64,000 bases of DNA from NCBI GenBank assembly GCA_017406985.1, contig JAFQXL010000004.1, forward strand, positions 247,708 through 311,707. The letters are read 5' to 3'. Below, one piece after another: positions 1 through 64,000 of the stretch. The position numbers and the translations under genes are program-made. Source of the stretch: Candidatus Saccharimonadota bacterium. Lineage in GTDB: Bacteria; Patescibacteriota; Saccharimonadia; Saccharimonadales; Saccharimonadaceae. Every line of letters begins with the position of its first letter. Position 1 is the stretch's first letter. Below the pieces are notes generated by a model. That model had not been told where the DNA came from. It searched no databases and saw only the letters and a list, made by a program, of their open reading frames with translations.

Positions 1-511
1 CATTTCTTAAATTTTCAAAAAGCCGCTTAAACCAAATTGACTTATACGAGCCTTTTGCCGGATAAATTGGCTGAAAACCACTATCTTCATGGTCGGTCTC
101 TTCGATTTCTTCCGCCATTACGGTCGTCGGGGAAGTAAGCTGATATTTATTATACTTAAACTCAAAATTTCCGGTGAAAAAGTAAGTCTTATCTTCTTTA
201 AAAGTTTTAGCACGGTAAGGTTGGTTATACCAAATCGCTTTAACGACGCCGGTTTCGTCATAGATTTCGCCGGTCGTAATATTAAAATTTCTACGGCGAG
301 TATATTGAGTCTTGAGATTTTTTATCTTCCCTTTTATCATAACTTTTCCGGGAGTTAAATCGGTAATTTTTGTCGTCTTTTTATAATCTTCATAACTACG
401 CGGGAAATAATAGATTAAATCTTTAACCGTAAAAAAGCCATATTTATTTAAAGCGGTCGAAGTTTTCGGACCAACGCCTTGAATTTCTCTTACTTCTCCG
501 AATAAATCCAT
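1..511 (-). CDS. recG: ATP-dependent DNA helicase RecG, N-terminal part (runs off window)
   Basis: This is the first 170 residues of RecG, the branch-migrating helicase that remodels stalled forks and Holliday junctions; the helicase domains lie outside the window. The visible part has the wedge-domain opening with a helix-hairpin-helix-like QGVGPKTSTALNKYG (about residues 11-25), then KDLIYYFPRSYEDY, then an OB fold ending in DETGVVKAIWYNQPY, which is typical of RecG. The ATG at 509-511 lies exactly 6 nt after a TATAAT box, so the mRNA is probably leaderless. It is divergent from the 574 gene. Identity is from the N-terminal signature only. Confidence 0.85.
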   Translation of the reverse strand, partial: MDLFGEVREIQGVGPKTSTALNKYGFFTVKDLIYYFPRSYEDYKKTTKITDLTPGKVMIKGKIKNLKTQYTRRRNFNITTGEIYDETGVVKAIWYNQPYRAKTFKEDKTYFFTGNFEFKYNKYQLTSPTTVMAEEIEETDHEDSGFQPIYPAKGSYKSIWFKRLFENLRN

Positions 512-517
512 GGTTTT

Positions 518-523
518 ATTATA
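518..523 (-). promoter_or_regulatory. -10 box of recG, leaderless start
   Basis: TATAAT on the minus strand ends 6 nt before the recG ATG, which would place transcription start on or next to the A of the start codon. No convincing TTGACA is seen upstream. Confidence 0.5.
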
Positions 524-573
524 CAACATTATGATATAGCAAAAAAAGCATAAGCGTGATAAAATAAAACTAT

Positions 574-1488
574 ATGAATCTAGAATTGATTTTTCAGTTT
601 ATAACCGGTGGAGAGTATAAGGCAAATAAGCCGACGCTTGAGATGGTTTTGACAGAAAATATTATTTTATTAGTTTTTATTCTCTTAATTATAATTGCGA
701 TGGTCGTCGGAAAATATGCGGTCGGAGAGAAAATTTTCGGAGCGAAGAAAGGCTGGAAAGCGATTATTCCGTTTTATGGATTTTTCGATCTCTTTAAAGC
801 GGTAGATTTAAATCCTTATCTTTCGATTGCGATTATCGTTCCGCTAGTCGGGTTAATCCCGCTCGCGATTTTTAGCTACGCTCTACCGAAAGCGTTCGGC
901 GCAAAGAAAGAGCTGTGCCTACTTTCGATTTTCTTGCCGTTTGTCGTCTACAATATGATTGGCTTCGATAAAAAATATGAGTTTCAATATGTTAAAGGAA
1001 AAAACGTTGCATTTAAGAATGAGTTTAGAACGGTTATGCCGGAAGATTTATCGAGAGACGCGTTAATGCCGAGCGGAATGGTTAGTGGCGTTGCGATTTC
1101 GCCAATGATTGCGAAACAGTCTGAAATTTCGCGGGCGGCGTCGGCGGCGGCGGAACAAACTCGTTTAATCCGCGAGGAACAAGAAAAACAAGAGAAACTC
1201 GAGGCCGAGAAAAAGGCGGAAGAAGAAGCAAAAAGAAAAGCCGCAAAACAAAATCCGGACGACTTTAATTATGACATTTTCGATAAAGATACGGCCGCGA
1301 CAGTTGGGCCGGAGTCTTCGAGTATTGATTTTAACTTTAAAATGGTTAATGGACGTTTCCAGTCCGCGCCAGTCGCGCCGACACAGCCAGTTGCGCCTGT
1401 TATTCCCCAGCCTGTTACGCCGGCGCCGATGCCGAATCCTGCACCTGCGCAGACCGCGCAAACTACTCCGCAGACTCCGCAACAATAA
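574..1488 (+). CDS. DUF5684-like membrane protein with Pro/Ala/Gln-rich tail
   Basis: A 304-residue membrane protein. Hydrophobic segments lie near residues 28-46, 83-108 and 113-128. Between them is GWKAIIPFYGFFDLFKAV, the pattern seen in DUF5684-type proteins. Residues about 190-225 form a charged, probably coiled-coil stretch (EEQEKQEKLEAEKKAEEEAK), and the last 40 residues are rich in Pro, Ala, Gln and Thr. A TAAAAT box lies 8 nt before the ATG. It is convergent with trmD, one base from its stop. Molecular function is unknown; the family match is by pattern recall. Confidence 0.6.
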   Translation: MNLELIFQFITGGEYKANKPTLEMVLTENIILLVFILLIIIAMVVGKYAVGEKIFGAKKGWKAIIPFYGFFDLFKAVDLNPYLSIAIIVPLVGLIPLAIFSYALPKAFGAKKELCLLSIFLPFVVYNMIGFDKKYEFQYVKGKNVAFKNEFRTVMPEDLSRDALMPSGMVSGVAISPMIAKQSEISRAASAAAEQTRLIREEQEKQEKLEAEKKAEEEAKRKAAKQNPDDFNYDIFDKDTAATVGPESSSIDFNFKMVNGRFQSAPVAPTQPVAPVIPQPVTPAPMPNPAPAQTAQTTPQTPQQ

Positions 1489-2160
1489 TTATTTTGAATT
1501 TTCTTCGCGCCATTTATCGACGTTAGCGTGATGTCCAGAGAGGAGGACGTCCGGAACTTTCATTCCGCGAAACTCCGCCGGTTTTGTATACTGAGGATAT
1601 TCGATATTGTCGCCGTCGCTAAAACTTTCGATTTCGGCGCTAGTCTCGCCGCCAAGAACCCCCGGAATAAGCCTAACGACACTGTCGATTAAGATTAAAG
1701 CCGGTAATTCCCCGCCAGTTAAAACATATTTTCCGAGACAAAACTTTTCGTCGACTATACTTAGAATACGCTCGTCATAGCCCTCGTAGTGCGGACATAA
1801 AATAATAATATGAAGCGGTTTTTCGGTCGATTCTTCAGCCCTTTTAGCGAGATCTTTAGCGTCTTTTTGTTCCCAGATTTTTCCCGCCGGAGTCGGAAGA
1901 TAAACTAGAGCTTCTGGATTGTCTTTTTTAATGCTTTCAATCGCATTAAAGACTGGCTCACACATCAAAAGCATTCCATCTCCGCCACCATAAATCGTAT
2001 CGTCGACTTTTTTATGCGGACCGAGGCCAAAATCTCTTAAATTCACAAAATTAAACTCCGCGATTCCCGCTTCTTTCGCTTTCCACATCATCGAAGCGTT
2101 TAAATATGGTTCTAGAGTTTCATTAAATAAAGAAATAATTGTGAATTTTATCTTAGACAT
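1489..2160 (-). CDS. trmD: tRNA (guanine-N1)-methyltransferase TrmD
   Basis: Methylates G37 of tRNAs next to the anticodon using S-adenosylmethionine, which prevents +1 frameshifting. The start is set at ATG 2158-2160 (MSKIKFTIISLF), giving 223 residues, normal for TrmD; the longer open frame runs back into rpmE and is not real. Diagnostic pieces are YGGGDGMLLMCEP and the trefoil-knot segment LTGGELPALILIDSV, followed by SDGDNIEYPQYTKP. A TATAAT box ends 6 nt before the ATG, so this gene has its own leaderless promoter although it follows rpmE. Confidence 0.93.
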   Translation of the reverse strand: MSKIKFTIISLFNETLEPYLNASMMWKAKEAGIAEFNFVNLRDFGLGPHKKVDDTIYGGGDGMLLMCEPVFNAIESIKKDNPEALVYLPTPAGKIWEQKDAKDLAKRAEESTEKPLHIIILCPHYEGYDERILSIVDEKFCLGKYVLTGGELPALILIDSVVRLIPGVLGGETSAEIESFSDGDNIEYPQYTKPAEFRGMKVPDVLLSGHHANVDKWREENSK

Positions 2161-2166
2161 AGCTTT

Positions 2167-2172
2167 ATTATA
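2167..2172 (-). promoter_or_regulatory. -10 box of trmD, leaderless start
   Basis: Minus-strand sequence ATGGTATAATAAAGCTATG: TATAAT ends 6 nt before the trmD ATG, the same spacing as at recG, prfA, xer and glf. Confidence 0.5.
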
Positions 2173-2184
2173 CCATAGGATAAG

Positions 2185-2206
2185 AATACTCCCTTTCGGG
2201 AGTATT
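2185..2206. terminator. Hairpin between rpmE and trmD
   Basis: A 9-bp perfect stem, AATACTCCC / GGGAGTATT, with a TTTC loop. It lies directly after the rpmE stop codon. The plus-strand side is followed by a T-rich run; the minus-strand side has only a weak one, so for rpmE it may end transcription partially or just protect the 3' end. Confidence 0.5.
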
Positions 2207-2209
2207 TTA

Positions 2210-2548
2210 TTATTTTGTCTGCTCTTCTTTTTCAGCTTTTTTCTTAGCTTCTTTTTCTGCTTTTCGAGCTTTATTACCGATTTGCTCCTTGAGCTTAGCG
2301 GCTTTAGCGGCACGAGCCTTGAAGCGGTCGACACGTCCCTCAGTATCGATAATCTTCTCTTCGCCAGTAAAGAACGGGTGCGAAGCGGAAGAAATCTGAA
2401 TCTTTACGAGAGGATATTCGTTTCCGTCGGTCCACTTAATAGTTTCGTCGCTTTTCGCAGTCGAGCGAGTAAGGAACGAAAACTTTGCAGCTTCATCAGA
2501 AAAGACTACAAAACGATAATCTTTAGGTTGTAAATCTTTTTTACTCAT
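2210..2548 (-). CDS. rpmE: Ribosomal protein bL31, cysteine-less form with basic tail
   Basis: Large-subunit protein bL31, 112 residues. The signature [21 protein letters not shown] is close to the family's HPFxTG...GRVDRF core. The zinc-binding cysteines of the C+ form are absent (SSAS precedes HPFF), so this is a zinc-independent form. The last 35 residues are a Lys/Glu/Ala-rich extension, longer than in model bacteria. An ATATAAT box lies 11 nt upstream of the ATG. It follows prmC by 17 nt. Confidence 0.88.
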
Positions 2549-2565
2549 AATTAGCTCTTATTATA

Positions 2566-3363
2566 TCAGATATAAACCGAAAAAGCAAGGATAAAATTAT
2601 TCTTTAGGATTAGCTCAAAATTATAGTTTTTTGCGTATTTAATAATTTCGTCGTGCTCAGACGTGTCGGCTTCGATTAAGAGGTAATGTTTCTTATTATC
2701 TTTTCTCGCATTAACCTCGTCCAAAAACTTTTTAATTAGTTTTAGCCCGCCGTCATCGGCGTAGAGAGCGAGCGCCGGCTCGAATTTAAGACTGTCGCTT
2801 GTCCAGTCCCAACTTTTATCGACATAAGGGAGATTCGCGGTAATTATATCGGGAAGCGTTTTAAACTTCTCTAATAAATCCGAATAAGTAAATTTTATAT
2901 CGGCTTTAAGAGTTTTAGCGTTTTCTTCGGCGACTTTTAACGCCGCTTTCGAGACATCGGAGCCAAAGATTTTCGCGCTAGGTAGCTCTAATTTTAGAGT
3001 AATCGGGATACAACCAGAGCCAGTTCCGACGTCTAAAATCGTCGGGCTTTTTAAGTTATCGGTTTCGACAATACTAAGGGTACTTAAAATTATATCTTCA
3101 GTTTCAGGACGCGGAATTAAAACGTTTTTATTAACTTTAAACTTTCGGCCGAAGAACTCTTTTTCGCCAATTAGATAGGCGAGCGGAACACCAGAAGCGC
3201 GCTTTTCGACTAGCTCGTCTGCCTTTTTTAAATCAAAATCTTCCTCGCCGTGTAAAACTAAATCGACACGGTCGTTAAATTTTAAAACAAAACATGCGAT
3301 TAGCTCGGCGTCGAGACTATAAATCTTTTTTTCCGCCTCTTTTAACCACCCTTTTAAAATCAC
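2566..3363 (-). CDS. prmC: Release factor glutamine methyltransferase PrmC
   Basis: Methylates the GGQ glutamine of release factors with SAM. The protein has 265 residues: an N-terminal helical domain, then a Rossmann methyltransferase with [15 protein letters not shown] (motif I). The substrate-binding motif, normally NPPY, reads NLPY here ([10 protein letters not shown]), followed by [16 protein letters not shown]. The start codon overlaps the prfA stop by 4 nt (ATGA), so enzyme and substrate factor are translationally coupled. The NLPY variant is worth noting, but the rest of the family pattern is intact. Confidence 0.9.
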
Positions 3364-4415
3364 TCGTTCTCTTCCTTCTTTAAATCACGTTCGTTTCGTT
3401 GTAATTCTTCAATAATATCTTCAATATCGCCGTCCATCGCCGCGCCGATATTCGAACGGTTATAATGAATACGGTGATCAGTAATTCGATCTTGCGGGAA
3501 GTTATAAGTTCTAATTTTCTCCGAGCGGTCGCCAGTCCCGATTAACGATTTTCGCGCTTCGGAAGCATTTTTCTGATCCTCGAGCTTTTGTTTCTCGGCA
3601 AGACGAGAACGAAGAACGGTCATCGCTTTAATTCGGTTCTGCTGTTGGCTACGCTCGTCTTGCATCGCGACGACGATTCCGGTCGGGAGGTGGGTAATTC
3701 GAACGGCAGAATCGGTCGTATTAACGCCCTGTCCGCCGTGGCCGCCGGAACGATAAATATCAATTCTTAAATCTTCCGGTTTAATCTCAAATTCGGCTTC
3801 TTCCGCCTCCGGAAGAACCGCGACAGTCGCGGTCGAAGTATGAATTCGGCCTTGGCTTTCCGTCACAGGAACGCGCTGAACCCTATGAACGCCACCTTCG
3901 AATTTTAACTGTCCATAAGGACGTTCGCCAGAGATACGAATAATCACTTCTTTCATTCCGCCAGCTTCGTTTTCGTTACTCGAAATAAGTTCAGACTTAA
4001 GACCGTGAGTTTCGGCGAAGCGAACATACATTCGATAAAGCTCGCCTGCGAAGAGGCTCGCCTCGTCGCCACCGGCGCCAGCACGGATTTCCATAATTAC
4101 TGGCTTATCGTCGTTCGGATCGCGCGGAATTAGTTTTTCTTCAAGCTCGGCGCTTTTTTGTTCAATCTCTTTCGTTAAGCTCTCAATATCGGCTTTTGCC
4201 ATTTCGGAAAGCTCTGAATCATTTAATAGTTCTTCCGCTTCTTTAAGATTTTTATTTAGCGTTTCAAGGGTTTTACCAAGTTCTAAAATCTCGTTTAGCT
4301 CAGAAAGGCGCTTAGACTTCGTCGCGAAGTTCGGATCGGAATAAGCATCAGGACGGCTTAAAAAATCGTTAATTTCTTTTGCCTCATCCTCATATTTTTT
4401 TAAATCAAAATTCAT
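3360..4415 (-). CDS. prfA: Peptide chain release factor 1
   Basis: Recognises UAA and UAG and triggers peptide release. 351 residues, normal for RF1. The codon-recognition region reads [20 protein letters not shown], with PVT in the RF1 PxT position. The catalytic GGQ lies in [17 protein letters not shown]1 followed by prmC is a classic pair. Its own stop is TGA, in line with the standard code and not a UGA-glycine CPR lineage. The TATAAT box ends 6 nt before the ATG, inside a palindrome shared with the tRNA on the other strand. Confidence 0.95.
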
Positions 4416-4430
4416 GCTATAATTATAGCA
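4415..4430. promoter_or_regulatory. Palindromic bidirectional -10 element between prfA and tRNA-Val
   Basis: TGCTATAATTATAGCA is a perfect 16-bp palindrome, so an extended -10 (TGCTATAAT) is present on both strands. Leftward it sits 6 nt before the prfA ATG; rightward it could start the tRNA-Val transcript about 15-20 nt before the mature 5' end. Its first base overlaps the A of the prfA ATG. Confidence 0.55.
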
Positions 4431-4450
4431 TATTTTAACAGTATTTTTAT

Positions 4451-4527
4451 GGATCTTTAGCTCAGTTGGCTAGAGCGCACGATTCACATTCGTGAGGTCA
4501 CAAGTTCGAGCCTTGTAAGATCCACCA
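4451..4527 (+). tRNA. tRNA-Val (anticodon CAC)
   Basis: A complete cloverleaf. Acceptor GGATCTT pairs with AAGATCC, the D stem is GCTC/GAGC, the anticodon stem CACGA/TCGTG has loop TTCACAT (anticodon CAC), and the T stem ACAAG/CTTGT has loop TTCGAGC. The 3' CCA is encoded. The next gene starts 8 nt later, so the two are probably cotranscribed. Confidence 0.95.
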
Positions 4528-4535
4528 GGAAAAGC

Positions 4536-5597
4536 ATGAAAGAAGAAACAGATAAAAAACCCGCTCTAACACCGAAAAAGATGGTCTTAAATATCGCAAT
4601 ATTTTTAGGACTTTTCTTCGTTACGTTTTGGTTTATTTTTAGAGGACAGAGCCTAGGCGCTATTCTTGCGGTAATCGGGAGAGCGCATATCCTACCGATT
4701 TTACTTGGATTTTTATGTATGTTCGGGTATTTCGCGATGGAATCATGGAATATTATGTCGCTTCTAAAGTCTTTCGGTGAAAAAATCACTTTCTTTAAAG
4801 CCTTGAAGTTTACGATGATTGGGTTTTTCTTCTGTGCGGTTACGCCTGGCGCGAGCGGAGGACAGCCGCTTGAAATTTATTATATGTCGAAAGAGAAAAT
4901 CAACGCCGGAAACGCGACGATTGCGATTTTAATTCAGACTTGCGGAATCCAAATCGCCGTAACTGCTTTTGGTTTTATCTGCGCGATTTTAGGACACGAT
5001 ATTTTAAATGAAGGGCCGATGTTATGGCTCTTTTTGATTGGGCTTTTAATCAACGCTTTTGCACTCTTAATTCTCGGACTTTGTATTTTATATCCGAACG
5101 GGCTCAGAAAAGTTTTAAAAGGGTTTATGAATTTTCTCTATTATCTCGGACTTAAACGCGCGAGAAACTGGGAAAAGAATATAGAGAGTGGACTCGACCA
5201 ATATGCCGAAAGTTCAAAATATATTAAAACCCACCGAAACGAAATGATTAAGTCGATTTTAAAGACTTTTGCGCAGATGGCATTTTTCTTTACGATTCCG
5301 TTTTGCGTTTATCTCGCGTTCGGGCTTTCGGGACATAGCTTCTTTATGATTTTTGCAATGCAAGCGATTCTCTTCGTTTCGACGTCGGGACTTCCAATTC
5401 CGGGGGCAATTGGCGCGAGCGAAGGCGTCTTCTTGAGCCTTTATAGCGCGGTTTTCGGAGAAGAGTTGCTGAGTTCGGCGATGCTCTTAAATCGCGGAAT
5501 TAACTTTTATTGGTTTGTAATCGTTAGTATGGTCGTCGTATTTATTAATATCGTTAGATTAGACAGAAGTTCCGAACAGCCTAAATTGAAAAAATAG
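4536..5597 (+). CDS. YbhN/AglD-type integral membrane protein (lysylphosphatidylglycerol synthase TM domain family)
   Basis: A 353-residue polytopic membrane protein with about eight to nine hydrophobic segments. The segment TPGASGGQPLEIYYMSKE (about residues 104-121) is the hallmark of the UPF0104/YbhN family, related to the flippase half of MprF. The later SGLPIPGAIGASEGVFL is a second family motif. No lysyl-transferase domain is attached. Likely role: lipid flipping or export in the envelope; the substrate is unknown. The start is 8 nt after the tRNA, with AGGA as a short ribosome-binding site. Confidence 0.8.
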   Translation: MKEETDKKPALTPKKMVLNIAIFLGLFFVTFWFIFRGQSLGAILAVIGRAHILPILLGFLCMFGYFAMESWNIMSLLKSFGEKITFFKALKFTMIGFFFCAVTPGASGGQPLEIYYMSKEKINAGNATIAILIQTCGIQIAVTAFGFICAILGHDILNEGPMLWLFLIGLLINAFALLILGLCILYPNGLRKVLKGFMNFLYYLGLKRARNWEKNIESGLDQYAESSKYIKTHRNEMIKSILKTFAQMAFFFTIPFCVYLAFGLSGHSFFMIFAMQAILFVSTSGLPIPGAIGASEGVFLSLYSAVFGEELLSSAMLLNRGINFYWFVIVSMVVVFINIVRLDRSSEQPKLKK

Positions 5598-5622
5598 AAA
5601 AATATAGTATAATATAAGAGTA

Positions 5623-6396
5623 ATGGTATTTTTAATTATCTTAGTCTCGCTTGTTTTTATCGAGACGACAGTTCTCCTTGTAAAATCCTTCAAAGGAGCA
5701 AAAACAACAAACGGTAAAAGAAAGATTTATGTTGATACGTCGGCTTTAATGGACGGAAGAGTTCTTCGAGTTGCGAAGACGGGATTCTTAGGCGATAATT
5801 TAATTATTCCTCGTTCGGCAATTCGCGAGATGCAACTTCTTGCGGACGGAAAAGATTCCGAAAAACGCCTTAGAGCGAGATTCGGAATGGACGTCGTAAG
5901 TGAGCTTGAGCGCGTAGTTTTTTGTAATACGGAGATTTTAGAGGATGCACTCGACAGAACGCCGGTTGACGAAAGATTAATTTCGCTCGCTAAAGAAAAT
6001 AAAGGAATTATTTTAACCTGTGATTATAATCTTCAAAAAGTCGCAGAAACAGAAAAAATCGACGTTTTAAATCCGAACGAGCTCGCGACGGAACTTAAAT
6101 CCGAGTTAATGCCCGGAGAAGAGTTTAAATTAAAGATTATTTCTGCCGGTTCTAACCCGAAACAAGGAGTTGGATATTTACCGGAGGGGACGATGGTTGT
6201 GGTTGATAATACGGCAGATAAAATCGGTAAGGAAGTCGAAGTGATGTTTGAGAAATATATTCAAACGAATTCTGGAAGAATGATGTTCGCGAAATTAAAA
6301 AATCCGAGAAGGCGAGCCTTAAAAACGACTAGACGCTCTACAACTCGAACAAATCAACGCCAAATTCATACGCGTTCGCGCGGTTCGCGTCGATAA
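5623..6396 (+). CDS. Membrane-anchored PIN-TRAM domain protein (YacL-like)
   Basis: 257 residues: one N-terminal hydrophobic segment (residues 2-22), then a PIN nuclease-like domain with acidic residues in IYVDTSALMDGRV, PRSAIREMQLLADG and ILTCDYNLQKVA. A TRAM-like beta domain follows (about residues 165-230, KQGVGYLPEGTMVVVDN), and the tail is Arg/Thr-rich. This is the YacL/PilT-like PIN-TRAM arrangement of Gram-positives and CPR; the RNA target is unknown. A TATAAT box lies just upstream. The 3' end overlaps the convergent phosphoketolase gene by 59 bp. Confidence 0.82.
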   Translation: MVFLIILVSLVFIETTVLLVKSFKGAKTTNGKRKIYVDTSALMDGRVLRVAKTGFLGDNLIIPRSAIREMQLLADGKDSEKRLRARFGMDVVSELERVVFCNTEILEDALDRTPVDERLISLAKENKGIILTCDYNLQKVAETEKIDVLNPNELATELKSELMPGEEFKLKIISAGSNPKQGVGYLPEGTMVVVDNTADKIGKEVEVMFEKYIQTNSGRMMFAKLKNPRRRALKTTRRSTTRTNQRQIHTRSRGSRR

Positions 6397-7528
6397 TCTT
6401 CTGATATTTTTGCGCGAGCTCGACATCTTTAAGTTTTTCAGCGACATCTTTCGCGAGGTCGAAACGACTAGCGTGATTTAAGGTTAACATTTCAAGTGGA
6501 GTAGTTGTCGAACCCTGCTCTTCGAACCCGTGTGCAGAAATTCGTTTCGGATCAGTATAGTTACTCAAAATATTTTTTAGAGTGTCTTTATAGCCATGGA
6601 AGTTCGCAATAATCGGGATTTTTGCTTTAAAATATTTGTCGAAGAGTTCTTGACTCATTGGACTGCCTATGGTGCCGATTTTATTATGAGAGAGCGCAAG
6701 AATATTTATTAAGCGGATTCTTAAACTTGGAAGTTCGTATTTTAAAAGTTTAACCGCTTCGACCGCTTCTCTCGTCGCGATATCTCCAGCGGAGACGAAG
6801 ATAAAATCAAATTCATTTTCTTTGCTATCTAGGTCGAACGGATTTCCGTCCGAAACGAAACCGAAGATACTGGCGCCAGATTCGAATTGAAAAGCGGCGT
6901 GCCCCTCGTCGATAAACTGTGGTTCGTCGGTTTTATTAAACGTAACGAGATTAACTGCGTTTTTAGAACTTTGGAGATATTTAAAAGTCATTTTAGCGGA
7001 CTCGCTATCGACCGGGAAGAAACAGTTAACTTTATTTCCCGGGCGGTCGAGCAAAGTCGAAATTAACATCGGCGATTGATGAGAAAAGCCGTTATGGTCT
7101 TGGCGCCAACAAGTCGAAGTATTAAGAAGGTTGACCGACGGATAATCCGGTCGCCATGAAACTTTTTCGCTTTGGTCAAGAAACTTTAGATGTTGGAGAA
7201 TTTGACTCGTGATAATCGTAAAGAAAGACTCGTAACTCGTCATCGCCGCCGGTTCGCCGTTTAAAATATGTCCAAGCATAACCGCGAAAAGTGTATTTTC
7301 CGAGAGAAGCTCGACGATTCGCCCGTTTTTACTTTCTTTTAAATCTTGGGGTCTTATTTCTAGGCTAGACCAAGCACGTTCGGAACTATTATAAACAGCG
7401 TCGAGTTTATTAGAAGTTGTTTCGTCTGGCGAGAAGAGATAAAATCTCGGGTTATTTTCCATTTCGTTTTCTAAAAGGCTTCCGAAAGTTTTTGCAGTCG
7501 AGAGTCTTGGATTTTCGCTACTTGGCAT
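6338..7528 (-). CDS. Phosphoketolase, C-terminal half as a separate gene
   Basis: 396 residues equal to the middle and C-terminal domains of xylulose-5-phosphate/fructose-6-phosphate phosphoketolase. Visible motifs are FSPDETTSNKLDAVY (the conserved PDE glutamate) and DHNGFSHQSPMLIST (the conserved histidine). It starts at ATG 7528 inside the end of the upstream half, in the +1 frame, with an 11-nt overlap. AGGGG lies 8 nt before the ATG, a good internal ribosome-binding site, which argues for two real polypeptides rather than a sequencing slip. Part of the usual interdomain linker is missing. The 3' end overlaps the PIN-TRAM gene. Confidence 0.88.
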   Translation of the reverse strand: MPSSENPRLSTAKTFGSLLENEMENNPRFYLFSPDETTSNKLDAVYNSSERAWSSLEIRPQDLKESKNGRIVELLSENTLFAVMLGHILNGEPAAMTSYESFFTIITSQILQHLKFLDQSEKVSWRPDYPSVNLLNTSTCWRQDHNGFSHQSPMLISTLLDRPGNKVNCFFPVDSESAKMTFKYLQSSKNAVNLVTFNKTDEPQFIDEGHAAFQFESGASIFGFVSDGNPFDLDSKENEFDFIFVSAGDIATREAVEAVKLLKYELPSLRIRLINILALSHNKIGTIGSPMSQELFDKYFKAKIPIIANFHGYKDTLKNILSNYTDPKRISAHGFEEQGSTTTPLEMLTLNHASRFDLAKDVAEKLKDVELAQKYQKIIDANRANAYEFGVDLFEL

Positions 7529-8543
7529 AGAAGAATCCCCTTTCTTTACGAAAAACCTCAGAAAAACGGTAAGATTTTAGCCAATTCTCTAAAATTCTTA
7601 ATTCTTTCTCGTCGGTTTTAGCGAGCGGAAGCGGAATTTGGTGAGACTTAAAGTTTCCGCGAATTTTTACCCCGTTTAGTTCTTCTGGCCCGGTTAAGCC
7701 CTTATCGGTCTTCATAATAATAAATGGAGGGTTTACGGCTTCGCCATGCTTAATCTTTCGGAAAATCTCGTCGGCTTTATCTAGGGCGACTTTAAAATCT
7801 TTGATTGCGTAGTCGATTGCGAGATTACTATCTTCATTATCTCCGCGGACGAGCAAAGGTTTAAAACCGAAACCGCGAATTAGCTCGTTTAATTCCCTTT
7901 CCGATTTCCGACCGGAAATCGTCGGAGCGGAGATTTTATAGCCGTTCAGATGTAAAATCGGGAGGACACTACCGTTAGGGCTACCACCGATAATTTTATT
8001 TAAGTTCATACTCGAAAGCGCGGTTGCGGTTTCAAATTCGCCATCGCCAATCAAAACAGCGATAGTTTTTTCGGGATGTCCGAGTGCAGAGCCATAAGCC
8101 GTTCCGAGCGCATAGCCGAGTTCGCCGCCTTCACAAATTACACCCGGAGTAACGGGACTAGCGTGAGACGGGAAACCGCCCGGAAAAGAGAAATTTTTAC
8201 AGATATAAATAATTCCCTCTTCGCTTCTTTTAGCGTTTTCGTCGACTTTTTCGAGGTCGCCATCGATAAATAAGTTCGCCTGTAGGGCTGGAAAACCGTG
8301 TCCAGGTCCGAGAACAAAACTAAAGTTCTCTTCGGTCTTAAAATATTCTTTTAGACAAGCGTAAGCCAAATTTATCCCCGGACAAGTTCCCCAGTGTCCT
8401 AGAAGACGCGGTTTTATATCGTCGAAAGTCAACGGATTTTCAAGTAGAAAGTTAGACTTCAAGAAAAGCTGCGCAACGGTTAAATAATTTGTAGCGCGAA
8501 CTTTTTGTTTTATTCTTTCAGAATCGAAGCCCAACCCATTCAT
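7518..8543 (-). CDS. Phosphoketolase, N-terminal (ThDP-binding) half
   Basis: 341 residues corresponding to the XFP N-terminal domain. Phosphoketolase cleaves xylulose 5-phosphate with phosphate to acetyl phosphate and glyceraldehyde 3-phosphate, giving ATP without full glycolysis. Family blocks include LRATNYL-like VRATNYLTVAQLFL, LLGHWGTCPGIN, VLGPGHGFPALQANLF, FPGGFPSHASP and IGDGEFETATA (the ThDP/Mg motif). It stops at TAG 7518-7520, where a single-chain enzyme would continue (usual length about 790 residues). A TATAAT box lies 8 nt before the ATG. It is coupled to the C-terminal half by an 11-nt overlap. Confidence 0.9.
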   Translation of the reverse strand: MNGLGFDSERIKQKVRATNYLTVAQLFLKSNFLLENPLTFDDIKPRLLGHWGTCPGINLAYACLKEYFKTEENFSFVLGPGHGFPALQANLFIDGDLEKVDENAKRSEEGIIYICKNFSFPGGFPSHASPVTPGVICEGGELGYALGTAYGSALGHPEKTIAVLIGDGEFETATALSSMNLNKIIGGSPNGSVLPILHLNGYKISAPTISGRKSERELNELIRGFGFKPLLVRGDNEDSNLAIDYAIKDFKVALDKADEIFRKIKHGEAVNPPFIIMKTDKGLTGPEELNGVKIRGNFKSHQIPLPLAKTDEKELRILENWLKSYRFSEVFRKERGFFYAK

Positions 8544-8569
8544 ATAGATATATTATAACACTAAAAACA

Positions 8570-10087
8570 CTATTTTGCGTATTCAATTGCGCGAGTTTCG
8601 CGAATGACGTTGACTTTAATTACGCCAGGATAGCTCATAGTCGCTTCAATCTTATTAGCGATGTCGCGAGCAAGTTTAAGCGCGGTTAAGTCATCGACTT
8701 GTTTCGGCTCGACAACAACGCGAATTTCGCGGCCAGCAGAGATTGCGTAAGCCTTGTCGATTCCCTGGAAGCTAGTTGCGATATTCTCGAGGTCGCGCAT
8801 ACGCTCTGCGAAGTTTTCAGCGGAGATATTTCTTGCGCCAGGACGAGCGGCCGAGAGAGCGTCACAGATTTTAACGATAATCGCTTCAGGAGTTGTCGGC
8901 TCAATATCATCGTGGTGAGCGGCGATAGCGTGGACGACGTCGTCTGGAAGACCATATTTTTTCGCGAGTTCTGCGCCGATTTCGGCGTGTTTTCCTTCGA
9001 TTTTATGGGTAACGGCTTTTCCGATATCATGAAGAAGAGTTGCGGTTTTAGCGACGCGCTTATCAGCGCCGATTTCTTCCGCAATCATTCCGGCGATATG
9101 CGCCATTTCAATTGAATGAAGGAGAACATTTTGTCCGTAGCTCGTTCTAAACTTAAGCTCGCCGAGAAGATGTAACATTTCGTGCGGAATTCCGACTACG
9201 CCGACTTCACGCGCCGCGTCTTCGCCAGCACGCATAACTTCTTTGTCGATTTCGCGTTCAGCTTTCGAGACCGCTTCTTCAATCGAAGTCGGGTTAATTC
9301 GACCATCTTTCATAAGGCGCTCTAAGGCATATCTCGCGACTTGGCGACGAATCGGATCGAAGCTCGATAAGACGACCATCCCTGGAGTATCGTCAACCAT
9401 AATATCGACGCCAGTTGCCCTCTGAAGTGCCTGGATATTTCGACCTTCTTTTCCGATAATACGGCCTTTCATTTCGTCGTCCGGAAGTTTCAAAGCAGTA
9501 ATAGTTCTATCCGCTGTAACTTCAGAAGACATACGCTCCATCGCGGTAACAAGAATAGACTGCGCAGTTTCGTCGATGTCACGTTTAATTTCTTTCTGTT
9601 CTTTCGTAACGAGTCCGGCGAGATCTTCTTTAATATCACGCTCGGTCATAGCCATAAGTTTATCTTTAGCTTCAGCTTTAGTTAAGCCGGCGATTTTCTC
9701 AAGTTTTTCCTGTTGTTTCGTTCTAATATCGCGGATTTCAGTTTTTAAATCTTCAATTTCTTTCTCTTGTTTAACGAGTTTTTCGGATTTCTTCTCGATT
9801 TGGTCAAGTTTTCCGTCGAGCAAGGTTTCGCGTTCAGAAAGGCGGTTTTCAGTTTTTCGCCATTCTTTTCTTCTTTCGTCTTCGTCCGACTTCGATTTTT
9901 CAGCGATGTCTGCCGCTTCTTTTCGAGCCTTCGAGACGATGTCTTGCGCCTCGTTTTTCGCCTTGCGGACAAGGTCGTCTGCTTTGTTTTTACCGCCGTT
10001 TTCATTTCTTTTGTTATATAGAAAAACAGCTCCTGCACCGCCGCCAATACCAATGATTGCGGCGATAATTGGGATAATTATCTCCAT
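8570..10087 (-). CDS. rny: Ribonuclease Y
   Basis: Membrane-anchored endoribonuclease that starts mRNA decay. 505 residues: an N-terminal membrane segment (IIIPIIAAIIGIGGGAGAV), a long coiled coil (about 35-170), a KH domain (MKGRIIGKEGRNIQALQ, near residue 205) and an HD domain (LLHDIGKAV, then AIAAHHDD, about residues 330-395). Length and order match Gram-positive RNase Y. Several large open frames on the opposite strand mirror its codon bias and are not genes. It ends 26 nt before the phosphoketolase start. Confidence 0.95.
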   Translation of the reverse strand: MEIIIPIIAAIIGIGGGAGAVFLYNKRNENGGKNKADDLVRKAKNEAQDIVSKARKEAADIAEKSKSDEDERRKEWRKTENRLSERETLLDGKLDQIEKKSEKLVKQEKEIEDLKTEIRDIRTKQQEKLEKIAGLTKAEAKDKLMAMTERDIKEDLAGLVTKEQKEIKRDIDETAQSILVTAMERMSSEVTADRTITALKLPDDEMKGRIIGKEGRNIQALQRATGVDIMVDDTPGMVVLSSFDPIRRQVARYALERLMKDGRINPTSIEEAVSKAEREIDKEVMRAGEDAAREVGVVGIPHEMLHLLGELKFRTSYGQNVLLHSIEMAHIAGMIAEEIGADKRVAKTATLLHDIGKAVTHKIEGKHAEIGAELAKKYGLPDDVVHAIAAHHDDIEPTTPEAIIVKICDALSAARPGARNISAENFAERMRDLENIATSFQGIDKAYAISAGREIRVVVEPKQVDDLTALKLARDIANKIEATMSYPGVIKVNVIRETRAIEYAK

Positions 10088-10206
10088 ACTCCTCTTTCTA
10101 TTTCTAAGATTTTGCCGATATTTTCCTTATATCAGCCAATTTTTTCAGAAATTTAACAAATTTTATTTAATAAATTCAATTCCCCTAAAAATATTATATC
10201 ATAGAA

Positions 10207-11205
10207 TTATTCGTATTGCTCAATATTGTCGGTCAACATATTCTTAATATATTGAACCGCGGTATGTTCAAGGCCTAGGTTTGCTTCGTCTTTTGAATAG
10301 TCGATTGAGCCGGTGTAGAAGTAGCTATAATCTTTATAAGTAAAGACTTTCGTGCCGAAGCTAACTCCCGTCGCAGCGTCGAATTCGCCTTCGGTCGTAG
10401 CGATACGAGTTAGACAGCCCATTCGTCCTGGGTTAAGCGCGATATTTGCAAAATCTGGGAAATATTGGACGCCTTTTCCGACTGCGTTAAAACAGATCGA
10501 CTGACGATAATTTTCATTTAGAATATAAGAAACAGAAGCTAAATTATCTGGGATACGAATTTTAATGTTCCAAGAGGAAAGATAGATATAGCCAGTTGTC
10601 GCTTTATAAACCGGAACGTCGGAAACGGAGTTAATCGTTACGCCAGTTGTCTCTTCAACGGCAGTAACAATCGATTTATAATTATCGCGTTCACGCGAGA
10701 CTTCGGTAATTTCAGCTTGTTGCGAAAGTCCATAAACTAACCCGACAATCGAAGTAATAATAAAGATTGCGGTTAAAATTCCGAAGATTACGGACATCGT
10801 ACTGAGTTTTTTAACTTGTTTCTGAATATCGGCAGCTTTTTTCTCTTCTGGAGTTGGGGCGTTATTCATAACGCTCATTCCGCCCGGCACGCCTGGATCT
10901 TGGACGATTGGACGGACAGTATTTTGGGTATCAAAATGTGTCGGAGAAGTTACCGGAATCTCGAGGTTACTCGGGACTGGAGCCTGATAATTTTGGGTCG
11001 GAGTCGTTCCGTTCATTACAGCATCAAATTCCTCGCCGGTGGATTGAATAATCGGATCGACCGGATTTAGAGACTGGTCTTGAGCCGGAGTAGGTTGCGC
11101 AGGTTGAGCCGGAGCGGAAGCATTACCACTGCCGCCAAAAGTCACACCACCAACAGTAGTCGGAGTTGGCGCCGGAGTAGGCTGGTTATTATTATTTGGA
11201 TCCAT
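10207..11205 (-). CDS. Unknown single-pass membrane protein at the end of the pilus operon
   Basis: 332 residues, not recognised. The first 130 residues are Pro/Ala/Thr/Asn-rich and disordered. One membrane segment follows (about 139-163, MSVIFGILTAIFIITSIVGLVYG), then a short coiled stretch (QQAEITEVSRERDNYKSIV) and a C-terminal outer domain of about 150 residues containing two cysteines. It lies 51 nt downstream of pilC on the same strand, so it may be a pilus accessory or an independent surface protein. The N-terminal plan resembles the 31228 gene, but no alignable sequence is seen. Confidence 0.6.
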   Translation of the reverse strand: MDPNNNNQPTPAPTPTTVGGVTFGGSGNASAPAQPAQPTPAQDQSLNPVDPIIQSTGEEFDAVMNGTTPTQNYQAPVPSNLEIPVTSPTHFDTQNTVRPIVQDPGVPGGMSVMNNAPTPEEKKAADIQKQVKKLSTMSVIFGILTAIFIITSIVGLVYGLSQQAEITEVSRERDNYKSIVTAVEETTGVTINSVSDVPVYKATTGYIYLSSWNIKIRIPDNLASVSYILNENYRQSICFNAVGKGVQYFPDFANIALNPGRMGCLTRIATTEGEFDAATGVSFGTKVFTYKDYSYFYTGSIDYSKDEANLGLEHTAVQYIKNMLTDNIEQYE

Positions 11206-11256
11206 TTTTTATTCCTCTTATGCTTATTTAATATTATATCATAACTAAAGCGAATT

Positions 11257-12468
11257 TTAGCCGGATTGGACGTCGGAGACAATAGCATAAATCGGCATTA
11301 AGACCGCAATAACGATAAAGCCGATAAGAAGCGCCATCACAACCATGAGAATCGGTTCGATTAAAGTCGAGATAGTTCTAATTTGTTCGTCGAGCTCGTT
11401 TTCATAGACCGTCGCGGCTTTTCCGAGCATCTCATCGATTTTACCAGATTGTTCACCGATTGATGCCATCTGCGGAATAAGCGGAAGAATATAACTTCGG
11501 TCTTTAATCGAATCGGAAAACGGTTTACCTTGTTTAATTCTCTCCATAACGATTTCGATTTGTTCTTGGACAATCATATTACCGATCGCTTCGCCAGAGA
11601 TTTTAAGAGAATCTTGAATCGAAACGCCGGTCGAGAGAAGGTTTTGACAAGTTCGCGCGAAACGAGAGTTATAAAGTCGGAGGAATAGCCCTTTAAAGAG
11701 CGGGACGTTCAATTTTATAATTGCGCCCCAACGTTTTCCGACGTCGGTTTTACTAAATTGAATTAAGAACCAAATCGCGACGGCGACAGAAATTAAGACA
11801 ACATACCATTTTTCAATAATAAAGTTCGAAACCATGACGAGGAAAGCAGTTGCGCCCGGGAGCTCCTTACCGAGGTCTTCATAGAGACCTTGAACCTGTG
11901 GAACAACAACGACAACCATGAAGACGAGAACAGCAATAATAACAACAAGAATAATCGCCGGATAAGTTAAAGCACCGCGAATATCGGACATCATCTTATC
12001 GTCTTTTTCACTCTGGTCGGCGAGACGGACGAGCGATAAGTCGAGCGTACCGGAAGCTTCGCCAGCGCGAAGAAGCGCGATATAGAGATTATTAAAGATA
12101 TCAGGATATTTCTGAGCAGCTTCGGTTAAAGTTCGGCCGGCTTCGACGTCGGCGAGAAGCGCCTCGATTACTTTTTTCATCGGTTTACTTTCAGTTTGTT
12201 CCGCGACAACGCGAAGCGAATTCGAAAGCGGGAGACCGGCGCCGATTAGAGTTGCGAACTGGCGAGTGAAGACGTTTTTATCCTTATTTTTAATTTTTCC
12301 AGAGAAGCGCGCAAAGAGACCATCATCATCTTCTTCTGTGATTTTTTCCGGAGTAAAACCTTGTTCGATTAAAAGTTTTCCGGCGGTACGCTCATTTTCA
12401 GCCTGAATCGCACCTTTGACGGTTTTTCCAGTTTTAGAATCTCTTGCTTTATAAGTAAAACGCTTCAT
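11257..12468 (-). CDS. pilC: Type IV pilus inner-membrane platform protein PilC
   Basis: 403 residues, the usual size. It opens with the conserved FTYKARDSKTGKTVKGAIQAENE. Two GspF/PilC domains follow, with FTRQFATLIGAGLPLSNSLRVVAEQTE and FARTCQNLLSTGVSIQDSLKISGE, and three membrane segments. This platform couples the assembly and retraction ATPases to pilin. It sits 3 nt after pilT. Codon use matches the other pil genes. Confidence 0.95.
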   Translation of the reverse strand: MKRFTYKARDSKTGKTVKGAIQAENERTAGKLLIEQGFTPEKITEEDDDGLFARFSGKIKNKDKNVFTRQFATLIGAGLPLSNSLRVVAEQTESKPMKKVIEALLADVEAGRTLTEAAQKYPDIFNNLYIALLRAGEASGTLDLSLVRLADQSEKDDKMMSDIRGALTYPAIILVVIIAVLVFMVVVVVPQVQGLYEDLGKELPGATAFLVMVSNFIIEKWYVVLISVAVAIWFLIQFSKTDVGKRWGAIIKLNVPLFKGLFLRLYNSRFARTCQNLLSTGVSIQDSLKISGEAIGNMIVQEQIEIVMERIKQGKPFSDSIKDRSYILPLIPQMASIGEQSGKIDEMLGKAATVYENELDEQIRTISTLIEPILMVVMALLIGFIVIAVLMPIYAIVSDVQSG

Positions 12469-12471
12469 TTA

Positions 12472-13758
12472 TTATACGCCTTTAACTAACCTTTCAAATT
12501 CATGCATATCGACCGCGTATTCACGCGCATTATCATAAGTAATTGTTCCCTGTTGGACCAGTTTTGCGAGAGTACGATCCATTGTCTGCATCCCCTCGTT
12601 CGCGCCGGTTTGGATTGTTGTGTCGAGCTGATGGGTTTTTCCGTCACGAATAATCGAACGGACAGCGGAGTTCGCAATCATAATTTCTGCCGCGACGACA
12701 CGTCCACCGCCAATCGCCGGAACGAGGCGCTGTGAACAGACTGCCATAAGAACTGCCGAAAGCTGAGAACGAATCTGAGGCTGTTGTTCCGCCGGGAAGA
12801 CGTCGACCATACGGTCGATAGACTGAGCAGCGGAGTTCGTGTGGAGAGTTGCAAAAACAAGGTGTCCGGTTTCCGCAATCGTAATAGCGGAAGAAATTGT
12901 TTCAAGGTCGCGCATCTCACCGAGGAGGACGACATCCGGATCTTGACGAAGGGCGGATTTAAGCGCACGAGCGAAGCTAAAAGTATCGTAGTGAACTTCA
13001 CGCTGAACAACGACAGAGCGTTTCGATTTATGCGTAAACTCAATCGGATCCTCAATCGTGACAATGTGGAGCGATTTTTCCATATTGATTTTATTGATTA
13101 AAGCAGCGAGAGTAGTCGATTTACCAGAACCAGTCGGGCCAGTAACGAGAACGAGCCCGCGCGGGAAGTCCGCGAAAGTCGAGACAACTTGAGGCATACC
13201 GAGTTCGTCGATTGTCGGCATTTTTGTCGGAATAAGACGGAAAGCCGCCGCGAGATTACCTTTTTCGTTAAAGGCGTTAACACGGAAACGAGCGATGTCG
13301 CCGAAGCTAAAGGAATAGTCGAACTCTTTATCTTTCGAAAGGGTTTCGCGTTGCATCGAATCGAGGGTAGAGAAAACAAGTTTTTCAACCATGTCTTCGG
13401 TTAAAACTGGCGTATTCTGGATAGGTTGAAGCGCGCCGTCGATACGAAGAATCGGAGGAAGACCAACCTGGATATGAATATCGGAAGCGTTTTTCTTAAT
13501 ACATTCTTCAAGAAGAACTTCGATACGAACGCTCGACGGAACCGCAGTCGGAGTCGCCGCCGCAGCCGCAGCTTGAGCAAGAGAATTTGAAGTCGGCGTA
13601 ACCGTTTCAGTTCCGGTTAGAGAGCCGGTATTTTCAAGTGATTTTTTATCAGTCATCGTTGCAGTCTCAACTGCGGACTGGAACTGAGCTGGAGCGGCCG
13701 GAGTCGCTAGAGTTGCTGGCGCAGTTGGTGCTGAATTTGTTGAATTTTCGTTTTGCAT
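12472..13758 (-). CDS. pilT: Type IV pilus retraction ATPase PilT
   Basis: 428 residues. The core has Walker A GPTGSGKSTT, an Asp-box region (HIVTIEDPIEFTH), Walker B DPDVVLLGEMRDLETI and a His-box (TGHLVFATLHTNSA). The first 80 residues are an Ala/Thr/Pro-rich extension absent from model PilT proteins, which are about 345 residues. Depolymerises pili and so powers twitching and uptake. It lies between pilB and pilC. Confidence 0.94.
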   Translation of the reverse strand: MQNENSTNSAPTAPATLATPAAPAQFQSAVETATMTDKKSLENTGSLTGTETVTPTSNSLAQAAAAAATPTAVPSSVRIEVLLEECIKKNASDIHIQVGLPPILRIDGALQPIQNTPVLTEDMVEKLVFSTLDSMQRETLSKDKEFDYSFSFGDIARFRVNAFNEKGNLAAAFRLIPTKMPTIDELGMPQVVSTFADFPRGLVLVTGPTGSGKSTTLAALINKINMEKSLHIVTIEDPIEFTHKSKRSVVVQREVHYDTFSFARALKSALRQDPDVVLLGEMRDLETISSAITIAETGHLVFATLHTNSAAQSIDRMVDVFPAEQQPQIRSQLSAVLMAVCSQRLVPAIGGGRVVAAEIMIANSAVRSIIRDGKTHQLDTTIQTGANEGMQTMDRTLAKLVQQGTITYDNAREYAVDMHEFERLVKGV

Positions 13759-13805
13759 TTTTTCCTACCCTTTATTTACCTTTAATTTTATCATACTGAT
13801 TATGC

Positions 13806-15572
13806 TTACGCAAGGTCTGAAGCGACACGATTTACCTCGGAAATTGTCGTAATTCCGGAAAGCGCTTTTAACATTCCGTCTTGACGCATCGTTAGAGTTC
13901 CTTTCATTTTAGCAATCTTCATAATTTCGCTCGAAGTCGAGTGTGAAATAATCAATTTCTGGATATCGTCGTCAACTTCAATTGTTTCATAAAGACCGGC
14001 ACGACCTTTATACCCGCCCGGAGTTTCGCGGTCTTCGACGCCTTTAACTAAAGTATAGCTATCTTTATTCATAACTGGAAGACCTGGATAGCCGAGGTCG
14101 TCGGAGACTAACGGGACTTGGCTTTGTTCTTGAGGAAGAAGTTCACCGATTAGGTCGTTAATTTGTTTAGTTTCGATTTCGGTAGATTTATAAGCTTCGC
14201 GCTTATCGGCAACACGGCGAACGAGACGCTGTCCGATAACGGTATTTAAAGTCGAAGCGAGAAGGAACGGCTCAATTCCCATATCGAGCAGACGCGGAAG
14301 AATACCAGCGGCAGAGTTCGTGTGAAGCGTAGAAAGAACAAGGTGTCCAGTTAAAGCCGCCTGGACCGCGAGGTTTGCCGTTTCGCCGTCACGAATCTCC
14401 CCGACCATAACTGCGTCTGGATCTTGACGAAGGATTGAGCGGAGGCCAGCGGCGAAAGTTAAGCCGGCGTCGACATTAACCTGAATCTGATTTACACCGT
14501 CCATTTTATATTCAACTGGATCTTCAAGCGTAACGATATTAATTTTTTCGTCAAAGATTTTTGTAATTAAGGCATAGAGCGTCGTCGATTTACCGGAACC
14601 AGTCGGGCCGGAAGTTAGAATCATGCCGTTTGGTTTTTCGATTCCACGATTTACCATCGCGAGCGCGTGTCCGGTCATACCCATTTTCTCAATATCGAGC
14701 GAAGTTCCAGATTTATCAAGAATACGAATAACCACCTGTTCACCCCAAACAACTGGAGAAATTGCGATACGAAGGTCGACTTCCTTTCCAGCGACCACAA
14801 CCGTAAACTGACCATCTTGAGGAATACGGTGTTCATCGATTTTAAGGTCGGCAAGGATTTTAATACGCGAAATCAAAGCCGGCTCAATCGACTTCGGGAG
14901 TTCCATTACTTTTCGGAGAACGCCATCAATTCGACAACGAATTACTAAAGCGTTTTCAAGCGGTTCGATATGAATATCAGAAGCTTTCGAACGAACAGAA
15001 TAATCAAGAATTGTAGCGAGCGCTTTCGAAATCGGAGAATCCTGTGTAATGGTTTTTACATCGGCGTTCGCGGCTTTCGCGGCAACTTCTTGGTTGGTCG
15101 ATTTTACAGCTCTTTGAACAGCGGAGAAGTCGCCTTGATATTGAGCAAGGGCGGCACGAAGTCCAACTTCGCTCGCCATCACAGTTCGAACTGGTTTTTG
15201 GACTAAGGTTGAAAGATAGTCGGTCGACTGGACATTTTGAGCGTCAAGCATCGCAACGTAGAGCGCGCCGTTTTTCTCGCCGAGCGGCACGACCATCGAA
15301 CGTTCCGCAACGTCATGAGGAATTAGAGTTAAAATCTCTTGATCCATACGGACGTTATTTAAATTAACATAAGGAACGTTTAAAACTATTGCTGTGGCAT
15401 GATTAACGGTTTCGTCGTCGGTAATTTTTTTAGCAGTCAGTAAGGCTAAAATTGGCTGGCGAGTTTTTAGAACTTCGGCTTGAACTGCTTGAACCTGACT
15501 AGCAGAAACAAGACCACCTGAAACTAGTAGCTTTACTACCTGTTCTTGCATCTCCTTAGTCAGAAGAGCCAT
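13806..15572 (-). CDS. pilB: Type IV pilus assembly ATPase PilB
   Basis: 588 residues: an N-terminal MshEN-like domain, then the secretion ATPase core with SDIHIEPLENALVIRCRIDG, Walker A SGPTGSGKSTT, Walker B DPDAVMVGEIRDGETA and TGHLVLSTLHTNSA. The two CxxC pairs that bind zinc in Gram-negative PilB are missing: the sites read VRRVADKREAY and ETPGGYKGRAGLYE. The start overlaps the stop of the 15572 gene (the two share one base). It polymerises the pilus against PilC. Confidence 0.95.
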   Translation of the reverse strand: MALLTKEMQEQVVKLLVSGGLVSASQVQAVQAEVLKTRQPILALLTAKKITDDETVNHATAIVLNVPYVNLNNVRMDQEILTLIPHDVAERSMVVPLGEKNGALYVAMLDAQNVQSTDYLSTLVQKPVRTVMASEVGLRAALAQYQGDFSAVQRAVKSTNQEVAAKAANADVKTITQDSPISKALATILDYSVRSKASDIHIEPLENALVIRCRIDGVLRKVMELPKSIEPALISRIKILADLKIDEHRIPQDGQFTVVVAGKEVDLRIAISPVVWGEQVVIRILDKSGTSLDIEKMGMTGHALAMVNRGIEKPNGMILTSGPTGSGKSTTLYALITKIFDEKINIVTLEDPVEYKMDGVNQIQVNVDAGLTFAAGLRSILRQDPDAVMVGEIRDGETANLAVQAALTGHLVLSTLHTNSAAGILPRLLDMGIEPFLLASTLNTVIGQRLVRRVADKREAYKSTEIETKQINDLIGELLPQEQSQVPLVSDDLGYPGLPVMNKDSYTLVKGVEDRETPGGYKGRAGLYETIEVDDDIQKLIISHSTSSEIMKIAKMKGTLTMRQDGMLKALSGITTISEVNRVASDLA

Positions 15573-15994
15573 TATTCATCTCCTGAACTTGGTGTCGGGG
15601 TTGGAGTTGGTGTCGGAGTCGATGTATTAGTATTGGTACTAGTACAGAGAGATAAATTAGTCGTAATAGTTCCGTCCGGACAATAAAGAATCGTACTGTC
15701 GTCGTCGTCTTGAGCTTCTTCTTTACCACAAGCGACTAATTCTTCACGACTTAAGATTCCATTTTGGTCGACGTCTTCACAGTCACCGACATAGACCTCG
15801 ACAGTCGGGTTAATTGCGCTAGAGTTAAAGAGTTCTGGATCTGGAGTAGAAAGACTAGACGAGATATCTTCAAGCGTCTTAATCTGAACCGAGCGGAGAT
15901 TCGGATCGCCGAGGAAAGAGTTAACGGCGAAATAAGCGGCGATTGTTCCGACGGTTGCGATAATGATAATTGAGAAAATATCTGATTGTTTCAT
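15572..15994 (-). CDS. Small membrane-anchored EF-hand protein of the pilus operon
   Basis: 140 residues: one N-terminal membrane segment (residues 7-27), a spacer, then a canonical EF-hand loop DVDQNGILSREE with Asp/Asp/Asn/Gly at positions 1/3/5/6 and Glu at 12. The tail is Thr/Pro-rich (TNTNTSTPTPTPTPTP). It occupies the position of PilP in the pilM-N-O-P order, but no PilP sequence similarity is visible. Likely calcium-binding on the outer face; role in pilus function is inferred from the operon. Confidence 0.65.
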   Translation of the reverse strand: MKQSDIFSIIIIATVGTIAAYFAVNSFLGDPNLRSVQIKTLEDISSSLSTPDPELFNSSAINPTVEVYVGDCEDVDQNGILSREELVACGKEEAQDDDDSTILYCPDGTITTNLSLCTSTNTNTSTPTPTPTPTPSSGDE

Positions 15995-15995
15995 T

Positions 15996-16937
15996 TTAGT
16001 TCCCCATTGCCTTATTTACGGTTGCGTCGACAGCATCAACAGTCGCGGTAGTTCCGCTCGCCTTTCTCGCCTCTTTCGAAGCATAGATCGTCTTTTGCGT
16101 CTCGGTCGCTTCAATTTCGTTAGTGTAAAAAGCGAGAGCCTGTCCAGAAAGTTTTAATTTTGCAAGACCGGCGGCATCGGTTCCCTGCCAAGTAAAGGTC
16201 GCGCTAGTAAAGTAGAACGAGCGAATCGAGCGTTCAAGGTTCTGGAGGAGAGTCGTAGTTTTATTAATATTATTCTCAATCGAAACCGAAATCGGAATTA
16301 CTTGGAGTTCGGAGATTGGCGAAGAATCGCCAGAGCTTCCCGGAGAGAGAGCTTCCGGTTGTAAGTCCGAGAGAAGGAAGATTTGGTTCATAGAAGAGAG
16401 TAGAGCTTCTTCGTTCTGGAAAGCCGGAAGAGCATCCGGAATTACACGAAGACTCGAACACATTTTAAGCATATAAAGTTGTTCGGCGCGTTCTTCTTCG
16501 GTCGAAGCAGCCTGATAAGCTTTCGTAAAGTCGAGCTTTCGACCGTCGACATCATAACAACTATCGAGGCTTTCGCGCGCGACCGACTCAAGGTCAGTAT
16601 TTTCGGACATCGAAACTAAAGCATTATAACGGAGCGTTCCCGGAATATCTTCAACGGCAATATCTTCCGGAACACATTCTTGAAGTTCCTTATCAGTAAA
16701 CTTACCGTCATTATTTTTATCGAGACAAATCCCAACATTCTTAATTGCGGAATAATATCCGTCAATCGCTTTATCCTTTTCGGCGATTACAGTTGTATTA
16801 AAGACGATGTATTTTGCGAAGAAGATAGTAAAAACAAGACAAACTCCGAAAATAAGCGACGTAATTAAGACCGCAACCATATTTTGTTGCTGAATCTTAC
16901 TGATTTTAATTCTTTTGCCTACGGCTTTTTCCGCCAT
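15996..16937 (-). CDS. pilO: PilO-like protein with an inserted EF-hand
   Basis: 313 residues: one membrane segment (about 20-46), an outer domain, and a C-terminal ferredoxin-like region with ERSIRSFYFTSATFTW and KLSGQALAFYTNE, typical of PilO. Just after the membrane segment is a canonical EF-hand loop, DKNNDGKFTDKE (about residues 75-86). PilO partners PilN to link cytoplasmic PilM to the pilus. Normal PilO proteins lack an EF-hand. It starts 1 nt after pilN. Confidence 0.72.
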   Translation of the reverse strand: MAEKAVGKRIKISKIQQQNMVAVLITSLIFGVCLVFTIFFAKYIVFNTTVIAEKDKAIDGYYSAIKNVGICLDKNNDGKFTDKELQECVPEDIAVEDIPGTLRYNALVSMSENTDLESVARESLDSCYDVDGRKLDFTKAYQAASTEEERAEQLYMLKMCSSLRVIPDALPAFQNEEALLSSMNQIFLLSDLQPEALSPGSSGDSSPISELQVIPISVSIENNINKTTTLLQNLERSIRSFYFTSATFTWQGTDAAGLAKLKLSGQALAFYTNEIEATETQKTIYASKEARKASGTTATVDAVDATVNKAMGN

Positions 16938-16938
16938 T

Positions 16939-18411
16939 TTAGTTACCTCCCGAATTTATTTCGCTTTGACATTCTGTATCACCAATGGCACAAGCCTCAG
17001 CCGGAGCGGCGAAAATCTTTTCAAGCTGGACGTAAGAGTCGGTAACGTTCTGACCGTTCGGACCGATCGCCATGACGTGTTTGTTTCTAAAGGCAAAAGC
17101 TTCTGGCGCGATTTGGACGGAAGCGGTAAAGCGAAGGACGAGCTGATCGTCGGCGTCGCGACCGTTCGAGGATTCAGAGACGACAATTCCTTCTGGAACG
17201 AGCTGACACTCGTTCGAAGCGGACCATTTAGCACTCTTCGTATCCCCCTCGCTTGTATCTTCGCCTTCATAGACGATACATTTACTGTCGAAGTGCGGGA
17301 TACCAGAGATTTGTCCATCGGTCGTCATTTCTGGAGTATATTTATAGTTCGTGATGTTAATTTTAGTTCCCTCTTCGTCCGGCTCGATTGTTTCGTCATC
17401 GATTCCGTCTTGAGAGGTCTTCCATTCCTCGCCCTTATACCAAGCGGTAAATTGAGGAGTGCGGTAGATTTTTTCACTTGGGACGATTTCGATAACTTTT
17501 TGAGTTTCTTCGGTACTAGTTGTATTAGTATTTGAAGTATTTGAGTTATTCGTATTATTTTGGAGATTACCAGTTTGAGACTGACCATTATTCATTTGAG
17601 TAGATTCAAGGTCGACATCGACCGTACTAACCGTAACGGAGCCATCTTCATTAGTTGCGTAATCGTCACGAGTCGGATCACAGCCCTTTTCGCCACGCGT
17701 CCAGATTGCGTAGATACTACCGTTTTCTTCATACATATTACCGTTTCCGTCATATTCAACGATACAACGCGACGGGATTTCATTTCCTTGAGAGTCGACA
17801 TAACGACCATAATCAAAAGTCATCATGTTTGTACGTTTAATAAACGATTCGAGAACACGATAATCGATATCTGGATCTTTTCCGGCGTTCGCTTGAGCGT
17901 CGAAAGAAAGGGTTGTCTCGGTTAAGTCAATCGCGAGTTCCGAAACTTCGACCGTATCCGGTCCGCTCGGAATTAGAGAGTTTAAGAACATAACCGCGCG
18001 AGAAAGGACTTTTTGGTTGTCTTCGATTTTAGCGATACCGTTAATTTGGTTCTGGAGAGTTAAGAACTCCGCAAGTTCCTCATAACCTGTAATCTTCGTA
18101 GAAAGATTTTTTAAGTGAGCGTCTTGTCCGGCCATCGTAATATCCTGCGCACCCTTAATCGAGCCGAGAATCGAGACAACCGAGCCAGAGGCGATTGCGA
18201 TTACGATACAGATAAAGAAGACGAGGTTGCGAGATTTTTGAGCCTTAATCATTTCCGACTTAACGTCCGGAACGAGGTTAATCTCGTAAAAGCCGGTTTG
18301 AGTCGTCATGTTTTCGGCATCTTTTCCGAGCTCACCCTTAAAGAGCGCAACAATAAACTTCGGAATGTCCGCAAGATTCATCGTTTTAAAATCGAATTTC
18401 TTTTTTGGCAT
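16939..18411 (-). CDS. pilN: PilN-like protein, extended
   Basis: 490 residues, more than twice the usual PilN length. It has the PilM-binding motif in TGFYEINLVPDVKSE (about residues 40-54), a membrane segment (about 65-87), a coiled coil and a PilN-like domain (VEVSELAIDLTETTLSFDAQA). A long Asn/Thr/Ser-rich linker and an extra outer domain follow, with cysteines near the C-terminus. The start shares one base with the pilM stop (TAATG). The extra domain is unrecognised. Confidence 0.75.
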   Translation of the reverse strand: MPKKKFDFKTMNLADIPKFIVALFKGELGKDAENMTTQTGFYEINLVPDVKSEMIKAQKSRNLVFFICIVIAIASGSVVSILGSIKGAQDITMAGQDAHLKNLSTKITGYEELAEFLTLQNQINGIAKIEDNQKVLSRAVMFLNSLIPSGPDTVEVSELAIDLTETTLSFDAQANAGKDPDIDYRVLESFIKRTNMMTFDYGRYVDSQGNEIPSRCIVEYDGNGNMYEENGSIYAIWTRGEKGCDPTRDDYATNEDGSVTVSTVDVDLESTQMNNGQSQTGNLQNNTNNSNTSNTNTTSTEETQKVIEIVPSEKIYRTPQFTAWYKGEEWKTSQDGIDDETIEPDEEGTKINITNYKYTPEMTTDGQISGIPHFDSKCIVYEGEDTSEGDTKSAKWSASNECQLVPEGIVVSESSNGRDADDQLVLRFTASVQIAPEAFAFRNKHVMAIGPNGQNVTDSYVQLEKIFAAPAEACAIGDTECQSEINSGGN

Positions 18412-19457
18412 TAGTCATTACTCCTTTCCGCGAGACCAATCGCTACCGCGAATTCAGACGCGACCGGAAGAAGCGCTTGTTGTTGTTCCGGAGTAACACG
18501 GACATATTGCCAAGGGTTACCCTGAATTGTCGGGATATTGGTCTTAACTTCCATATATTCAGCAATAAACGGGATAACACCGGCGAAACCGGAAAGGATA
18601 ATTCCACCGACCGAAGCACCAACATATTTTGTCTGGAAGAAGCGAACGGATTTCGTCATTTCCATCGCGAAAGTCTCAAGCGAACTATCGAGCGCCTTAA
18701 AGACTTGTCCGTCGAGTTTATCTTGAGCGAGACCGAATTTAAGGATAAATTGTTTCGCCTGATCTTGACGAACAGAGAGAGTATCGGCGACAGTTTCGAC
18801 GAAGTGATTTAAGCCACCCGGAATCGAGCGAACGAGACGCGGAGCGCCTTGATAAACGACGACAAGGTCGGTCGATTTTTCGCCGAGGTCGATCAACATT
18901 CTCGCATCCGCCATTCCGACCGGAGCGAGCGCGCGAGTCATCGCGATTGGCTCAGGCTCTTGGGCAATAACGTTAAGACCAAGAGATTCAATATCTTCCA
19001 TTCTCTCTTCGGCATAATCTTTAGCGGTCGAAGAAATAAGGATTTCAGCTTTCAGAGGATCGTTCGGAGAGACACCGAGGACTGCGAAGTCGACTTTAGC
19101 GTCGTCAACCGCCATCGGGATATATTGGTCAGCCTCATATCTAATCGTTTTTCCAACTTCCTTTAAAGGGGCGTTCGGAACTTCGACAATCGAGGTATAA
19201 GTTTTTCTAGCCGGAAGACCAAGCGCGACGTTTTTCGTTCTAATTCCCGCCTGTTCCTTTGCGCCGAGAATCGTTTCGGCAAGTTTACGTTTTCCAACAA
19301 CAGAATTGTCCAGAGCGATTTTCGGGTCAATCGGAACATAAGCATATTTTTCAAGCGCCCAACCCCTTTCCGCATCACCAGAAAGTTGAATTAAGCGGAT
19401 TGAATTTGTTCCTATATCTAGTGCGAAGAAGTCGCCCACTCCATGTAATAGACTCAT
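18411..19457 (-). CDS. pilM: Type IV pilus assembly protein PilM
   Basis: 348 residues, actin-like (FtsA fold). Nucleotide-binding signatures are FALDIGTNSIRLIQL at the start, MLIDLGEKSTDLVVVYQG in the middle and GGIILSGFAGVIPFI near the end. It binds the PilN tail and forms the cytoplasmic ring. First gene of the operon, with a strong promoter whose -10 box ends 10 nt before the ATG, so translation starts almost at the mRNA end. Confidence 0.93.
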   Translation of the reverse strand: MSLLHGVGDFFALDIGTNSIRLIQLSGDAERGWALEKYAYVPIDPKIALDNSVVGKRKLAETILGAKEQAGIRTKNVALGLPARKTYTSIVEVPNAPLKEVGKTIRYEADQYIPMAVDDAKVDFAVLGVSPNDPLKAEILISSTAKDYAEERMEDIESLGLNVIAQEPEPIAMTRALAPVGMADARMLIDLGEKSTDLVVVYQGAPRLVRSIPGGLNHFVETVADTLSVRQDQAKQFILKFGLAQDKLDGQVFKALDSSLETFAMEMTKSVRFFQTKYVGASVGGIILSGFAGVIPFIAEYMEVKTNIPTIQGNPWQYVRVTPEQQQALLPVASEFAVAIGLAERSND

Positions 19458-19467
19458 ATATGTTTAA

Positions 19468-19497
19468 ATTATAGCATAAGCGTCTTGTAAAAAGCAA
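19468..19497 (-). promoter_or_regulatory. Promoter of the pilus operon
   Basis: -35 TTGCTT (19492-19497), an 18-bp spacer ending in CGCTTATGC, -10 TATAAT (19468-19473). The CCTTGC...GCTTATGnTATAnT arrangement recurs at 59052-59081 and 63285-63314. Confidence 0.6.
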
Positions 19498-19526
19498 GGT
19501 ATTTTTAGACTATTCTGTCCAAAATT

Positions 19527-20465
19527 TTATAAGATTTTTATCGATTTTTCGGATTTTTTAATAATGATTTCTTGGACGTGTTTTAGCTTCTTATATTCGC
19601 CCTCTGCTTGAATTTCGACGTTCGCACCGTTCGGGAAAATTATTGTGTCTTTAGTCGAAATATTAGCCGGGACACGTTTTAAAATACTTTTCGCCATAAA
19701 AGTCGCGAGTCTCGGAAAACTCGTAAGCTTCTTTGTCGTCGAGAGGAAGTTAGTTTTATCTTCATAAAACTTCCCGCCTTTCATCATCTTCGCGACAGAA
19801 ATACCGTTTACGGCGAGATAATCCGAAATGTCTTTAGTTTCGTCCGGCTCTAAAGTTTTTTCACTCGAAATAAACTTAAACTTCGGGATAAAGTTTTTAC
19901 GTTTATTCTTAAAATACCAGTTCGCAAGAGTTTTAATCGAGAAGAAAATCCCTTTATTCCCTTTCCTGAGTTTCTTTCGAGTTTTTTCAGTATCAAAGAT
20001 TTCGGTCGATTCAGCAAACATTCCAATCGTAAAATAGCAAGCGGCATAGCGATAATGTTTTCCGTCGATAATCGCCTCTAGCGGATAGATTTCTTTTCCG
20101 CTCGCCTGTTCAATTGTCCTCGGGAGGTCATTAAAATTTCCGAACGGAAGCGCATAAAATCTAACGTCTTTTTTCGAAAGTAGGGCGCCGTTTAAACCGA
20201 TAGTTGAAGTTCCATCTCCACCAGCGGTTAAAACAATATCGCCGTCTTGGAGAAGTTTCGAAAGTTTTTCCGCGTTATCGTCGACGTCGGTCGGCCTTAC
20301 TTCATATTTTCCGGTAATAATTCCAGGGATTTTTCGAAGAGGTTCTAAAACTTCAGTTTTTACTCGGATAGCTTTAGACGAGCGCGGATTATAAACTAAA
20401 ATTACGCGACGAAAATTTTTAGTTTTTGCCGCTAAAATCTTATTCTCGATTTTGGAAAAGTCCAC
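19527..20465 (-). CDS. Diacylglycerol/lipid kinase catalytic-domain protein (YegS/DgkB-like)
   Basis: 312 residues. It has the DAGK catalytic core VILVYNPRSSKA near the start and GDIVLTAGGDGTSTIGLNGAL around residues 75-95, the nucleotide-binding glycine-rich loop, then LPFGNFNDLPR. It probably phosphorylates a lipid such as diacylglycerol or undecaprenol in the membrane. The specific substrate cannot be told. It stands alone between the pilus operon and the T4SS-type pilin gene, which ends 13 nt upstream of its ATG. Confidence 0.8.
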   Translation of the reverse strand: MDFSKIENKILAAKTKNFRRVILVYNPRSSKAIRVKTEVLEPLRKIPGIITGKYEVRPTDVDDNAEKLSKLLQDGDIVLTAGGDGTSTIGLNGALLSKKDVRFYALPFGNFNDLPRTIEQASGKEIYPLEAIIDGKHYRYAACYFTIGMFAESTEIFDTEKTRKKLRKGNKGIFFSIKTLANWYFKNKRKNFIPKFKFISSEKTLEPDETKDISDYLAVNGISVAKMMKGGKFYEDKTNFLSTTKKLTSFPRLATFMAKSILKRVPANISTKDTIIFPNGANVEIQAEGEYKKLKHVQEIIIKKSEKSIKIL

Positions 20466-20477
20466 GAGAAAGACTCC

Positions 20478-20816
20478 CTATGACGTAGTTCCGCCGTTTG
20501 CAAAGAGACCGCCAGGAAGAATAAATTGTAAGACTCCCCAGAAGAGCGCCCAGATCGCTAGTCCGATTATTACTTGAAGAATACGGTTTTTCGCTTTTGC
20601 GACCGCCGCCGAGTTATCGCGCGCAGTCATATATTGATAACCAGAGAGAATAATTCCGATAATCGCCGCCGCCGCAACACCAAAAGTCGCGATATTAAGC
20701 GCCATCGAAAGAAGCTCGAAGATAGCGGTTCCGTCGGTCGAATCGTCACAGTCGATTAACGCGGTATTAACCCCGCCACAACTTCTACTAAAGATTTTGA
20801 AGATAAGCTCATTCAT
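20478..20816 (-). CDS. T4SS_pilin / TrbC-VirB2-like small membrane protein
   Basis: 112 residues with two membrane segments (about 38-58 and 84-103). The linking loop GYQYMTARDNSAAVAKAKNRIL and IIGLAIWALFWG match the CPR-wide T4SS_pilin family. The N-terminal part carries two Cys (SCGGVN, DCDDS) outside the membrane. It is probably the filament subunit or a component of a CPR envelope-spanning apparatus; a VirB6-like protein is encoded at 59092. It lies between rpoD and the lipid kinase gene on the same strand. Confidence 0.72.
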   Translation of the reverse strand: MNELIFKIFSRSCGGVNTALIDCDDSTDGTAIFELLSMALNIATFGVAAAAIIGIILSGYQYMTARDNSAAVAKAKNRILQVIIGLAIWALFWGVLQFILPGGLFANGGTTS

Positions 20817-20831
20817 AATTTTATTTTAACA

Positions 20832-21794
20832 CTATCTTAGATATTCTTGAAGTTTTTTCGTATCCTTATTTTTACGAAGCTTCGAAAGCGCTTTCGCCTC
20901 AATCTGACGAATACGCTCGCGTGTTACGGAAAATTCAGCGCCGACTTCTTCGAGAGTATGCGGTTTTCCGCCACCAATTCCGAAGCGAAGCTTAATAATT
21001 TTCTGTTCACGGTCAGACAAAGTTGAGATAATATCGGCGAGTTGTTCCTTTAGCATCTGATTTGCGGCGGAATCTTCTGGAGAGATTCGGTCTTCGTCCT
21101 CGACGAAATCACCGAGAACAGAATCTTCGTCGTCGCCATCTTTACCGACACTCGCGTCAAGAGAAGCAATATCCTGTTTAATTCTCATAACATAGTCGAC
21201 TTTTTCGATATCCATGTCCATTTCTTTAGCGATTTCTTCAATAGTCGGCTCACGATTTAATTCAGCAGAAAGTTTTCTCGAAGCGCGTAAGACTTTATTG
21301 ATAGTTTCGACCATGTGAACCGGAATACGAATTGTTCGAGCCTGATCCGCGATTGCGCGCGTAATCGCTTGACGAATCCACCAAGTAGCATAAGTCGAGA
21401 ATTTAAAACCTTTCTCCGGATCGAACTTTTCGACCGCGCGGAGAAGCCCAGTATTTCCCTCTTGAATTAAGTCGAGAAAATCAAGCCCGCGACCAGAATA
21501 TCTCTTCGCGATAGAGACAACAAGACGCATATTCGCTTCAACCATCTTATCCTTAGCTTTTTTATTACCTTTAGCCGCTTTTTGAGCGAGGTCAAGCTCT
21601 TCTTCCGCCGTTAAAAGCGGGATTTTACCGATTTCGCGTAAATACATTTTGACGGAATCGTCAGCAAACTGGTCGACGTTATCGGCCGTAATTTCGAGAT
21701 CCTCGTCTGTTAACTCTTCTTCTGCCGAAAGGTCAGAAAAACTCGGGTCTTGAGTCTCGAAAGAGTTCAAAATATCTTCTTCACTTTTATCCAT
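20832..21794 (-). CDS. rpoD: Primary sigma factor RpoD (short form)
   Basis: 320 residues, lacking the large region 1.1/non-conserved block of proteobacterial sigma-70. Region 2 is clear ([32 protein letters not shown]), region 3 follows ([13 protein letters not shown]), and region 4 has [13 protein letters not shown] and the helix-turn-helix in [15 protein letters not shown]. This is the factor expected to read the TATAAT boxes seen across the window. Confidence 0.95.
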
Positions 21795-21810
21795 TAAATA
21801 ACATTATATC

Positions 21811-22515
21811 CTATTGTTCGGTTTTCTTCAAGGCTTCTTCGATTTTAGCCTTAAATTCAGCTTTAAATTCTGATTCTTTCGCGGAAGAAACTTCGTATTT
21901 TTCTTGATTAATATAAATTAGAGGAGTTGCGGTTAGGTTTACGCGGACAGCGAGCGCGCGGTCGAAAGAAATTTTATCTTTAATCGCGGTAGATTTTAAA
22001 TCTTCAGAATATTTCGCGAGGTCGGCTTCGCCGTTTGAAGCTTCTTCAAGATAGCTCTTAAACATTTCGTCGCGAGTCGAGCCGGTCGCGTCATACCATT
22101 CATTTTGACTTGCGAAAAGAATAGTCGAATATTCGTCAAAATAGCCCTGAAGTCCGGCGGCAGTCGCAGCAGTCGCGGCGGCAGTTCCGTTTTGATGGTA
22201 GTTAATTACGTAAGTTCGAAAAACGAAAGCAACTTGATCTTTATATTCGCTAATTACTTCGTGGATATAAGGATAAGTCGTCGCACAAGCGGAACATTGA
22301 AAATCAGCATATTCAATAATACGGACTTTTGAGTCTTTATTTCCGACGACATGGTCCGCAATATTTCCGTTTAAACTATTTCCCTCGATAATATCCCATT
22401 CGTTATAATTAGCCATCTCGGCAGATTTCTTAGCACTGTTAAAAATAGCGAGACCGATTCCCCCGACAACTAACGCAACCAAAACGCCGATAATAATTTT
22501 TGTGGATTTCTTCAT
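21811..22515 (-). CDS. Membrane-anchored DsbA-family thiol oxidoreductase
   Basis: 234 residues from ATG 22513-22515, chosen because AGGAG lies 5 nt upstream; an in-frame ATG further up lies within the promoter region. N-terminal membrane anchor (KIIIGVLVALVVGGIGLAIF), then a thioredoxin fold with the active site FQCSACATTYP (CSAC) and the cis-Pro loop LTATPLIYINQ. Forms disulfides in secreted proteins, fitting the many cysteine-containing outer proteins here. It shares a divergent promoter region with the CBS gene. Confidence 0.85.
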   Translation of the reverse strand: MKKSTKIIIGVLVALVVGGIGLAIFNSAKKSAEMANYNEWDIIEGNSLNGNIADHVVGNKDSKVRIIEYADFQCSACATTYPYIHEVISEYKDQVAFVFRTYVINYHQNGTAAATAATAAGLQGYFDEYSTILFASQNEWYDATGSTRDEMFKSYLEEASNGEADLAKYSEDLKSTAIKDKISFDRALAVRVNLTATPLIYINQEKYEVSSAKESEFKAEFKAKIEEALKKTEQ

Positions 22516-22591
22516 TTTAACTCCTAGTTTGGTATAATTATTATATATATTATACATCAAAAAGTGCGAGTGGGCGGAAAATCGGAGGCGT

Positions 22592-23233
22592 ATGGAAAAA
22601 ATTAAATTACTTATCTCGAGACTAGCCGAGAAAGTTTGTTCTCTTAAAAAACCAAAAGAGGAGGTCGCGGAAGAGACAGAAATTCCAAAGATTTATCTTC
22701 CGGAAACAACTGAAGATTTAGTTTGGGTTTTAAAGAAACTTCCAGAAGAAGTTTTGTCTTCAGAAGACAGAGAAAAAATTATGGCGGCGATGACCTTTAA
22801 TACCCGAAAAGTCCGCGATATTATGCTCCCGAAAGAAAAAATTACGTTCGTTCATGTGAACGATTTTATGGGGCCTTTAACGCTCGATAAACTTTATAAA
22901 TCTGGTTTCTCGCATTTTCCAGTTCTCGACGTTAAAGGCGGAATCGCCGGAGTTTTACATACGTCGTCTCTTAATTCGCTTGAGGTTAAAGAAACCGACC
23001 GCGCGGCGAGCTACCTCGACAATAAAGTTTATTTTATGCGCGATAATTATACTTTGCTAGAGGCGATGGCGGCGGTTCTACGAACTAATTCATATTTCTT
23101 CATGATAGTAAATTCGGACGGGCAGGTCGTCGGGCTAATTACGTTTAAAATGATAATTGAAAAATTACTCGGAGAGATTCCGGAAGAAGATTTTAATGGC
23201 GACGAGGACGCGATGTTAGTTGCAAAAAGATAA
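22592..23233 (+). CDS. CorC/HlyC-like CBS-pair protein without membrane domain
   Basis: 213 residues. The CBS pair spans about residues 65-190 with KVRDIMLPKEKITFVHVND and VNSDGQVVGLITFKMIIE, the pattern of the cytoplasmic half of CorC/CNNM proteins. The DUF21 membrane domain and the CorC_HlyC C-terminal domain are absent, so it may be a stand-alone nucleotide-sensing regulator. A GGAGG site precedes the ATG. The next gene starts on its stop codon (TAATG). Confidence 0.72.
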   Translation: MEKIKLLISRLAEKVCSLKKPKEEVAEETEIPKIYLPETTEDLVWVLKKLPEEVLSSEDREKIMAAMTFNTRKVRDIMLPKEKITFVHVNDFMGPLTLDKLYKSGFSHFPVLDVKGGIAGVLHTSSLNSLEVKETDRAASYLDNKVYFMRDNYTLLEAMAAVLRTNSYFFMIVNSDGQVVGLITFKMIIEKLLGEIPEEDFNGDEDAMLVAKR

Positions 23234-23961
23234 TGAAAGAAAAAAATAAATACCGAAATCGAAAAATTATCGCAGGAGCGGTCGGCGTAGTAGCGATTTT
23301 ACTCGCGATCTTTCTAAATCCAGAAAGTTATAAAACAATTTATATCGATTTCGGCGGGAGTTCAGAAGTTAAAGCGTCCGAAAATAACTCTGATGCGCCG
23401 CTCGCGTCCGAAATTCTAGAAAAGTTAGAAGTAAAAGGGCGAGCGCCAAAAACGGGATATGCGCGAACGGAGTTTTATGATTCTTGGCCTTCAGAAAACG
23501 GTTGTAATCTTAGACAAAGGATTTTAAAACGGGATTTTGGCGAGACGGCGGTTTTAGCTTCGGATAATTGTACGGTTATTTCGGGAAGTTTATATGAACC
23601 TTATACGGGACAAGAAATGACTTTTACAGAGAAAACGCAAATCTCGAAAGGCTTACAAATCGACCATATTGTCGCGTTATCCGACGCTTGGCAGAAGGGG
23701 GCGCAATATAAGACCGCCGAGGAGAGATTTGCGCTCGCGACCGATACTTTAAATTTAATCGCGGTAGATTCAAGCGCGAATCAACAAAAGTCGGATGGAG
23801 ACGCGGCGACTTGGCTTCCGAAAAATAAAAGTTTTCGTTGTCAGTATGTTGCGAGACAAGTTTCGGTAAAATATAAATATGGGCTTTGGGTAACGAGTGC
23901 GGAAAAAGATGCGATTTCGCGCGTTTTATCGGACTGCCCGAATGAAAAAGCAACTATATAA
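23233..23961 (+). CDS. Secreted/membrane-anchored HNH nuclease (DUF1524-like)
   Basis: 242 residues: an N-terminal membrane segment (about 11-27), a linker, and an outer HNH domain (about 60-240). Core motif LQIDHIVALSDAWQKGA, followed by LNLIAVDSSANQQKSDGDAATWLP, as in DUF1524/GmrSD-type HNH nucleases; Cys at about 90, 110 and 199 may form disulfides. Probably degrades external DNA or RNA. CPR cells lack nucleotide synthesis, so scavenging is a reasonable role (inference). Coupled to the CBS gene by a 1-nt overlap. Confidence 0.78.
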   Translation: MKEKNKYRNRKIIAGAVGVVAILLAIFLNPESYKTIYIDFGGSSEVKASENNSDAPLASEILEKLEVKGRAPKTGYARTEFYDSWPSENGCNLRQRILKRDFGETAVLASDNCTVISGSLYEPYTGQEMTFTEKTQISKGLQIDHIVALSDAWQKGAQYKTAEERFALATDTLNLIAVDSSANQQKSDGDAATWLPKNKSFRCQYVARQVSVKYKYGLWVTSAEKDAISRVLSDCPNEKATI

Positions 23962-23982
23962 ACTGGAGTGAAAGGTACTTTT

Positions 23983-24789
23983 TTATTTATTTGAATGGAT
24001 TTCAATTTGCGGATACGGGATTTTAATACGGTTTCTCTTGAATTCTTTATAAACTTCTTTTCTAATCGCACGCTGAACCGCGAAATGTTTATAAGACTTA
24101 CACGGACATTGAACTCGATATTTAATTCCCGATTCTTCGAGGCCAGTAACTGGGAAAAATTTAATTTCGCCAGTCATTTGTTCCATTGTTCCGTCGAGAT
24201 TCTTTTTAACATTTTCAAGCGCTTTTTCGACTTTCTCCGGATCGTCTTCATAGCTAGCAAAAACATCGACGAGCGCAAGCGTATCGAACTTTGAATAGTT
24301 AATTAACTCGTCCATATTACGGTTAGAGATAATTTTAACTTTTCCGCGGAAGTTTTTAATTCTGGTTGTTTTAAGACCGACCGAAACGACGCGTCCCTTA
24401 AACCCGTCGACTTCGATTAAATCCCCGACTTCATATTGTCCTTCGGTAATAATCGAGATTCCGGCGATAATATCTTTCGCGAGGTCTTGAAACGCGAGGC
24501 CTAAAACCGCGCCAGCAATTCCGATTCCGGCGAGGAGACTCGAAATATCGACTCCAAAATTCGCGAGACTAGCCAAGAGAACGCCGATAACCATAATATA
24601 TTTAATTATGCTCATGATCATCGCTTTAACGGTAATAATCCGCTGGAGCTGTTTTGCGATTAGTTTTTCTTTATGACGGTCAAAAATAAGCGCAACAAAT
24701 CGGCTTAAAATAAAATAAATTACGAGCGCAATCGCGATATAAATTAGCGGGTTTATATATTGTCTAAAAGTAAAAATCGTAAAATCCAT
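23983..24789 (-). CDS. mscS: Small-conductance mechanosensitive channel MscS
   Basis: 268 residues. Three membrane segments; the pore helix region is DISSLLAGIGIAGAVLGLAFQDLAKD, followed by the beta domain (YEVGDLIEVDGFKGRVVSVGLKTTRI) and an alpha/beta C-terminal domain. Opens under membrane tension to release solutes. AAAGGAG precedes the ATG, 9 nt after ychF ends, so the two form an operon. The window also has mscL. Confidence 0.9.
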   Translation of the reverse strand: MDFTIFTFRQYINPLIYIAIALVIYFILSRFVALIFDRHKEKLIAKQLQRIITVKAMIMSIIKYIMVIGVLLASLANFGVDISSLLAGIGIAGAVLGLAFQDLAKDIIAGISIITEGQYEVGDLIEVDGFKGRVVSVGLKTTRIKNFRGKVKIISNRNMDELINYSKFDTLALVDVFASYEDDPEKVEKALENVKKNLDGTMEQMTGEIKFFPVTGLEESGIKYRVQCPCKSYKHFAVQRAIRKEVYKEFKRNRIKIPYPQIEIHSNK

Positions 24790-24798
24790 TTTGCTCCT

Positions 24799-25794
24799 TT
24801 ATTTTGAAACATTAAACTTAAATTCGACGACGTCGCCCTCTTCCATAACATAAGTCTTTCCTTCTGTACGGAGCTTTCCGGCGGCTTTAACATTTTGTTC
24901 AGAGCCGAGTTCAACTAAATCATGATATTTCATAACTTCCGCCGCGATAAACCCGCGTTCAAAATCGGTGTGGATTGTTCCGGCGGCTTCGGGAGCGGTT
25001 GCGCCCTTTTTAATTGTCCAGGCGCGAACTTCTTTCTTCCCGGCAGTAAGGAAGCTCTGGAGACCGAGCGTTCTATAAGCGGATTTGATTAGTTCGCCTA
25101 AGGCGTCGTCTTTTACGCCGTAGCTTTCGAGAAATTCTTTTCTCTCGGTTCGGTTCATATCCGACATTTCTTCTTCAAGCTTTGCATTAACAAAAATTGC
25201 TTCGTTCGGCGCGACCATTTCTCTTAACTTCGATTTTAAATCTTCGTCGGTTAGTCCGTTCTCGTCAACATTAAACATATAGATAACTGGTTTGTCGGTT
25301 AAGAACGGAATAAGCTCGTCGTTTGGATCTTTTTTGCGCTTTGCTTCGATTTTTGCTTTCGTTTCATCGTCAGCAAGCTGGAGTTCTAAGTTAATAATGT
25401 CGATATCGTCTTTAGCCTGTTTTAGAATATCTTCTTCGATTTTATTATCGGCGCGGACAATATCATTATTCACGAAAGCTCGGACAACATGACAAATCGC
25501 CTGACACTCGCGGATATGCGCGAGGAATTTATTACCGAGACCTTCGCCTTTACTCGCGCCCGCAACTAGCCCCGCAATATCGACGAATTCGACCGTCGCC
25601 GGAACGACTTTTTCAGTTTCATACATTTTTGCGAGAACGTCAAGACGGTCGTCCGGAACCGGAACGATTCCAACGTTCGGCTCAATCGTCGCAAAAGGAT
25701 AATTCGCGGCAAGCGCACCGGCGTTCGTCAAAGCATTAAAAAGTGTACTCTTTCCTACATTTGGTAATCCGACAATGCCGATTCGAAGATTAAT
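24799..25794 (-). CDS. ychF: Ribosome-associated GTPase/ATPase YchF (OLA1 family), probable ATT start codon
   Basis: 331 residues. The P-loop GIVGLPNVGKSTLFNALTNAG is immediately upstream of the first ATG in frame (25729-25731), so that ATG cannot be the start. Reading back, the frame gives (ATT)NLRIGIVGLP, aligning with the family's M-x-L-K-I-GIVGLP; a stop lies 10 codons before the ATT and no ATG, GTG or TTG lies between that stop and the P-loop. AAAGGA precedes the ATT. The C-terminal TGS-like domain is intact (FERGFIAAEVMKYHDL). A TATAAT box lies at 25824-25829. Confidence 0.88.
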   Translation of the reverse strand: MNLRIGIVGLPNVGKSTLFNALTNAGALAANYPFATIEPNVGIVPVPDDRLDVLAKMYETEKVVPATVEFVDIAGLVAGASKGEGLGNKFLAHIRECQAICHVVRAFVNNDIVRADNKIEEDILKQAKDDIDIINLELQLADDETKAKIEAKRKKDPNDELIPFLTDKPVIYMFNVDENGLTDEDLKSKLREMVAPNEAIFVNAKLEEEMSDMNRTERKEFLESYGVKDDALGELIKSAYRTLGLQSFLTAGKKEVRAWTIKKGATAPEAAGTIHTDFERGFIAAEVMKYHDLVELGSEQNVKAAGKLRTEGKTYVMEEGDVVEFKFNVSK

Positions 25795-25823
25795 TTCATT
25801 CCTTTCGTTAACTCTTATCTGTT

Positions 25824-25829
25824 ATTATA
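25824..25829 (-). promoter_or_regulatory. -10 box of the ychF-mscS operon
   Basis: TATAAT in ATGGTATAATAACAG on the minus strand, 29 nt upstream of the proposed ATT start, leaving room for the AAAGGA ribosome-binding site. Confidence 0.5.
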
Positions 25830-25872
25830 CCATATTTTAGTATATAATATCAAATCCGAGATTTTTTAGAAA

Positions 25873-25923
25873 AACGCTATATTTAGCGTTAAAAAGTATT
25901 GACAAACGCTATATGTAGCGTTT
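25873..25923. promoter_or_regulatory. Tandem NrdR boxes
   Basis: Two near-perfect palindromes: AACGCTATATTTAGCGTT (25873-25890) and AAACGCTATATGTAGCGTTT (25904-25923). Their cores CTATATTTAG and CTATATGTAG fit the NrdR box consensus CwAtATaTwG. The centres are 32 bp apart, the usual NrdR spacing of three helical turns. The second box lies between the -35 and -10, so binding should block transcription. Confidence 0.85.
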
Positions 25924-25928
25924 ATAAT
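25899..25928 (+). promoter_or_regulatory. Consensus promoter of the NrdR-controlled gene
   Basis: TTGACA (25899-25904), an 18-bp spacer, TATAAT (25923-25928). One of only two consensus -35 elements noticed in the window, as expected for a strong promoter held down by a repressor. Confidence 0.8.
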
Positions 25929-25971
25929 CATAAGCAGAATAACTTAAGATTTTAATAAAAGGGTGCTAAAA

Positions 25972-26421
25972 ATGAAAAATATTATCTATAAAAGCCAAGC
26001 TGATATAACTAAATTCGACTTTGCGCGTTTCTCGAAATCGTTAAATAAATATGTAAAAATTCCAGAAGCCGAAATTAAAGAAGCTTTAAAATCGGTCGAT
26101 AAATATGAGAATATGCACGTAAGCGTTCTTGTCGAGCTCGGAGTTTCTTTGATTTTAAAGTTTGGCGACGAGAAAAAGGCCGAAGCTTATTTTAATGAAC
26201 ATACAGAATATTTTATGAACGACCGCTTCGAGCGTCTCCGCCGAATTACGGGTTATCTTGTCGGGACGCTAGACCGTTGGAATGACGGAAAGAAGGCGGA
26301 AGAGCGCGAGCGCGTTAAGCATTCAGTTAACTCTTGTGTCGACGACCTTGTCCGCCAAGCAAAATTACAAGACCAAGCTCTAGCGCATAATATCGCTTAC
26401 GTCGGACATACAAACGCTTAA
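25972..26421 (+). CDS. Stand-alone glycyl-radical-like domain protein related to the class III ribonucleotide reductase C-terminus
   Basis: 149 residues from ATG 25972 (AAAGGG upstream; a GTG 9 nt earlier overlaps that site). Residues 90-117 read RRITGYL...NDGKKAEERERVKH and align with the NrdD radical loop RRVCGYL...NAGKQEEVKRRVKH of E. coli, with Gly94 at the radical glycine position. The catalytic barrel and the zinc cysteines of NrdD are absent. Residues 1-80 could be a degenerate ATP-cone (weak). Control by NrdR boxes supports a link to ribonucleotide reduction. It could be a split NrdD tail or a spare radical subunit like GrcA. Confidence 0.7.
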   Translation: MKNIIYKSQADITKFDFARFSKSLNKYVKIPEAEIKEALKSVDKYENMHVSVLVELGVSLILKFGDEKKAEAYFNEHTEYFMNDRFERLRRITGYLVGTLDRWNDGKKAEERERVKHSVNSCVDDLVRQAKLQDQALAHNIAYVGHTNA

Positions 26422-26747
26422 GCGACAGAGTCGCTAGCGTCGATAACTTGAATTTTTCGAGTGTTACTGTTTATTTTCTTCACATTAACAAGCTTCGATT
26501 TATTAAGGTTGTCGCCACTAAAATTCGGCGCAATATCAGAGATAACGTTTTTAGGCTTGAGCCTTCTCGTTTCAGTTTTTATCTTTTTACCGGAGAGAAT
26601 ATCAGTATCCCAGTCGATTTCGTCTTCATTATCCCACCAGTTATTTTCTTGAGCCTCAAAATCACTCCAACTTTCCCCTCTGTTTAAAGCGTTCCAAACA
26701 TCATCAGAACTAGCACTGGAGTCAACACTCACCTCCACTCTATTCAT
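26418..26747 (-). CDS. Small acidic hypothetical protein
   Basis: 109 residues, not recognised. The first half is acidic and Trp-rich (WSDFEAQENNWWDNEDEIDWD); the second half is basic and Asn/Lys-rich. No membrane segment or cysteine. It is convergent with the NrdR-regulated gene, overlapping it by 4 nt at the stops. The clear TATGTTATAAT box ending 6 nt before the ATG supports it as a real, leaderless gene. Confidence 0.55.
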   Translation of the reverse strand: MNRVEVSVDSSASSDDVWNALNRGESWSDFEAQENNWWDNEDEIDWDTDILSGKKIKTETRRLKPKNVISDIAPNFSGDNLNKSKLVNVKKINSNTRKIQVIDASDSVA

Positions 26748-26753
26748 TGTTCC

Positions 26754-26759
26754 ATTATA
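26754..26759 (-). promoter_or_regulatory. -10 box of the 26418 gene, leaderless start
   Basis: Extended -10 TATGTTATAAT; the hexamer ends 6 nt before the ATG. Confidence 0.5.
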
Positions 26760-26772
26760 ACATAAGACATAA

Positions 26773-26803
26773 AAAAATAAGTCCCGTTTTGGGACTTATT
26801 TTT
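26773..26803 (-). terminator. Terminator of rplY
   Basis: Stem AAAAATAAGTCCC / GGGACTTATTTTT with a 5-nt loop, followed on the minus strand by a T-run. It starts 7 nt after the rplY stop. Confidence 0.85.
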
Positions 26804-26809
26804 AAGTTT

Positions 26810-27502
26810 TTATTCCTTATTTTCAGCTTGTTCAGCGTTTTCTTCAGGTTTCGAACCGTTATCGCTCGGGACATCGGCCGCAGCAGTTTCGCCGGCTTCT
26901 TTCGCAGCAGCCTCTTCAGCCTCACGAGCCGCAGCTTCCGCCGCAGGGTCAGAGAGAATAGCGATAGGCTGGCTAAGTTCGATTTCTTTATCAGCGAATT
27001 CAACGCCTTTCGGAAGGTCGATATTTGCGAGAGTAAGCTTATCGTCGAGATCCGCGAGGTTAGCGGCGTCGATAATAAGTTCTTTCGGAAGGTCAGACGG
27101 TTTAGCTTTAACATCAATTTCTTCCATAACTTGAAGAATTGTGTAGTGAGCTTTAGAAGCGTTAGATGTTTCGAAGTTAATAATTGTAATCGGGGTTGTC
27201 GCTTCAATCGCGCGGTCAGCCGAGACAGCTTGAAACTCGACGTTAACGATTTTACGAGAAACCGGATCAAGATTAACATCTTTAACGATGACGAGTTTCT
27301 TTTTACCGTCGATATCGACATCAATCGTAGAGTGATATCCGGCGGAAAGAAGAACTTTCTCGGTTTCATTATAAGCGGATTGCGCTAAAATCGGGTCGCC
27401 CTCGCCATAGATAACGGAAGGGATAAGACCTTCGGCTCGAAGTCCCGCAACTTTCTTGCCAGAAACAGTTCGAGCGTTCAAATTTAACTTGTTTTCAGAC
27501 AT
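26810..27502 (-). CDS. rplY: Ribosomal protein bL25 (Ctc form)
   Basis: 230 residues, the long CTC form. The N-terminal L25 domain binds 5S rRNA (LNARTVSGKKVAGLRAEGLIPSVIYGEG); the C-terminal TL5 domain follows (about 95-180, IDVKAKPSDLPKELIIDAANL). The tail is Ala/Glu-rich. Start ATG has AGGAAATAT upstream and a TTTGGTATAAT box in front. Single gene with its own terminator. Confidence 0.93.
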   Translation of the reverse strand: MSENKLNLNARTVSGKKVAGLRAEGLIPSVIYGEGDPILAQSAYNETEKVLLSAGYHSTIDVDIDGKKKLVIVKDVNLDPVSRKIVNVEFQAVSADRAIEATTPITIINFETSNASKAHYTILQVMEEIDVKAKPSDLPKELIIDAANLADLDDKLTLANIDLPKGVEFADKEIELSQPIAILSDPAAEAAAREAEEAAAKEAGETAAADVPSDNGSKPEENAEQAENKE

Positions 27503-27576
27503 ATATTTCCTTTATTTTACAACTTCTAATTATTATACCAAATTTTCAGATTTTTACAAGGGGTTCTTCCCTGTTT

Positions 27577-30447
27577 CTATAATACAGTCTTTAAGAATAG
27601 ACCGGTCGGGGTATCTTTTCGCTTTGCGAGGTCTTCCGGAGTCCCCTCGGCGATAACCTGTCCGCCCTTTCCGCCGCCCTCTGGGCCCATATCAATAATC
27701 CAGTCGGCAGATTTTATAACGTGGAGATTATGTTCAATAATAATCATTGAGTTTCCGCCGTCGACAAGACGATTTAAAATTTGAAGGAGGCGTTTTACGT
27801 CGTCAGTATGAAGGCCGGTAGTCGGTTCGTCGAGAATATAGAGGGTTCGACCAGTACTGCGGCGGGAAAGCTCGGTTGCGAGCTTAATTCTTTGAGCCTC
27901 GCCGCCAGAGAAAGTTGTCGCCGGCTGTCCGAGTCTAATATAGCCAAGTCCAACTTCTTTTATTGTCTTTAGTTTCGGCGCAATCGACGGGATATTCGCG
28001 AAGAATTCAACTGCTTCGTCGATTGTCATATCTAAAACCTCGGAAATGTCTTTACCCTTATATTTAATCTCTAGCGCCTCACGGTTATAGCGTTTACCGT
28101 GACAAGCCGGACAAGTTACATAGACGTCCGGGAGGAAGTGCATTTCAATCTTATTAACGCCGTCGCCCTGACAATGTTCACAGCGTCCACCTTTAATATT
28201 AAAACTAAATCTGCCTGCTTTATAGCCACGGATTTCCGCTTCTGGTTGTTTTGCGAAAAGTTCGCGGATCTGGTTAAAGACACCAGTGTAAGTCGCAGGG
28301 TTAGAGCGCGGAGTTCGACCAATTGGCGACTGGTCGATTACGATACATTTATCGAGATTTTCAGTTCCTTCAATATTGTCATGTTCGCCCGGAACGGTTT
28401 GAGCACGGTGATACTTCGCAAGGAGTTCGTTCGCTAGAATCTCATTGACTAAAGTCGATTTTCCAGAGCCAGAAACACCCGAAACAACCGTCATAACACC
28501 AAGCGGAAAATGGACATCAATATTTTTAAGATTATTTTCGCGCGCGCCTTTAATAACTAGCTCTTTACCTTTTTTAGCCTTGCGACGCTTTTTCGGAGTT
28601 TCGATTTTTAGTTTTCCGGAGAGATATTTTCCGGTAATCGAGTTTTCATTATTTTTTACTTCTTCCGGAGTTCCGACCGCGACAACTTCCCCGCCGAGCG
28701 TTCCGGCTTTCGGGCCGATGTCGATTAGATAATCAGAACTTAACATCGTATCTTCGTCATGTTCGACGACGAGAACGGTATTTTTTAAGTCGCGTAAATG
28801 TTTTAAAGTCGCGATTAGTTTATCATTATCTCTCTGGTGGAGACCGATTGACGGTTCGTCGAGGACATAGAGAACACCTTGAAGACCAGAGCCGATTTGT
28901 GTCGCGAGGCGAATTCTCTGCGCTTCGCCACCAGAAAGGGTGTTCGCGGCGCGACCAAGCTCGAGATAACCGAGACCGACATCTTGCATAAATTTAATAC
29001 GTTCCCTAATCTCCTTCAAAATCGGCTTTGCAATAATTTGTTCCGATTCGGAGAATTCTAAATCTTGATTTAAGACTTCGAGCGTCGCATCGACATCGAG
29101 GTTGCACATATCGACGATATTTAGACCGTGAATCGTTACGGCGAGAACCGACGGTTTTAACCTTGCGCCATGACAGGTTTGACACTCGCGGATACGCATA
29201 AAGCGTTCAATATCTTTTCGGATAAAGTCGGAATCGGTCTCTTTATGGCGACGTTCCAAAGTCGGAATAACGCCTTCGTAGGTCGATTCATAAGTCGCGC
29301 CGTTTTGCCATTTTCCAGAGCCGATAATATTTACCTGATATTTTTCGTTGCCTGTTCCGTAGAGAATAATTTGGCGTTGTTCTTCGGTTAAATCTTTAAT
29401 CGGAGTATAAATACTGAAATTATGGCGCGCGGCGACGGCGGAAAGTCGTTTCATCCACCAAGAATCGTCGCGAATTCGGTTAAACGGACGAATTCCGCCT
29501 TCGGCGATAGTTAAGTTTTTATTAAAGACGAGATTCGGATCAATTTCGAGACGGCTACCTAGACCAGTACAAGTTGGGCAGGCACCTTGCGGAGCATTAA
29601 ATGAGAACAGACGTGGCTCAAGTTCCGGAATTAGCTCGTCTGGGTGATATTCACAAGCATATCTCTGAGAGAAGGTAAAGACTTCAGATTCGCCGAGGTT
29701 TTTTGTTTCGATACTACTGGAATTATCAGTAATTTTTAAGAGTTTTATAATCCCGTTTCCGAGTTCTAAAGCCTGTTCAATCGAACCGGAAATACGTGAT
29801 AATAAATCCGGACTTAAAATAAACCGGTCGACAACAATTTCGATATCGTGTTTAAGGTTTTTCTCAAGCTCTGGAAATTCGTCGAGCGCATAAACAATTC
29901 CGTCGACACGAACGCGACTAAAGCCTTTTTGAATATATTGTTCAGAGATATGCTGGAACTCGCCTTTTTTCTGTTGGACAACTGGGGCGAGGAGCATCAA
30001 TTTCGACCCGAGCGGAAGTTTCATAACTTCGTTCACAATATCTTCGACAGAACGACGATGGACTTCGCGATGACAAACTGGACAATGCGGGATTCCGACG
30101 CGCGCAAAGAGTAAACGGAGATAATCATAAACTTCGGTCACGGTCGCGACGGTCGAGCGGGGGTTCCTAGAAGTAGACTTCTGATCAATCGAAATCGCAG
30201 GAGAAAGACCAGTAATCGTATCGACATCTGGCTTATCCATTACGCCGAGAAACATTCTAGCGTAACTAGATAAACTTTCGACATAGCGTCTCTGTCCTTC
30301 GGCATAAATTGTATCAAAAGCAAGGCTCGATTTTCCCGAACCGGAAAGACCGGTTATAACGACGAGCTTCTCGCGCGGAATATCGACATCTATATTCTTT
30401 AAGTTATGTTGCCTTGCTCCGCGGACCTTAATATAATTATCTTCCAT
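27577..30447 (-). CDS. uvrA: Excinuclease ABC subunit A
   Basis: 956 residues from the ATG of [18 protein letters not shown]; two in-frame ATGs further up are possible, but the nearest -10 (TAAAAT) lies so close that they would have no leader. Two ABC modules with Walker [16 protein letters not shown] and [18 protein letters not shown] signatures [14 protein letters not shown] and [14 protein letters not shown], and zinc sites CPVC...C and CEHCQGDG...CPAC. Damage sensor of nucleotide excision repair. Confidence 0.95.
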
Positions 30448-30484
30448 AAAACGCATATATTTTATCATTTTTTAGCGAAAAAGT

Positions 30485-31144
30485 CTAGACCTCTTCTCTC
30501 GCTTTCGGGAAAGTCGCTGGGTTAAGATAGTTAAAATTAGTATATTCCGGCATATATTTTTCGACGTAACGCTGGACAGTTTGATGGTGACAGCGGAGAC
30601 GCTTTCCGATTTTAGTCCAAGAAAGACCTAGGTTCATATAAGCGAGAATCCGCCCCTCCTTTCCATAAAGTTTATATGATTCCTGATAAAATGTTCCGAC
30701 AGGGCGTCCGAGTTTTCTTCCCTCGGCTTTAAGGCGGTTCATAGCCTCTTTTGTTCTCTGCGAAAGTAAAGTTCTTTCGATTTCGGCAGAAAGTCCGAAT
30801 GCGAACGCGAGAACCTTTGCTTGAATATCGTCGCCGAGCCGATAGCCGTCTTTAATTGTCCAGACTTGACACTCTTTCGTCATGCAGATATTTAAAATTT
30901 CCATAATCATAAAGAGGTTACGTCCGAGCCTTGAGAGCTCAACACAAATAATTAAATCGTCTTTTTTAATTTTTCGAAGTAATTTTCCGAGACGTCGTTT
31001 ATCATAATTTTTAGCGCCAGAAATCGTTTCGGAAATCCAGCCGTCGATTTTTAAACCTTGTTTTTTACAAAAATTATTAATTTCGAAAATCTGGTTTTCG
31101 AGAGTTTGTTTATCGGTTGAAACGCGGATATAGCCATAAATCAT
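30485..31144 (-). CDS. Serine DNA invertase of the Bacteroides Mpi type
   Basis: 219 residues from ATG 31144, chosen because AAAGGAG lies 8 nt upstream. Catalytic serine in MIYGYIRVSTDKQTLENQ (residue 9); then ELSRLGRNLFMIMEILN, YRLGDDIQAKVLAFAFGLSAEIER and RTKEAMNRLKAEGRKLGRPVG, closely matching Mpi invertases that flip polysaccharide promoters in Bacteroides. C-terminal helix-turn-helix (GLSWTKIGKRLRCHHQTVQRY). No resolvase-type host element surrounds it. Candidate enzyme for the inversion loci at 37973 and 63237. Confidence 0.87.
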   Translation of the reverse strand: MIYGYIRVSTDKQTLENQIFEINNFCKKQGLKIDGWISETISGAKNYDKRRLGKLLRKIKKDDLIICVELSRLGRNLFMIMEILNICMTKECQVWTIKDGYRLGDDIQAKVLAFAFGLSAEIERTLLSQRTKEAMNRLKAEGRKLGRPVGTFYQESYKLYGKEGRILAYMNLGLSWTKIGKRLRCHHQTVQRYVEKYMPEYTNFNYLNPATFPKAREEV

Positions 31145-31183
31145 AAAAAATACTCCTTTCTTTAGGCTTTGTTTCAACTTATA

Positions 31184-31211
31184 ATTATGAAATAATTATT
31201 TATTTTGTCAA
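31184..31211 (-). promoter_or_regulatory. Promoter of the invertase gene
   Basis: -35 TTGACA (31206-31211), a 16-bp spacer, -10 CATAAT (31184-31189) on the minus strand, about 40 nt before the ATG. Confidence 0.6.
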
Positions 31212-31227
31212 AGGATTTATAGAGTAA

Positions 31228-32340
31228 TTAGTCGCAAACAATTCCGTTTACGAGTTCCTTACAACCACCAGTAACCGGATTATAGTTATTCTGGTAAGTT
31301 TCACGGAGATAATCATAAAAATCTTCAAACTTAGAATATAATTTTGCCATATCGACAAGCTCTAGCGGAAAGAGTTCGGTAATTTCTGGCTCATTCTCTT
31401 TTTTAAATTCAGAAAAGGCATTTTGTTTTGCGACCATATCGTCATATAGTGTTTTTAAATCTGTTTGAGAAGGATCGTGGTGATAATAGAGGTTTGTCGC
31501 GACGGCGGCTTCTTGTTTTAGAGTCAACCATTTTTCGCCATATTCTTTAAACTCCGTAACGTCCGAGTTAGTTAAGATTTCCGAAGCATTTTTTAAATCT
31601 GCTTCTGTCCAGTCCCAGTCGTTATGCGCGATATTTCCGTCCGACTCCGCAAGAATCCAAGAATGCCAAAGTGTATAGAGTCTCAAAGTTTTCTCGACGT
31701 CACTATTTCCCTCTTTCGCGGTTTTAATCGCGATTACTAAAATATCATAGCGTTTTCTAATTTCTGCATCTCTTAAGACTCCGGCAGTATCACTTATCGC
31801 ATTAACAACATTCATATCGACACCCTCGCCGACCGTCTTACAACCTTCGACATATTTCGAGAAAGTGTCTTTCGAGGTATATTGATTATTGACATATTCA
31901 ACAACACGGTCACAGTTCGAGTCGGAGCGAAGTTTTTGCATCTCCGTTCTGAGATTTTTTGCCGCGAGATAAGTCCCAGAATAGTCGATTTTAAACATTC
32001 CAGTAATGTTCGCATAGATAATAAAACCAGTAATTAAAAGAATTAGCGCGGTCGGGATTGTAATAATTAAAATTTTCGCCTTTAAAGATAATTTCTTTCT
32101 AGCGTGTTTAAGGCGTTCGCGAAACTTCGGTTTTTTCGGCTTCTCAATTTTCTTCAAGTGTTCATTCGGACCATAACCAATCGGAAAACCGTTACTTGGA
32201 ACGGGATTTTTTGGCTCAACAATAACCGAGCTACCTGTCGCCGGCTCGACGATTTGAGGCGGATTCATGTCGATATGACTATCTACGACCTTTTGGTCGT
32301 AGTCGACATTCTCGGACATATTTCTATTTTGCGGATCCAT
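31228..32340 (-). CDS. Unknown single-pass membrane protein with helical outer domain
   Basis: 370 residues, not recognised. A Pro/Asn-rich cytoplasmic N-terminus (1-85) ends in a basic stretch (KKPKFRERLKHARKKLSLKAK). One membrane segment follows (about 90-112, ILIITIPTALILLITGFIIYA), then a roughly 255-residue, mostly helical, outer domain with four cysteines, two near the C-terminus (GGCKELVNGIVCD). The layout resembles the 63324 and 62576 products, but no alignable sequence is seen. Confidence 0.6.
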   Translation of the reverse strand: MDPQNRNMSENVDYDQKVVDSHIDMNPPQIVEPATGSSVIVEPKNPVPSNGFPIGYGPNEHLKKIEKPKKPKFRERLKHARKKLSLKAKILIITIPTALILLITGFIIYANITGMFKIDYSGTYLAAKNLRTEMQKLRSDSNCDRVVEYVNNQYTSKDTFSKYVEGCKTVGEGVDMNVVNAISDTAGVLRDAEIRKRYDILVIAIKTAKEGNSDVEKTLRLYTLWHSWILAESDGNIAHNDWDWTEADLKNASEILTNSDVTEFKEYGEKWLTLKQEAAVATNLYYHHDPSQTDLKTLYDDMVAKQNAFSEFKKENEPEITELFPLELVDMAKLYSKFEDFYDYLRETYQNNYNPVTGGCKELVNGIVCD

Positions 32341-32373
32341 ATAGGTATATTATATCACGCTTATGCTATATGA

Positions 32374-32379
32374 TATAAT
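32374..32379 (+). promoter_or_regulatory. -10 box of the xer gene, leaderless start
   Basis: TATAAT ends 6 nt before the ATG at 32386; CGCTTATGCTATA lies just upstream. Confidence 0.5.
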
Positions 32380-32385
32380 ATAGTT

Positions 32386-33327
32386 ATGTATATTTCTGAG
32401 CTAATTACCGATTTTCTGGAAAGCCTCGAAATCGAAAAAGGCCGTTCGACTCGAACGATTGAAAACTATCGTCTATATCTCGATAGATTTTATACGCTTT
32501 GTGCGGAAGAAATCGAAGGAGATGACTTAAGACCTAAAGACATTACACCAGAAATGCTCCGAAAATACCGCCTAAAACTTAACCGTTTTGAAGATAACCA
32601 GAACCACGAAAGGCTTTCCGCTTTAACTCAAAGTTATCATTTAATTGCGCTTCGCGGATTTTTAAAATATCTCGCGAAACGCGGAATTAATTGTCTCGAT
32701 CCAAGTTTAGTCGACTTACCGCGCGCCGCGAAAAAACAAGTAACGTTTTTACATTATGACGAGATTGAAAGACTTTTAAACGAAATCCCGACCGATACGG
32801 AAACTGGACTTCGAGACCGCGCAATTATCGAGCTTCTATTTTCAGGAGGACTGCGTGTTTCGGAACTCTGTAAGTTAAATCGCGACAGTATAAATCTTGA
32901 GCGTCGCGAATTTGTCGTTCGCGGAAAAGGTCGAAAAGACCGTCCGATTTTTATCGACCAGTCAACGGCGGAACGCGTCAAAGATTATCTCGATGCGAGA
33001 ACCGACAGTTTACCGGCGCTTTTCTTAAATAATTCTCAAAATCTCCAGATGCCTTCGACTTCGGGAGATTATCGACGGCTTACCCCGCGTTCGATTGAGA
33101 GAATCGTTCAAAACTACACAAGAAAGGCCGGAATAACAAAACATGTTACACCGCATACTTTAAGACATTCTTTCGCGACGGATCTTTTAATGAACGGAGC
33201 GGATTTACGCTCGGTTCAGAGCCTACTTGGACACGCGAATATCGCGACAACTCAGATTTATACTCACGTAACTGACCCGCATCTTCGAGAAGTCCACGAA
33301 AAATTTCATAGCGAGACAAAATCATGA
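32386..33327 (+). CDS. xer: Tyrosine recombinase XerC/XerD
   Basis: 313 residues, full length. N-terminal SAM-like DNA-binding domain (ITDFLESLEIEKGRSTRTIENY), catalytic domain with Arg in SGGLRVSELCKL, Lys in RGKGRKDRP, HTLRHSFATDLL and LGHANIATTQIYTH (catalytic Tyr). It probably resolves chromosome dimers at dif; with no second Xer in the window it may act alone. Its stop overlaps the prepilin peptidase start by 4 nt. Confidence 0.92.
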   Translation: MYISELITDFLESLEIEKGRSTRTIENYRLYLDRFYTLCAEEIEGDDLRPKDITPEMLRKYRLKLNRFEDNQNHERLSALTQSYHLIALRGFLKYLAKRGINCLDPSLVDLPRAAKKQVTFLHYDEIERLLNEIPTDTETGLRDRAIIELLFSGGLRVSELCKLNRDSINLERREFVVRGKGRKDRPIFIDQSTAERVKDYLDARTDSLPALFLNNSQNLQMPSTSGDYRRLTPRSIERIVQNYTRKAGITKHVTPHTLRHSFATDLLMNGADLRSVQSLLGHANIATTQIYTHVTDPHLREVHEKFHSETKS

Positions 33328-34061
33328 TAGAGACTTTATTTATGTTCATTTTTGGAGCGGTTTTCGGTTCGTTCGCTTGTTGTCAGGCTTGGCGAATTCA
33401 CGAAAAACCTGCGAAACTCGGGAATCGTTCAATTTGTATGAAATGTAAAAAACGTTTAGCGTGGTATGATAATATTCCGATTATTTCGTGGCTAATTTTG
33501 CGCGGAAAGTGCCGAAAATGTAAGGCTAAAATCGGCGTCGCGGAGATTTTAGCCGAAGTCGGGCTTGGGCTAGTTTTTCTAGCTCTTTCAATTCAAGTCG
33601 GTTTTAATTTTAATCTTCTAATTTTAGGTCTTTCGTTTGTAATTTTTTGGATTTTACTTATATTCGACGCGAAATGGGGAGAGTTACCAGTCTTCTTAAT
33701 GATTCTAGAAATTCCGTTAGCGATTTTATATCAAGTCATGAACGGTGGCGACGTTTTACAGATTTTAATGTCGGTCGGGATTTTAGCCGGGATTTATTAT
33801 CTTCTGTTTTTAGTTTCAAAGGAGAAATGGGTCGGGGGAGGCGATTGGATTTTATGTATTTCAATCGCGATATTTTTAGGAACACCGTTTCTCGCGGTAA
33901 TTGAATTATTTTTAGCGAATATGTTAGCTTCGGTTTATGCGATTCCGGCGGCGATAATTAAAAAAGATCGCCATATTCCGTTTGGGCCATTTTTAATTTT
34001 AGGATTAGTCATGATCATACTAATGAAAGATTTTATTTTAAGGTTTTTCTATTTTATATAA
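33324..34061 (+). CDS. pilD: Type IV prepilin peptidase
   Basis: 245 residues. N-terminal GAVFGSFACCQAWRI, then the zinc tetracysteine region (CMKCKKRLAWYDNIPIISW, then CRKC), and a polytopic aspartyl protease core with the two catalytic aspartates in LIFDAKWGELP and GGGDWILC (GxGD). It cleaves and may methylate prepilins for the pilus system at 11-19 kb. Start overlaps xer (ATGA). Confidence 0.93.
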   Translation: MIETLFMFIFGAVFGSFACCQAWRIHEKPAKLGNRSICMKCKKRLAWYDNIPIISWLILRGKCRKCKAKIGVAEILAEVGLGLVFLALSIQVGFNFNLLILGLSFVIFWILLIFDAKWGELPVFLMILEIPLAILYQVMNGGDVLQILMSVGILAGIYYLLFLVSKEKWVGGGDWILCISIAIFLGTPFLAVIELFLANMLASVYAIPAAIIKKDRHIPFGPFLILGLVMIILMKDFILRFFYFI

Positions 34062-34126
34062 GACTTTTGTCCCGCGAACCGGTTATGCTTTAAGTTTTTG
34101 AAGAAACGTTTTATAATTAGGTTATT

Positions 34127-34639
34127 ATGAGTAAAAAATCTATTAAAGAAACTGCGAAGGCGCACGCCGAAGCAGCAAAAGAGCGACATGAAGCCGCGAA
34201 GGCGAAAATCGCTAAAATCGGAAAGAAACAACCTAAGGTCGTAAAGGAATTTGCCGAATTTATCAATAAAGGAAACATTGTCGACCTCGCAGTAGGTGTC
34301 GTCATTGGTTCTGCGTTCGGAAAGATTGTTACGGCGCTTGTCGACTATTTAATTATGCCGATTGTCGGGGCGATTATCGGTGGTGTCGACTTTACAAATC
34401 TTTATATAACAATTCCAAACTGGCTCGGAAACGGAGCAGGCGTAAGACTTCAATACGGAAACTTTTTACAGGCCGTAGTCGATTTTCTAATTATTGCGTT
34501 CTGCGTCTTTGTTTTCGTTAAATTTATTACTAGATTTAGGATTGATTTTAAAGAAGAGGAAGAAGCGACGGCGGGACCGAGCGATAATGCAAAAATTATT
34601 GCGCTCCTCGAAGATATTAAGAAAAATACTAAGAAATAG
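34127..34639 (+). CDS. mscL: Large-conductance mechanosensitive channel MscL
   Basis: 170 residues. Core FAEFINKGNIVDLAVGVVIGSAFGKIVTALVDYLIMP and a second membrane helix (FLQAVVDFLIIAFCVFVFVKFI) are typical. The first 40 residues are an unusual Ala/Lys/His-rich amphipathic extension (KEHAEAAKERHEAAKA-like). The C-terminal helix bundle is present. It overlaps the convergent 34629 gene by 11 nt. Confidence 0.93.
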   Translation: MSKKSIKETAKAHAEAAKERHEAAKAKIAKIGKKQPKVVKEFAEFINKGNIVDLAVGVVIGSAFGKIVTALVDYLIMPIVGAIIGGVDFTNLYITIPNWLGNGAGVRLQYGNFLQAVVDFLIIAFCVFVFVKFITRFRIDFKEEEEATAGPSDNAKIIALLEDIKKNTKK

Positions 34640-34940
34640 TTAAATTATAGCTTAGTCTTACTAAATCATAAATTTCGTCCTGCGGGATTTGTCCTGACAG
34701 GACGATTTCTATCCCGCCGTTTCCGAAATAACGAGACTTCATAACGCTCTCAAACTTTTCTTGTAATAACTTCGAAAGGTTTCTATCGGTTCTAACTTCG
34801 AGAGTTTTATTTTCGTTTAAAATAACAAAAGCTTTAGAATTTGGCGCGTAAAAAATTTTACCGACTTTTTTCTCTTTTAAAATTAAATCTTCGGTCGTAA
34901 AGTCGCCAATTCCGGAAACGTTGTTGATATTAAAGTCCAT
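34629..34940 (-). CDS. MmcQ/YjbR-like small protein
   Basis: 103 residues. The C-terminal GQIPQDEIYDLVRLSYNLT resembles the P-x-E-x-I/L-L-I-x-x-S-Y-x-L end of MmcQ/YjbR proteins, a CyaY-like double-wing fold, and KSRYFGNGGIEIVL fits the strand before it. The function of the family is unclear. It starts at the stop of orn (one shared base), making it the last gene of an argS-orn-yjbR operon. Confidence 0.5.
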   Translation of the reverse strand: MDFNINNVSGIGDFTTEDLILKEKKVGKIFYAPNSKAFVILNENKTLEVRTDRNLSKLLQEKFESVMKSRYFGNGGIEIVLSGQIPQDEIYDLVRLSYNLTIS

Positions 34941-35488
34941 TATTTCTTCTCCTCAAACTTCGAGCCGCGAACGCGCTTTAAATAATATTTAATCTCTTCG
35001 ATTGAGCCTTCAATATCGTCGAGAGCGCGATGAGCGTCGCGTTTAGCGAATTTAATGTCCATCGCATTTTCAAAATAAACTTTCCATGCGGAAACGTCGA
35101 ACATTCGATAATATAATTTTTCGTTTAACCTTTTCCACTCGCTACGGATAAATCTTCGGTCTTGGTGAATCGAGTTTCCGGCGAGAATTACGTCTTTTCC
35201 GAAGTTTTTATCGACAAATTCTAAGACTTTTTCTTCGACTTTTTCGCTCGGCTCGCCGGTTTTATTTTGAGAAATTAAAGAATTATAGCTCTCTTGATTT
35301 TTCTCCCAAAATTCCCCGACCATTCGCTCTTTAATAACTTCTTCTGGGACTTTTACAACGGCGGTCATTCTTGAGACTTCGTGAAAGTCCCAGTCGGTCG
35401 CGATACAAGCGACTTCTAAAATTCGGTCTTTTTCCGGCTCAAGTCCGGTCATTTCTAAATCAATCCAAAGTAATTTTGCTTTTTTCAT
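34940..35488 (-). CDS. orn: Oligoribonuclease
   Basis: 182 residues. DEDDh exonuclease with WIDLEMTGLEPEKDRILEVACI (ExoI), AGNSIHQDRRFI (ExoII) and HRALDDIEGSIEEI (ExoIII). Degrades 2-5 nt RNAs to mononucleotides, the last step of RNA turnover begun here by RNases Y and J. Starts directly after the argS stop. Confidence 0.95.
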   Translation of the reverse strand: MKKAKLLWIDLEMTGLEPEKDRILEVACIATDWDFHEVSRMTAVVKVPEEVIKERMVGEFWEKNQESYNSLISQNKTGEPSEKVEEKVLEFVDKNFGKDVILAGNSIHQDRRFIRSEWKRLNEKLYYRMFDVSAWKVYFENAMDIKFAKRDAHRALDDIEGSIEEIKYYLKRVRGSKFEEKK

Positions 35489-37168
35489 TTACATCCTTTC
35501 TGGAACTTCAATTCCGAGAAGCGATAATCCGTGCGTTAAAACTTTTAGATAAGCTAAGACAATTTGTCCTCGTTCAAATTCAAATTCAGAACCTGCAACT
35601 TTAGTTGTTTCATAAAACCTAGAAAATTCTTGCGCGAGTTCATAAAGATAATTACAAAGTTTGTTCGGCGAGAGTTCTTTTATTGCTGAATTCAATTCAT
35701 TTTTATAGGCAATAATTTTCTTAATTAGTTCACGCTCACGCTCGCTTAACTCCCATTTTTCATTTTTCGCGGAGACGCCGTCTTTTAAGAGGTTCCCGAT
35801 AATTTTCGAGGCGCGAACCGCAGAATATTGAAGATAAGGTCCCGAATTTCCGGTCATTTTTACAGATTCTTTCGGGTCGAAAATAATATCTCCGCCGATT
35901 TTATATTTTAAGAAAGCATATTTTGTCGCGCCGAGCGAAACTTTTTCGTCGCTTGTTTCGTGTTCATTTTTAAGCGCGTCGTTTACGGCGTTTAGAACGT
36001 CGATTGCTTTTAAGAAATTCCCTTTTCTCGAGCTCATTTTCTCGTTCCCTGGGAGACGGACATTTCCGTGAGTTAAATGTAATGTCTTTTCAGTAAGTTC
36101 TGGCGCATATTTCGAGATTGAAGTTAGAACGACTTTCATATAATCGATAATGTCGTTTCCGGTTATGACGATTGATTTATCGAATTTATAATCATCATAT
36201 TTTGTAAAAATTAAACCGACATCTTTTGCTTCATAAGTTGGGAGACCGTTTTTATTGATAAAAACGCGAGTATGAAGACCGTCTTTTTCGCCTTTATAGA
36301 CGATTGCGCCATCACTTTCTTCATAAGTTTCTGGATGTGCCTTTACTTCTTTTAGACCCCTTTCGGCGACGGTCGATTCAGGATAATATTTATCAAATTT
36401 TACGCCAATTTTTGAATAGAAATCCTTAAAGTAATTGTAGCTAGTTTCGCGACCAGTGAAGTAAAGTTTCGCGATTTTAGCTTTTTCGACGTCGTTATAT
36501 TGAAAATCTGGTCCACTTTTTGCAATCGCATAGATAGTTTGGTTTAATTTTGTAATTTCGGCATGAGCCGTCTCATCTTCCTCATAAGCCTTCGTTCCCT
36601 CGACATAATTTTTTGCGATTTTTTCAATATCGTTCGTATCGTCGCCGTTTTTTATTACGGAATAAAGCGTTTTTGCGACGTGAAGTCCGACATCTCCGCC
36701 AAAATTAGCACGAATAACTTTTCCTTTTGAAAATTCAATTAATCTCGAGATACTGTCGCCAACAATCGAAGTATAGAGATGTCCAACATGAAGGACTTTA
36801 AATGGGTTAGGGTCGGAGAACTCACAGATAATAGTTTGGTTTTTATAATCGTCTTGAGCGATGGTCTCTGAAAAATTATCACTTAATTTTGCAATTTCAG
36901 TTTTAAAGTATTCGTCAGAAGTTTTAAAATTTAAAAAGCCGGGGCCAGCGATTTCAACTTCGAGCGACTTTACGTTATTCGTAACTTCATTTTTAATTTC
37001 TTCGGCGATTTCTCTCGGGCTTTTCCCGACTTGTTTCGAAATCGCCATCGCGAGATTAGTCGAATAATCCGCTTCAAAATTTTTCGGAGCTTCCGTCATA
37101 CTCGGCTCAAAGTCAAGCTGGTAGAGCTTTGAGATAACTTCCTTTAGTTTCTGTTTAATTTCTTCCAT
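35489..37168 (-). CDS. argS: Arginyl-tRNA synthetase
   Basis: 559 residues, class I. It has an N-terminal Arg-tRNA synthetase domain, the HIGH-like HVGHLYTSIVGDS, the KMSKS-like EKMSSRKGNF and the C-terminal anticodon-binding DALR domain (YLYELAQEFSRFYETTKV). Charges tRNA-Arg. First gene of the argS-orn-yjbR operon. Confidence 0.95.
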   Translation of the reverse strand: MEEIKQKLKEVISKLYQLDFEPSMTEAPKNFEADYSTNLAMAISKQVGKSPREIAEEIKNEVTNNVKSLEVEIAGPGFLNFKTSDEYFKTEIAKLSDNFSETIAQDDYKNQTIICEFSDPNPFKVLHVGHLYTSIVGDSISRLIEFSKGKVIRANFGGDVGLHVAKTLYSVIKNGDDTNDIEKIAKNYVEGTKAYEEDETAHAEITKLNQTIYAIAKSGPDFQYNDVEKAKIAKLYFTGRETSYNYFKDFYSKIGVKFDKYYPESTVAERGLKEVKAHPETYEESDGAIVYKGEKDGLHTRVFINKNGLPTYEAKDVGLIFTKYDDYKFDKSIVITGNDIIDYMKVVLTSISKYAPELTEKTLHLTHGNVRLPGNEKMSSRKGNFLKAIDVLNAVNDALKNEHETSDEKVSLGATKYAFLKYKIGGDIIFDPKESVKMTGNSGPYLQYSAVRASKIIGNLLKDGVSAKNEKWELSERERELIKKIIAYKNELNSAIKELSPNKLCNYLYELAQEFSRFYETTKVAGSEFEFERGQIVLAYLKVLTHGLSLLGIEVPERM

Positions 37169-37232
37169 AATTTAAGAAAATTATATCATTTTTAAGAGAA
37201 GAAATAAAGCATAAGAGGAATATTAAGTAAAA

Positions 37233-38756
37233 TTACCTAGCAACACAACGAATTGATAGCCCGAGATCCTTCTGGTTACTCCAACTCGCATTAACAGTTT
37301 GGTTCCATATGTTTATGAAATAGGCGGTTATATCTCTAGATGCTGTAGATGACCAATAAAAAGTCCCGAGCTCATATTCTCGAAAGTTGCCATTATATAC
37401 ATTCCCATTAAAATCCATATCAACGGGAGCGCTTCTTAATGATGCTGCGCTTGGGTAGTAACTGTAAAGTGTTTGAAACTCGCCGGCAGGGTCCCCAGTT
37501 GGAAGTCGCCAGTTCTTCGCACATATTGAGTTACTAGCATTACCGCTTGTTACGCTCGTTGTCCCCCAACCTACAGTTGCTGTATAGAAAGAATAGTATC
37601 CCCCGTGGCTATTTAAATATGCATTGTTTTTGTTATATCCGGAAAATTCCGAAAGCGAAGTTGACGGAACGGTAAAACTTCCGGAAGATATATCAGAAGT
37701 TGAAGAATCCAAGGTTTTGCCGATAATTCTTAAATTCTCCGTCATCCAGCAGTTCCCATCCGCGAGCTTCCTAATTCTGTATGTATTATTATCTCTTGAA
37801 TCAATTAATGTTGTTTCTGGAATATAGGAAGTGGATTTGCCATAGGATGAATAAGTGTCTTTTGTAACACTTGTAGTTGCTGAAGCGACTGGAGTCTGAA
37901 CTGTATTGCAAACACTACTTGTCATGTCCTGCATATAAGTAATTGTATAGAAAATTGGTATCCATTTTGCTCTAAGCACAACCGCCATCGCGTTACTTGT
38001 ATTCGGGTTCGTATTTCCGGTATAAATATTGGAACCATTAGTCCATCCGGCAAAGGTATAACCAGTCTTAGTAGGAGTATAAGCAGATAAATCTACGTTA
38101 CTCCCATAGTTAACATTAATATTAGGATATAGGGTAGTAGTACCATCTTCATCTACAAAGGATAATGTATATTGTAGGCACCTATTATCTACCACAACCG
38201 TATAGACAACATCATTAGTATAAGTACCAGAAGGAAGGGTATTATCTAGTTTAACACCATAAGTAACTCCTATAGTCTTATTAGTCTCTACACTTGTACT
38301 AGAATAAAGAACAGCTGGAGTAGTAGAGACAGGAACCTGAGAGAAAGCCTTTCCATCAACTTTGAAACCCCAAGTATTGTCCGTGAGTCCACTTGCTCCA
38401 GCTACAGCAGAAATAGTTTTAACACCAGTATCAGACCCGGTGCGCGTCAGTGAGTTATTAGTAGTACTATTAGTATTAATGTAAATATAAGAACCAGCAG
38501 TACAAGTATTACTAAATGTAATATTATTCGTAGTAGTATATTCAGTTTGAGTTGAGGTAGGGGTAATAGGGATAGAAACAGTATCATCATTAGAGATAGA
38601 AGCTGAACAGGCAGAAGAGCCGGCAGAAGCAGAAGTGGTAGTAGCCTCAGTATATTCAGGACTAGAAGTTATTAGACTTACTGTTAAGGTTAATAATAAA
38701 AATGAGCAGAAAACTGCTACAAAAGATAAAATATTGTTCGTGGAAAGGTTTGTCAT
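37233..38756 (-). CDS. Secreted surface protein, expressed form: shared N-terminus joined to a DUF1566/Fib_succ-like C-terminal cassette
   Basis: 507 residues. Signal/anchor segment near 8-30, a Ser/Thr-rich region, then an InlB/Flg_new-type repeat (TPTKTGYTFAGWTNGSNIY...RAKW, about 228-265). After that comes a variable C-terminus with RIRKLADGNCWMTENLRI, ICAKNWRLPTGD and YWSSTA, typical of Fib_succ_major/DUF1566 surface domains. Residues 241-261 are encoded by the 62-bp inverted repeat, so everything upstream of it, with promoter and leader, sits on the invertible segment. AGGAG lies 6 nt before the ATG. Confidence 0.85.
   Translation of the reverse strand: MTNLSTNNILSFVAVFCSFLLLTLTVSLITSSPEYTEATTTSASAGSSACSASISNDDTVSIPITPTSTQTEYTTTNNITFSNTCTAGSYIYINTNSTTNNSLTRTGSDTGVKTISAVAGASGLTDNTWGFKVDGKAFSQVPVSTTPAVLYSSTSVETNKTIGVTYGVKLDNTLPSGTYTNDVVYTVVVDNRCLQYTLSFVDEDGTTTLYPNINVNYGSNVDLSAYTPTKTGYTFAGWTNGSNIYTGNTNPNTSNAMAVVLRAKWIPIFYTITYMQDMTSSVCNTVQTPVASATTSVTKDTYSSYGKSTSYIPETTLIDSRDNNTYRIRKLADGNCWMTENLRIIGKTLDSSTSDISSGSFTVPSTSLSEFSGYNKNNAYLNSHGGYYSFYTATVGWGTTSVTSGNASNSICAKNWRLPTGDPAGEFQTLYSYYPSAASLRSAPVDMDFNGNVYNGNFREYELGTFYWSSTASRDITAYFINIWNQTVNASWSNQKDLGLSIRCVAR
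37973..38034 (-). repeat. 62-bp inverted repeat, left copy
   Basis: Perfect reverse complement of 39194-39255. Codes for the stretch SNIYTGNTNPNTSNAMAVVL of the expressed gene. Confidence 0.97.
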
Positions 38757-38986
38757 TGTATCTCCTATTTTTTTATAGGCGACACCTTAGTTTCTAACAC
38801 TCTAAGAAACAATAAGGCGCCACTAGGTTGGATACAACTCTACATATTAACAAATCTCGGAGCAAACCTTGATCCATCATGCTTTGTCGTCCTAATGACG
38901 CCTACCTTGCGCATGATGATTGTTAATATATGAATTGTACTCCTATCTATAAAAATAGGATTTGTTAATATGTTAAAATTGTATCC
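38757..38986 (-). ncRNA. Structured 5' leader of the invertible surface-protein gene
   Basis: The predicted +1 (38986) is the first base of a 27/28-nt arm that pairs with 38830-38856 (GGATACAA... with ...TTGTATCC), one bulge and two mismatches. Enclosed are smaller hairpins, including CATCATGC/GCATGATG. A second hairpin (38778-38821) follows, and CCTAT/ATAGG just before the ATG could hide the AGGAG site. It resembles a regulated leader, but matches no riboswitch I recognise. Confidence 0.55.
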
Positions 38987-38992
38987 ACTCTC

Positions 38993-39022
38993 ATTATACC
39001 GCAAGTAACTTATGTATTTCAA
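38993..39022 (-). promoter_or_regulatory. Promoter of the invertible gene
   Basis: -35 TTGAAA (39017-39022), an 18-bp spacer, -10 TATAAT (38993-38998). Initiation 7 nt later falls on the first G of the leader's closing stem. Confidence 0.65.
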
Positions 39023-39107
39023 GCCTTGAAATTAGTAGTTTTTATGTTTTAATTTGCTGTAATTATAAAGCTGTTATGCTTGTGGAAAACTTTAAGAAAT
39101 AATTTGG

Positions 39108-39113
39108 TATAAT
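39108..39113 (+). promoter_or_regulatory. -10 box of a short outward transcript
   Basis: TTTGGTATAAT pointing to the right repeat, about 7 nt before the hairpin described next. No good -35 is seen. Confidence 0.5.
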
Positions 39114-39119
39114 ATAGAT

Positions 39120-39169
39120 ATTGAGAGGCGACTTGGAAGCTCTGCTTCGAGGCCAAGCCTCTCTTTTTT
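39120..39169 (+). terminator. Terminator-like ~50-nt transcript guarding the silent cassette
   Basis: Stem GAGAGGC / GCCTCTC (39123-39129, 39057+100 to 39163), then TTGG/CCAA and AAGC/GCTT inside, followed by six T. Transcription from the box at 39108 would make only this hairpin. It stops just before the right inverted repeat and would travel with the segment, so it would always face whichever cassette is silent. A small regulatory RNA is the alternative. Confidence 0.65.
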
Positions 39170-39193
39170 GCCTCTTATTAGATAAAATAAACC

Positions 39194-39255
39194 TTCCAAT
39201 ATTTATACCGGAAATACGAACCCGAATACAAGTAACGCGATGGCGGTTGTGCTTA
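39194..39255 (+). repeat. 62-bp inverted repeat, right copy
   Basis: Perfect inverted copy of 37973-38034; homology stops abruptly on the inner side and fades as diverged coding homology (K/R-AKW) on the outer side. Confidence 0.97.
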
Positions 39256-40145
39256 AGGCGAAGTGGACTATTGTAGACTATGTAAAGAACTTTAGCTATA
39301 CAGGCGGTGAGCAAACGTGGACTGTGCCGTATAGTGGGTATTATAAACTTGAAGTTTGGGGTGCGAGCGGAGGCGGCAAAAGCGGTTTAATCGGAGGGTA
39401 CGGGAGTTATTCTACTGGGGTGGCATATTCCGCTACGAATTCAAAATATTATATTAACGTAGGTGGCGCAGGTCAATATGGTACTACGGCCGGCTATAAC
39501 GGAGGAGGAACCGGAACTGACCACTCCGGCTCTGGTGGCGGAGCGACGCATATTGCAAAATCGTCTGGGTTATTAGCAACTTTATCTGCAAAAGTTTCAG
39601 ATATTCTAATAGTTGCTGGTGCAGGCGGAGGAGCATCGGACGCAAGCAATTATTCTTGCACTTGTCAGATAGCTGCTGGTTCTCATTCTGGCGGCATACA
39701 GGGGAATCGTGCTAACTATGACGGATGTTATAACCATAGTTACGGCTCCCTGCCAACTGGCGGATCGCAAACTACTGGCGGAAAGGCAGTAAGTTTAAAT
39801 CAATGCACTAGTGGTAATGGGTCTTTCGGTAAAGGTTCTAATGCTTGCACGGCCTATAACGTAGTCGGCGGCGGAGGTGGAGGGTATTATGGCGGAACTG
39901 CAGGCTCTGTCGGCGACAACTGCAATATCTTTGGCGGAACTGGTGGTTCCGGTTACATTGGTTCCTCAAACCTAATTTCTGGCGGCGGAACTACCAAACA
40001 CATGACGTGTTATTCCTGCACAACCTCAAGTGATGCTAATACAAGAACCTACTCTAATACAAACGTCTCTGCTACGCCAACAGCAGATTATAGTAAAACC
40101 GGTAATGGCTACGCGAGGATAACTTATCTTGGGACGAGTATATAG
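39195..40145 (+). CDS. Silent C-terminal cassette: glycine-rich surface domain without promoter or start
   Basis: An open frame of 316 codons that enters through the right repeat (NIYTGNTNPNTSNAMAVVLKAKW) and continues into a glycine-rich domain with FSYTGGEQTWTVPYSGYYKLEVWGASGGGKSG and many GGG/GGA runs plus about ten cysteines. The first ATG (39240) is an internal Met of the repeat, with no ribosome-binding site. Gly-rich GEQxWxVPxxGxYxxEVWGAxGG domains are common surface modules. Expression would need inversion; fused length 557 residues. Confidence 0.8.
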   Translation, partial: SNIYTGNTNPNTSNAMAVVLKAKWTIVDYVKNFSYTGGEQTWTVPYSGYYKLEVWGASGGGKSGLIGGYGSYSTGVAYSATNSKYYINVGGAGQYGTTAGYNGGGTGTDHSGSGGGATHIAKSSGLLATLSAKVSDILIVAGAGGGASDASNYSCTCQIAAGSHSGGIQGNRANYDGCYNHSYGSLPTGGSQTTGGKAVSLNQCTSGNGSFGKGSNACTAYNVVGGGGGGYYGGTAGSVGDNCNIFGGTGGSGYIGSSNLISGGGTTKHMTCYSCTTSSDANTRTYSNTNVSATPTADYSKTGNGYARITYLGTSI

Positions 40146-40230
40146 GTAGACACTTTTGATTAACATAATCATAAAAAGTATGGTAAAATAGGATAAGTGC
40201 TTTTTATAGTTTTTAGTTAAAGGAGGTAAA

Positions 40231-40455
40231 ATGGGAGTTATTGTCCATAAAGAAACAGAACGAAGAACTGAGCTTAACGACCGAATTGCGGCGGATCTTC
40301 GAAATCGCGCGGGACAGACAGAACAAGACGATCCGGACTTCGTCGAAGATGCAGATTATGTTAGAACTTTAAAAAAGACCGGAAAATTCTCTTGGATTTG
40401 GTTCGTTCTAGTCGGGTTAGCGCTTGCGTCGCTCGTATTAATTATCGTAATCTAG
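40231..40455 (+). CDS. Small C-terminally anchored membrane protein
   Basis: 74 residues, not recognised. A charged N-terminal part (1-50) and one membrane segment (about 53-73, IWFVLVGLALASLVLIIVI). A perfect AAAGGAGG site lies 5 nt before the ATG, with a TATGGTAAAAT box upstream and a strong terminator just after, so it is a well-made monocistronic gene. Function unknown. Confidence 0.7.
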   Translation: MGVIVHKETERRTELNDRIAADLRNRAGQTEQDDPDFVEDADYVRTLKKTGKFSWIWFVLVGLALASLVLIIVI

Positions 40456-40462
40456 TTAATTA

Positions 40463-40488
40463 ACGCCTCTTTACGAGGCGTTTTTTAT
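40463..40488 (+). terminator. Terminator of the 40231 gene
   Basis: Stem ACGCCTC / GAGGCGT, 5-nt loop, then TTTTTATTT. Confidence 0.85.
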
Positions 40489-40504
40489 TTTAGATAAGAT
40501 ATGT

Positions 40505-40510
40505 TAAAAT
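40505..40510 (+). promoter_or_regulatory. -10 box of glf, leaderless start
   Basis: Extended -10 TATGTTAAAAT; the hexamer ends 6 nt before the ATG at 40517. Confidence 0.45.
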
Positions 40511-40516
40511 AGAGAT

Positions 40517-41680
40517 ATGGAAGATTACTCAAAATATGACTTAATCGTAGTGGGAGCAGGATTTTATGGTGCAACAGTCGCGAATAAAATCGCCGAAAGA
40601 GGTAAAAAAGTTTTAGTTCTAGATAGAAGGAATCATGTCGCGGGAAACGCTTATTCATATCGCGACGAGAAAACTGGAGTCGAAATCCATAAATACGGCT
40701 CACACATTTTTCATACAGAAGATGAGGAAGTTTGGGAATATATTACAAAGTTTACTGAATTTAATAATTATATCCATACCGTCCCGACAAGACATAATGG
40801 AAAACTTTATCCGATGCCGATAAATCTCAATACGATTAACTTACTTTACGGGACAAACATGGGGCCAGAAGAAGCGGAAGAGTTTGTCGCAAACGAGGCG
40901 AAAAAAGCCGGAATTACAGAACCAAAAAACTTCGAAGAAAAAGGAATCTCGCTAGTTGGAGAAAAACTTTACACGACCTTTATTAAAAATTATTCTGAGA
41001 AACAATGGTCAACAAGCGCGGAAAATCTTTCGGCAGATATTCTCTCGCGAATTCCAGTTCGCTATTCGACTGATGATAGATATTTTATGACTGCGAAATA
41101 TCAAGGTATTCCGATAAATGGATACGGAAAAATCGTTGAGAAAATGTTAAGTAGCCCGAATATCGAAGTTAGACTTTCGACCGATTTTATCGCGATTATG
41201 GACGAAATTCCGGCGGAAATACCAGTGGTTTATTGTGGACAGGTCGACGAGCTGCTTGATTATGAACTTGGGGTTTTACCATATCGTTCCCTTCGCTTCG
41301 AGGCGGAATGGGTCGATGAAAACACGGAAGACGGAGCCGACTCGAAACTCGGTCATGCCGTTATTAACGAGGCAGATTCCGACGTCGCTTATACGAGAAC
41401 ACACTTCTATAAATATTATCAGATTCACGAGCCGGAAATTATCGCCCAGCCGAAGTCTTACGCGGTGCGCGAATATCCAGCGGATTTTGTCCGAGGCGGC
41501 GAAGCATATTATCCAATCAATAACGCCGAAAATGAGAACCTTTATAGTCAATATGTCGAACTTCTCGCCGACCGCTATCCGAATATTACGCTTGGCGGAA
41601 GGCTCGGCGCTTATCAGTATTGGGACATGGATAAGGCAATCCGAAACGCGCTTGATTTCGTTGAAACCTTAGGAGTTTAG
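40517..41680 (+). CDS. glf: UDP-galactopyranose mutase
   Basis: 387 residues. FAD-binding start (DLIVVGAGFYGATVANKIAERGKKVLVLDRRNHVAGN, dinucleotide fold) and the mutase signatures GVEIHKYGSHIFHT, KQWSTSAENLSADI and LPYRSLRFE. Converts UDP-Galp to UDP-Galf, the donor for galactofuranose in envelope glycans. With galE at 46162 it completes UDP-Glc to UDP-Galf. The next glycosyltransferase starts directly after its stop. Confidence 0.95.
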   Translation: MEDYSKYDLIVVGAGFYGATVANKIAERGKKVLVLDRRNHVAGNAYSYRDEKTGVEIHKYGSHIFHTEDEEVWEYITKFTEFNNYIHTVPTRHNGKLYPMPINLNTINLLYGTNMGPEEAEEFVANEAKKAGITEPKNFEEKGISLVGEKLYTTFIKNYSEKQWSTSAENLSADILSRIPVRYSTDDRYFMTAKYQGIPINGYGKIVEKMLSSPNIEVRLSTDFIAIMDEIPAEIPVVYCGQVDELLDYELGVLPYRSLRFEAEWVDENTEDGADSKLGHAVINEADSDVAYTRTHFYKYYQIHEPEIIAQPKSYAVREYPADFVRGGEAYYPINNAENENLYSQYVELLADRYPNITLGGRLGAYQYWDMDKAIRNALDFVETLGV

Positions 41681-42646
41681 ATGCAAAACTCGGAGCTGAT
41701 TTCAGTTATAGTTCCGGTTTATAACCTCGAGGGGGAGATTTCAAAATGTCTTTTATCGCTCGTTTTACAAAAATATCCGAATTTCGAAGTTATTATAGTC
41801 GACGACGGCTCGACCGATAATTCCCTTTCGGTCTGTTCTAAACTAGCCGAAAAAGATAAAAGATTTTTAGTCTATCATACGAAAAATAAAGGTCTTTCTT
41901 CCGCGCGAAACTTCGGTATTTCAAAAGCAAAAGGTAAATATTTAGCGTTCGTCGACGGGGACGATTATATTGATCCGGAGTTTTTAGGCTCGCTTTATAG
42001 TTCTATTCTTCAGAGCGGTTCGGATATTGCGATTTCTGGATATACCGAAATTTATAAGAACGATTCTAAAACTTTTTTAAGAGAGCCGGAAGTTATCTCC
42101 GGAAGAAACGCAACAATCCGCCTCTTAACAAGACAAGAAAACATGGAAGTTTTAACGTGGAACAAGCTCTATAAGAAAACGCTCTTTCGCGGGATTAGAT
42201 TCCCGGACGGGAAAAACCACGAGGATAATTTTACAACTTTTCAGCTTTTAATTCGGGCAAAAAAAGTTTCTTATGTCTCAAAATCAATTTATAATTATGT
42301 TTATCGAGAAAGCTCAATTACTAATTCAGAAAAAACTTTAGAAAGATTAAAAGCAAAAGTAGAGAGCGCGAAAGAAGCGATGAAAATCTTTAAAAAAGAA
42401 GAGAAAGATTCGAGGTTATATCTCGCGGCGAAATATTCCGAACTTCTAGCCTTTTTACAATTTGTCGATTTTTCAGCAAAAGGCGAGATTCCGAAAAAAT
42501 ATTTTAAGATTTATCGAAAAAAGATTTTAAAAAATAAAGCAGAATATTTTAGAAATCCATACATCGATTTTAAACGCCAAAATTATATTCGTTTACTTTC
42601 TTCGACTAATGGATTTTTATATTATAGTTTTCGCAAATTTATTTAA
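41681..42646 (+). CDS. GT2-family glycosyltransferase
   Basis: 321 residues. GT-A fold start ISVIVPVYNLEGEISKCLLSL, nucleotide-binding VIIVDDGSTDNS and the DxD region AFVDGDDYIDPEF. The C-terminal part is basic. Immediately after glf on the same strand, so it may use UDP-Galf (inference). It overlaps the convergent ABC ATPase gene by 8 nt. Confidence 0.85.
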   Translation: MQNSELISVIVPVYNLEGEISKCLLSLVLQKYPNFEVIIVDDGSTDNSLSVCSKLAEKDKRFLVYHTKNKGLSSARNFGISKAKGKYLAFVDGDDYIDPEFLGSLYSSILQSGSDIAISGYTEIYKNDSKTFLREPEVISGRNATIRLLTRQENMEVLTWNKLYKKTLFRGIRFPDGKNHEDNFTTFQLLIRAKKVSYVSKSIYNYVYRESSITNSEKTLERLKAKVESAKEAMKIFKKEEKDSRLYLAAKYSELLAFLQFVDFSAKGEIPKKYFKIYRKKILKNKAEYFRNPYIDFKRQNYIRLLSSTNGFLYYSFRKFI

Positions 42647-43379
42647 AAAGTTTTAGGTAGCTTTCGGCGACTTTTTCCGGCTTTCCGTCTTTTATAATTT
42701 TACCGTCTTCGAGCAAGATTGCGCGGTCGCAGAAACGTCTTACATTTTCCATGTCGTGAGTAACGATAATAACGGTTTGTTCGCCCTTTAAGCCGCTAAA
42801 ATACTGATTACATTTTTCTTGAAACGCGGCGTCGCCAACGGCAAGAACTTCGTCTAAGATCAGAATATCGCCTTTCGCGCGAATCGCAATCGAAAAGGCG
42901 AGCCGAACCTGCATACCGCTTGAATAATTTTTTAATTTCTGATTCATAAACGGTTCTAGCTCAGCAAACGCAACAATTTCGTCATACATTTCATCCATCT
43001 CTTGATTCGAGAAGCCGAGCAAGGCGCCATTTAAATAAATATTCTCCTTTCCAGTCAGCTCGGGGTTAAACCCGACGCCAAGCTCAATAAATGGGACGAG
43101 CGAGCCGTTAACCTTAATTTTGCCAGAGTCCGGAACATAAATCTGACTAAGGGTTTTTAAGAGCGTTGATTTTCCGGAGCCGTTTCTTCCGACAATTCCG
43201 AGAAATTCGCCTTTTTTAACCTTAAAACTAATATCTTTTAATACTTCCTGCTTCGTATACCCCTTAATGCCTTTTAGGCGATTAAAAATAGCTTGTTTCA
43301 GGCCTGAAGATTTTTCGGTCGGGAGCTTAAAAGATTTTGAAAGATTTTTGACTTCAATCGCGTAAATATTTTTTTTCAT
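42639..43379 (-). CDS. Polysaccharide ABC exporter ATPase (Wzt/TagH type)
   Basis: 246 residues. Walker A GIVGRNGSGKSTLLKTL, ABC signature NYSSGMQVRLAFSIA, Walker B DILILDEVLAVGD. It has the polysaccharide-exporter pattern (LVPFIELGVGFNPELTGKENIYLNG) but no C-terminal carbohydrate-binding domain, so it resembles TagH/short Wzt. Works with the permease directly upstream. Confidence 0.9.
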   Translation of the reverse strand: MKKNIYAIEVKNLSKSFKLPTEKSSGLKQAIFNRLKGIKGYTKQEVLKDISFKVKKGEFLGIVGRNGSGKSTLLKTLSQIYVPDSGKIKVNGSLVPFIELGVGFNPELTGKENIYLNGALLGFSNQEMDEMYDEIVAFAELEPFMNQKLKNYSSGMQVRLAFSIAIRAKGDILILDEVLAVGDAAFQEKCNQYFSGLKGEQTVIIVTHDMENVRRFCDRAILLEDGKIIKDGKPEKVAESYLKLFK

Positions 43380-44174
43380 TTAGATTTCCTCCGCGAAATA
43401 TTTTGATTTCTTCTTAAAAACGATAACACCGAGAACGACGATAAGGCAGACAAAAAGGAGCGGAGCTATCCTTAAAACTGGATTTTCGGTTAAGCTCCAA
43501 GTTGTTTCGGTCTCTTTTGTAATTAGACAAAAACGGATGTCCTGAATGACCTGAGCAATAGGATTTAACATAATGACCTTTGCATAAAAAGCGTTATAAA
43601 CCGTAACCATCGAGAGCGGATAAATAATCGGAACGGCGTAAAAGAGAGCAGAACTAAAAACTTCCCAGATACTCTGAATATCGCGAAACTTTACATTTAT
43701 CGAGCCGAGCAAAAGCGCAAGGCCAATCGAGAGTAGATATAGTTCTAGGATTAAGAACGGGACGAGAAGCCACGTTAGACTTAACGAGACGCCCGAGAAA
43801 AGCGCGAAAATAACTACGACGATTAGATTTATTCCGAGGTTAATTAAAGCGGTAGTAGTCGCGGAGAGGACGATAATCCATTTCGGAAAGGCGATTTTCC
43901 GCATTAAGTCGGAACGAATTAAAAGAGATTGGATTCCCTGATTTGTACACTCAATAAAGAAGTTCCAGAGAACCGTTCCGACAAGAAGATAAACCGGATA
44001 ATGGGGGATATCCGAGCCGAAACGTAAAAACTTCGCGAAGACTAAATATAAAATCCCGAAGAGGAGGAGCGGACGGATTATCGCCCAAAGATAACCGAGG
44101 ATTGAACCTTGATAACGGAGTTTAAAATCGGTTTTCGTTAGTTCTAGGAGGAGGATACGATTTTTTCGATTCAT
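43380..44174 (-). CDS. Polysaccharide ABC exporter permease (Wzm/TagG type)
   Basis: 264 residues with six membrane segments. ABC-2 pattern: LTKTDFKLRYQGSILGYLWAIIRPLLLF at the start and PIIYPLSMV near the end. Exports a lipid-linked glycan with the ATPase, whose ATG directly follows its stop. Its own start overlaps the upstream glycosyltransferase by 4 nt. Confidence 0.9.
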   Translation of the reverse strand: MNRKNRILLLELTKTDFKLRYQGSILGYLWAIIRPLLLFGILYLVFAKFLRFGSDIPHYPVYLLVGTVLWNFFIECTNQGIQSLLIRSDLMRKIAFPKWIIVLSATTTALINLGINLIVVVIFALFSGVSLSLTWLLVPFLILELYLLSIGLALLLGSINVKFRDIQSIWEVFSSALFYAVPIIYPLSMVTVYNAFYAKVIMLNPIAQVIQDIRFCLITKETETTWSLTENPVLRIAPLLFVCLIVVLGVIVFKKKSKYFAEEI

Positions 44175-45190
44175 TTTTTCCTCCCGTGTTTTATTTTTGA
44201 AAGCGTCTGTAAAAACTGATTTTTTAGTTTAAAGGTCGGCCTTAAGAAGACGTAGAGACTTGGATGTTTCGTACTAAATTTTAACTCATGAGCGCGAAAG
44301 TGTCTTTCTTTTAGAAAATAGTTCGCGCTAAAGTCAGAGTTTTTATAATCTAGCTTCGCGATTTTCGCAAACTTTAAAGCGGATTTTAATTTAAGGCGAT
44401 TTAGGTTCCAGTTATAATTACGAAAACGAACGGCAGAAGTAATATCTTTAAACTCCGGAGAATCTTCGATAAAACGATCGTTTTCGTCGCTTTCGGTTTT
44501 TACGGCAAAAATCTTTCCGTCCGATTTTACGCTTGCGTTTTCGTTATCACGACGATAGTAATAAAGCGGTTTTTCGAGGCAGAAGACTTTTTTAGCTTTT
44601 AGAAAAGCTTTAAACTGGAAACCAATATCCTGATAGCTCGAGCCTTCAGTTTCTAAAAACTTTATATTATTTTTTAAGAGATATTCCCTTTTATAAACCG
44701 CAGACCAGACGGTCGGATCGACTAGAAAAATCCGCTGATTCTTTTTCGGCTCGATTTTACAGCCGTTAGCCGGAAAATCTTTTCGAACTTCAGAAAACAT
44801 CTTTTTTGGATAAGTTTTCCAAGTTTTTCCATAAAAATCGAGGAAGCTAGTCTTTATAACTTCGGCGTCGGTCGAGAGAAGAGTCTGATAAAAGTCGCGA
44901 TGAATAAAATCGTCCGGCTCGACAATCCCGATATATTCGCCTTCAGCCCTTTTTATTCCAAGATTTAAACTCGCGCCATAGCCAGAGTTTTTCTTATTAA
45001 TAACTTTAAATCTTTTATCGGTTTTCGCGAAGTTTTCTAAAATTTCTAGAGAGTTATCGGTCGAGCCGTCGTTAATTAAAAGACACTCAAAATCTTTAAA
45101 ACTTTGGTTTTTTATACTCTCAAGACAAAGCGTTAAAAACTTTTCAACGTTATAGACCGGAACAAGAATCGAAAGTTTTATCTTTTTCAT
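44171..45190 (-). CDS. GT2-family glycosyltransferase
   Basis: 339 residues. LSILVPVYNVEKFLTLCLESIKNQ, CLLINDGSTDNSLEIL and GIVEPDDFIHRDFY are the GT-A nucleotide and metal sites. The C-terminal 100 residues are basic and unrecognised. Member of the galE-GT-GT-permease-ATPase run, so it probably acts on the exported glycan. Confidence 0.87.
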   Translation of the reverse strand: MKKIKLSILVPVYNVEKFLTLCLESIKNQSFKDFECLLINDGSTDNSLEILENFAKTDKRFKVINKKNSGYGASLNLGIKRAEGEYIGIVEPDDFIHRDFYQTLLSTDAEVIKTSFLDFYGKTWKTYPKKMFSEVRKDFPANGCKIEPKKNQRIFLVDPTVWSAVYKREYLLKNNIKFLETEGSSYQDIGFQFKAFLKAKKVFCLEKPLYYYRRDNENASVKSDGKIFAVKTESDENDRFIEDSPEFKDITSAVRFRNYNWNLNRLKLKSALKFAKIAKLDYKNSDFSANYFLKERHFRAHELKFSTKHPSLYVFLRPTFKLKNQFLQTLSKIKHGRKK

Positions 45191-45191
45191 T

Positions 45192-46160
45192 TTACCGCCT
45201 AAACCTAATAATTATTTCCGCCGGGATAAGCTTAGCAACAGAAACGTGTTGACACTTATGGCCGAAAGATTGAGAACTTCTTGCAACGGCAAGAGAATGA
45301 GAAACTTTCCAGCGGAGATAAACGCGACGGAGATATTTATTTGTTATTTTCGAGCGTTTTTTTCCGGCGAATTTTTCAAAATCACGATAACTTTTAAGCC
45401 AATTTCCCCAACTTAAAGACGAATCGCCGACGATACTGGTTTTTGTTCCGAAGTTATAATGATAAAGCGGTTCGAGGACAAATTCAATCTGATTATAATG
45501 GACTCGGTCACAAGCAGAGAGGTATTCTAAGGTAAACTTAGTATCTTCCGCAAAAGTCATAGTTTCGTCAAAACGAATTTTAAAATGTTTAATTATGTCG
45601 GCGCGGAAGAGTTTATTTGAGACGGCGTAAAGCCGACCATCGGTATAGGCCGAACGAAGGACAAAATCTTTAAAAGTTTCTTCCGGATTACGCCCTTTTA
45701 GCGGGTTTAAATAAATATCTTTTTCAAATTTCGTCCCAAGACGAGTATAATGAACTCCCGAAACGGCGAGCGCGACTTTTAAATCGCGCGATTTTAACTT
45801 ATCGTTTTTCGTTAAGGCGAGAAACATTTTTTTATAGAAATCTTTATTGACCGAGTCGTCCGAATCGGTAAAAGCAATAAACTTTCCGGTTGCCTTAGAG
45901 AGACCAAAGTTTCTCGCACTCGAGACACCGCCGTTTTCTTTTTCGAAAACTTTTAAATCAGGAACTTTTTTCCCCTTAAACTTAATTTTGTATTGACGCG
46001 AAAACTCTTTTAAAAGTTTTTCGGAGCCGTCAGTCGAACCGTCGTCGACGACGATTAATTCTAAATTAGGATATGAACATTTTGTAATGCTCAAAATTAG
46101 TTTTACCGCATCTTTTCCGGTATTTCTGACAGGAATAATAACCGAAATTTTCGCGTCCAA
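45192..46160 (-). CDS. GT2-family glycosyltransferase, TTG start
   Basis: 322 residues from TTG 46160, which gives (M)DAKISVIIPVRN and has GAGG 6 nt upstream, one base after the galE stop. A longer frame starting inside galE is rejected. Motifs: LELIVVDDGSTDGSEKL, GGVSSARNFGLSKATG and AFTDSDDSVNKDF. Ends 1 nt before the next glycosyltransferase start. Confidence 0.85.
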   Translation of the reverse strand: MDAKISVIIPVRNTGKDAVKLILSITKCSYPNLELIVVDDGSTDGSEKLLKEFSRQYKIKFKGKKVPDLKVFEKENGGVSSARNFGLSKATGKFIAFTDSDDSVNKDFYKKMFLALTKNDKLKSRDLKVALAVSGVHYTRLGTKFEKDIYLNPLKGRNPEETFKDFVLRSAYTDGRLYAVSNKLFRADIIKHFKIRFDETMTFAEDTKFTLEYLSACDRVHYNQIEFVLEPLYHYNFGTKTSIVGDSSLSWGNWLKSYRDFEKFAGKKRSKITNKYLRRVYLRWKVSHSLAVARSSQSFGHKCQHVSVAKLIPAEIIIRFRR

Positions 46161-46161
46161 T

Positions 46162-47157
46162 TTAACCTCGCAAGAACTTAATTGTATCACGCATTGCGTC
46201 TTCAACGGTTTTTTCGGCTTTCCAGCCTAATTCCCTTTCGGCTTTTTCGGCATTTGCGGTTAAAATCGGTAAATCACCAGCGCGACGACCGACGACTTTA
46301 TATGGTAATTTTTCGCCACTTGCTTTTTCAAAGGCGTTAATCATTTCAAAAACGGTCGTCCCAGTTCCAGTTCCAAGATTATAAATCGAGACGCCCGGCT
46401 TTTCGTGTTCCATCGCGAGGATATGGCCGTTCGCGAGGTCGACAACATGGATATAGTCACGAATACAAGAGCCATCACGAGTTTTATAGTCGTCGCCAAA
46501 GACGCTAAGTTCTTCGATATCGCCCTTCGCGACACGCATAATAATCGGCATTAGATTATTCGGGATTCCGTTCGGATCTTCGCCGAGAAGACCGGATTCG
46601 TGATTTCCGACCGGGTTAAAATAGCGAAGGAGCGTAACGCTAAAGTCTTTATCGGCAACACAGACATCTTTTAAGATTTCTTCAATCATGAATTTAGTTT
46701 TTCCATAAGGATTAGTTAGTTCCCTGCCGGTCGGAAGAGATTCATCGCAAGTATCTTGATGTGGGTCACCATAGACAGTCGCGGAAGAGCTAAAAATAAT
46801 ATTTTTAACACCATATTTTTTCATTGAGTTTAAAATATTAAGCGTTCCGTCGATATTAGTTTTATAATATTCAAGCGGTTTTTCAACGCTCTCGCCGACC
46901 GCTTTTAGACCGGCAAAATGAATTACGTTCGTAAAGTTTCCGTTTTTAAAGACTTCGTCGACTTTTTCTGCGTCTAACATATCGACATAATGGAACTTCG
47001 GGCGAACACCAGTTAAACTTTCAATCTTATCTAAAACAGTTTCTTTTGAGTTATAAAGATTATCTAGAATTTCGACTTCATAGCCTTTTTTAATTAGCTC
47101 AACGACTGTATGAGAACCAATATAACCCATTCCCCCCGTTGCAAGAACTTTAGCCAT
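46162..47157 (-). CDS. galE: UDP-glucose 4-epimerase
   Basis: 331 residues. NAD-binding VLATGGMGYIGSHTVVELIKKG; catalytic Ser/Tyr/Lys in IIFSSSATVYG and NPYGKTKFMIEE; substrate region LRYFNPVGNHESG. Makes UDP-galactose, the substrate of Glf. First gene of the minus-strand glycan operon, transcribed away from the 47242 gene. Confidence 0.95.
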   Translation of the reverse strand: MAKVLATGGMGYIGSHTVVELIKKGYEVEILDNLYNSKETVLDKIESLTGVRPKFHYVDMLDAEKVDEVFKNGNFTNVIHFAGLKAVGESVEKPLEYYKTNIDGTLNILNSMKKYGVKNIIFSSSATVYGDPHQDTCDESLPTGRELTNPYGKTKFMIEEILKDVCVADKDFSVTLLRYFNPVGNHESGLLGEDPNGIPNNLMPIIMRVAKGDIEELSVFGDDYKTRDGSCIRDYIHVVDLANGHILAMEHEKPGVSIYNLGTGTGTTVFEMINAFEKASGEKLPYKVVGRRAGDLPILTANAEKAERELGWKAEKTVEDAMRDTIKFLRG

Positions 47158-47241
47158 TTTTACTCCTTTTTCTTTCTCTTATAATTATAGCACGAAATAT
47201 GTTATACTTATAGTAGCTGGTGGGCTTTAAAGGAGGTAAAA

Positions 47242-48414
47242 GTGGCACGAAATTTGAAGAAAAAGCCCAAAGTCTCGATTGTGGTTCCGATTTATAAGGT
47301 TGAGAGATACCTGAGAGAATGTGTTGATAGTATTTTAAAACAAACTTTAAAAGATATTGAAGTTATTTTAGTCGACGACGGAAGTCCAGACAAATGCGGA
47401 GAGATTGTCGACGAATATGCGCGGGCAGACAAGCGAGTTATCGCGATCCATCAAGAAAATAGTGGTTATTCTAAAGCGGTAAATCGCGGGATTGATTTAG
47501 CGCGAGGGGAATATATCGGGATTATCGAAAGTGACGACTGGATTGACGACGATATGTATGAATCGCTCTATAAAAATGCGAAGAAAAATAAAACCGATGT
47601 TACTAAAGGAATGTTTTATGTCTATCGCTCGACAAAGAGCTCTGGCGCTCAGAATACGGTTTATCGAAATCCAAACGGTGTTGATTTAAGATTCGCGCCG
47701 GAGGGGGCTTTCTCGCCAGAAGAGTGGCCGAGGATTATGGCGTTTCATGCTTCGATTTGGTCTTCGATTTATAAAGCCAGCTTTATTAAAAAAATCAAAA
47801 TCCCCGATACTGAAGGTGCGAGTTATCAAGATTTTCCGTTTATGACCGAGGTTTTTTGTAAGGCGAAGAAAATTTCGGTAGTTAAGCGCCCGTTTGTTCA
47901 TTGGCGAAACGACGAAAATCAGGGAAATTCGACTTCGGCTAAAGGAGAGAAGCTACTCTTTATGGCAAAAAATTCAAAAACTTCGCTCCAAATTTTAAAA
48001 GATTCCGGAAAATATGACATTTTCAAAGAGTCATTTTTCGTTCATGTCTTTTGGGCGAATTATGACTTTTTTAATAGAATTGACCGAAAATATAAGAGAA
48101 CCTATCATCAAGAATTATCTGATATTTTCTCGGAAATTAAAGACGATAAGGACTTCCGTTTTCAATATTTTTCGACTTATGAAAATAATATGATGCGCTT
48201 TTTCTTAGAGAAAAATGGCTATACACGTTACAGAGTTAAAACATTTTTACACAATATTAAATTACGTTTAATTAAGCTCGCAGAAACGCTTTTGCCTAGT
48301 TATCGAATGACAAGATTTCTCAAGGATCAGAACTTCGATATTATGTTCCAGAACGAAGCTTTAATGGACGAAGTTCTAGCTTTAAGAAGAGAAGTTGATA
48401 AACTTAAAAAATAG
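47242..48414 (+). CDS. GT2-family glycosyltransferase, GTG start
   Basis: 390 residues from GTG 47242, with AAAGGAGG 5 nt upstream. VSIVVPIYKVERYLRECVDSILKQ, VILVDDGSPDKCGEIVDEY and IESDDWIDDDMY mark the GT-A sites. The C-terminus ends in a short coiled coil. Divergent from galE; a TATGTTATACT box precedes it and a strong terminator follows. Confidence 0.87.
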   Translation: MARNLKKKPKVSIVVPIYKVERYLRECVDSILKQTLKDIEVILVDDGSPDKCGEIVDEYARADKRVIAIHQENSGYSKAVNRGIDLARGEYIGIIESDDWIDDDMYESLYKNAKKNKTDVTKGMFYVYRSTKSSGAQNTVYRNPNGVDLRFAPEGAFSPEEWPRIMAFHASIWSSIYKASFIKKIKIPDTEGASYQDFPFMTEVFCKAKKISVVKRPFVHWRNDENQGNSTSAKGEKLLFMAKNSKTSLQILKDSGKYDIFKESFFVHVFWANYDFFNRIDRKYKRTYHQELSDIFSEIKDDKDFRFQYFSTYENNMMRFFLEKNGYTRYRVKTFLHNIKLRLIKLAETLLPSYRMTRFLKDQNFDIMFQNEALMDEVLALRREVDKLKK

Positions 48415-48436
48415 CCTCTTTCGAGGCTATTTTTTC
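48410..48436. terminator. Bidirectional terminator between glycosyltransferase and LGFP gene
   Basis: Stem AATAGCCTC / GAGGCTATT with loop TTTC and T/A runs on both sides. It overlaps the stop codon of the plus gene and touches that of the minus gene. Confidence 0.88.
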
Positions 48437-50532
48437 TATTCACAGATGGTTCCGCCGGTATATTCTTGACAACCGTTTTTAATATTAGACTTCGGCCAGC
48501 CATAAGTTCCGCTCTCGAAGCCAGAAGCCGCCCATTTACTACGGATTGAGCCGCGAGATTCAAACCAACCATTCTCATCATTTCCAACGATAACTCCGCC
48601 AGTATAATTCTGCCACTCCATACCGGTTTCAGAGTTCTTAATAATATCACTCGTAGGCCAACCTAAGACTCCACCTTCGAAGCTTCTATATCTCCAAACT
48701 TCGCGAGACGCTCCAATCGATATGAACCAGCCACGACTATCGTTCCCGACAATAGCGCCATTCTCATAATATTGCCATTCCATTCCGGTAGAGTTATTGC
48801 GATAAAGGTTTGAGGTTGGGAAGCCAAGAACTCCGGTTTCAAAACCATTTCTACTCCAAGCTTCACGAGATTTACCTCTTGAAATAAACCAGCCTTTTTC
48901 GTCGTTTCCTACGATAACTCCGCCAGTATAATTCTGCCATTCCATACCGGTTTCTGAGTTCTTATAAATATCGCTCGTCGGCCAACCTAAAGTTCCACCT
49001 TCGAATCCATAGCCGGCCCAGACACTACGAGATTTGCCCATAGAGACGTACCAGCCGTGGCTATTATTTCCAACAATAACGCCATTTTCGTAGTTCTGCC
49101 ATTCCATTCCAGTTGAATCATTACGATAAAGATTTGAAGTTGGGAAACCAAGTTCGCCAGATTCATAATCATGTTTCTCCCAAACTTCAGCGGATTTTCC
49201 AGCCGAGATAAACCAACCTTTTTCGTCATTTCCGACAATTTTTCCGCCAGTATAATTCTGCCAGCGCATACCCGTCTTTGAGTTTTCTTGAAGTTCACTA
49301 GTAGGCCAGCCTAAGATTCCGCTTTCAAAATTGAAGCTTGCCCAAATAGAGCGCGATTTCCCCATCGAGATATGCCAGCCATGACTATCGTTTCCGACTA
49401 CAACACCGTTCTTAAAGTTCTGCCATTCCATTCCAGTTTCTGCATTATGCTGCCAGTCAGAAGTTGGATAGCCGAGCGTATCACTATAATCCTTCCACTT
49501 CGTAAAGGCTGCGTTTTTAACTCTAAAGTAGCCAGTATTATCATTTCCTAAGATTACACCGTGTTGATATTGAGTCACATTATACTTATTATTCTCAGCT
49601 AAAGCGGTCTTTTCTGCTTCTTTTTCGCCAAGATATAGAGTATTTCCATCATATCCGGCAACATTTTGAGTCGAGCCGAACCAATCTGTAAAGTAAATGT
49701 AAAAATTACGGTTTCCATAAGCACCACAGTTAGCTGAGCCAGTTCCAGCTGCAAGAGCAGCAGCGTTTGGCTGATAAGGAGTATAGCGATAAAGCGCGGA
49801 AGTCGCAAGGTTCTCGATGTAAACCTGAGAGCTACCACAGGCGGCGTTCGGACTATAACGGACTTCGTTCCATCCTACTGGATAGTTTGTCCAGCCGCCG
49901 GAAAGAACCGTGTTAAAGAGGCTTGCGGCGTTTCGGATTTGGTTTTTAAAGCCATAATAAGTCGAAGAACAAGCCGCGGTATCAGGACAACCGTAGCCAG
50001 TTGCAGAACGATATTGGAAGCTATTTGGGAAAGTATCGGTAATAATCCCCTGTTCTTTTTGTAATAAGACGATTAAAACTTGTGGGTTAATCTGATAATC
50101 TTGTGCCGCTTGATAGATAATATGCGCCGCGGATTCACCGTTAATATTTTCGTCCGCTAAACAAACAAAATGACCATCAGAAACGTGCCACGTATAAGGC
50201 GGATAAGTTTCAGAATAATAACCGACTTTATCGCCAGCAGTCCATTTTCCAAGATTAGTATCGTTACAAGCGTTTTTTGATTTTAAGAAAGCTTGGATTT
50301 CGCTTTCACTCATTGATTTATAATTTCGCATGACGGCGTCGCTAATAATATTCCCCGCCTTAAACTGCGACAAGTCCGCGGCGTTAGCACTATCAATACT
50401 TCGGCTATATAAGAAACTAAAAGCCGCAACCACCATGAAGATAAAGAGACCAAAAATCACATATCTCTTATCGAGACGTCGATTCTCGCCTTTACCGTCG
50501 ATGATTCGATAAATTACATTTTCTTCTTTCAA
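48436..50532 (-). CDS. Secreted wall protein: lysozyme-like domain plus six to seven LGFP repeats
   Basis: 698 residues from TTG 50532 (AAAGGAG 8 nt upstream). Membrane anchor/signal near 26-46. Middle domain (about 55-290) with INPQVLIVLLQKEQGIIT and FQYRSATGYGCPD, a lysozyme-like module frequent in actinobacterial wall proteins. Residues 352-698 are six 54-residue LGFP repeats (LGWPTSDIYKNSETGMEWQ type) and a partial seventh. LGFP repeats bind or act at mycolate/arabinogalactan walls of actinobacteria, which are hosts of Saccharibacteria; a role in host attachment is inference. Confidence 0.85.
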   Translation of the reverse strand: MKEENVIYRIIDGKGENRRLDKRYVIFGLFIFMVVAAFSFLYSRSIDSANAADLSQFKAGNIISDAVMRNYKSMSESEIQAFLKSKNACNDTNLGKWTAGDKVGYYSETYPPYTWHVSDGHFVCLADENINGESAAHIIYQAAQDYQINPQVLIVLLQKEQGIITDTFPNSFQYRSATGYGCPDTAACSSTYYGFKNQIRNAASLFNTVLSGGWTNYPVGWNEVRYSPNAACGSSQVYIENLATSALYRYTPYQPNAAALAAGTGSANCGAYGNRNFYIYFTDWFGSTQNVAGYDGNTLYLGEKEAEKTALAENNKYNVTQYQHGVILGNDNTGYFRVKNAAFTKWKDYSDTLGYPTSDWQHNAETGMEWQNFKNGVVVGNDSHGWHISMGKSRSIWASFNFESGILGWPTSELQENSKTGMRWQNYTGGKIVGNDEKGWFISAGKSAEVWEKHDYESGELGFPTSNLYRNDSTGMEWQNYENGVIVGNNSHGWYVSMGKSRSVWAGYGFEGGTLGWPTSDIYKNSETGMEWQNYTGGVIVGNDEKGWFISRGKSREAWSRNGFETGVLGFPTSNLYRNNSTGMEWQYYENGAIVGNDSRGWFISIGASREVWRYRSFEGGVLGWPTSDIIKNSETGMEWQNYTGGVIVGNDENGWFESRGSIRSKWAASGFESGTYGWPKSNIKNGCQEYTGGTICE
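48439..49479 (-). repeat. 162-bp tandem coding repeats (LGFP), 324-bp superperiod
   Basis: Six full units of 54 codons and a partial one. LGFPTSNLYRN and LGWPTSDIYKN units alternate, and units 3+4 resemble 5+6 closely, which points to a recent duplication of a two-repeat block. Confidence 0.85.
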
Positions 50533-50662
50533 TTTTAATACTCCTTTATTAAAATCGATCGACCTATTTTTATCCTGATTTTAATGTATTTTATTGTTTA
50601 TATTTTTATTTTTGTAGATTTTAGTTTATTATACAACAAAAGTCTGAAAAAAGTCAAGTTTT

Positions 50663-51187
50663 CTAGACTTTTATATTACCAGTTACAACACCAGTGCGAT
50701 TACCAACGGTTACGGTTAATGTAAAATTATACAGCCCAGAAGCAATTCCCTCGGTTTTGATGTCGAAGCCATCACAGCTCGTCGAGTCCGGTCCGGCGTT
50801 AATCGTTTTAGTCGAACGTTTAACATAGTCGCCGTTACTCGACTTCATTTCAAGTTCACAAGTTCCGGTCTCGGTTAAAATCTCGAAAATCGTTACGCGA
50901 ATTTGATATTTTCCGTCTTTAATTTCGTTTTTCGAGAGAGAAATATCGAGTTTTTCAGAGTCGGAAACGTGTTCGTCTTCATTTTGTTTCGGAGTCTGAC
51001 TCGAGCCGCCTTGTTCGACTTTTGTTTCTAGCTCCGTAGAATTAACCGTCGTCGTAAGAGTATTATCTTCATTTTTCTTCGGCGGCATAATTAAAGACAA
51101 GACAAGAAAAGTAATCCCGACCGAAAATAATAAGACAAAGAAAATATAAAGGGGAGTCAGATTTTTCTTATCGCTAGTTTTACTCAT
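50663..51187 (-). CDS. Unknown membrane-anchored protein with Ig-like outer domain
   Basis: 174 residues, not recognised. One membrane segment (about 13-34), a Glu/Thr/Gln linker, then a roughly 95-residue beta-rich domain with two cysteines (GTCELEMKS, STSCDGFD) ending in YNFTLTVTVGNRTGVVTG, an Ig-like pattern. It follows the 51221 gene by 33 nt. Confidence 0.55.
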   Translation of the reverse strand: MSKTSDKKNLTPLYIFFVLLFSVGITFLVLSLIMPPKKNEDNTLTTTVNSTELETKVEQGGSSQTPKQNEDEHVSDSEKLDISLSKNEIKDGKYQIRVTIFEILTETGTCELEMKSSNGDYVKRSTKTINAGPDSTSCDGFDIKTEGIASGLYNFTLTVTVGNRTGVVTGNIKV

Positions 51188-51220
51188 CTTAAGTTTATAA
51201 TATCACGTTATAAAAATTTT

Positions 51221-52273
51221 TCAATTATTTTTATAGAGGCCAGCGTGTTTTCCGCCGTCATAAATTAAAGTCGGGATAGATTTTGCTTTAATTTCTTCGT
51301 CGATAACTTTATGGTCATTTTCGACGGCTTCTTTAATTTCGGTCGAGTTAGCCGAATTTTTAATTTCTTCGATTTCTGCGTCGCTCGCCCCAAATTCTTT
51401 AAGCCAGCTACTAAATATATTAACTGTTTCTTCTTCAGACCAGTCGTTATTAAGGCGTGTTTGGAAATTAACTCCGTTTTCGTCTTTCTCCGTAAATAAG
51501 CGGTCTAACATTTTTACGGTATAGTTATCTTGAAGTTTCATAACAGCGTAGAAATATCTTGTCGCGATGTCCGAGTTTTTAAAGCGATAACTCCCGTCCG
51601 CGTTTTTAATTGCATAAAATACAACTTTAGTATTATAACTATCGAGAAAACCAGAGTTTTTCTGATTATTATAAGACTTTAGACAGACAATACAACCTAA
51701 GTCCATAATATCAATAGCAGCTTTTTCGGCGTTTTCATTCCCGACTTTAGCCATAAATTTAATATTTTTAAAGTCGTCTTCGTTCCAAGTTTTAAGTCGA
51801 TCCGGAATTCCGGCGAAGATTTCGCCCCACTGTCCGATATTTTGACCGATTTGTTCGAAAATATTAGTCGCTTCCGCCTCGTCGATCGAACAAGATTCGC
51901 TCGTTAAGGAGCAGGCGCTCGGCTTACTTACATTACAAGTCCCAAAAACCCAAAGTGCAAGAAGAGATTTTATCGCAATAATCAGCGACCAAATCGTAAT
52001 TATAACAATTAAAACGCTAACAATTTCGATAATAATACTTAAGGGTTTAACGAGTTTCGGCTTTTTTAAGATTACCTTTTTCAAGATTGTATTTTTTACG
52101 TCGTCTTTAAAGTTTGTATCACATTTTTGAAGGCGAACTTTTTTAAAGACACAGTGCCAAGCTTTTTTAAAAACGGCGAGATATTTCTTACCGATTTCTT
52201 TTTTGAAAATACTTAAAAACGCGACAACAATGCCGACAAGACATAAAATAATAAATGCTGCTACACAAACCAT
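51221..52273 (-). CDS. Membrane protein with thioredoxin-like CIVC domain
   Basis: 350 residues. Two membrane segments (about 3-23 and 80-115), then an outer domain with the redox motif DLGCIVCLKSY, VVFYAIKN and the cis-Pro loop AKSIPTLIYDGGKHAGLY, matching a DsbA/thioredoxin fold with a helical insertion. Two further cysteine pairs lie before it (GTCNVSKPSAC, SCSI). Possibly a disulfide enzyme for the surface proteins encoded nearby. A TATAAT box lies 7 nt before the ATG. Confidence 0.65.
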   Translation of the reverse strand: MVCVAAFIILCLVGIVVAFLSIFKKEIGKKYLAVFKKAWHCVFKKVRLQKCDTNFKDDVKNTILKKVILKKPKLVKPLSIIIEIVSVLIVIITIWSLIIAIKSLLALWVFGTCNVSKPSACSLTSESCSIDEAEATNIFEQIGQNIGQWGEIFAGIPDRLKTWNEDDFKNIKFMAKVGNENAEKAAIDIMDLGCIVCLKSYNNQKNSGFLDSYNTKVVFYAIKNADGSYRFKNSDIATRYFYAVMKLQDNYTVKMLDRLFTEKDENGVNFQTRLNNDWSEEETVNIFSSWLKEFGASDAEIEEIKNSANSTEIKEAVENDHKVIDEEIKAKSIPTLIYDGGKHAGLYKNN

Positions 52274-52290
52274 ATTATATATTATACAAC

Positions 52291-52317
52291 AAAAAAGTCC
52301 CCGAGTGGGGACTTTTT
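52291..52317 (-). terminator. Terminator of tsf
   Basis: Stem AAGTCCCC / GGGGACTT with loop of 4, followed on the minus strand by TTTTTTG; 8 nt after the tsf stop. Confidence 0.88.
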
Positions 52318-52324
52318 CATGTTT

Positions 52325-52918
52325 TTACTCAGTAACGCCTAATTCAATGCGTTTAAACTGTTTAACAGTGATGTTTTCGCCAGTTTTTGCGATATTATCT
52401 TTAATGAAATCCGCAACAGTTTTAGTATCGTCTAAGATATAAGGCTGAGACATTAAAACTTTGTCTGCGAAAGCTTTTTTCATCTGTCCTTCTAAAATCT
52501 GTTCTTTCATTTTTTCAGGACCCTTAAAGTTCTCTTCGAGCTCTTTCATTTTAGCGTTTCTGTCTTCCTCTGGAATATCTTCTTCGGAGACATAGAGAGG
52601 AGCCATAGAGGCGACTTGCATCGCAATTTTATGTGCTAAATCTTTGAATTCGTCAGTTTTCGCGACAAAGCTAGTTTCGCAGTTAACCTCGACGATAGCG
52701 CCGATACGGCCGTCGTGAACGTAAGAATCAATCATTCCTTCGCGAGTTTCGCGGTCGCCACGTTTTTCTGCTTTAGTTAAGCCTTTCTTTCTCATTGCTT
52801 CGAGCGCTTTATCAAAGTCGCCATCAGCTTCGACGAGAGCATTTTTCGCATCAGTAAGGCCGACGCCAGAAAGCTCTTTTAACTTTTTGATTGTTTCAAT
52901 ATCAATTTTCCCCGCCAT
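52325..52918 (-). CDS. tsf: Elongation factor Ts, short form
   Basis: 197 residues from ATG 52918 with AGGAGG 4 nt upstream. UBA domain (TIKKLKELSGVGLTDAKNALVEADGDFDKA), then EVNCETSFVAKTDEF, which contacts EF-Tu. The second half of the dimerisation region of E. coli EF-Ts is missing, as in other reduced genomes. Cotranscribed with rpsB. Confidence 0.94.
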   Translation of the reverse strand: MAGKIDIETIKKLKELSGVGLTDAKNALVEADGDFDKALEAMRKKGLTKAEKRGDRETREGMIDSYVHDGRIGAIVEVNCETSFVAKTDEFKDLAHKIAMQVASMAPLYVSEEDIPEEDRNAKMKELEENFKGPEKMKEQILEGQMKKAFADKVLMSQPYILDDTKTVADFIKDNIAKTGENITVKQFKRIELGVTE

Positions 52919-52931
52919 GGGACCTCCTATA

Positions 52932-53621
52932 TTATTTTTTAGCAGTTTTAATAGCTTCGACGAAATAGTCGAGGACAAGTTTAGTCGCTTTAAGAGAATC
53001 GTCGTTCATCGGGACGACAAAGTCGATTTCACTCGGATCAACGTTAGTATCACAGAGAGCAATAACCGGAATTCCAAGAGTTTTAGCCTCTTTAATCGCG
53101 TTCTTATCTTCCGGAACGTCGACAACGACAATTGCCGAAGGCTGTTCGTTCATATCTTTAATTCCGCCGTAGCGTTCATTTAAAGTATCGATTTCTTCTT
53201 GAAATCTCTGAACCTCAAGTTTAGAATAACGAGCTTCGAGTTCGCCGTTTTTCATACGACGTTCGAGGTCTTTAACTTTTTTAATTTGGCGATTAACAGT
53301 TTCGACGTTAGTTAAAGTTCCGCCAACCCAACGAACTGTAACATAAGGCATCTCGACCGATTCGGCAGCTTCTTTAACGATAGCTTTAACCTGTTTTTTA
53401 GTTCCGACAAAGAGGATTTTCTTACCGCTTTTAGCGATTTCAGAAGTTTTAGCTAAAGCCTTGTCGAGACCTTCGATAGTCGCCTCGAGATTAATAATAT
53501 GAGCTTCTCCACGTTTACTGTGGATGTATGGCGCCATTTTTGGGTGCCAACGGCTGGTCTTATGACCAAAGTGCGCTCCCGCTTCAAGGAGAGCTTTCAT
53601 GTCTACTTTTACTGACATGTT
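52932..53621 (-). CDS. rpsB: Ribosomal protein uS2
   Basis: 229 residues from ATG 53621 (GGAAAAC upstream), starting MSVKVDMKALLEAGAHFGHKTSRWHPKMAPYI. Other S2 marks: NLEATIEGLDKAL, GTKKQVKAIVKEAA, RWVGGTLTN and PVIALCDTNVDPSEIDFVVPMNDDS. The rpsB-tsf order is conserved in bacteria. A TTATAAT box lies upstream, 111 nt after nusG. Confidence 0.95.
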   Translation of the reverse strand, partial: NMSVKVDMKALLEAGAHFGHKTSRWHPKMAPYIHSKRGEAHIINLEATIEGLDKALAKTSEIAKSGKKILFVGTKKQVKAIVKEAAESVEMPYVTVRWVGGTLTNVETVNRQIKKVKDLERRMKNGELEARYSKLEVQRFQEEIDTLNERYGGIKDMNEQPSAIVVVDVPEDKNAIKEAKTLGIPVIALCDTNVDPSEIDFVVPMNDDSLKATKLVLDYFVEAIKTAKK

Positions 53622-53732
53622 TTCCTTTCCCTTCACTTCGCGAATTAGATTTTCAGGAAAACCTCACGAAGCTGTTTCATTAATTTAATAATATTTATAT
53701 TATAACCTATTTTAGAATTTTTAGCAAGAATT

Positions 53733-54281
53733 TTAGTCGATTTTTTTAACTTGGAGAGCGTCGAGCTCGACCGGGGTTTCGCGTCCGAACATCGAAACGA
53801 GAACTTTAAGTTTACCCTTAGCGGAGTCAATCTCGGCGATTGTTCCTTCAAAACCCTTAAACGGACCGTCGGTAATCGAAACGACTTCGTTGATCTGATA
53901 GTTAATTGTATATTTCGGATCTTCAACACCCATACGGCGCTTAATTTTAGCGATTTCCTTTTCGGAAACTGGAGTTGGCTGAGTTCCGGTTCCGACGAAG
54001 CCGGTTACGCCCGGGGTATTACGGATAATATACCAAGTTTCATCCGAAAGACACATTTCGACGAGAACATATCCCTGAAAAATCTTACGGTCGACAACTT
54101 TTCTTTTTCCGTTTTTAATTTCAATTTGTTTTTCTTTCGGAACCATCGCTCCAAAAATCTTATCCTGAAATTCAGGTTTATCTAAACGCTGATTAATTGA
54201 GTCAGCGACTTTGTCTTCATAGCCAGAATAAGTCGAGATTGTATACCAAGACCTACTGCCATCATAACGGTTAACTGCCAT
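53733..54281 (-). CDS. nusG: Transcription antitermination factor NusG
   Basis: 182 residues. NGN domain (SRSWYTISTYSGYEDKVADSI; FPGYVLVEM-like FQGYVLVEMCLSDETWYIIRNTPGVTGFVG) and C-terminal KOW (VSITDGPFKGFEGTIAEIDSAKGKLKVLVSMFGRETPVEL). Couples RNA polymerase to the ribosome. The secE-nusG order is conserved, but rplK-rplA do not follow here. Confidence 0.95.
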   Translation of the reverse strand: MAVNRYDGSRSWYTISTYSGYEDKVADSINQRLDKPEFQDKIFGAMVPKEKQIEIKNGKRKVVDRKIFQGYVLVEMCLSDETWYIIRNTPGVTGFVGTGTQPTPVSEKEIAKIKRRMGVEDPKYTINYQINEVVSITDGPFKGFEGTIAEIDSAKGKLKVLVSMFGRETPVELDALQVKKID

Positions 54282-54293
54282 ATTTTCTCCTTT

Positions 54294-54668
54294 TTAACCT
54301 AAAATTTTACTAAAGATAAAGTTAAATAGCGCATCAAGTAACATTACAAGAACGATAAAGAATGCCGAATAAACGAAAATTGCGAAAACTAATCCCCATG
54401 TCGCTTTTCGATTTGGCCAGCGAACTTGGCGAATCTCAATCCACGAATTTTTAATATATCGAAACGGAGCGGTAATAATTCGAACCGGCATCGACATTGG
54501 TTTTTTAGCTTTTTCGGCTTTTTTCGCCTTTTTAATAGCCTTCTTCTCTTCTTTTACTACGTCTTTAGCAATTTTTACTGCTTTTTTAACGTTTTTAGAG
54601 GTAGAAGATTTATTTGGCTCTTCTAGCGATTTTTTATCGCCAGCTTTTATTCTAGTGACGTGCGCCAT
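54294..54668 (-). CDS. secE: Preprotein translocase subunit SecE with long basic N-terminus
   Basis: 124 residues from ATG 54668 (AGGGAG upstream). SecE domain at the end: YIKNSWIEIRQVRWPNRKATWG and one membrane segment. The first 65 residues are a Lys/Ala-rich extension. SecE clamps SecY and is essential for export of the many surface proteins here. A TATAAT box at 54715-54720 drives it. Confidence 0.92.
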   Translation of the reverse strand: MAHVTRIKAGDKKSLEEPNKSSTSKNVKKAVKIAKDVVKEEKKAIKKAKKAEKAKKPMSMPVRIITAPFRYIKNSWIEIRQVRWPNRKATWGLVFAIFVYSAFFIVLVMLLDALFNFIFSKILG

Positions 54669-54710
54669 ATTCTCCCTTTCTATAAAAAATAGTTTCTTTC
54701 GAAACCTTGT

Positions 54711-54757
54711 CAACATTATACCTCTTCGAGGCTTCGCCGTCAAGAGGTATAATGTTG
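54711..54757. promoter_or_regulatory. Inverted-repeat divergent promoter region (secE / structured RNA)
   Basis: Perfect 16-bp inverted repeat CAACATTATACCTCTT / AAGAGGTATAATGTTG (54711-54726, 54742-54757), so both outward promoters carry the same -10 context. GTCAAGAGGTATA is repeated directly at 54739-54751 and 54768-54780, 29 bp apart. Confidence 0.5.
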
Positions 54758-54795
54758 TCCTCGTGCGGTCAAGAGGTATAGCCAGAAAGTATAGG

Positions 54796-54977
54796 TTTTA
54801 GGGGAGTAGCTGGAAGAAGGAGAAAAGAATAAAATAATAGGTTAATGTGTTTAAAGCTTGCGCTTCGAGAGTTCAAATGTTAAAAACTAGCAATGTGCTT
54901 GTCTTACAAATTCGAAAAACAATTTTTATGAATAAAACAATGTGCGTCCATCCCTTCCCCCAGCTACTCTTCTAAAA
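54796..54977 (+). ncRNA. Structured RNA of about 182 nt, possibly 6S-like
   Basis: The ends form an 18-bp helix (TTTTAGGGGAGTAGCTGG with CCAGCTACTCTTCTAAAA, two G-U pairs), with GAAGG/CCTTC continuing inside and an AU-rich middle. No reading frame spans it. Length and long closing helix with a large open centre suit 6S RNA; it lacks the SRP GGAA-loop domain, a tmRNA tag with CCA end, and the RNase P core. It fills most of the 500-bp gap between secE and the 55171 gene. Confidence 0.6.
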
Positions 54978-55156
54978 TGCTCATGTTTACCTCTTCTTTC
55001 CTAAATTAGTCCCCTTTATTTTATCTTAAAAAATGCAGACTTTTTCCGAGAAATCCGTTTAAACACTACCGTTTTTACAATTTTTGAAGATAATGGCGCG
55101 AGAAGCGAAGGGCTTAAGCCTTATAATTAGAGCTAGGAGCGGTAAAGGAGGCAAAC

Positions 55157-55174
55157 ATGAGTAATAAGAAGTGA
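55157..55174 (+). CDS. Five-codon upstream ORF (MSNKK)
   Basis: ATG AGT AAT AAG AAG TGA preceded by a perfect AAAGGAGG site. Its TGA overlaps the GTG start of the next gene (GTGA), so translation of the main gene probably depends on termination here. A frameshifted original start of the main gene is the alternative. Confidence 0.45.
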   Translation: MSNKK

Positions 55175-55638
55175 TAAAAGTTGTCGAGATTTTAGGAGAT
55201 TCGGTTCGAGAAGATTTAAATTTCGTAGCCGACAAGATGAAAGTTTTACCGAACAGAAAGACAGTTTATTTTGTCAGAGAAAATTTAGAGGCGATTTCAA
55301 AAATTAAGGAAGCGCCGGCGTTCTCAAAAATCGAAATTGACGTCAAAAATGAAAGTAGATACAAAATCTATTTTCGCGCGCCAAAAGCGGAAAAGGCGGA
55401 AAATCCAGAAATCTATTTTATTCTTTCGAAAAATCTTGAAAAATTTAAAGATATAGATTATCTTTTTCTACTTAGTTTAGAAAAATTCGAAAAAGCAAGA
55501 AAAAGCGCGCGAGAGAAAGTTTTTCTTCTAACGGCGCGCGGGAAAGAATCGAAAAAACTAGAAGAAATCCGCGAAGAACTCGGCGAAAGTTTAGAGATAA
55601 TTCAGCTTGGGCTTCCGGAAAACTGGCTAGAGTTTTGA
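55171..55638 (+). CDS. Hypothetical protein, GTG start coupled to a leader ORF
   Basis: 155 residues, not recognised. Charged alpha/beta protein rich in Lys and Glu, without membrane segments or cysteines; the segment about 60-70 is beta-like (KIEIDVKNESRYKIYF). GTG 55171 overlaps the stop of the MSNKK leader and has no strong site of its own. A TTATAAT box lies about 45 nt upstream. It overlaps the convergent CmpB gene by 12 nt. Confidence 0.55.
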   Translation: MIKVVEILGDSVREDLNFVADKMKVLPNRKTVYFVRENLEAISKIKEAPAFSKIEIDVKNESRYKIYFRAPKAEKAENPEIYFILSKNLEKFKDIDYLFLLSLEKFEKARKSAREKVFLLTARGKESKKLEEIREELGESLEIIQLGLPENWLEF

Positions 55639-56541
55639 GTTTTTCTTTAGCTTTTCGGTCTTTTTCGGAATCGTCTTTAAATCTACTTTTGCGATTTCGC
55701 GACGAGTTTCGCGACGTTTCGCGAGGTATTCAGTTTTTGCGCGAAGACGAGCCTGATTTATCTTAATTTTAGCTTCGATTTGTTTTTGACGAAGGAGCGA
55801 TTTATCTTGCGCCTTTTTAGCGGCGCGCTTAAGCTGGCGATGTGTTTTCTTTAGTTGTCTAATTGCGGACTTCTGCGCACGTTTCATTTTTCGGAGAATC
55901 GAGCGTGCGAAACGTCGAGTCTTTCTAGTCTGTTTTCGATAATAGTTTACGGCATAGCGCTTAATTTCGTCAGTTAAGTCGACATGGCCACCTTTTAAGG
56001 CGTGCTTAACGCTTGAAGCGGCGGCACTACTCATATAATTATCAATCAAGAAAATAATCATAAAGACAACCGAAATCGCCATCTTTGCGCCAAACGGAAA
56101 GCCGCTCACTCCGCCGACAACAACCGGGTGTATATAATGAATAATTAGATAGCCACCAATTCCGAAAGCGGTCGAAGTTCCGATTGAAACGCGACCGTTT
56201 ATACTCGGGTTATACCAGTTATCATAACTCCACCAGCGGACATGATATTTTTTCTCCATTACATAACTCGCGACATATTCAACAATACTACAAACGAGCA
56301 TAATTAGAAGAATCTCCGAGAACCAGTTAAGACCTAGCGGCGCGATAAAGAAAGTCATAAGAACCGCGCCGACGCCGTAAATCGGACAAATCGGTCCGAA
56401 GAGGAAGCCACGGTTTATAAAATGAATCGGTCTCGCGCGAACTGAACACCAAAGAGATTCAAAAACCCATCCGATACAAGCATAAATGAAAAAGTATAAA
56501 ATCCAAGTTGTCAGCTCGTTCAGAAACGGCACTAATTCCAT
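55627..56541 (-). CDS. Putative ABC-transporter permease of the CmpB/DUF1113 family
   Basis: 304 residues. Five to six membrane segments in the first 170 residues, with the family patterns IYACIGWVFESLWCSV, NRGFLFGPICPIYGVGAV and RWWSYDNWYNPSINGRVS. The last 130 residues are a very basic, likely coiled tail (RKQTRKTRRFARSILRKMKR). The family's ABC role is an annotation tradition; function is unproven. Follows RNase J by 7 nt. Confidence 0.75.
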   Translation of the reverse strand: MELVPFLNELTTWILYFFIYACIGWVFESLWCSVRARPIHFINRGFLFGPICPIYGVGAVLMTFFIAPLGLNWFSEILLIMLVCSIVEYVASYVMEKKYHVRWWSYDNWYNPSINGRVSIGTSTAFGIGGYLIIHYIHPVVVGGVSGFPFGAKMAISVVFMIIFLIDNYMSSAAASSVKHALKGGHVDLTDEIKRYAVNYYRKQTRKTRRFARSILRKMKRAQKSAIRQLKKTHRQLKRAAKKAQDKSLLRQKQIEAKIKINQARLRAKTEYLAKRRETRREIAKVDLKTIPKKTEKLKKNSKL

Positions 56542-56548
56542 GTATATA

Positions 56549-58735
56549 TTATACCTTATTTATCACAGGTATGACAATCGGAGTATGTCCGGTCGCGTCG
56601 AAAAGAATTCGCGTTACATCTTCTTTAATCTCGTCTTTTAGGACCTTAAGTTCAGGTTCGGTCGAGACGGAACGATCGGTTTTAACGCGTAAGTAATGTC
56701 TAATTTTTCCGATTAATTCTTCCGAATTATCCAGATAAATAAAGGCGCGAGAAACAATATCCGGAGTCTTTATAAGTCGACCAGATTTTTTCGAAAGCGT
56801 TAAGACGATTACGAAAATACCTTCGCGCGAAATATGGATTCGATCTTTAACGACAGCTTCATGAACTGGCATATCGGCATCATCATAAAGTTTATTTCCG
56901 ACGTGGATTCGACCAGTTTTCTTGATTTTCTGATCTTTTGTTAATTCAACAACATCACCGTCGTCAGAAATAATAATTCTATCTTTCGGGATTCCGATAA
57001 CGTTTTCCGCCATCTCGGCGTTATGTTGCATCATATAGAATTCGCCGTGATAAGGCATATAGTTTAAAGGCTGAAGACGAGTTACGAGGTCGACGTGGTC
57101 TTCATAATAAGCGTGTCCGGAAAGATGAAGTGGTCCAATATTAGATAAATGAGTTTTTCCGTTTTGAATTACCTGCGCACCTTCACGGAGAAGACCATCA
57201 ACAGTCGAGACGACATGTGGCTCGTTCCCCGGAATCGGGTTAGACGAGAAGACAATTGTGTCGGTTGATTTAATTTTAATGAATTTATGCGCGCCGGTCA
57301 CCATACGGTTTAAGACGGCGTTAAGTTCGCCTTGAGAACCGGTACAAATAATCGTAACCTTATCGTCTGGAAGCTTAATAATATCTTCCATTTTCATAAT
57401 CGTGTCTTTCGGAGCTTTTACCTGGTGAGTTCTAAGAGCGACCTCGACGTTATTTATCATCGAGAAACCAGCAAACGCAACTTTCCTTCCGCGCTTTGCC
57501 GCTTCTTCCATTACCATTCCGATGCGAGAAATCTGAGACGAGAAACAAGAAACGATTACGCGTCCGTTTGCATAATGGTCCATAACTTTTCCAAGATTTT
57601 CGCCGACATCATATTCGGAGTGAGGGTGATGTCCCGGAGAGTCGATATTGGTCGACTCGTTAAGCATGAGCGCAATTCCCTCTTTTTTGACGATTTCGTC
57701 CATGCGCTCATAGTCCGCCTGTGGTCCCATCGGATTCGCCTCATAACGCCAGTCGCCAGAAACATAAATTACGCCGTTCGGAGTTCGGACGATAATCGCG
57801 CAGTTTCCCGGAATTGAGTGTAAAGTATGGATAAATTCGACGCTTAAATTTTCAGAAACTTTTAAGACTTCGTGTTTAAACGGATCAACCGGGATGTAAT
57901 TCATGTCCGGAACTTCGTCGAGCTCGGACATCTGTTTTTTGATCATGCCAAGAGTAAATTCCGAGCCATAAATCGGGACAGTTGTCGGGAATTTCGGAAG
58001 AAGATGACGACAAGCGCCGATATGGTCGAGGTGAGCATGAGTAAAACAGACCGCTTTGACCTTATTCATATTATCCTCAAGATATTTGATATCCGGAATC
58101 ATATAATTTACACCAGGATAATCGTCTCCCGCGAAGAGAACGCCCATATCAATCACAATCGCTTCGTCGTGATATTGAATTACGGTCATGTTTTTACCAA
58201 TACCAAATTCGCCAGTTCCACCAATCGGAATAATTAAAACGGAGTCTTTATCTGGGCGAGCCTGTTTAAGCTGGCCGTTCGTAATCTGAGTTCCGTTATA
58301 GCCGTTATAGCGAGATTTATTAACTGGGACACCGATAATATGTTGTGTCGCCTGGGCGTTCACGTCTTGAGAAAGCATACGCTGATGATGAACCATCTCG
58401 CCTTTTTTAGTCGAGACGGAAAGATCGACTTTACGAGATTTCGCTTTTTCGGTTTTTGTCGCTGGCTGTTTTTTAGTGGTTTTAGCCGGTTTTTCCGCCT
58501 TTTTCGGCGATTTTTTACGGACTAAGTGGGCGTCTTTTCCGCCCGGTTTAAAGTTAGAGTTAAAGTTTCGTTTTTGAACTTCCTCGAAAATTACTGCCTC
58601 GCCAGTAACGGTCGGCTCACTAGGTTTTTCTTGAGCCTTTTTCTGATTTTCAGCAAAACGACGCTTTATTTCTGGAAGTCGCTCAGCCTGCATTTTCATT
58701 AGCCTTTCACGGCGTTCTTGTTCTTTTTGATTCAT
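56549..58735 (-). CDS. rnj: Ribonuclease J
   Basis: 728 residues. A 150-residue basic N-terminal extension precedes the metallo-beta-lactamase/beta-CASP core: IPIGGTGEFGIGKNMTVIQY, CFTHAHLDHIGACRH (HxHxDH), VSGDWRYEANPMG and the C-terminal SGHAYYEDHVDL. A 5' exonuclease and endonuclease for mRNA and rRNA; partner of RNase Y. Oppositely oriented frames inside it are shadows. Confidence 0.94.
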   Translation of the reverse strand: MNQKEQERRERLMKMQAERLPEIKRRFAENQKKAQEKPSEPTVTGEAVIFEEVQKRNFNSNFKPGGKDAHLVRKKSPKKAEKPAKTTKKQPATKTEKAKSRKVDLSVSTKKGEMVHHQRMLSQDVNAQATQHIIGVPVNKSRYNGYNGTQITNGQLKQARPDKDSVLIIPIGGTGEFGIGKNMTVIQYHDEAIVIDMGVLFAGDDYPGVNYMIPDIKYLEDNMNKVKAVCFTHAHLDHIGACRHLLPKFPTTVPIYGSEFTLGMIKKQMSELDEVPDMNYIPVDPFKHEVLKVSENLSVEFIHTLHSIPGNCAIIVRTPNGVIYVSGDWRYEANPMGPQADYERMDEIVKKEGIALMLNESTNIDSPGHHPHSEYDVGENLGKVMDHYANGRVIVSCFSSQISRIGMVMEEAAKRGRKVAFAGFSMINNVEVALRTHQVKAPKDTIMKMEDIIKLPDDKVTIICTGSQGELNAVLNRMVTGAHKFIKIKSTDTIVFSSNPIPGNEPHVVSTVDGLLREGAQVIQNGKTHLSNIGPLHLSGHAYYEDHVDLVTRLQPLNYMPYHGEFYMMQHNAEMAENVIGIPKDRIIISDDGDVVELTKDQKIKKTGRIHVGNKLYDDADMPVHEAVVKDRIHISREGIFVIVLTLSKKSGRLIKTPDIVSRAFIYLDNSEELIGKIRHYLRVKTDRSVSTEPELKVLKDEIKEDVTRILFDATGHTPIVIPVINKV

Positions 58736-58863
58736 ATTTCCCCTTAAAAATTTAGGTTATTTCTGCTTGTCACACAAAAAACTCGAAAGTTTTTACGTCA
58801 ATACAAGTAATTTATTTGTTACTTCTATTATAACAAACTTTCGACAAAAAATCAATAATAAAA

Positions 58864-59022
58864 TTAGGCTTCGACTTTTGAGGTTTTCATCGACAATGCA
58901 ACGACAAAAAGCGCCGCGAGCGCAAAAACCACAAACATTACACCGGCGGTAGCGGTCGTATTATCAATTAAACCTGTTTCAGGGACGTTTAAAGTTTCCT
59001 CGGTTTCGATTGTGTTTTTCAT
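58864..59022 (-). CDS. 52-residue protein resembling a bare sortase sorting signal
   Basis: Reads about 12 polar residues, then NVPETG, a short spacer, one membrane segment (about 27-44, AGVMFVVFALAALFVVALSM) and a Lys-containing tail (KTSKVEA). This is the order of an LPxTG wall-sorting signal (VPETG here), but with no domain in front. It has a good promoter (59052-59081). It might be a small membrane subunit and the motif a coincidence. Too short for most gene callers. Confidence 0.6.
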   Translation of the reverse strand: MKNTIETEETLNVPETGLIDNTTATAGVMFVVFALAALFVVALSMKTSKVEA

Positions 59023-59051
59023 AGTTTTTATCTTTCTTTAGTGTTAATTTT

Positions 59052-59081
59052 AGTATAACATAAGCGTCTTGTTCTTTGCAA
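59052..59081 (-). promoter_or_regulatory. Promoter of the 52-residue gene
   Basis: -35 TTGCAA (59076-59081), an 18-bp spacer ending CGCTTATGT, -10 TATACT (59052-59057). CAAGACGCTTATG is shared with the pilM promoter. The same stretch forms a hairpin GCGCCTTG/CAAGACGC that may also end the operon upstream. Confidence 0.55.
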
Positions 59082-59091
59082 GGCGCTTTAT

Positions 59092-62000
59092 CTATGCGTT
59101 ATTTGGCGGATTTGGGTTTGGGTTCGGTCCTGAACCTCGATTAAGCATATTTCTAATATAATTATCGGCTTCTACTTGTGTCATTTGTTTATCCGCGACA
59201 CGTTTTTCAATCATTTTAATATATCTAGCTTGAGCCGAGTCTTGATTCCTGGAAATATCGATTAGTCGATCGCCGTGTTCCGAACTTAACTCGCCAGCCG
59301 TAACTCTTCTAATAATCTCGTTCTTATAAGCCTCTGGATTAGAGATAGAAATCGGAGTTGGAGCGCCGCCGTTGTCTCCCGAGTGATCGATTTTAAGCGA
59401 ATCGTTTAAGCCGGCTTGAGTATCGCGCGGTAAACCAGTTGCGTCGAGAACGCGTTGGATATTATCCATAGTTTCTTGTTTAACGTTATTATATTGTCCA
59501 GTTGTATCGTTCGCTTTAACGTTAAGAGCGCCGCTCATAAGATTAGCGATAGCCTGTTTCTCTTCAGCGGTAGTCGTAGACATCGAAGCCTTTGCCGCAA
59601 GAGCGTCAAACTCGGCGTCGTCGAAGTTAAACGCCATAGCGCCAGACTGTTTACCTTTAACAGCCGCCTGACCAGCGTAGTTAGTAGAAGCGAAGCTTCC
59701 AGCGGAAGCAGCAGAATAGCTTCCAGAGTTCGCCGCGTTCATAATTGCGTCGGCCTGATCGTTCATAGAGCGAGCTTGGCTCTTATAAATACCGTTGGTT
59801 TGGACGTGAGAAGCGTAGCGCTTCGCGGTTTGTTCGCTAACTTGGCCGCTCGAAAGAGCTTTATCCATACCTTTTCGGAGCGCTTCACGATGTTTATCGG
59901 TTCCCTTTGCGGCTTGGCGCATAAGCGCTTCAAGTTTCGCATCATCTCCGTTTACCGCGGCGTCATAAACTTCTTTAACGAAGGTTCCGTCTTGAGCAGA
60001 AATATCTTGAGTAGTTTCTTTCATGTCGCCAATATTACTAAAGACGCCGTTACTCTGATAAAGCGAAGTCTGGTCGGTAACTGCACCCTCGAATGCCTTA
60101 TCTTCAAGACCAGCTTCTCGCGCAGCATAGCCTCCGTTTAACATACGGTCAAGGTTATTTCTAGCGCCTTGCGCGTTCATGCGCGCCGTTTCGTTCGAAT
60201 TCGCGATGCGAGTTTCGGCATTTCGCTTAACGGCTTCTAGGCGACCGTTACTTGCGATAGTATGGTTCGCGAGCCAACCAAGTGCTTTGCCTCTTCTAGT
60301 TTTAGCACCAGCAGCGGCCTTTGAAGCTTTCATAGTAAGATTATCAAGTGGCTGTGAAGCCCAAGCGCGACGATTCGCGGCGGCGGCTTGCGCATTCTGG
60401 CGAGCGTTTCTAACGGCGTTAGAGTTATTAATACGGTTCGAAGCACCAGCTCCGGCACGGTTTCCGAGATTTGTAATTCTGGAGCCGAGATTACCGATTC
60501 CGTCGACAGCTTTTCGAGTTAACGACGGGATAAAGAAGTATGGAACTACACAGAGTAAACCGGCGAGGATAGTCATAAAGTGTCCCATGACAGTATTAGA
60601 ATCTGCACCGCCATAAGCGTTAAGTAAGATATGTGAAGCGAAATAACCGCCACCGATTAAAGCACCACAAATCGGATAGACCATTAAGATATTTTTAGAA
60701 ATACTAACCCATTTATCAAAGATTTTTTGAGTATTCGGGAGAGTATAGAACACAATCGCAAGCGGAGAAATAACGATTAGAGCGATGACGATTGCCTGAC
60801 GAAGTCCGAGAACGATAAGCGCGAAGATAATCGAAATAATCATTGTAAGTAGGAATAGGAGGATAGGAATAATGATTGTCCACCCCGCGAGGACTCCCGC
60901 CGCGACTACGCCGACTACCGCCGTAACGATAGAAGCGACATACGCACCCATGTGTCCGCCGCTACCGCCACTAAGAGACGTAACAGCCGGAGCCATATTA
61001 ACTAACATATCATTAATCGACTTACCAATAATATTCGAAATGTCGACCGCAACCGCACAGATAATAAAGCTTAAGTTTACGAGAATTGCGGAGATAATTA
61101 ACTTCGGGAGCATCTTTTTAATTCCGTAGTTATCGATTCCAAAACCGGTAAGCTGAGAGAAGATAACGAAGAGGAAGAAAATAACGAAGAGAATGTTAGC
61201 AATACTTCTAAAAGTATTCCATGACGGATAGATAGAACCACTATAGCTATCTGTTCCGCTCGCTAATTCCGAGACGATACTATTATCGACCATAATAAAT
61301 GGTTCAATCGCTTCATAAGTTTCAGTTACAGCGGATCTAAGCCCGAAGATAATTGGACAGATAATCCATCCGAGCGAACCGGCGTTCTGGAAACATGCTT
61401 CTTCCTCAACGTGGGTGTCGTCGACAGGATCAGCGTCGCCGTCGCCACCGCCCCCTGGCCCAGGTGTCGGGGTAGGATCAATAGTTAAATTTTTAAACTC
61501 CGCACATTCAAGACCGCCGCCGGAAGTTGCTTGAGTATAATCGCCACTATCTCTAGCGTCCACTAATTTTTGATAATCTTCTTTCTCTTCGTCCGTAAGT
61601 TCGCCTTCTTTTGCCTCATATTCAGCGATAAATTCCGCAACTTTAGCTTTAACTTCGTCCGAACCACACTCTTTTCTAATGGCATCTTTTAATGCATTTT
61701 GATAGTCGGTAGCATATTGATTTATCTTGTCAATTAATCCCCCACAAGTTGTCGGGCCGGAAGCCGCGAACGACGTCCCAGACGAAGCATTATCGGTCTT
61801 ATTATTTATCGGAGTAGCATATTTCTCGACGATTTCAGCTTTATTATTTACTATTTTAACTTTTGAAGCGAATGTTTTTGCGTTTGAATTGTTGTCCATA
61901 TATTTACTTTTATCGGCACAGACGGTCTCAAAATCTTGTTTATAAAGGAAGTAGCCAGTAGCACTATCATAAGTTCCGATATCTCCCCAAGCTTTTGCAT

Positions 62001-62586
62001 ACGGATTATCTTTCATAGCTTCAGTATAGAGTTGTCCGATATAAGCGATAGCGGCATCGTCTTCAACTTTCTTATAAGCATTTCCGGAAGCAAAATTCTC
62101 ACATTCTACATCGTTAGCGTTTTGTCTAAAGACGCCACCAGAAAGATGCCCGTTTCCGGAATCGGAATATTTATTACAAGCAACTTGAGTAATAGTAAGG
62201 CCGAATGTACTCATGAACTTTTCGAGTATACCCTGCCTACAATAGATTTCGCCGTCTTGAATTTTACCCTGTGTCTGGTTCTCGAGCCAAGCTCCAACTG
62301 CGATATTTGTCGGGATAATACTACTATCGAACCAGTTTCCATTTTCAACATCGTCAGCATAAAATGTACGGTTCATATCGCCGAGACCTTGACGGTTCGG
62401 AATGCAACGAGCGAATTTTTGAGCGACTAACTGCGCACGACCGGCGGCTTGAATTAAACTTTCGGCGTCTCCGACATCGACTTTAGCCTGATATGCAGCA
62501 AAAGCCGAAGAAGCTCCGACTGAAGTAATTAACACTGTTATAGTAACAGCCCAAAGTCCAATACGTTTTAATAAATTATTCTTCAT
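59092..62586 (-). CDS. Large VirB6/TrbL-like membrane protein
   Basis: 1164 residues. Signal segment (9-30), a cysteine-rich outer domain (about 40-400), a Pro/Gly linker, five or six membrane segments (about 460-700, such as ILFVIFFLFVIFSQLTGFGI and IIPILLFLLTMIISIIFALIVLG), then a long Ala/Asn/Gln-rich cytoplasmic tail. This matches the CPR VirB6/TrbL-like proteins of T4SS-type apparatus. Its start overlaps the 62576 gene by 11 nt. In the present orientation no promoter is seen for this operon. Confidence 0.75.
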   Translation of the reverse strand: MKNNLLKRIGLWAVTITVLITSVGASSAFAAYQAKVDVGDAESLIQAAGRAQLVAQKFARCIPNRQGLGDMNRTFYADDVENGNWFDSSIIPTNIAVGAWLENQTQGKIQDGEIYCRQGILEKFMSTFGLTITQVACNKYSDSGNGHLSGGVFRQNANDVECENFASGNAYKKVEDDAAIAYIGQLYTEAMKDNPYAKAWGDIGTYDSATGYFLYKQDFETVCADKSKYMDNNSNAKTFASKVKIVNNKAEIVEKYATPINNKTDNASSGTSFAASGPTTCGGLIDKINQYATDYQNALKDAIRKECGSDEVKAKVAEFIAEYEAKEGELTDEEKEDYQKLVDARDSGDYTQATSGGGLECAEFKNLTIDPTPTPGPGGGGDGDADPVDDTHVEEEACFQNAGSLGWIICPIIFGLRSAVTETYEAIEPFIMVDNSIVSELASGTDSYSGSIYPSWNTFRSIANILFVIFFLFVIFSQLTGFGIDNYGIKKMLPKLIISAILVNLSFIICAVAVDISNIIGKSINDMLVNMAPAVTSLSGGSGGHMGAYVASIVTAVVGVVAAGVLAGWTIIIPILLFLLTMIISIIFALIVLGLRQAIVIALIVISPLAIVFYTLPNTQKIFDKWVSISKNILMVYPICGALIGGGYFASHILLNAYGGADSNTVMGHFMTILAGLLCVVPYFFIPSLTRKAVDGIGNLGSRITNLGNRAGAGASNRINNSNAVRNARQNAQAAAANRRAWASQPLDNLTMKASKAAAGAKTRRGKALGWLANHTIASNGRLEAVKRNAETRIANSNETARMNAQGARNNLDRMLNGGYAAREAGLEDKAFEGAVTDQTSLYQSNGVFSNIGDMKETTQDISAQDGTFVKEVYDAAVNGDDAKLEALMRQAAKGTDKHREALRKGMDKALSSGQVSEQTAKRYASHVQTNGIYKSQARSMNDQADAIMNAANSGSYSAASAGSFASTNYAGQAAVKGKQSGAMAFNFDDAEFDALAAKASMSTTTAEEKQAIANLMSGALNVKANDTTGQYNNVKQETMDNIQRVLDATGLPRDTQAGLNDSLKIDHSGDNGGAPTPISISNPEAYKNEIIRRVTAGELSSEHGDRLIDISRNQDSAQARYIKMIEKRVADKQMTQVEADNYIRNMLNRGSGPNPNPNPPNNA

Positions 62587-63247
62587 CGTCTATTAACCCG
62601 TCTCTTATTTTTATAATTAGTTCTGTCATAGAGTTATTACTAATCGCGTCAGAAATCGTCTTATGGAAGATTCCTTTAATATAATCATAGTTGTTATAAA
62701 TTATTGCCGTTTCTGGATTATAGCTGTTTAGACCATTAATATATTTTGTATAAGCCTCAGCCGCGGTTTTTTCGCCACTATCTGAACTTTTTAGATATTC
62801 AGAAATAAGCGCGACGTTACTGGTTTTTATAGCGTTATAATAATTTTCATAAATTTTATATGCGCTATTATAGGAATCAATATTTTTTTCAAGACGTTCT
62901 TTAAGAGTATTAAAATCTTCTAATACTTTTTCACGAACGGAAGTTTTGTCTTTTATTGTTTCGCTAAAACTATTCGTCGAGTCAAGATATTTCTTCAGAG
63001 CTTTCTGCGAAGCGTCTTCGAAAATCGCACCGTTATTCTTACTCTTATCTATGTCGATAAAGACGTCTTCTAGTTTAATTACGTCGTCTGAATATTGAGC
63101 CATAGCCTCTCTTACTGCGCTATCATGAATTCCGGTGGTGCTACTTGAGGACGAGCCTTTCCCCTTGTTCTGCTGCAGGGCAAAATAAACGCCAACCCCA
63201 GTTAAAATAGCGAAGACGGTAATAATGCCGAGGATGATAAGGAACCT
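62576..63247 (-). CDS. Promoterless cassette: membrane segment plus helical outer domain, head of the VirB6-like operon
   Basis: The frame is open from AGG 63245-63247 to the stop at 62576 (223 codons), beginning RFLIILGIITVFAILTGVGVYFALQQNK, a membrane segment, then a helical outer domain. A TAA lies directly before the AGG, and the first ATG (63103) is after the membrane segment. The plus-strand gene at 63324 has the matching segment RFLIIISIITVFAVLTGIGVYFALQQNK. Inversion at the shared 13-bp repeat would supply its promoter and N-terminus in frame (289 residues). Confidence 0.75.
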   Translation of the reverse strand, partial: RFLIILGIITVFAILTGVGVYFALQQNKGKGSSSSSTTGIHDSAVREAMAQYSDDVIKLEDVFIDIDKSKNNGAIFEDASQKALKKYLDSTNSFSETIKDKTSVREKVLEDFNTLKERLEKNIDSYNSAYKIYENYYNAIKTSNVALISEYLKSSDSGEKTAAEAYTKYINGLNSYNPETAIIYNNYDYIKGIFHKTISDAISNNSMTELIIKIRDGLIDDEE

Positions 63248-63249
63248 TT
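63237..63249 (-). repeat. 13-bp inverted repeat, left copy
   Basis: AAAGGTTCCTTAT on the minus strand; short arms AAGG/CCTT flank a TT core, as in serine-recombinase sites. Diverged homology to the right copy continues outward for about 85 bp. Confidence 0.85.
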
Positions 63250-63284
63250 ATTTTATCTAAATAGGGATTATTTACTAAAAATCC

Positions 63285-63314
63285 TTGCGAAAATGTTTAT
63301 GCTTATGTTATACT
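63285..63314 (+). promoter_or_regulatory. Promoter on the second invertible segment
   Basis: -35 TTGCGA (63285-63290), an 18-bp spacer ending GCTTATGT, -10 TATACT (63309-63314), 9 nt before the ATG. Same pattern as the pilM and 58864 promoters. Confidence 0.6.
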
Positions 63315-63323
63315 TAAACCACG

Positions 63324-64000
63324 ATGGGTCCAGAAAATAAAAATCTTTTTAATAACCGCCTTGGAATGCGCCCGAGCCGCAATCTTTCGGCTATGGACGA
63401 ATTAAACCGAATTTCTGCTCAAACTCAGGCCCAAAATCAGCCACAAACTCCGCAAAGCGTAAGCACTTCTTCTGACATTGTCTTAAGCGGCGGTTCTGCT
63501 CCGAAAAATCAGGGTAAAAAAAGGTTCCTTATAATAATCAGTATTATTACGGTTTTTGCCGTCTTAACCGGAATTGGTGTTTATTTCGCTTTGCAACAAA
63601 ATAAAAATGGCAGAATTTTTACGTCGGAATATACGAAAACTTATAATGATTATGTCGAATATTTATTAAACGGCGAAAATGCAGAAAAAACTGCTACCCT
63701 TACGACCGTTAAAGAAAATAATGAGTTAGTCTATCCTTTTAACTTTAATACGGTAAAAAAGATTACTTATAAAGAAAAAACTAATATAAATTCATATTTC
63801 GAGAATCTAAACACAAAACTAAATACTCTAAAGGAAAAAGCCGGCTCAAATAAGAAAGATAGCGTCGAGAAAAACATTACGGCGGTTGAAATCCTAGAAA
63901 AAACTATAAATTATCCAAAATATTTTAGTGAACTTAAAGCCGAATATAAAAAGAGCGAAAGCGCTGCTAAAACCTATATCCAGAACAATTTTAGTTATAG
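63324..64000 (+). CDS. Membrane protein paralogous to the silent 62576 cassette, expressed form (runs off window)
   Basis: 225 codons visible, no stop. A Gln/Asn/Ser-rich cytoplasmic N-terminus (1-65) ends in GKKR, a membrane segment (about 68-87), and a Lys/Asn-rich helical outer domain. The membrane segment matches that of 62576 almost residue for residue, but the outer domains have diverged. A nearly leaderless start. By analogy with the minus operon, a VirB6-like gene may follow outside the window (inference). Confidence 0.75.
   Translation, partial: MGPENKNLFNNRLGMRPSRNLSAMDELNRISAQTQAQNQPQTPQSVSTSSDIVLSGGSAPKNQGKKRFLIIISIITVFAVLTGIGVYFALQQNKNGRIFTSEYTKTYNDYVEYLLNGENAEKTATLTTVKENNELVYPFNFNTVKKITYKEKTNINSYFENLNTKLNTLKEKAGSNKKDSVEKNITAVEILEKTINYPKYFSELKAEYKKSESAAKTYIQNNFSY
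63520..63532 (+). repeat. 13-bp inverted repeat, right copy
   Basis: AAAGGTTCCTTAT on the plus strand, encoding K-R-F-L at the inner edge of the membrane segment. Confidence 0.85.

Follow-up and report, generated by a model that had tools for sequence, protein, structure and literature searches.

A likely DNA-inversion switch of a cell-surface protein in a Saccharibacteria genome, with an Mpi-family serine invertase as its most probable recombinase

The window analysed here is a stretch of 64,000 nucleotides (C3:247708-311707) from a 731-kb Saccharibacteria draft genome in 4 contigs, and our focus within it is a gene on the minus strand, gene A (37233-38756), and the frame that faces away from it on the plus strand (39186-40145). 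In its present orientation, gene A encodes a protein of 507 aa composed of an anchor helix, a beta-rich domain, a List_Bact_rpt/Flg_new B-repeat and a FISUMP tail. In the predicted fold, a single helix spans residues 4-30 and is most simply read as a signal or anchor; beta structure dominates residues 60-190, and residues 196-262 correspond to the B-repeat. The mean pLDDT of the predicted N-terminal half is 69.5, and we gave the N-terminal domain no name because its similarity to pilin-type beta sandwiches was non-significant (best E 0.019). The plus-strand frame is a silent, promoterless C-terminal cassette that is open from a stop at 39183-39185. The initial annotation had described the two tails as DUF1566-type and glycine-rich; the former is in fact a FISUMP (Fib_succ_major) domain (TIGR02145, 9e-14), while the latter can be specified as the ALK/LTK glycine-rich domain ALK_LTK_GRD (PF12810, 1.2e-31).

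Gene A and the silent cassette are connected by a pair of inverted repeats. Positions 37973-38034 within gene A (minus strand) match the reverse complement of positions 39194-39255 at the opening of the silent frame (plus strand) at 62/62 bp, with a spacer of 1159 bp, and when the imperfect edges are counted in, the arms reach 87 nt at 89% identity. The central claim of the initial annotation, that perfect 62-bp repeats lie in one codon phase with one copy inside the gene and the other opening a promoterless frame on the opposite strand, is thus borne out by the coordinates of repeats and open reading frames. It had also named a promoter and start in front of the glycine-rich frame as evidence against a switch; the frame has no promoter of its own, and there is no start codon ahead of the repeat. 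Since a whole-genome scan for inverted repeats of at least 22 bp with arms less than 30 kb apart returned just a handful across the 731-kb genome, a chance origin of the 62-bp pair is excluded. The arm within gene A encodes approximately residues 242-261, which form the C-terminal edge of the B-repeat domain, so that either tail joins after a complete domain.

The unique part of the segment between the repeats (38035-39193) carries the promoter, the leader RNA, the signal/anchor and the N-terminal domain of gene A, so that, as in an inverton, inverted repeats enclose a promoter-bearing segment and, as originally proposed, leader and secretion signal both lie between the repeats. The promoter is sigma-70-like (38993-39022, minus strand; TTGAAA-18-TATAAT, 11/12), and its TATAAT is kept in four homologous segments, while the number of promoter-like matches overall, 10 against 9.1 expected, is about what chance would give. 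The earlier claim that this is the only promoter is therefore upheld as to its location inside the segment; that it is the only one is suggested by its conservation and by the lack of a better candidate, which falls short of proof. The segment also carries a strongly structured 5' leader of 234 nt (38757-38990, minus strand; z = -8.6), with 13 pairs showing compensatory change in 3 sequences, which we consider a candidate regulatory RNA. No Rfam family matched this leader. Two of its conserved boxes, GGCGTCATTAGG and CCTARTGGCGCC, might pair into a long, pseudoknot-like helix, while for a further box, CCTATTTTT, the Shine-Dalgarno region is a possible partner. A terminator-like hairpin (39121-39168, plus strand; core stem 39149-39161; sequence GAGAGGC...GCCTCTCTTTTTT) stands at the silent end of the segment; it points toward the silent tail whichever way the segment is oriented and would insulate the silent cassette.

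Scripted inversion of positions 37973-39255 converted the 507-aa protein into a protein of 557 aa, in frame, exactly the exchange that had been predicted. We consider it highly probable that the locus is a DNA-inversion switch of a cell-surface protein, with an Mpi-family serine invertase encoded 6.8 kb away as the most likely recombinase, which would probably serve a second switch in the genome too. In this mechanism, an invertible segment of ~1.16 kb would bring the promoter, the structured leader and the N-terminal half of the protein (membrane anchor, beta-rich domain and B-repeat), recombination between the 62-bp repeats would join this head to either the FISUMP tail or the glycine-rich ALK/LTK-type tail, and the terminator, which sits at the segment's opposite end, would silence the unused tail in both orientations. 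The assembly of the source genome shows the present orientation only, and we infer inversion in this genome from the architecture of the locus. The inversion interpretation has nonetheless gained support and is now much more likely, because of the second switch, the nearby Mpi-type invertase and the assembly pattern of a relative, which are described below. The locus is real, and it is very likely an active switch.

The strongest argument within the genome against the locus being an accident is the second switch. The whole-genome inverted-repeat scan revealed another 62/62-bp pair, at C3:369862-369923 and 371060-371121, in a paralogue of gene A with a head that is 62% identical. Its repeat has a different sequence from that of the first locus, at the equal protein position and in equal phase, and both of its tails are glycine-rich. 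The paralogous segments of the two switches are 71% identical in DNA, i.e., they differ by 29%, and each locus keeps arms that are 62/62 identical. The repeats of the two switches have no long core in common, at most ACCGGAA and GGTTxxGCTTA, and this sharing is explained in part by common coding sequence. Beside the second switch there is a small frame (G000:C3:368224-368742), which we take to resemble a MazF/PemK-type protein and which is 40% homologous to a frame beside the Mpi gene of another genome of the genus, G143 (L105 9355-9834).

The candidate invertase (30488-31144, minus strand) is a serine recombinase of 219 aa that belongs to the Mpi master DNA invertase family (NF009949, 304.2 bits, with a curated cut-off of 272 bits) and is the sole serine recombinase of the genome, being its only PF00239 match. 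Its translation bears the motifs YGYIRVSTDKQ and SRLGR, its relatives in the PDB are chains of Tn3/gamma-delta resolvase and DNA invertases, and a C-terminal helix-turn-helix was read, unscored, from the sequence. The only tyrosine recombinase of the genome is XerC/D-like (32386-33327, plus strand) and could be either a rival candidate or a housekeeping enzyme. The motif of Bacteroides Mpi repeats, ARACGTTCGTN (PMC8375218), or GTTCGTTTAA, is absent as such from the 62-bp repeats, GTTCGT being present in the first locus and not in the second, which bears on the recombination sites rather than on the family membership of the enzyme. We dropped GGTTACGCTTA as a possible recombination core because the genome has it at other places too and its letters spell common codons (V-T-L). 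Every switch-type head that was checked contains ACCGGAA (ACTGGAA on contig C17 of the relative G084), and the non-switch heads lack it; it falls within the 23 bp to which the crossover in G084 is confined (see below) and is a weak candidate for the core.

Mpi genes above the cut-off are rare, being found in four of the 174 genomes of the genus (the source genome, G084, G085 and G143) and, apart from the window's own, in one further genome (G406) of a 380-genome sample of the phylum. The initial annotation had suggested that related genomes be compared for extra cassettes and for the flipped form. Extra cassettes do exist: of the three other Mpi-bearing members of the genus, two (G084 and G085) have promoterless cassettes that bear the same repeat. 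In G084, the closest relative with the same genes, contig C17 holds a full switch with arms identical at 98/109 positions, in which identity is unbroken solely in runs of 23-28 bp. Another switch, with 73-bp identical repeats, is made up by C10 together with C13; these two contigs have 141 bp in common where the N-terminal gene starts. We did not count this overlap as evidence of two orientations, since it shows only a branch. The same coding repeat opens each of the promoterless cassettes of G084, on C24 (two), C37, C32 and C10 (dispersed cassettes at L133 11765-13940, L134 98-1180, L136 98-1147 and L137 449-1297), and their tails are glycine-rich, laminin-G-like or unnamed. Several contigs of G084 end at cassette repeats.

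As for the flipped form, none of the source species has been seen, and it is the assembly graph of G084 that seems to contain both orientations. The first 141 bp of C37 and C32 are shared exactly, after which the two contigs diverge into two cassettes; the shared part consists of a stretch unique in the G084 genome plus approximately the first 23 bp of the repeat. Because the outer flanks of both contigs have homologues that lie side by side in the source genome (C3:362709-365462), C37 and C32 seem to represent one locus in which the end of the segment is joined to either cassette, with both orientations present in the assembly graph. On a plain reading, the segment itself remained a short, unbinned contig, and the assembler probably used k-mers of 141. 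Three cassettes in G085 carry this genome's own form of the repeat. Two sit at the end of C3, as an inverted pair of 50 bp, and the third where C1 begins; the head segment is missing from the assembly. The arrangement at the end of C3 may be a trace of recombination between distant sites. There (L199 1840-5110), the two silent cassettes with their 50-bp inverted repeats have no head segment between them; the intervening frames are, in our own reading, presumably an AAA ATPase-type and a TspO-like frame.

G143 has an Mpi gene and, in its nearly complete sequence, no such repeat, cassette or switch; its contig C2 stops 78 bp past the Mpi gene (L105 10487-10564), as if a repeat or switch followed. 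At the best N-terminal homologue loci of 26 genomes of the genus without Mpi above the cut-off, no inverted repeat of at least 18 bp was found within reach, and a search of viral contigs for the repeat core gave no match. In G406, which belongs to a distant family, the Mpi gene adjoins inverted repeats (70 nt at 83%) between two opposing TaqI_C specificity frames (invertase and specificity-frame region, 327-1460 and 1501-2106 of the 3.6-kb locus L235), and this locus probably represents another exchange of coding ends, in the form of phase-variable restriction-modification specificity.

The main rival explanation accepts that inversion is real and assigns it to RecA homologous recombination or to an Xer-like tyrosine recombinase rather than to the Mpi-type enzyme. 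S-layer inversion in Campylobacter fetus is RecA dependent, and 62 bp of identity here, or 73 bp in G084, would suffice for some homologous recombination. An Xer-like enzyme is also encoded nearby, and such enzymes are employed by mycoplasma systems (PMC3047005). However, cassettes with the repeat are found solely in genomes that have the rare Mpi gene, the common prefix of C37 and C32 in G084 limits the crossover to ~23 bp of the repeat, and the identical runs on C17 are short for RecA, which makes this explanation unlikely. We hold it to be less likely still that we are looking at a fixed inverted duplication, with remnants of gene ends as silent frames and no further recombination. The single orientation in the assembly of the source species would agree with such a relic, but both of its loci have retained 62/62 identity despite the divergence of their paralogous segments, the silent frames are long and open with intact domains in all species, and the assembly pattern of G084 points the other way. 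An assembly artefact or chimera at the locus, to which a draft genome in 4 contigs might lend itself, has very little to recommend it, given that the design recurs at the second locus and in the independently assembled G084 and G085 with species-specific repeat sequences. It is just as implausible that translation from the ATG at 39240 makes the glycine-rich frame a gene in its own right. This ATG is present within the repeat, but it equals an internal codon of gene A, there is no Shine-Dalgarno, signal or anchor, and a terminator lies just upstream; the cassettes of G084 and G085 have no start codon ahead of their repeat.

Inversion by the Mpi-family enzyme is thus our preferred reading, and it is not the only diversifying process in this genome. 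One further long inverted repeat of the genome, the third, is the TR/VR pair of a diversity-generating retroelement (DGR). A DGR reading of the switch locus itself was rejected, there being no reverse transcriptase among the open reading frames at ~32-46 kb of the window and the arms being identical. One DGR of the genome (G000:C3:61332-65336; L015 1332-5336) comprises a target (61332-63050) with a variable region near 63028, an accessory frame (63125-63976), a reverse transcriptase (63936-65075) and an inverted template repeat near 65158; differences fall at template adenines, and the target belongs, as a distant member, to the N-terminal family of gene A. A second DGR (G000:C1:38725-43055; L040 and the end of L039) has a reverse transcriptase at 38957-40093 and a target at 40956-43055, whose N-terminal half is 46-49% identical to gene A. 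Given the resemblance of this target to gene A, a single protein family is subject to both DGR and inversion. These DGRs are like the switch in that they diversify proteins of the same N-terminal family and unlike it in their use of a reverse transcriptase and TR/VR, neither of which occurs at the switch locus.

Saccharibacteria live on the surfaces of other bacteria and, to our knowledge, variation of the proteins with which they touch the host is largely unknown. We infer that the segment inverts in the source species with the serine recombinase as the agent, and that the alternative tails alter surface contact, be it with the host cell, phage or immune system. A reversible switch between two binding-type tails, together with a candidate enzyme and the cassettes of relatives, provides a testable basis for host-range change or phage escape. 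G084 and G085 suggest a dispersed cassette system that works alongside DGRs on one protein family. We tentatively propose, as a possibility that we rate somewhat below even, that some Saccharibacteria have a genome-wide stock of dispersed promoterless C-terminal surface domains marked by one coding repeat, to which promoter-bearing N-terminal heads are joined by an Mpi-type invertase, also through inversion across distant sites, with DGRs operating in parallel. If true, an epibiont with less than 0.8 Mb would have two independent means of diversifying the proteins that contact its host.

Comparison with known systems highlights both similarities and differences. In the G segment of phage Mu (Gin) and in shufflons (Rci), alternative C-termini are joined to a constant N-terminus by inversion, with the tails inside the invertible DNA and promoter and N-terminus outside. 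The present locus is the reverse, since promoter and N-terminus lie inside the segment. In sapA of Campylobacter fetus and vsa of Mycoplasma pulmonis, the sole promoter sits on a segment whose flipping determines which of the alternative surface proteins, all with a conserved 5' region, is expressed; these systems use RecA or Xer-like recombination, and their protein families are unlike those of the Saccharibacteria switch. Bacteroides fragilis Mpi flips promoters (Coyne 2003, cited in PMC12632263 and PMC4747536), and the invertible promoters of B. intestinalis measure 183-186 bp (PMC8375218). The Bacteroides system shares with ours the recombinase family, the several dispersed loci per enzyme and the variation of the surface, and differs in that only promoters flip, loci are turned on or off and the repeats are short and noncoding, whereas here there is an exchange of coding sequence between longer, coding repeats. 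Our findings would widen the role of the Mpi family from promoter flipping to protein domain exchange. The closest architecture is that of the mba locus and the UU172 element of Ureaplasma (PMC3047005), in which inversion connects a surface-protein head in turn with the frames on its two sides. There too, an N-terminal segment with signal/anchor flips between an in-gene repeat and a spacer repeat to give in-frame fusions, at several loci per genome. Unlike here, the host belongs to the Mollicutes, the recombinase is unknown, an Xer-like enzyme being suspected and no Mpi present, the repeats are of ~21-51 nt and the protein domains are different, so that the architecture is shared while homologous proteins and a Mollicutes host are not. 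The initial annotation had considered the exchange of C-terminal domains undescribed for this lineage. We found no report of inversion switching in Saccharibacteria or Patescibacteria in the mainly openly accessible literature, although the general mechanism is known from Ureaplasma (PMC3047005); what is new here is only the lineage, the type of enzyme and the dispersed cassettes.
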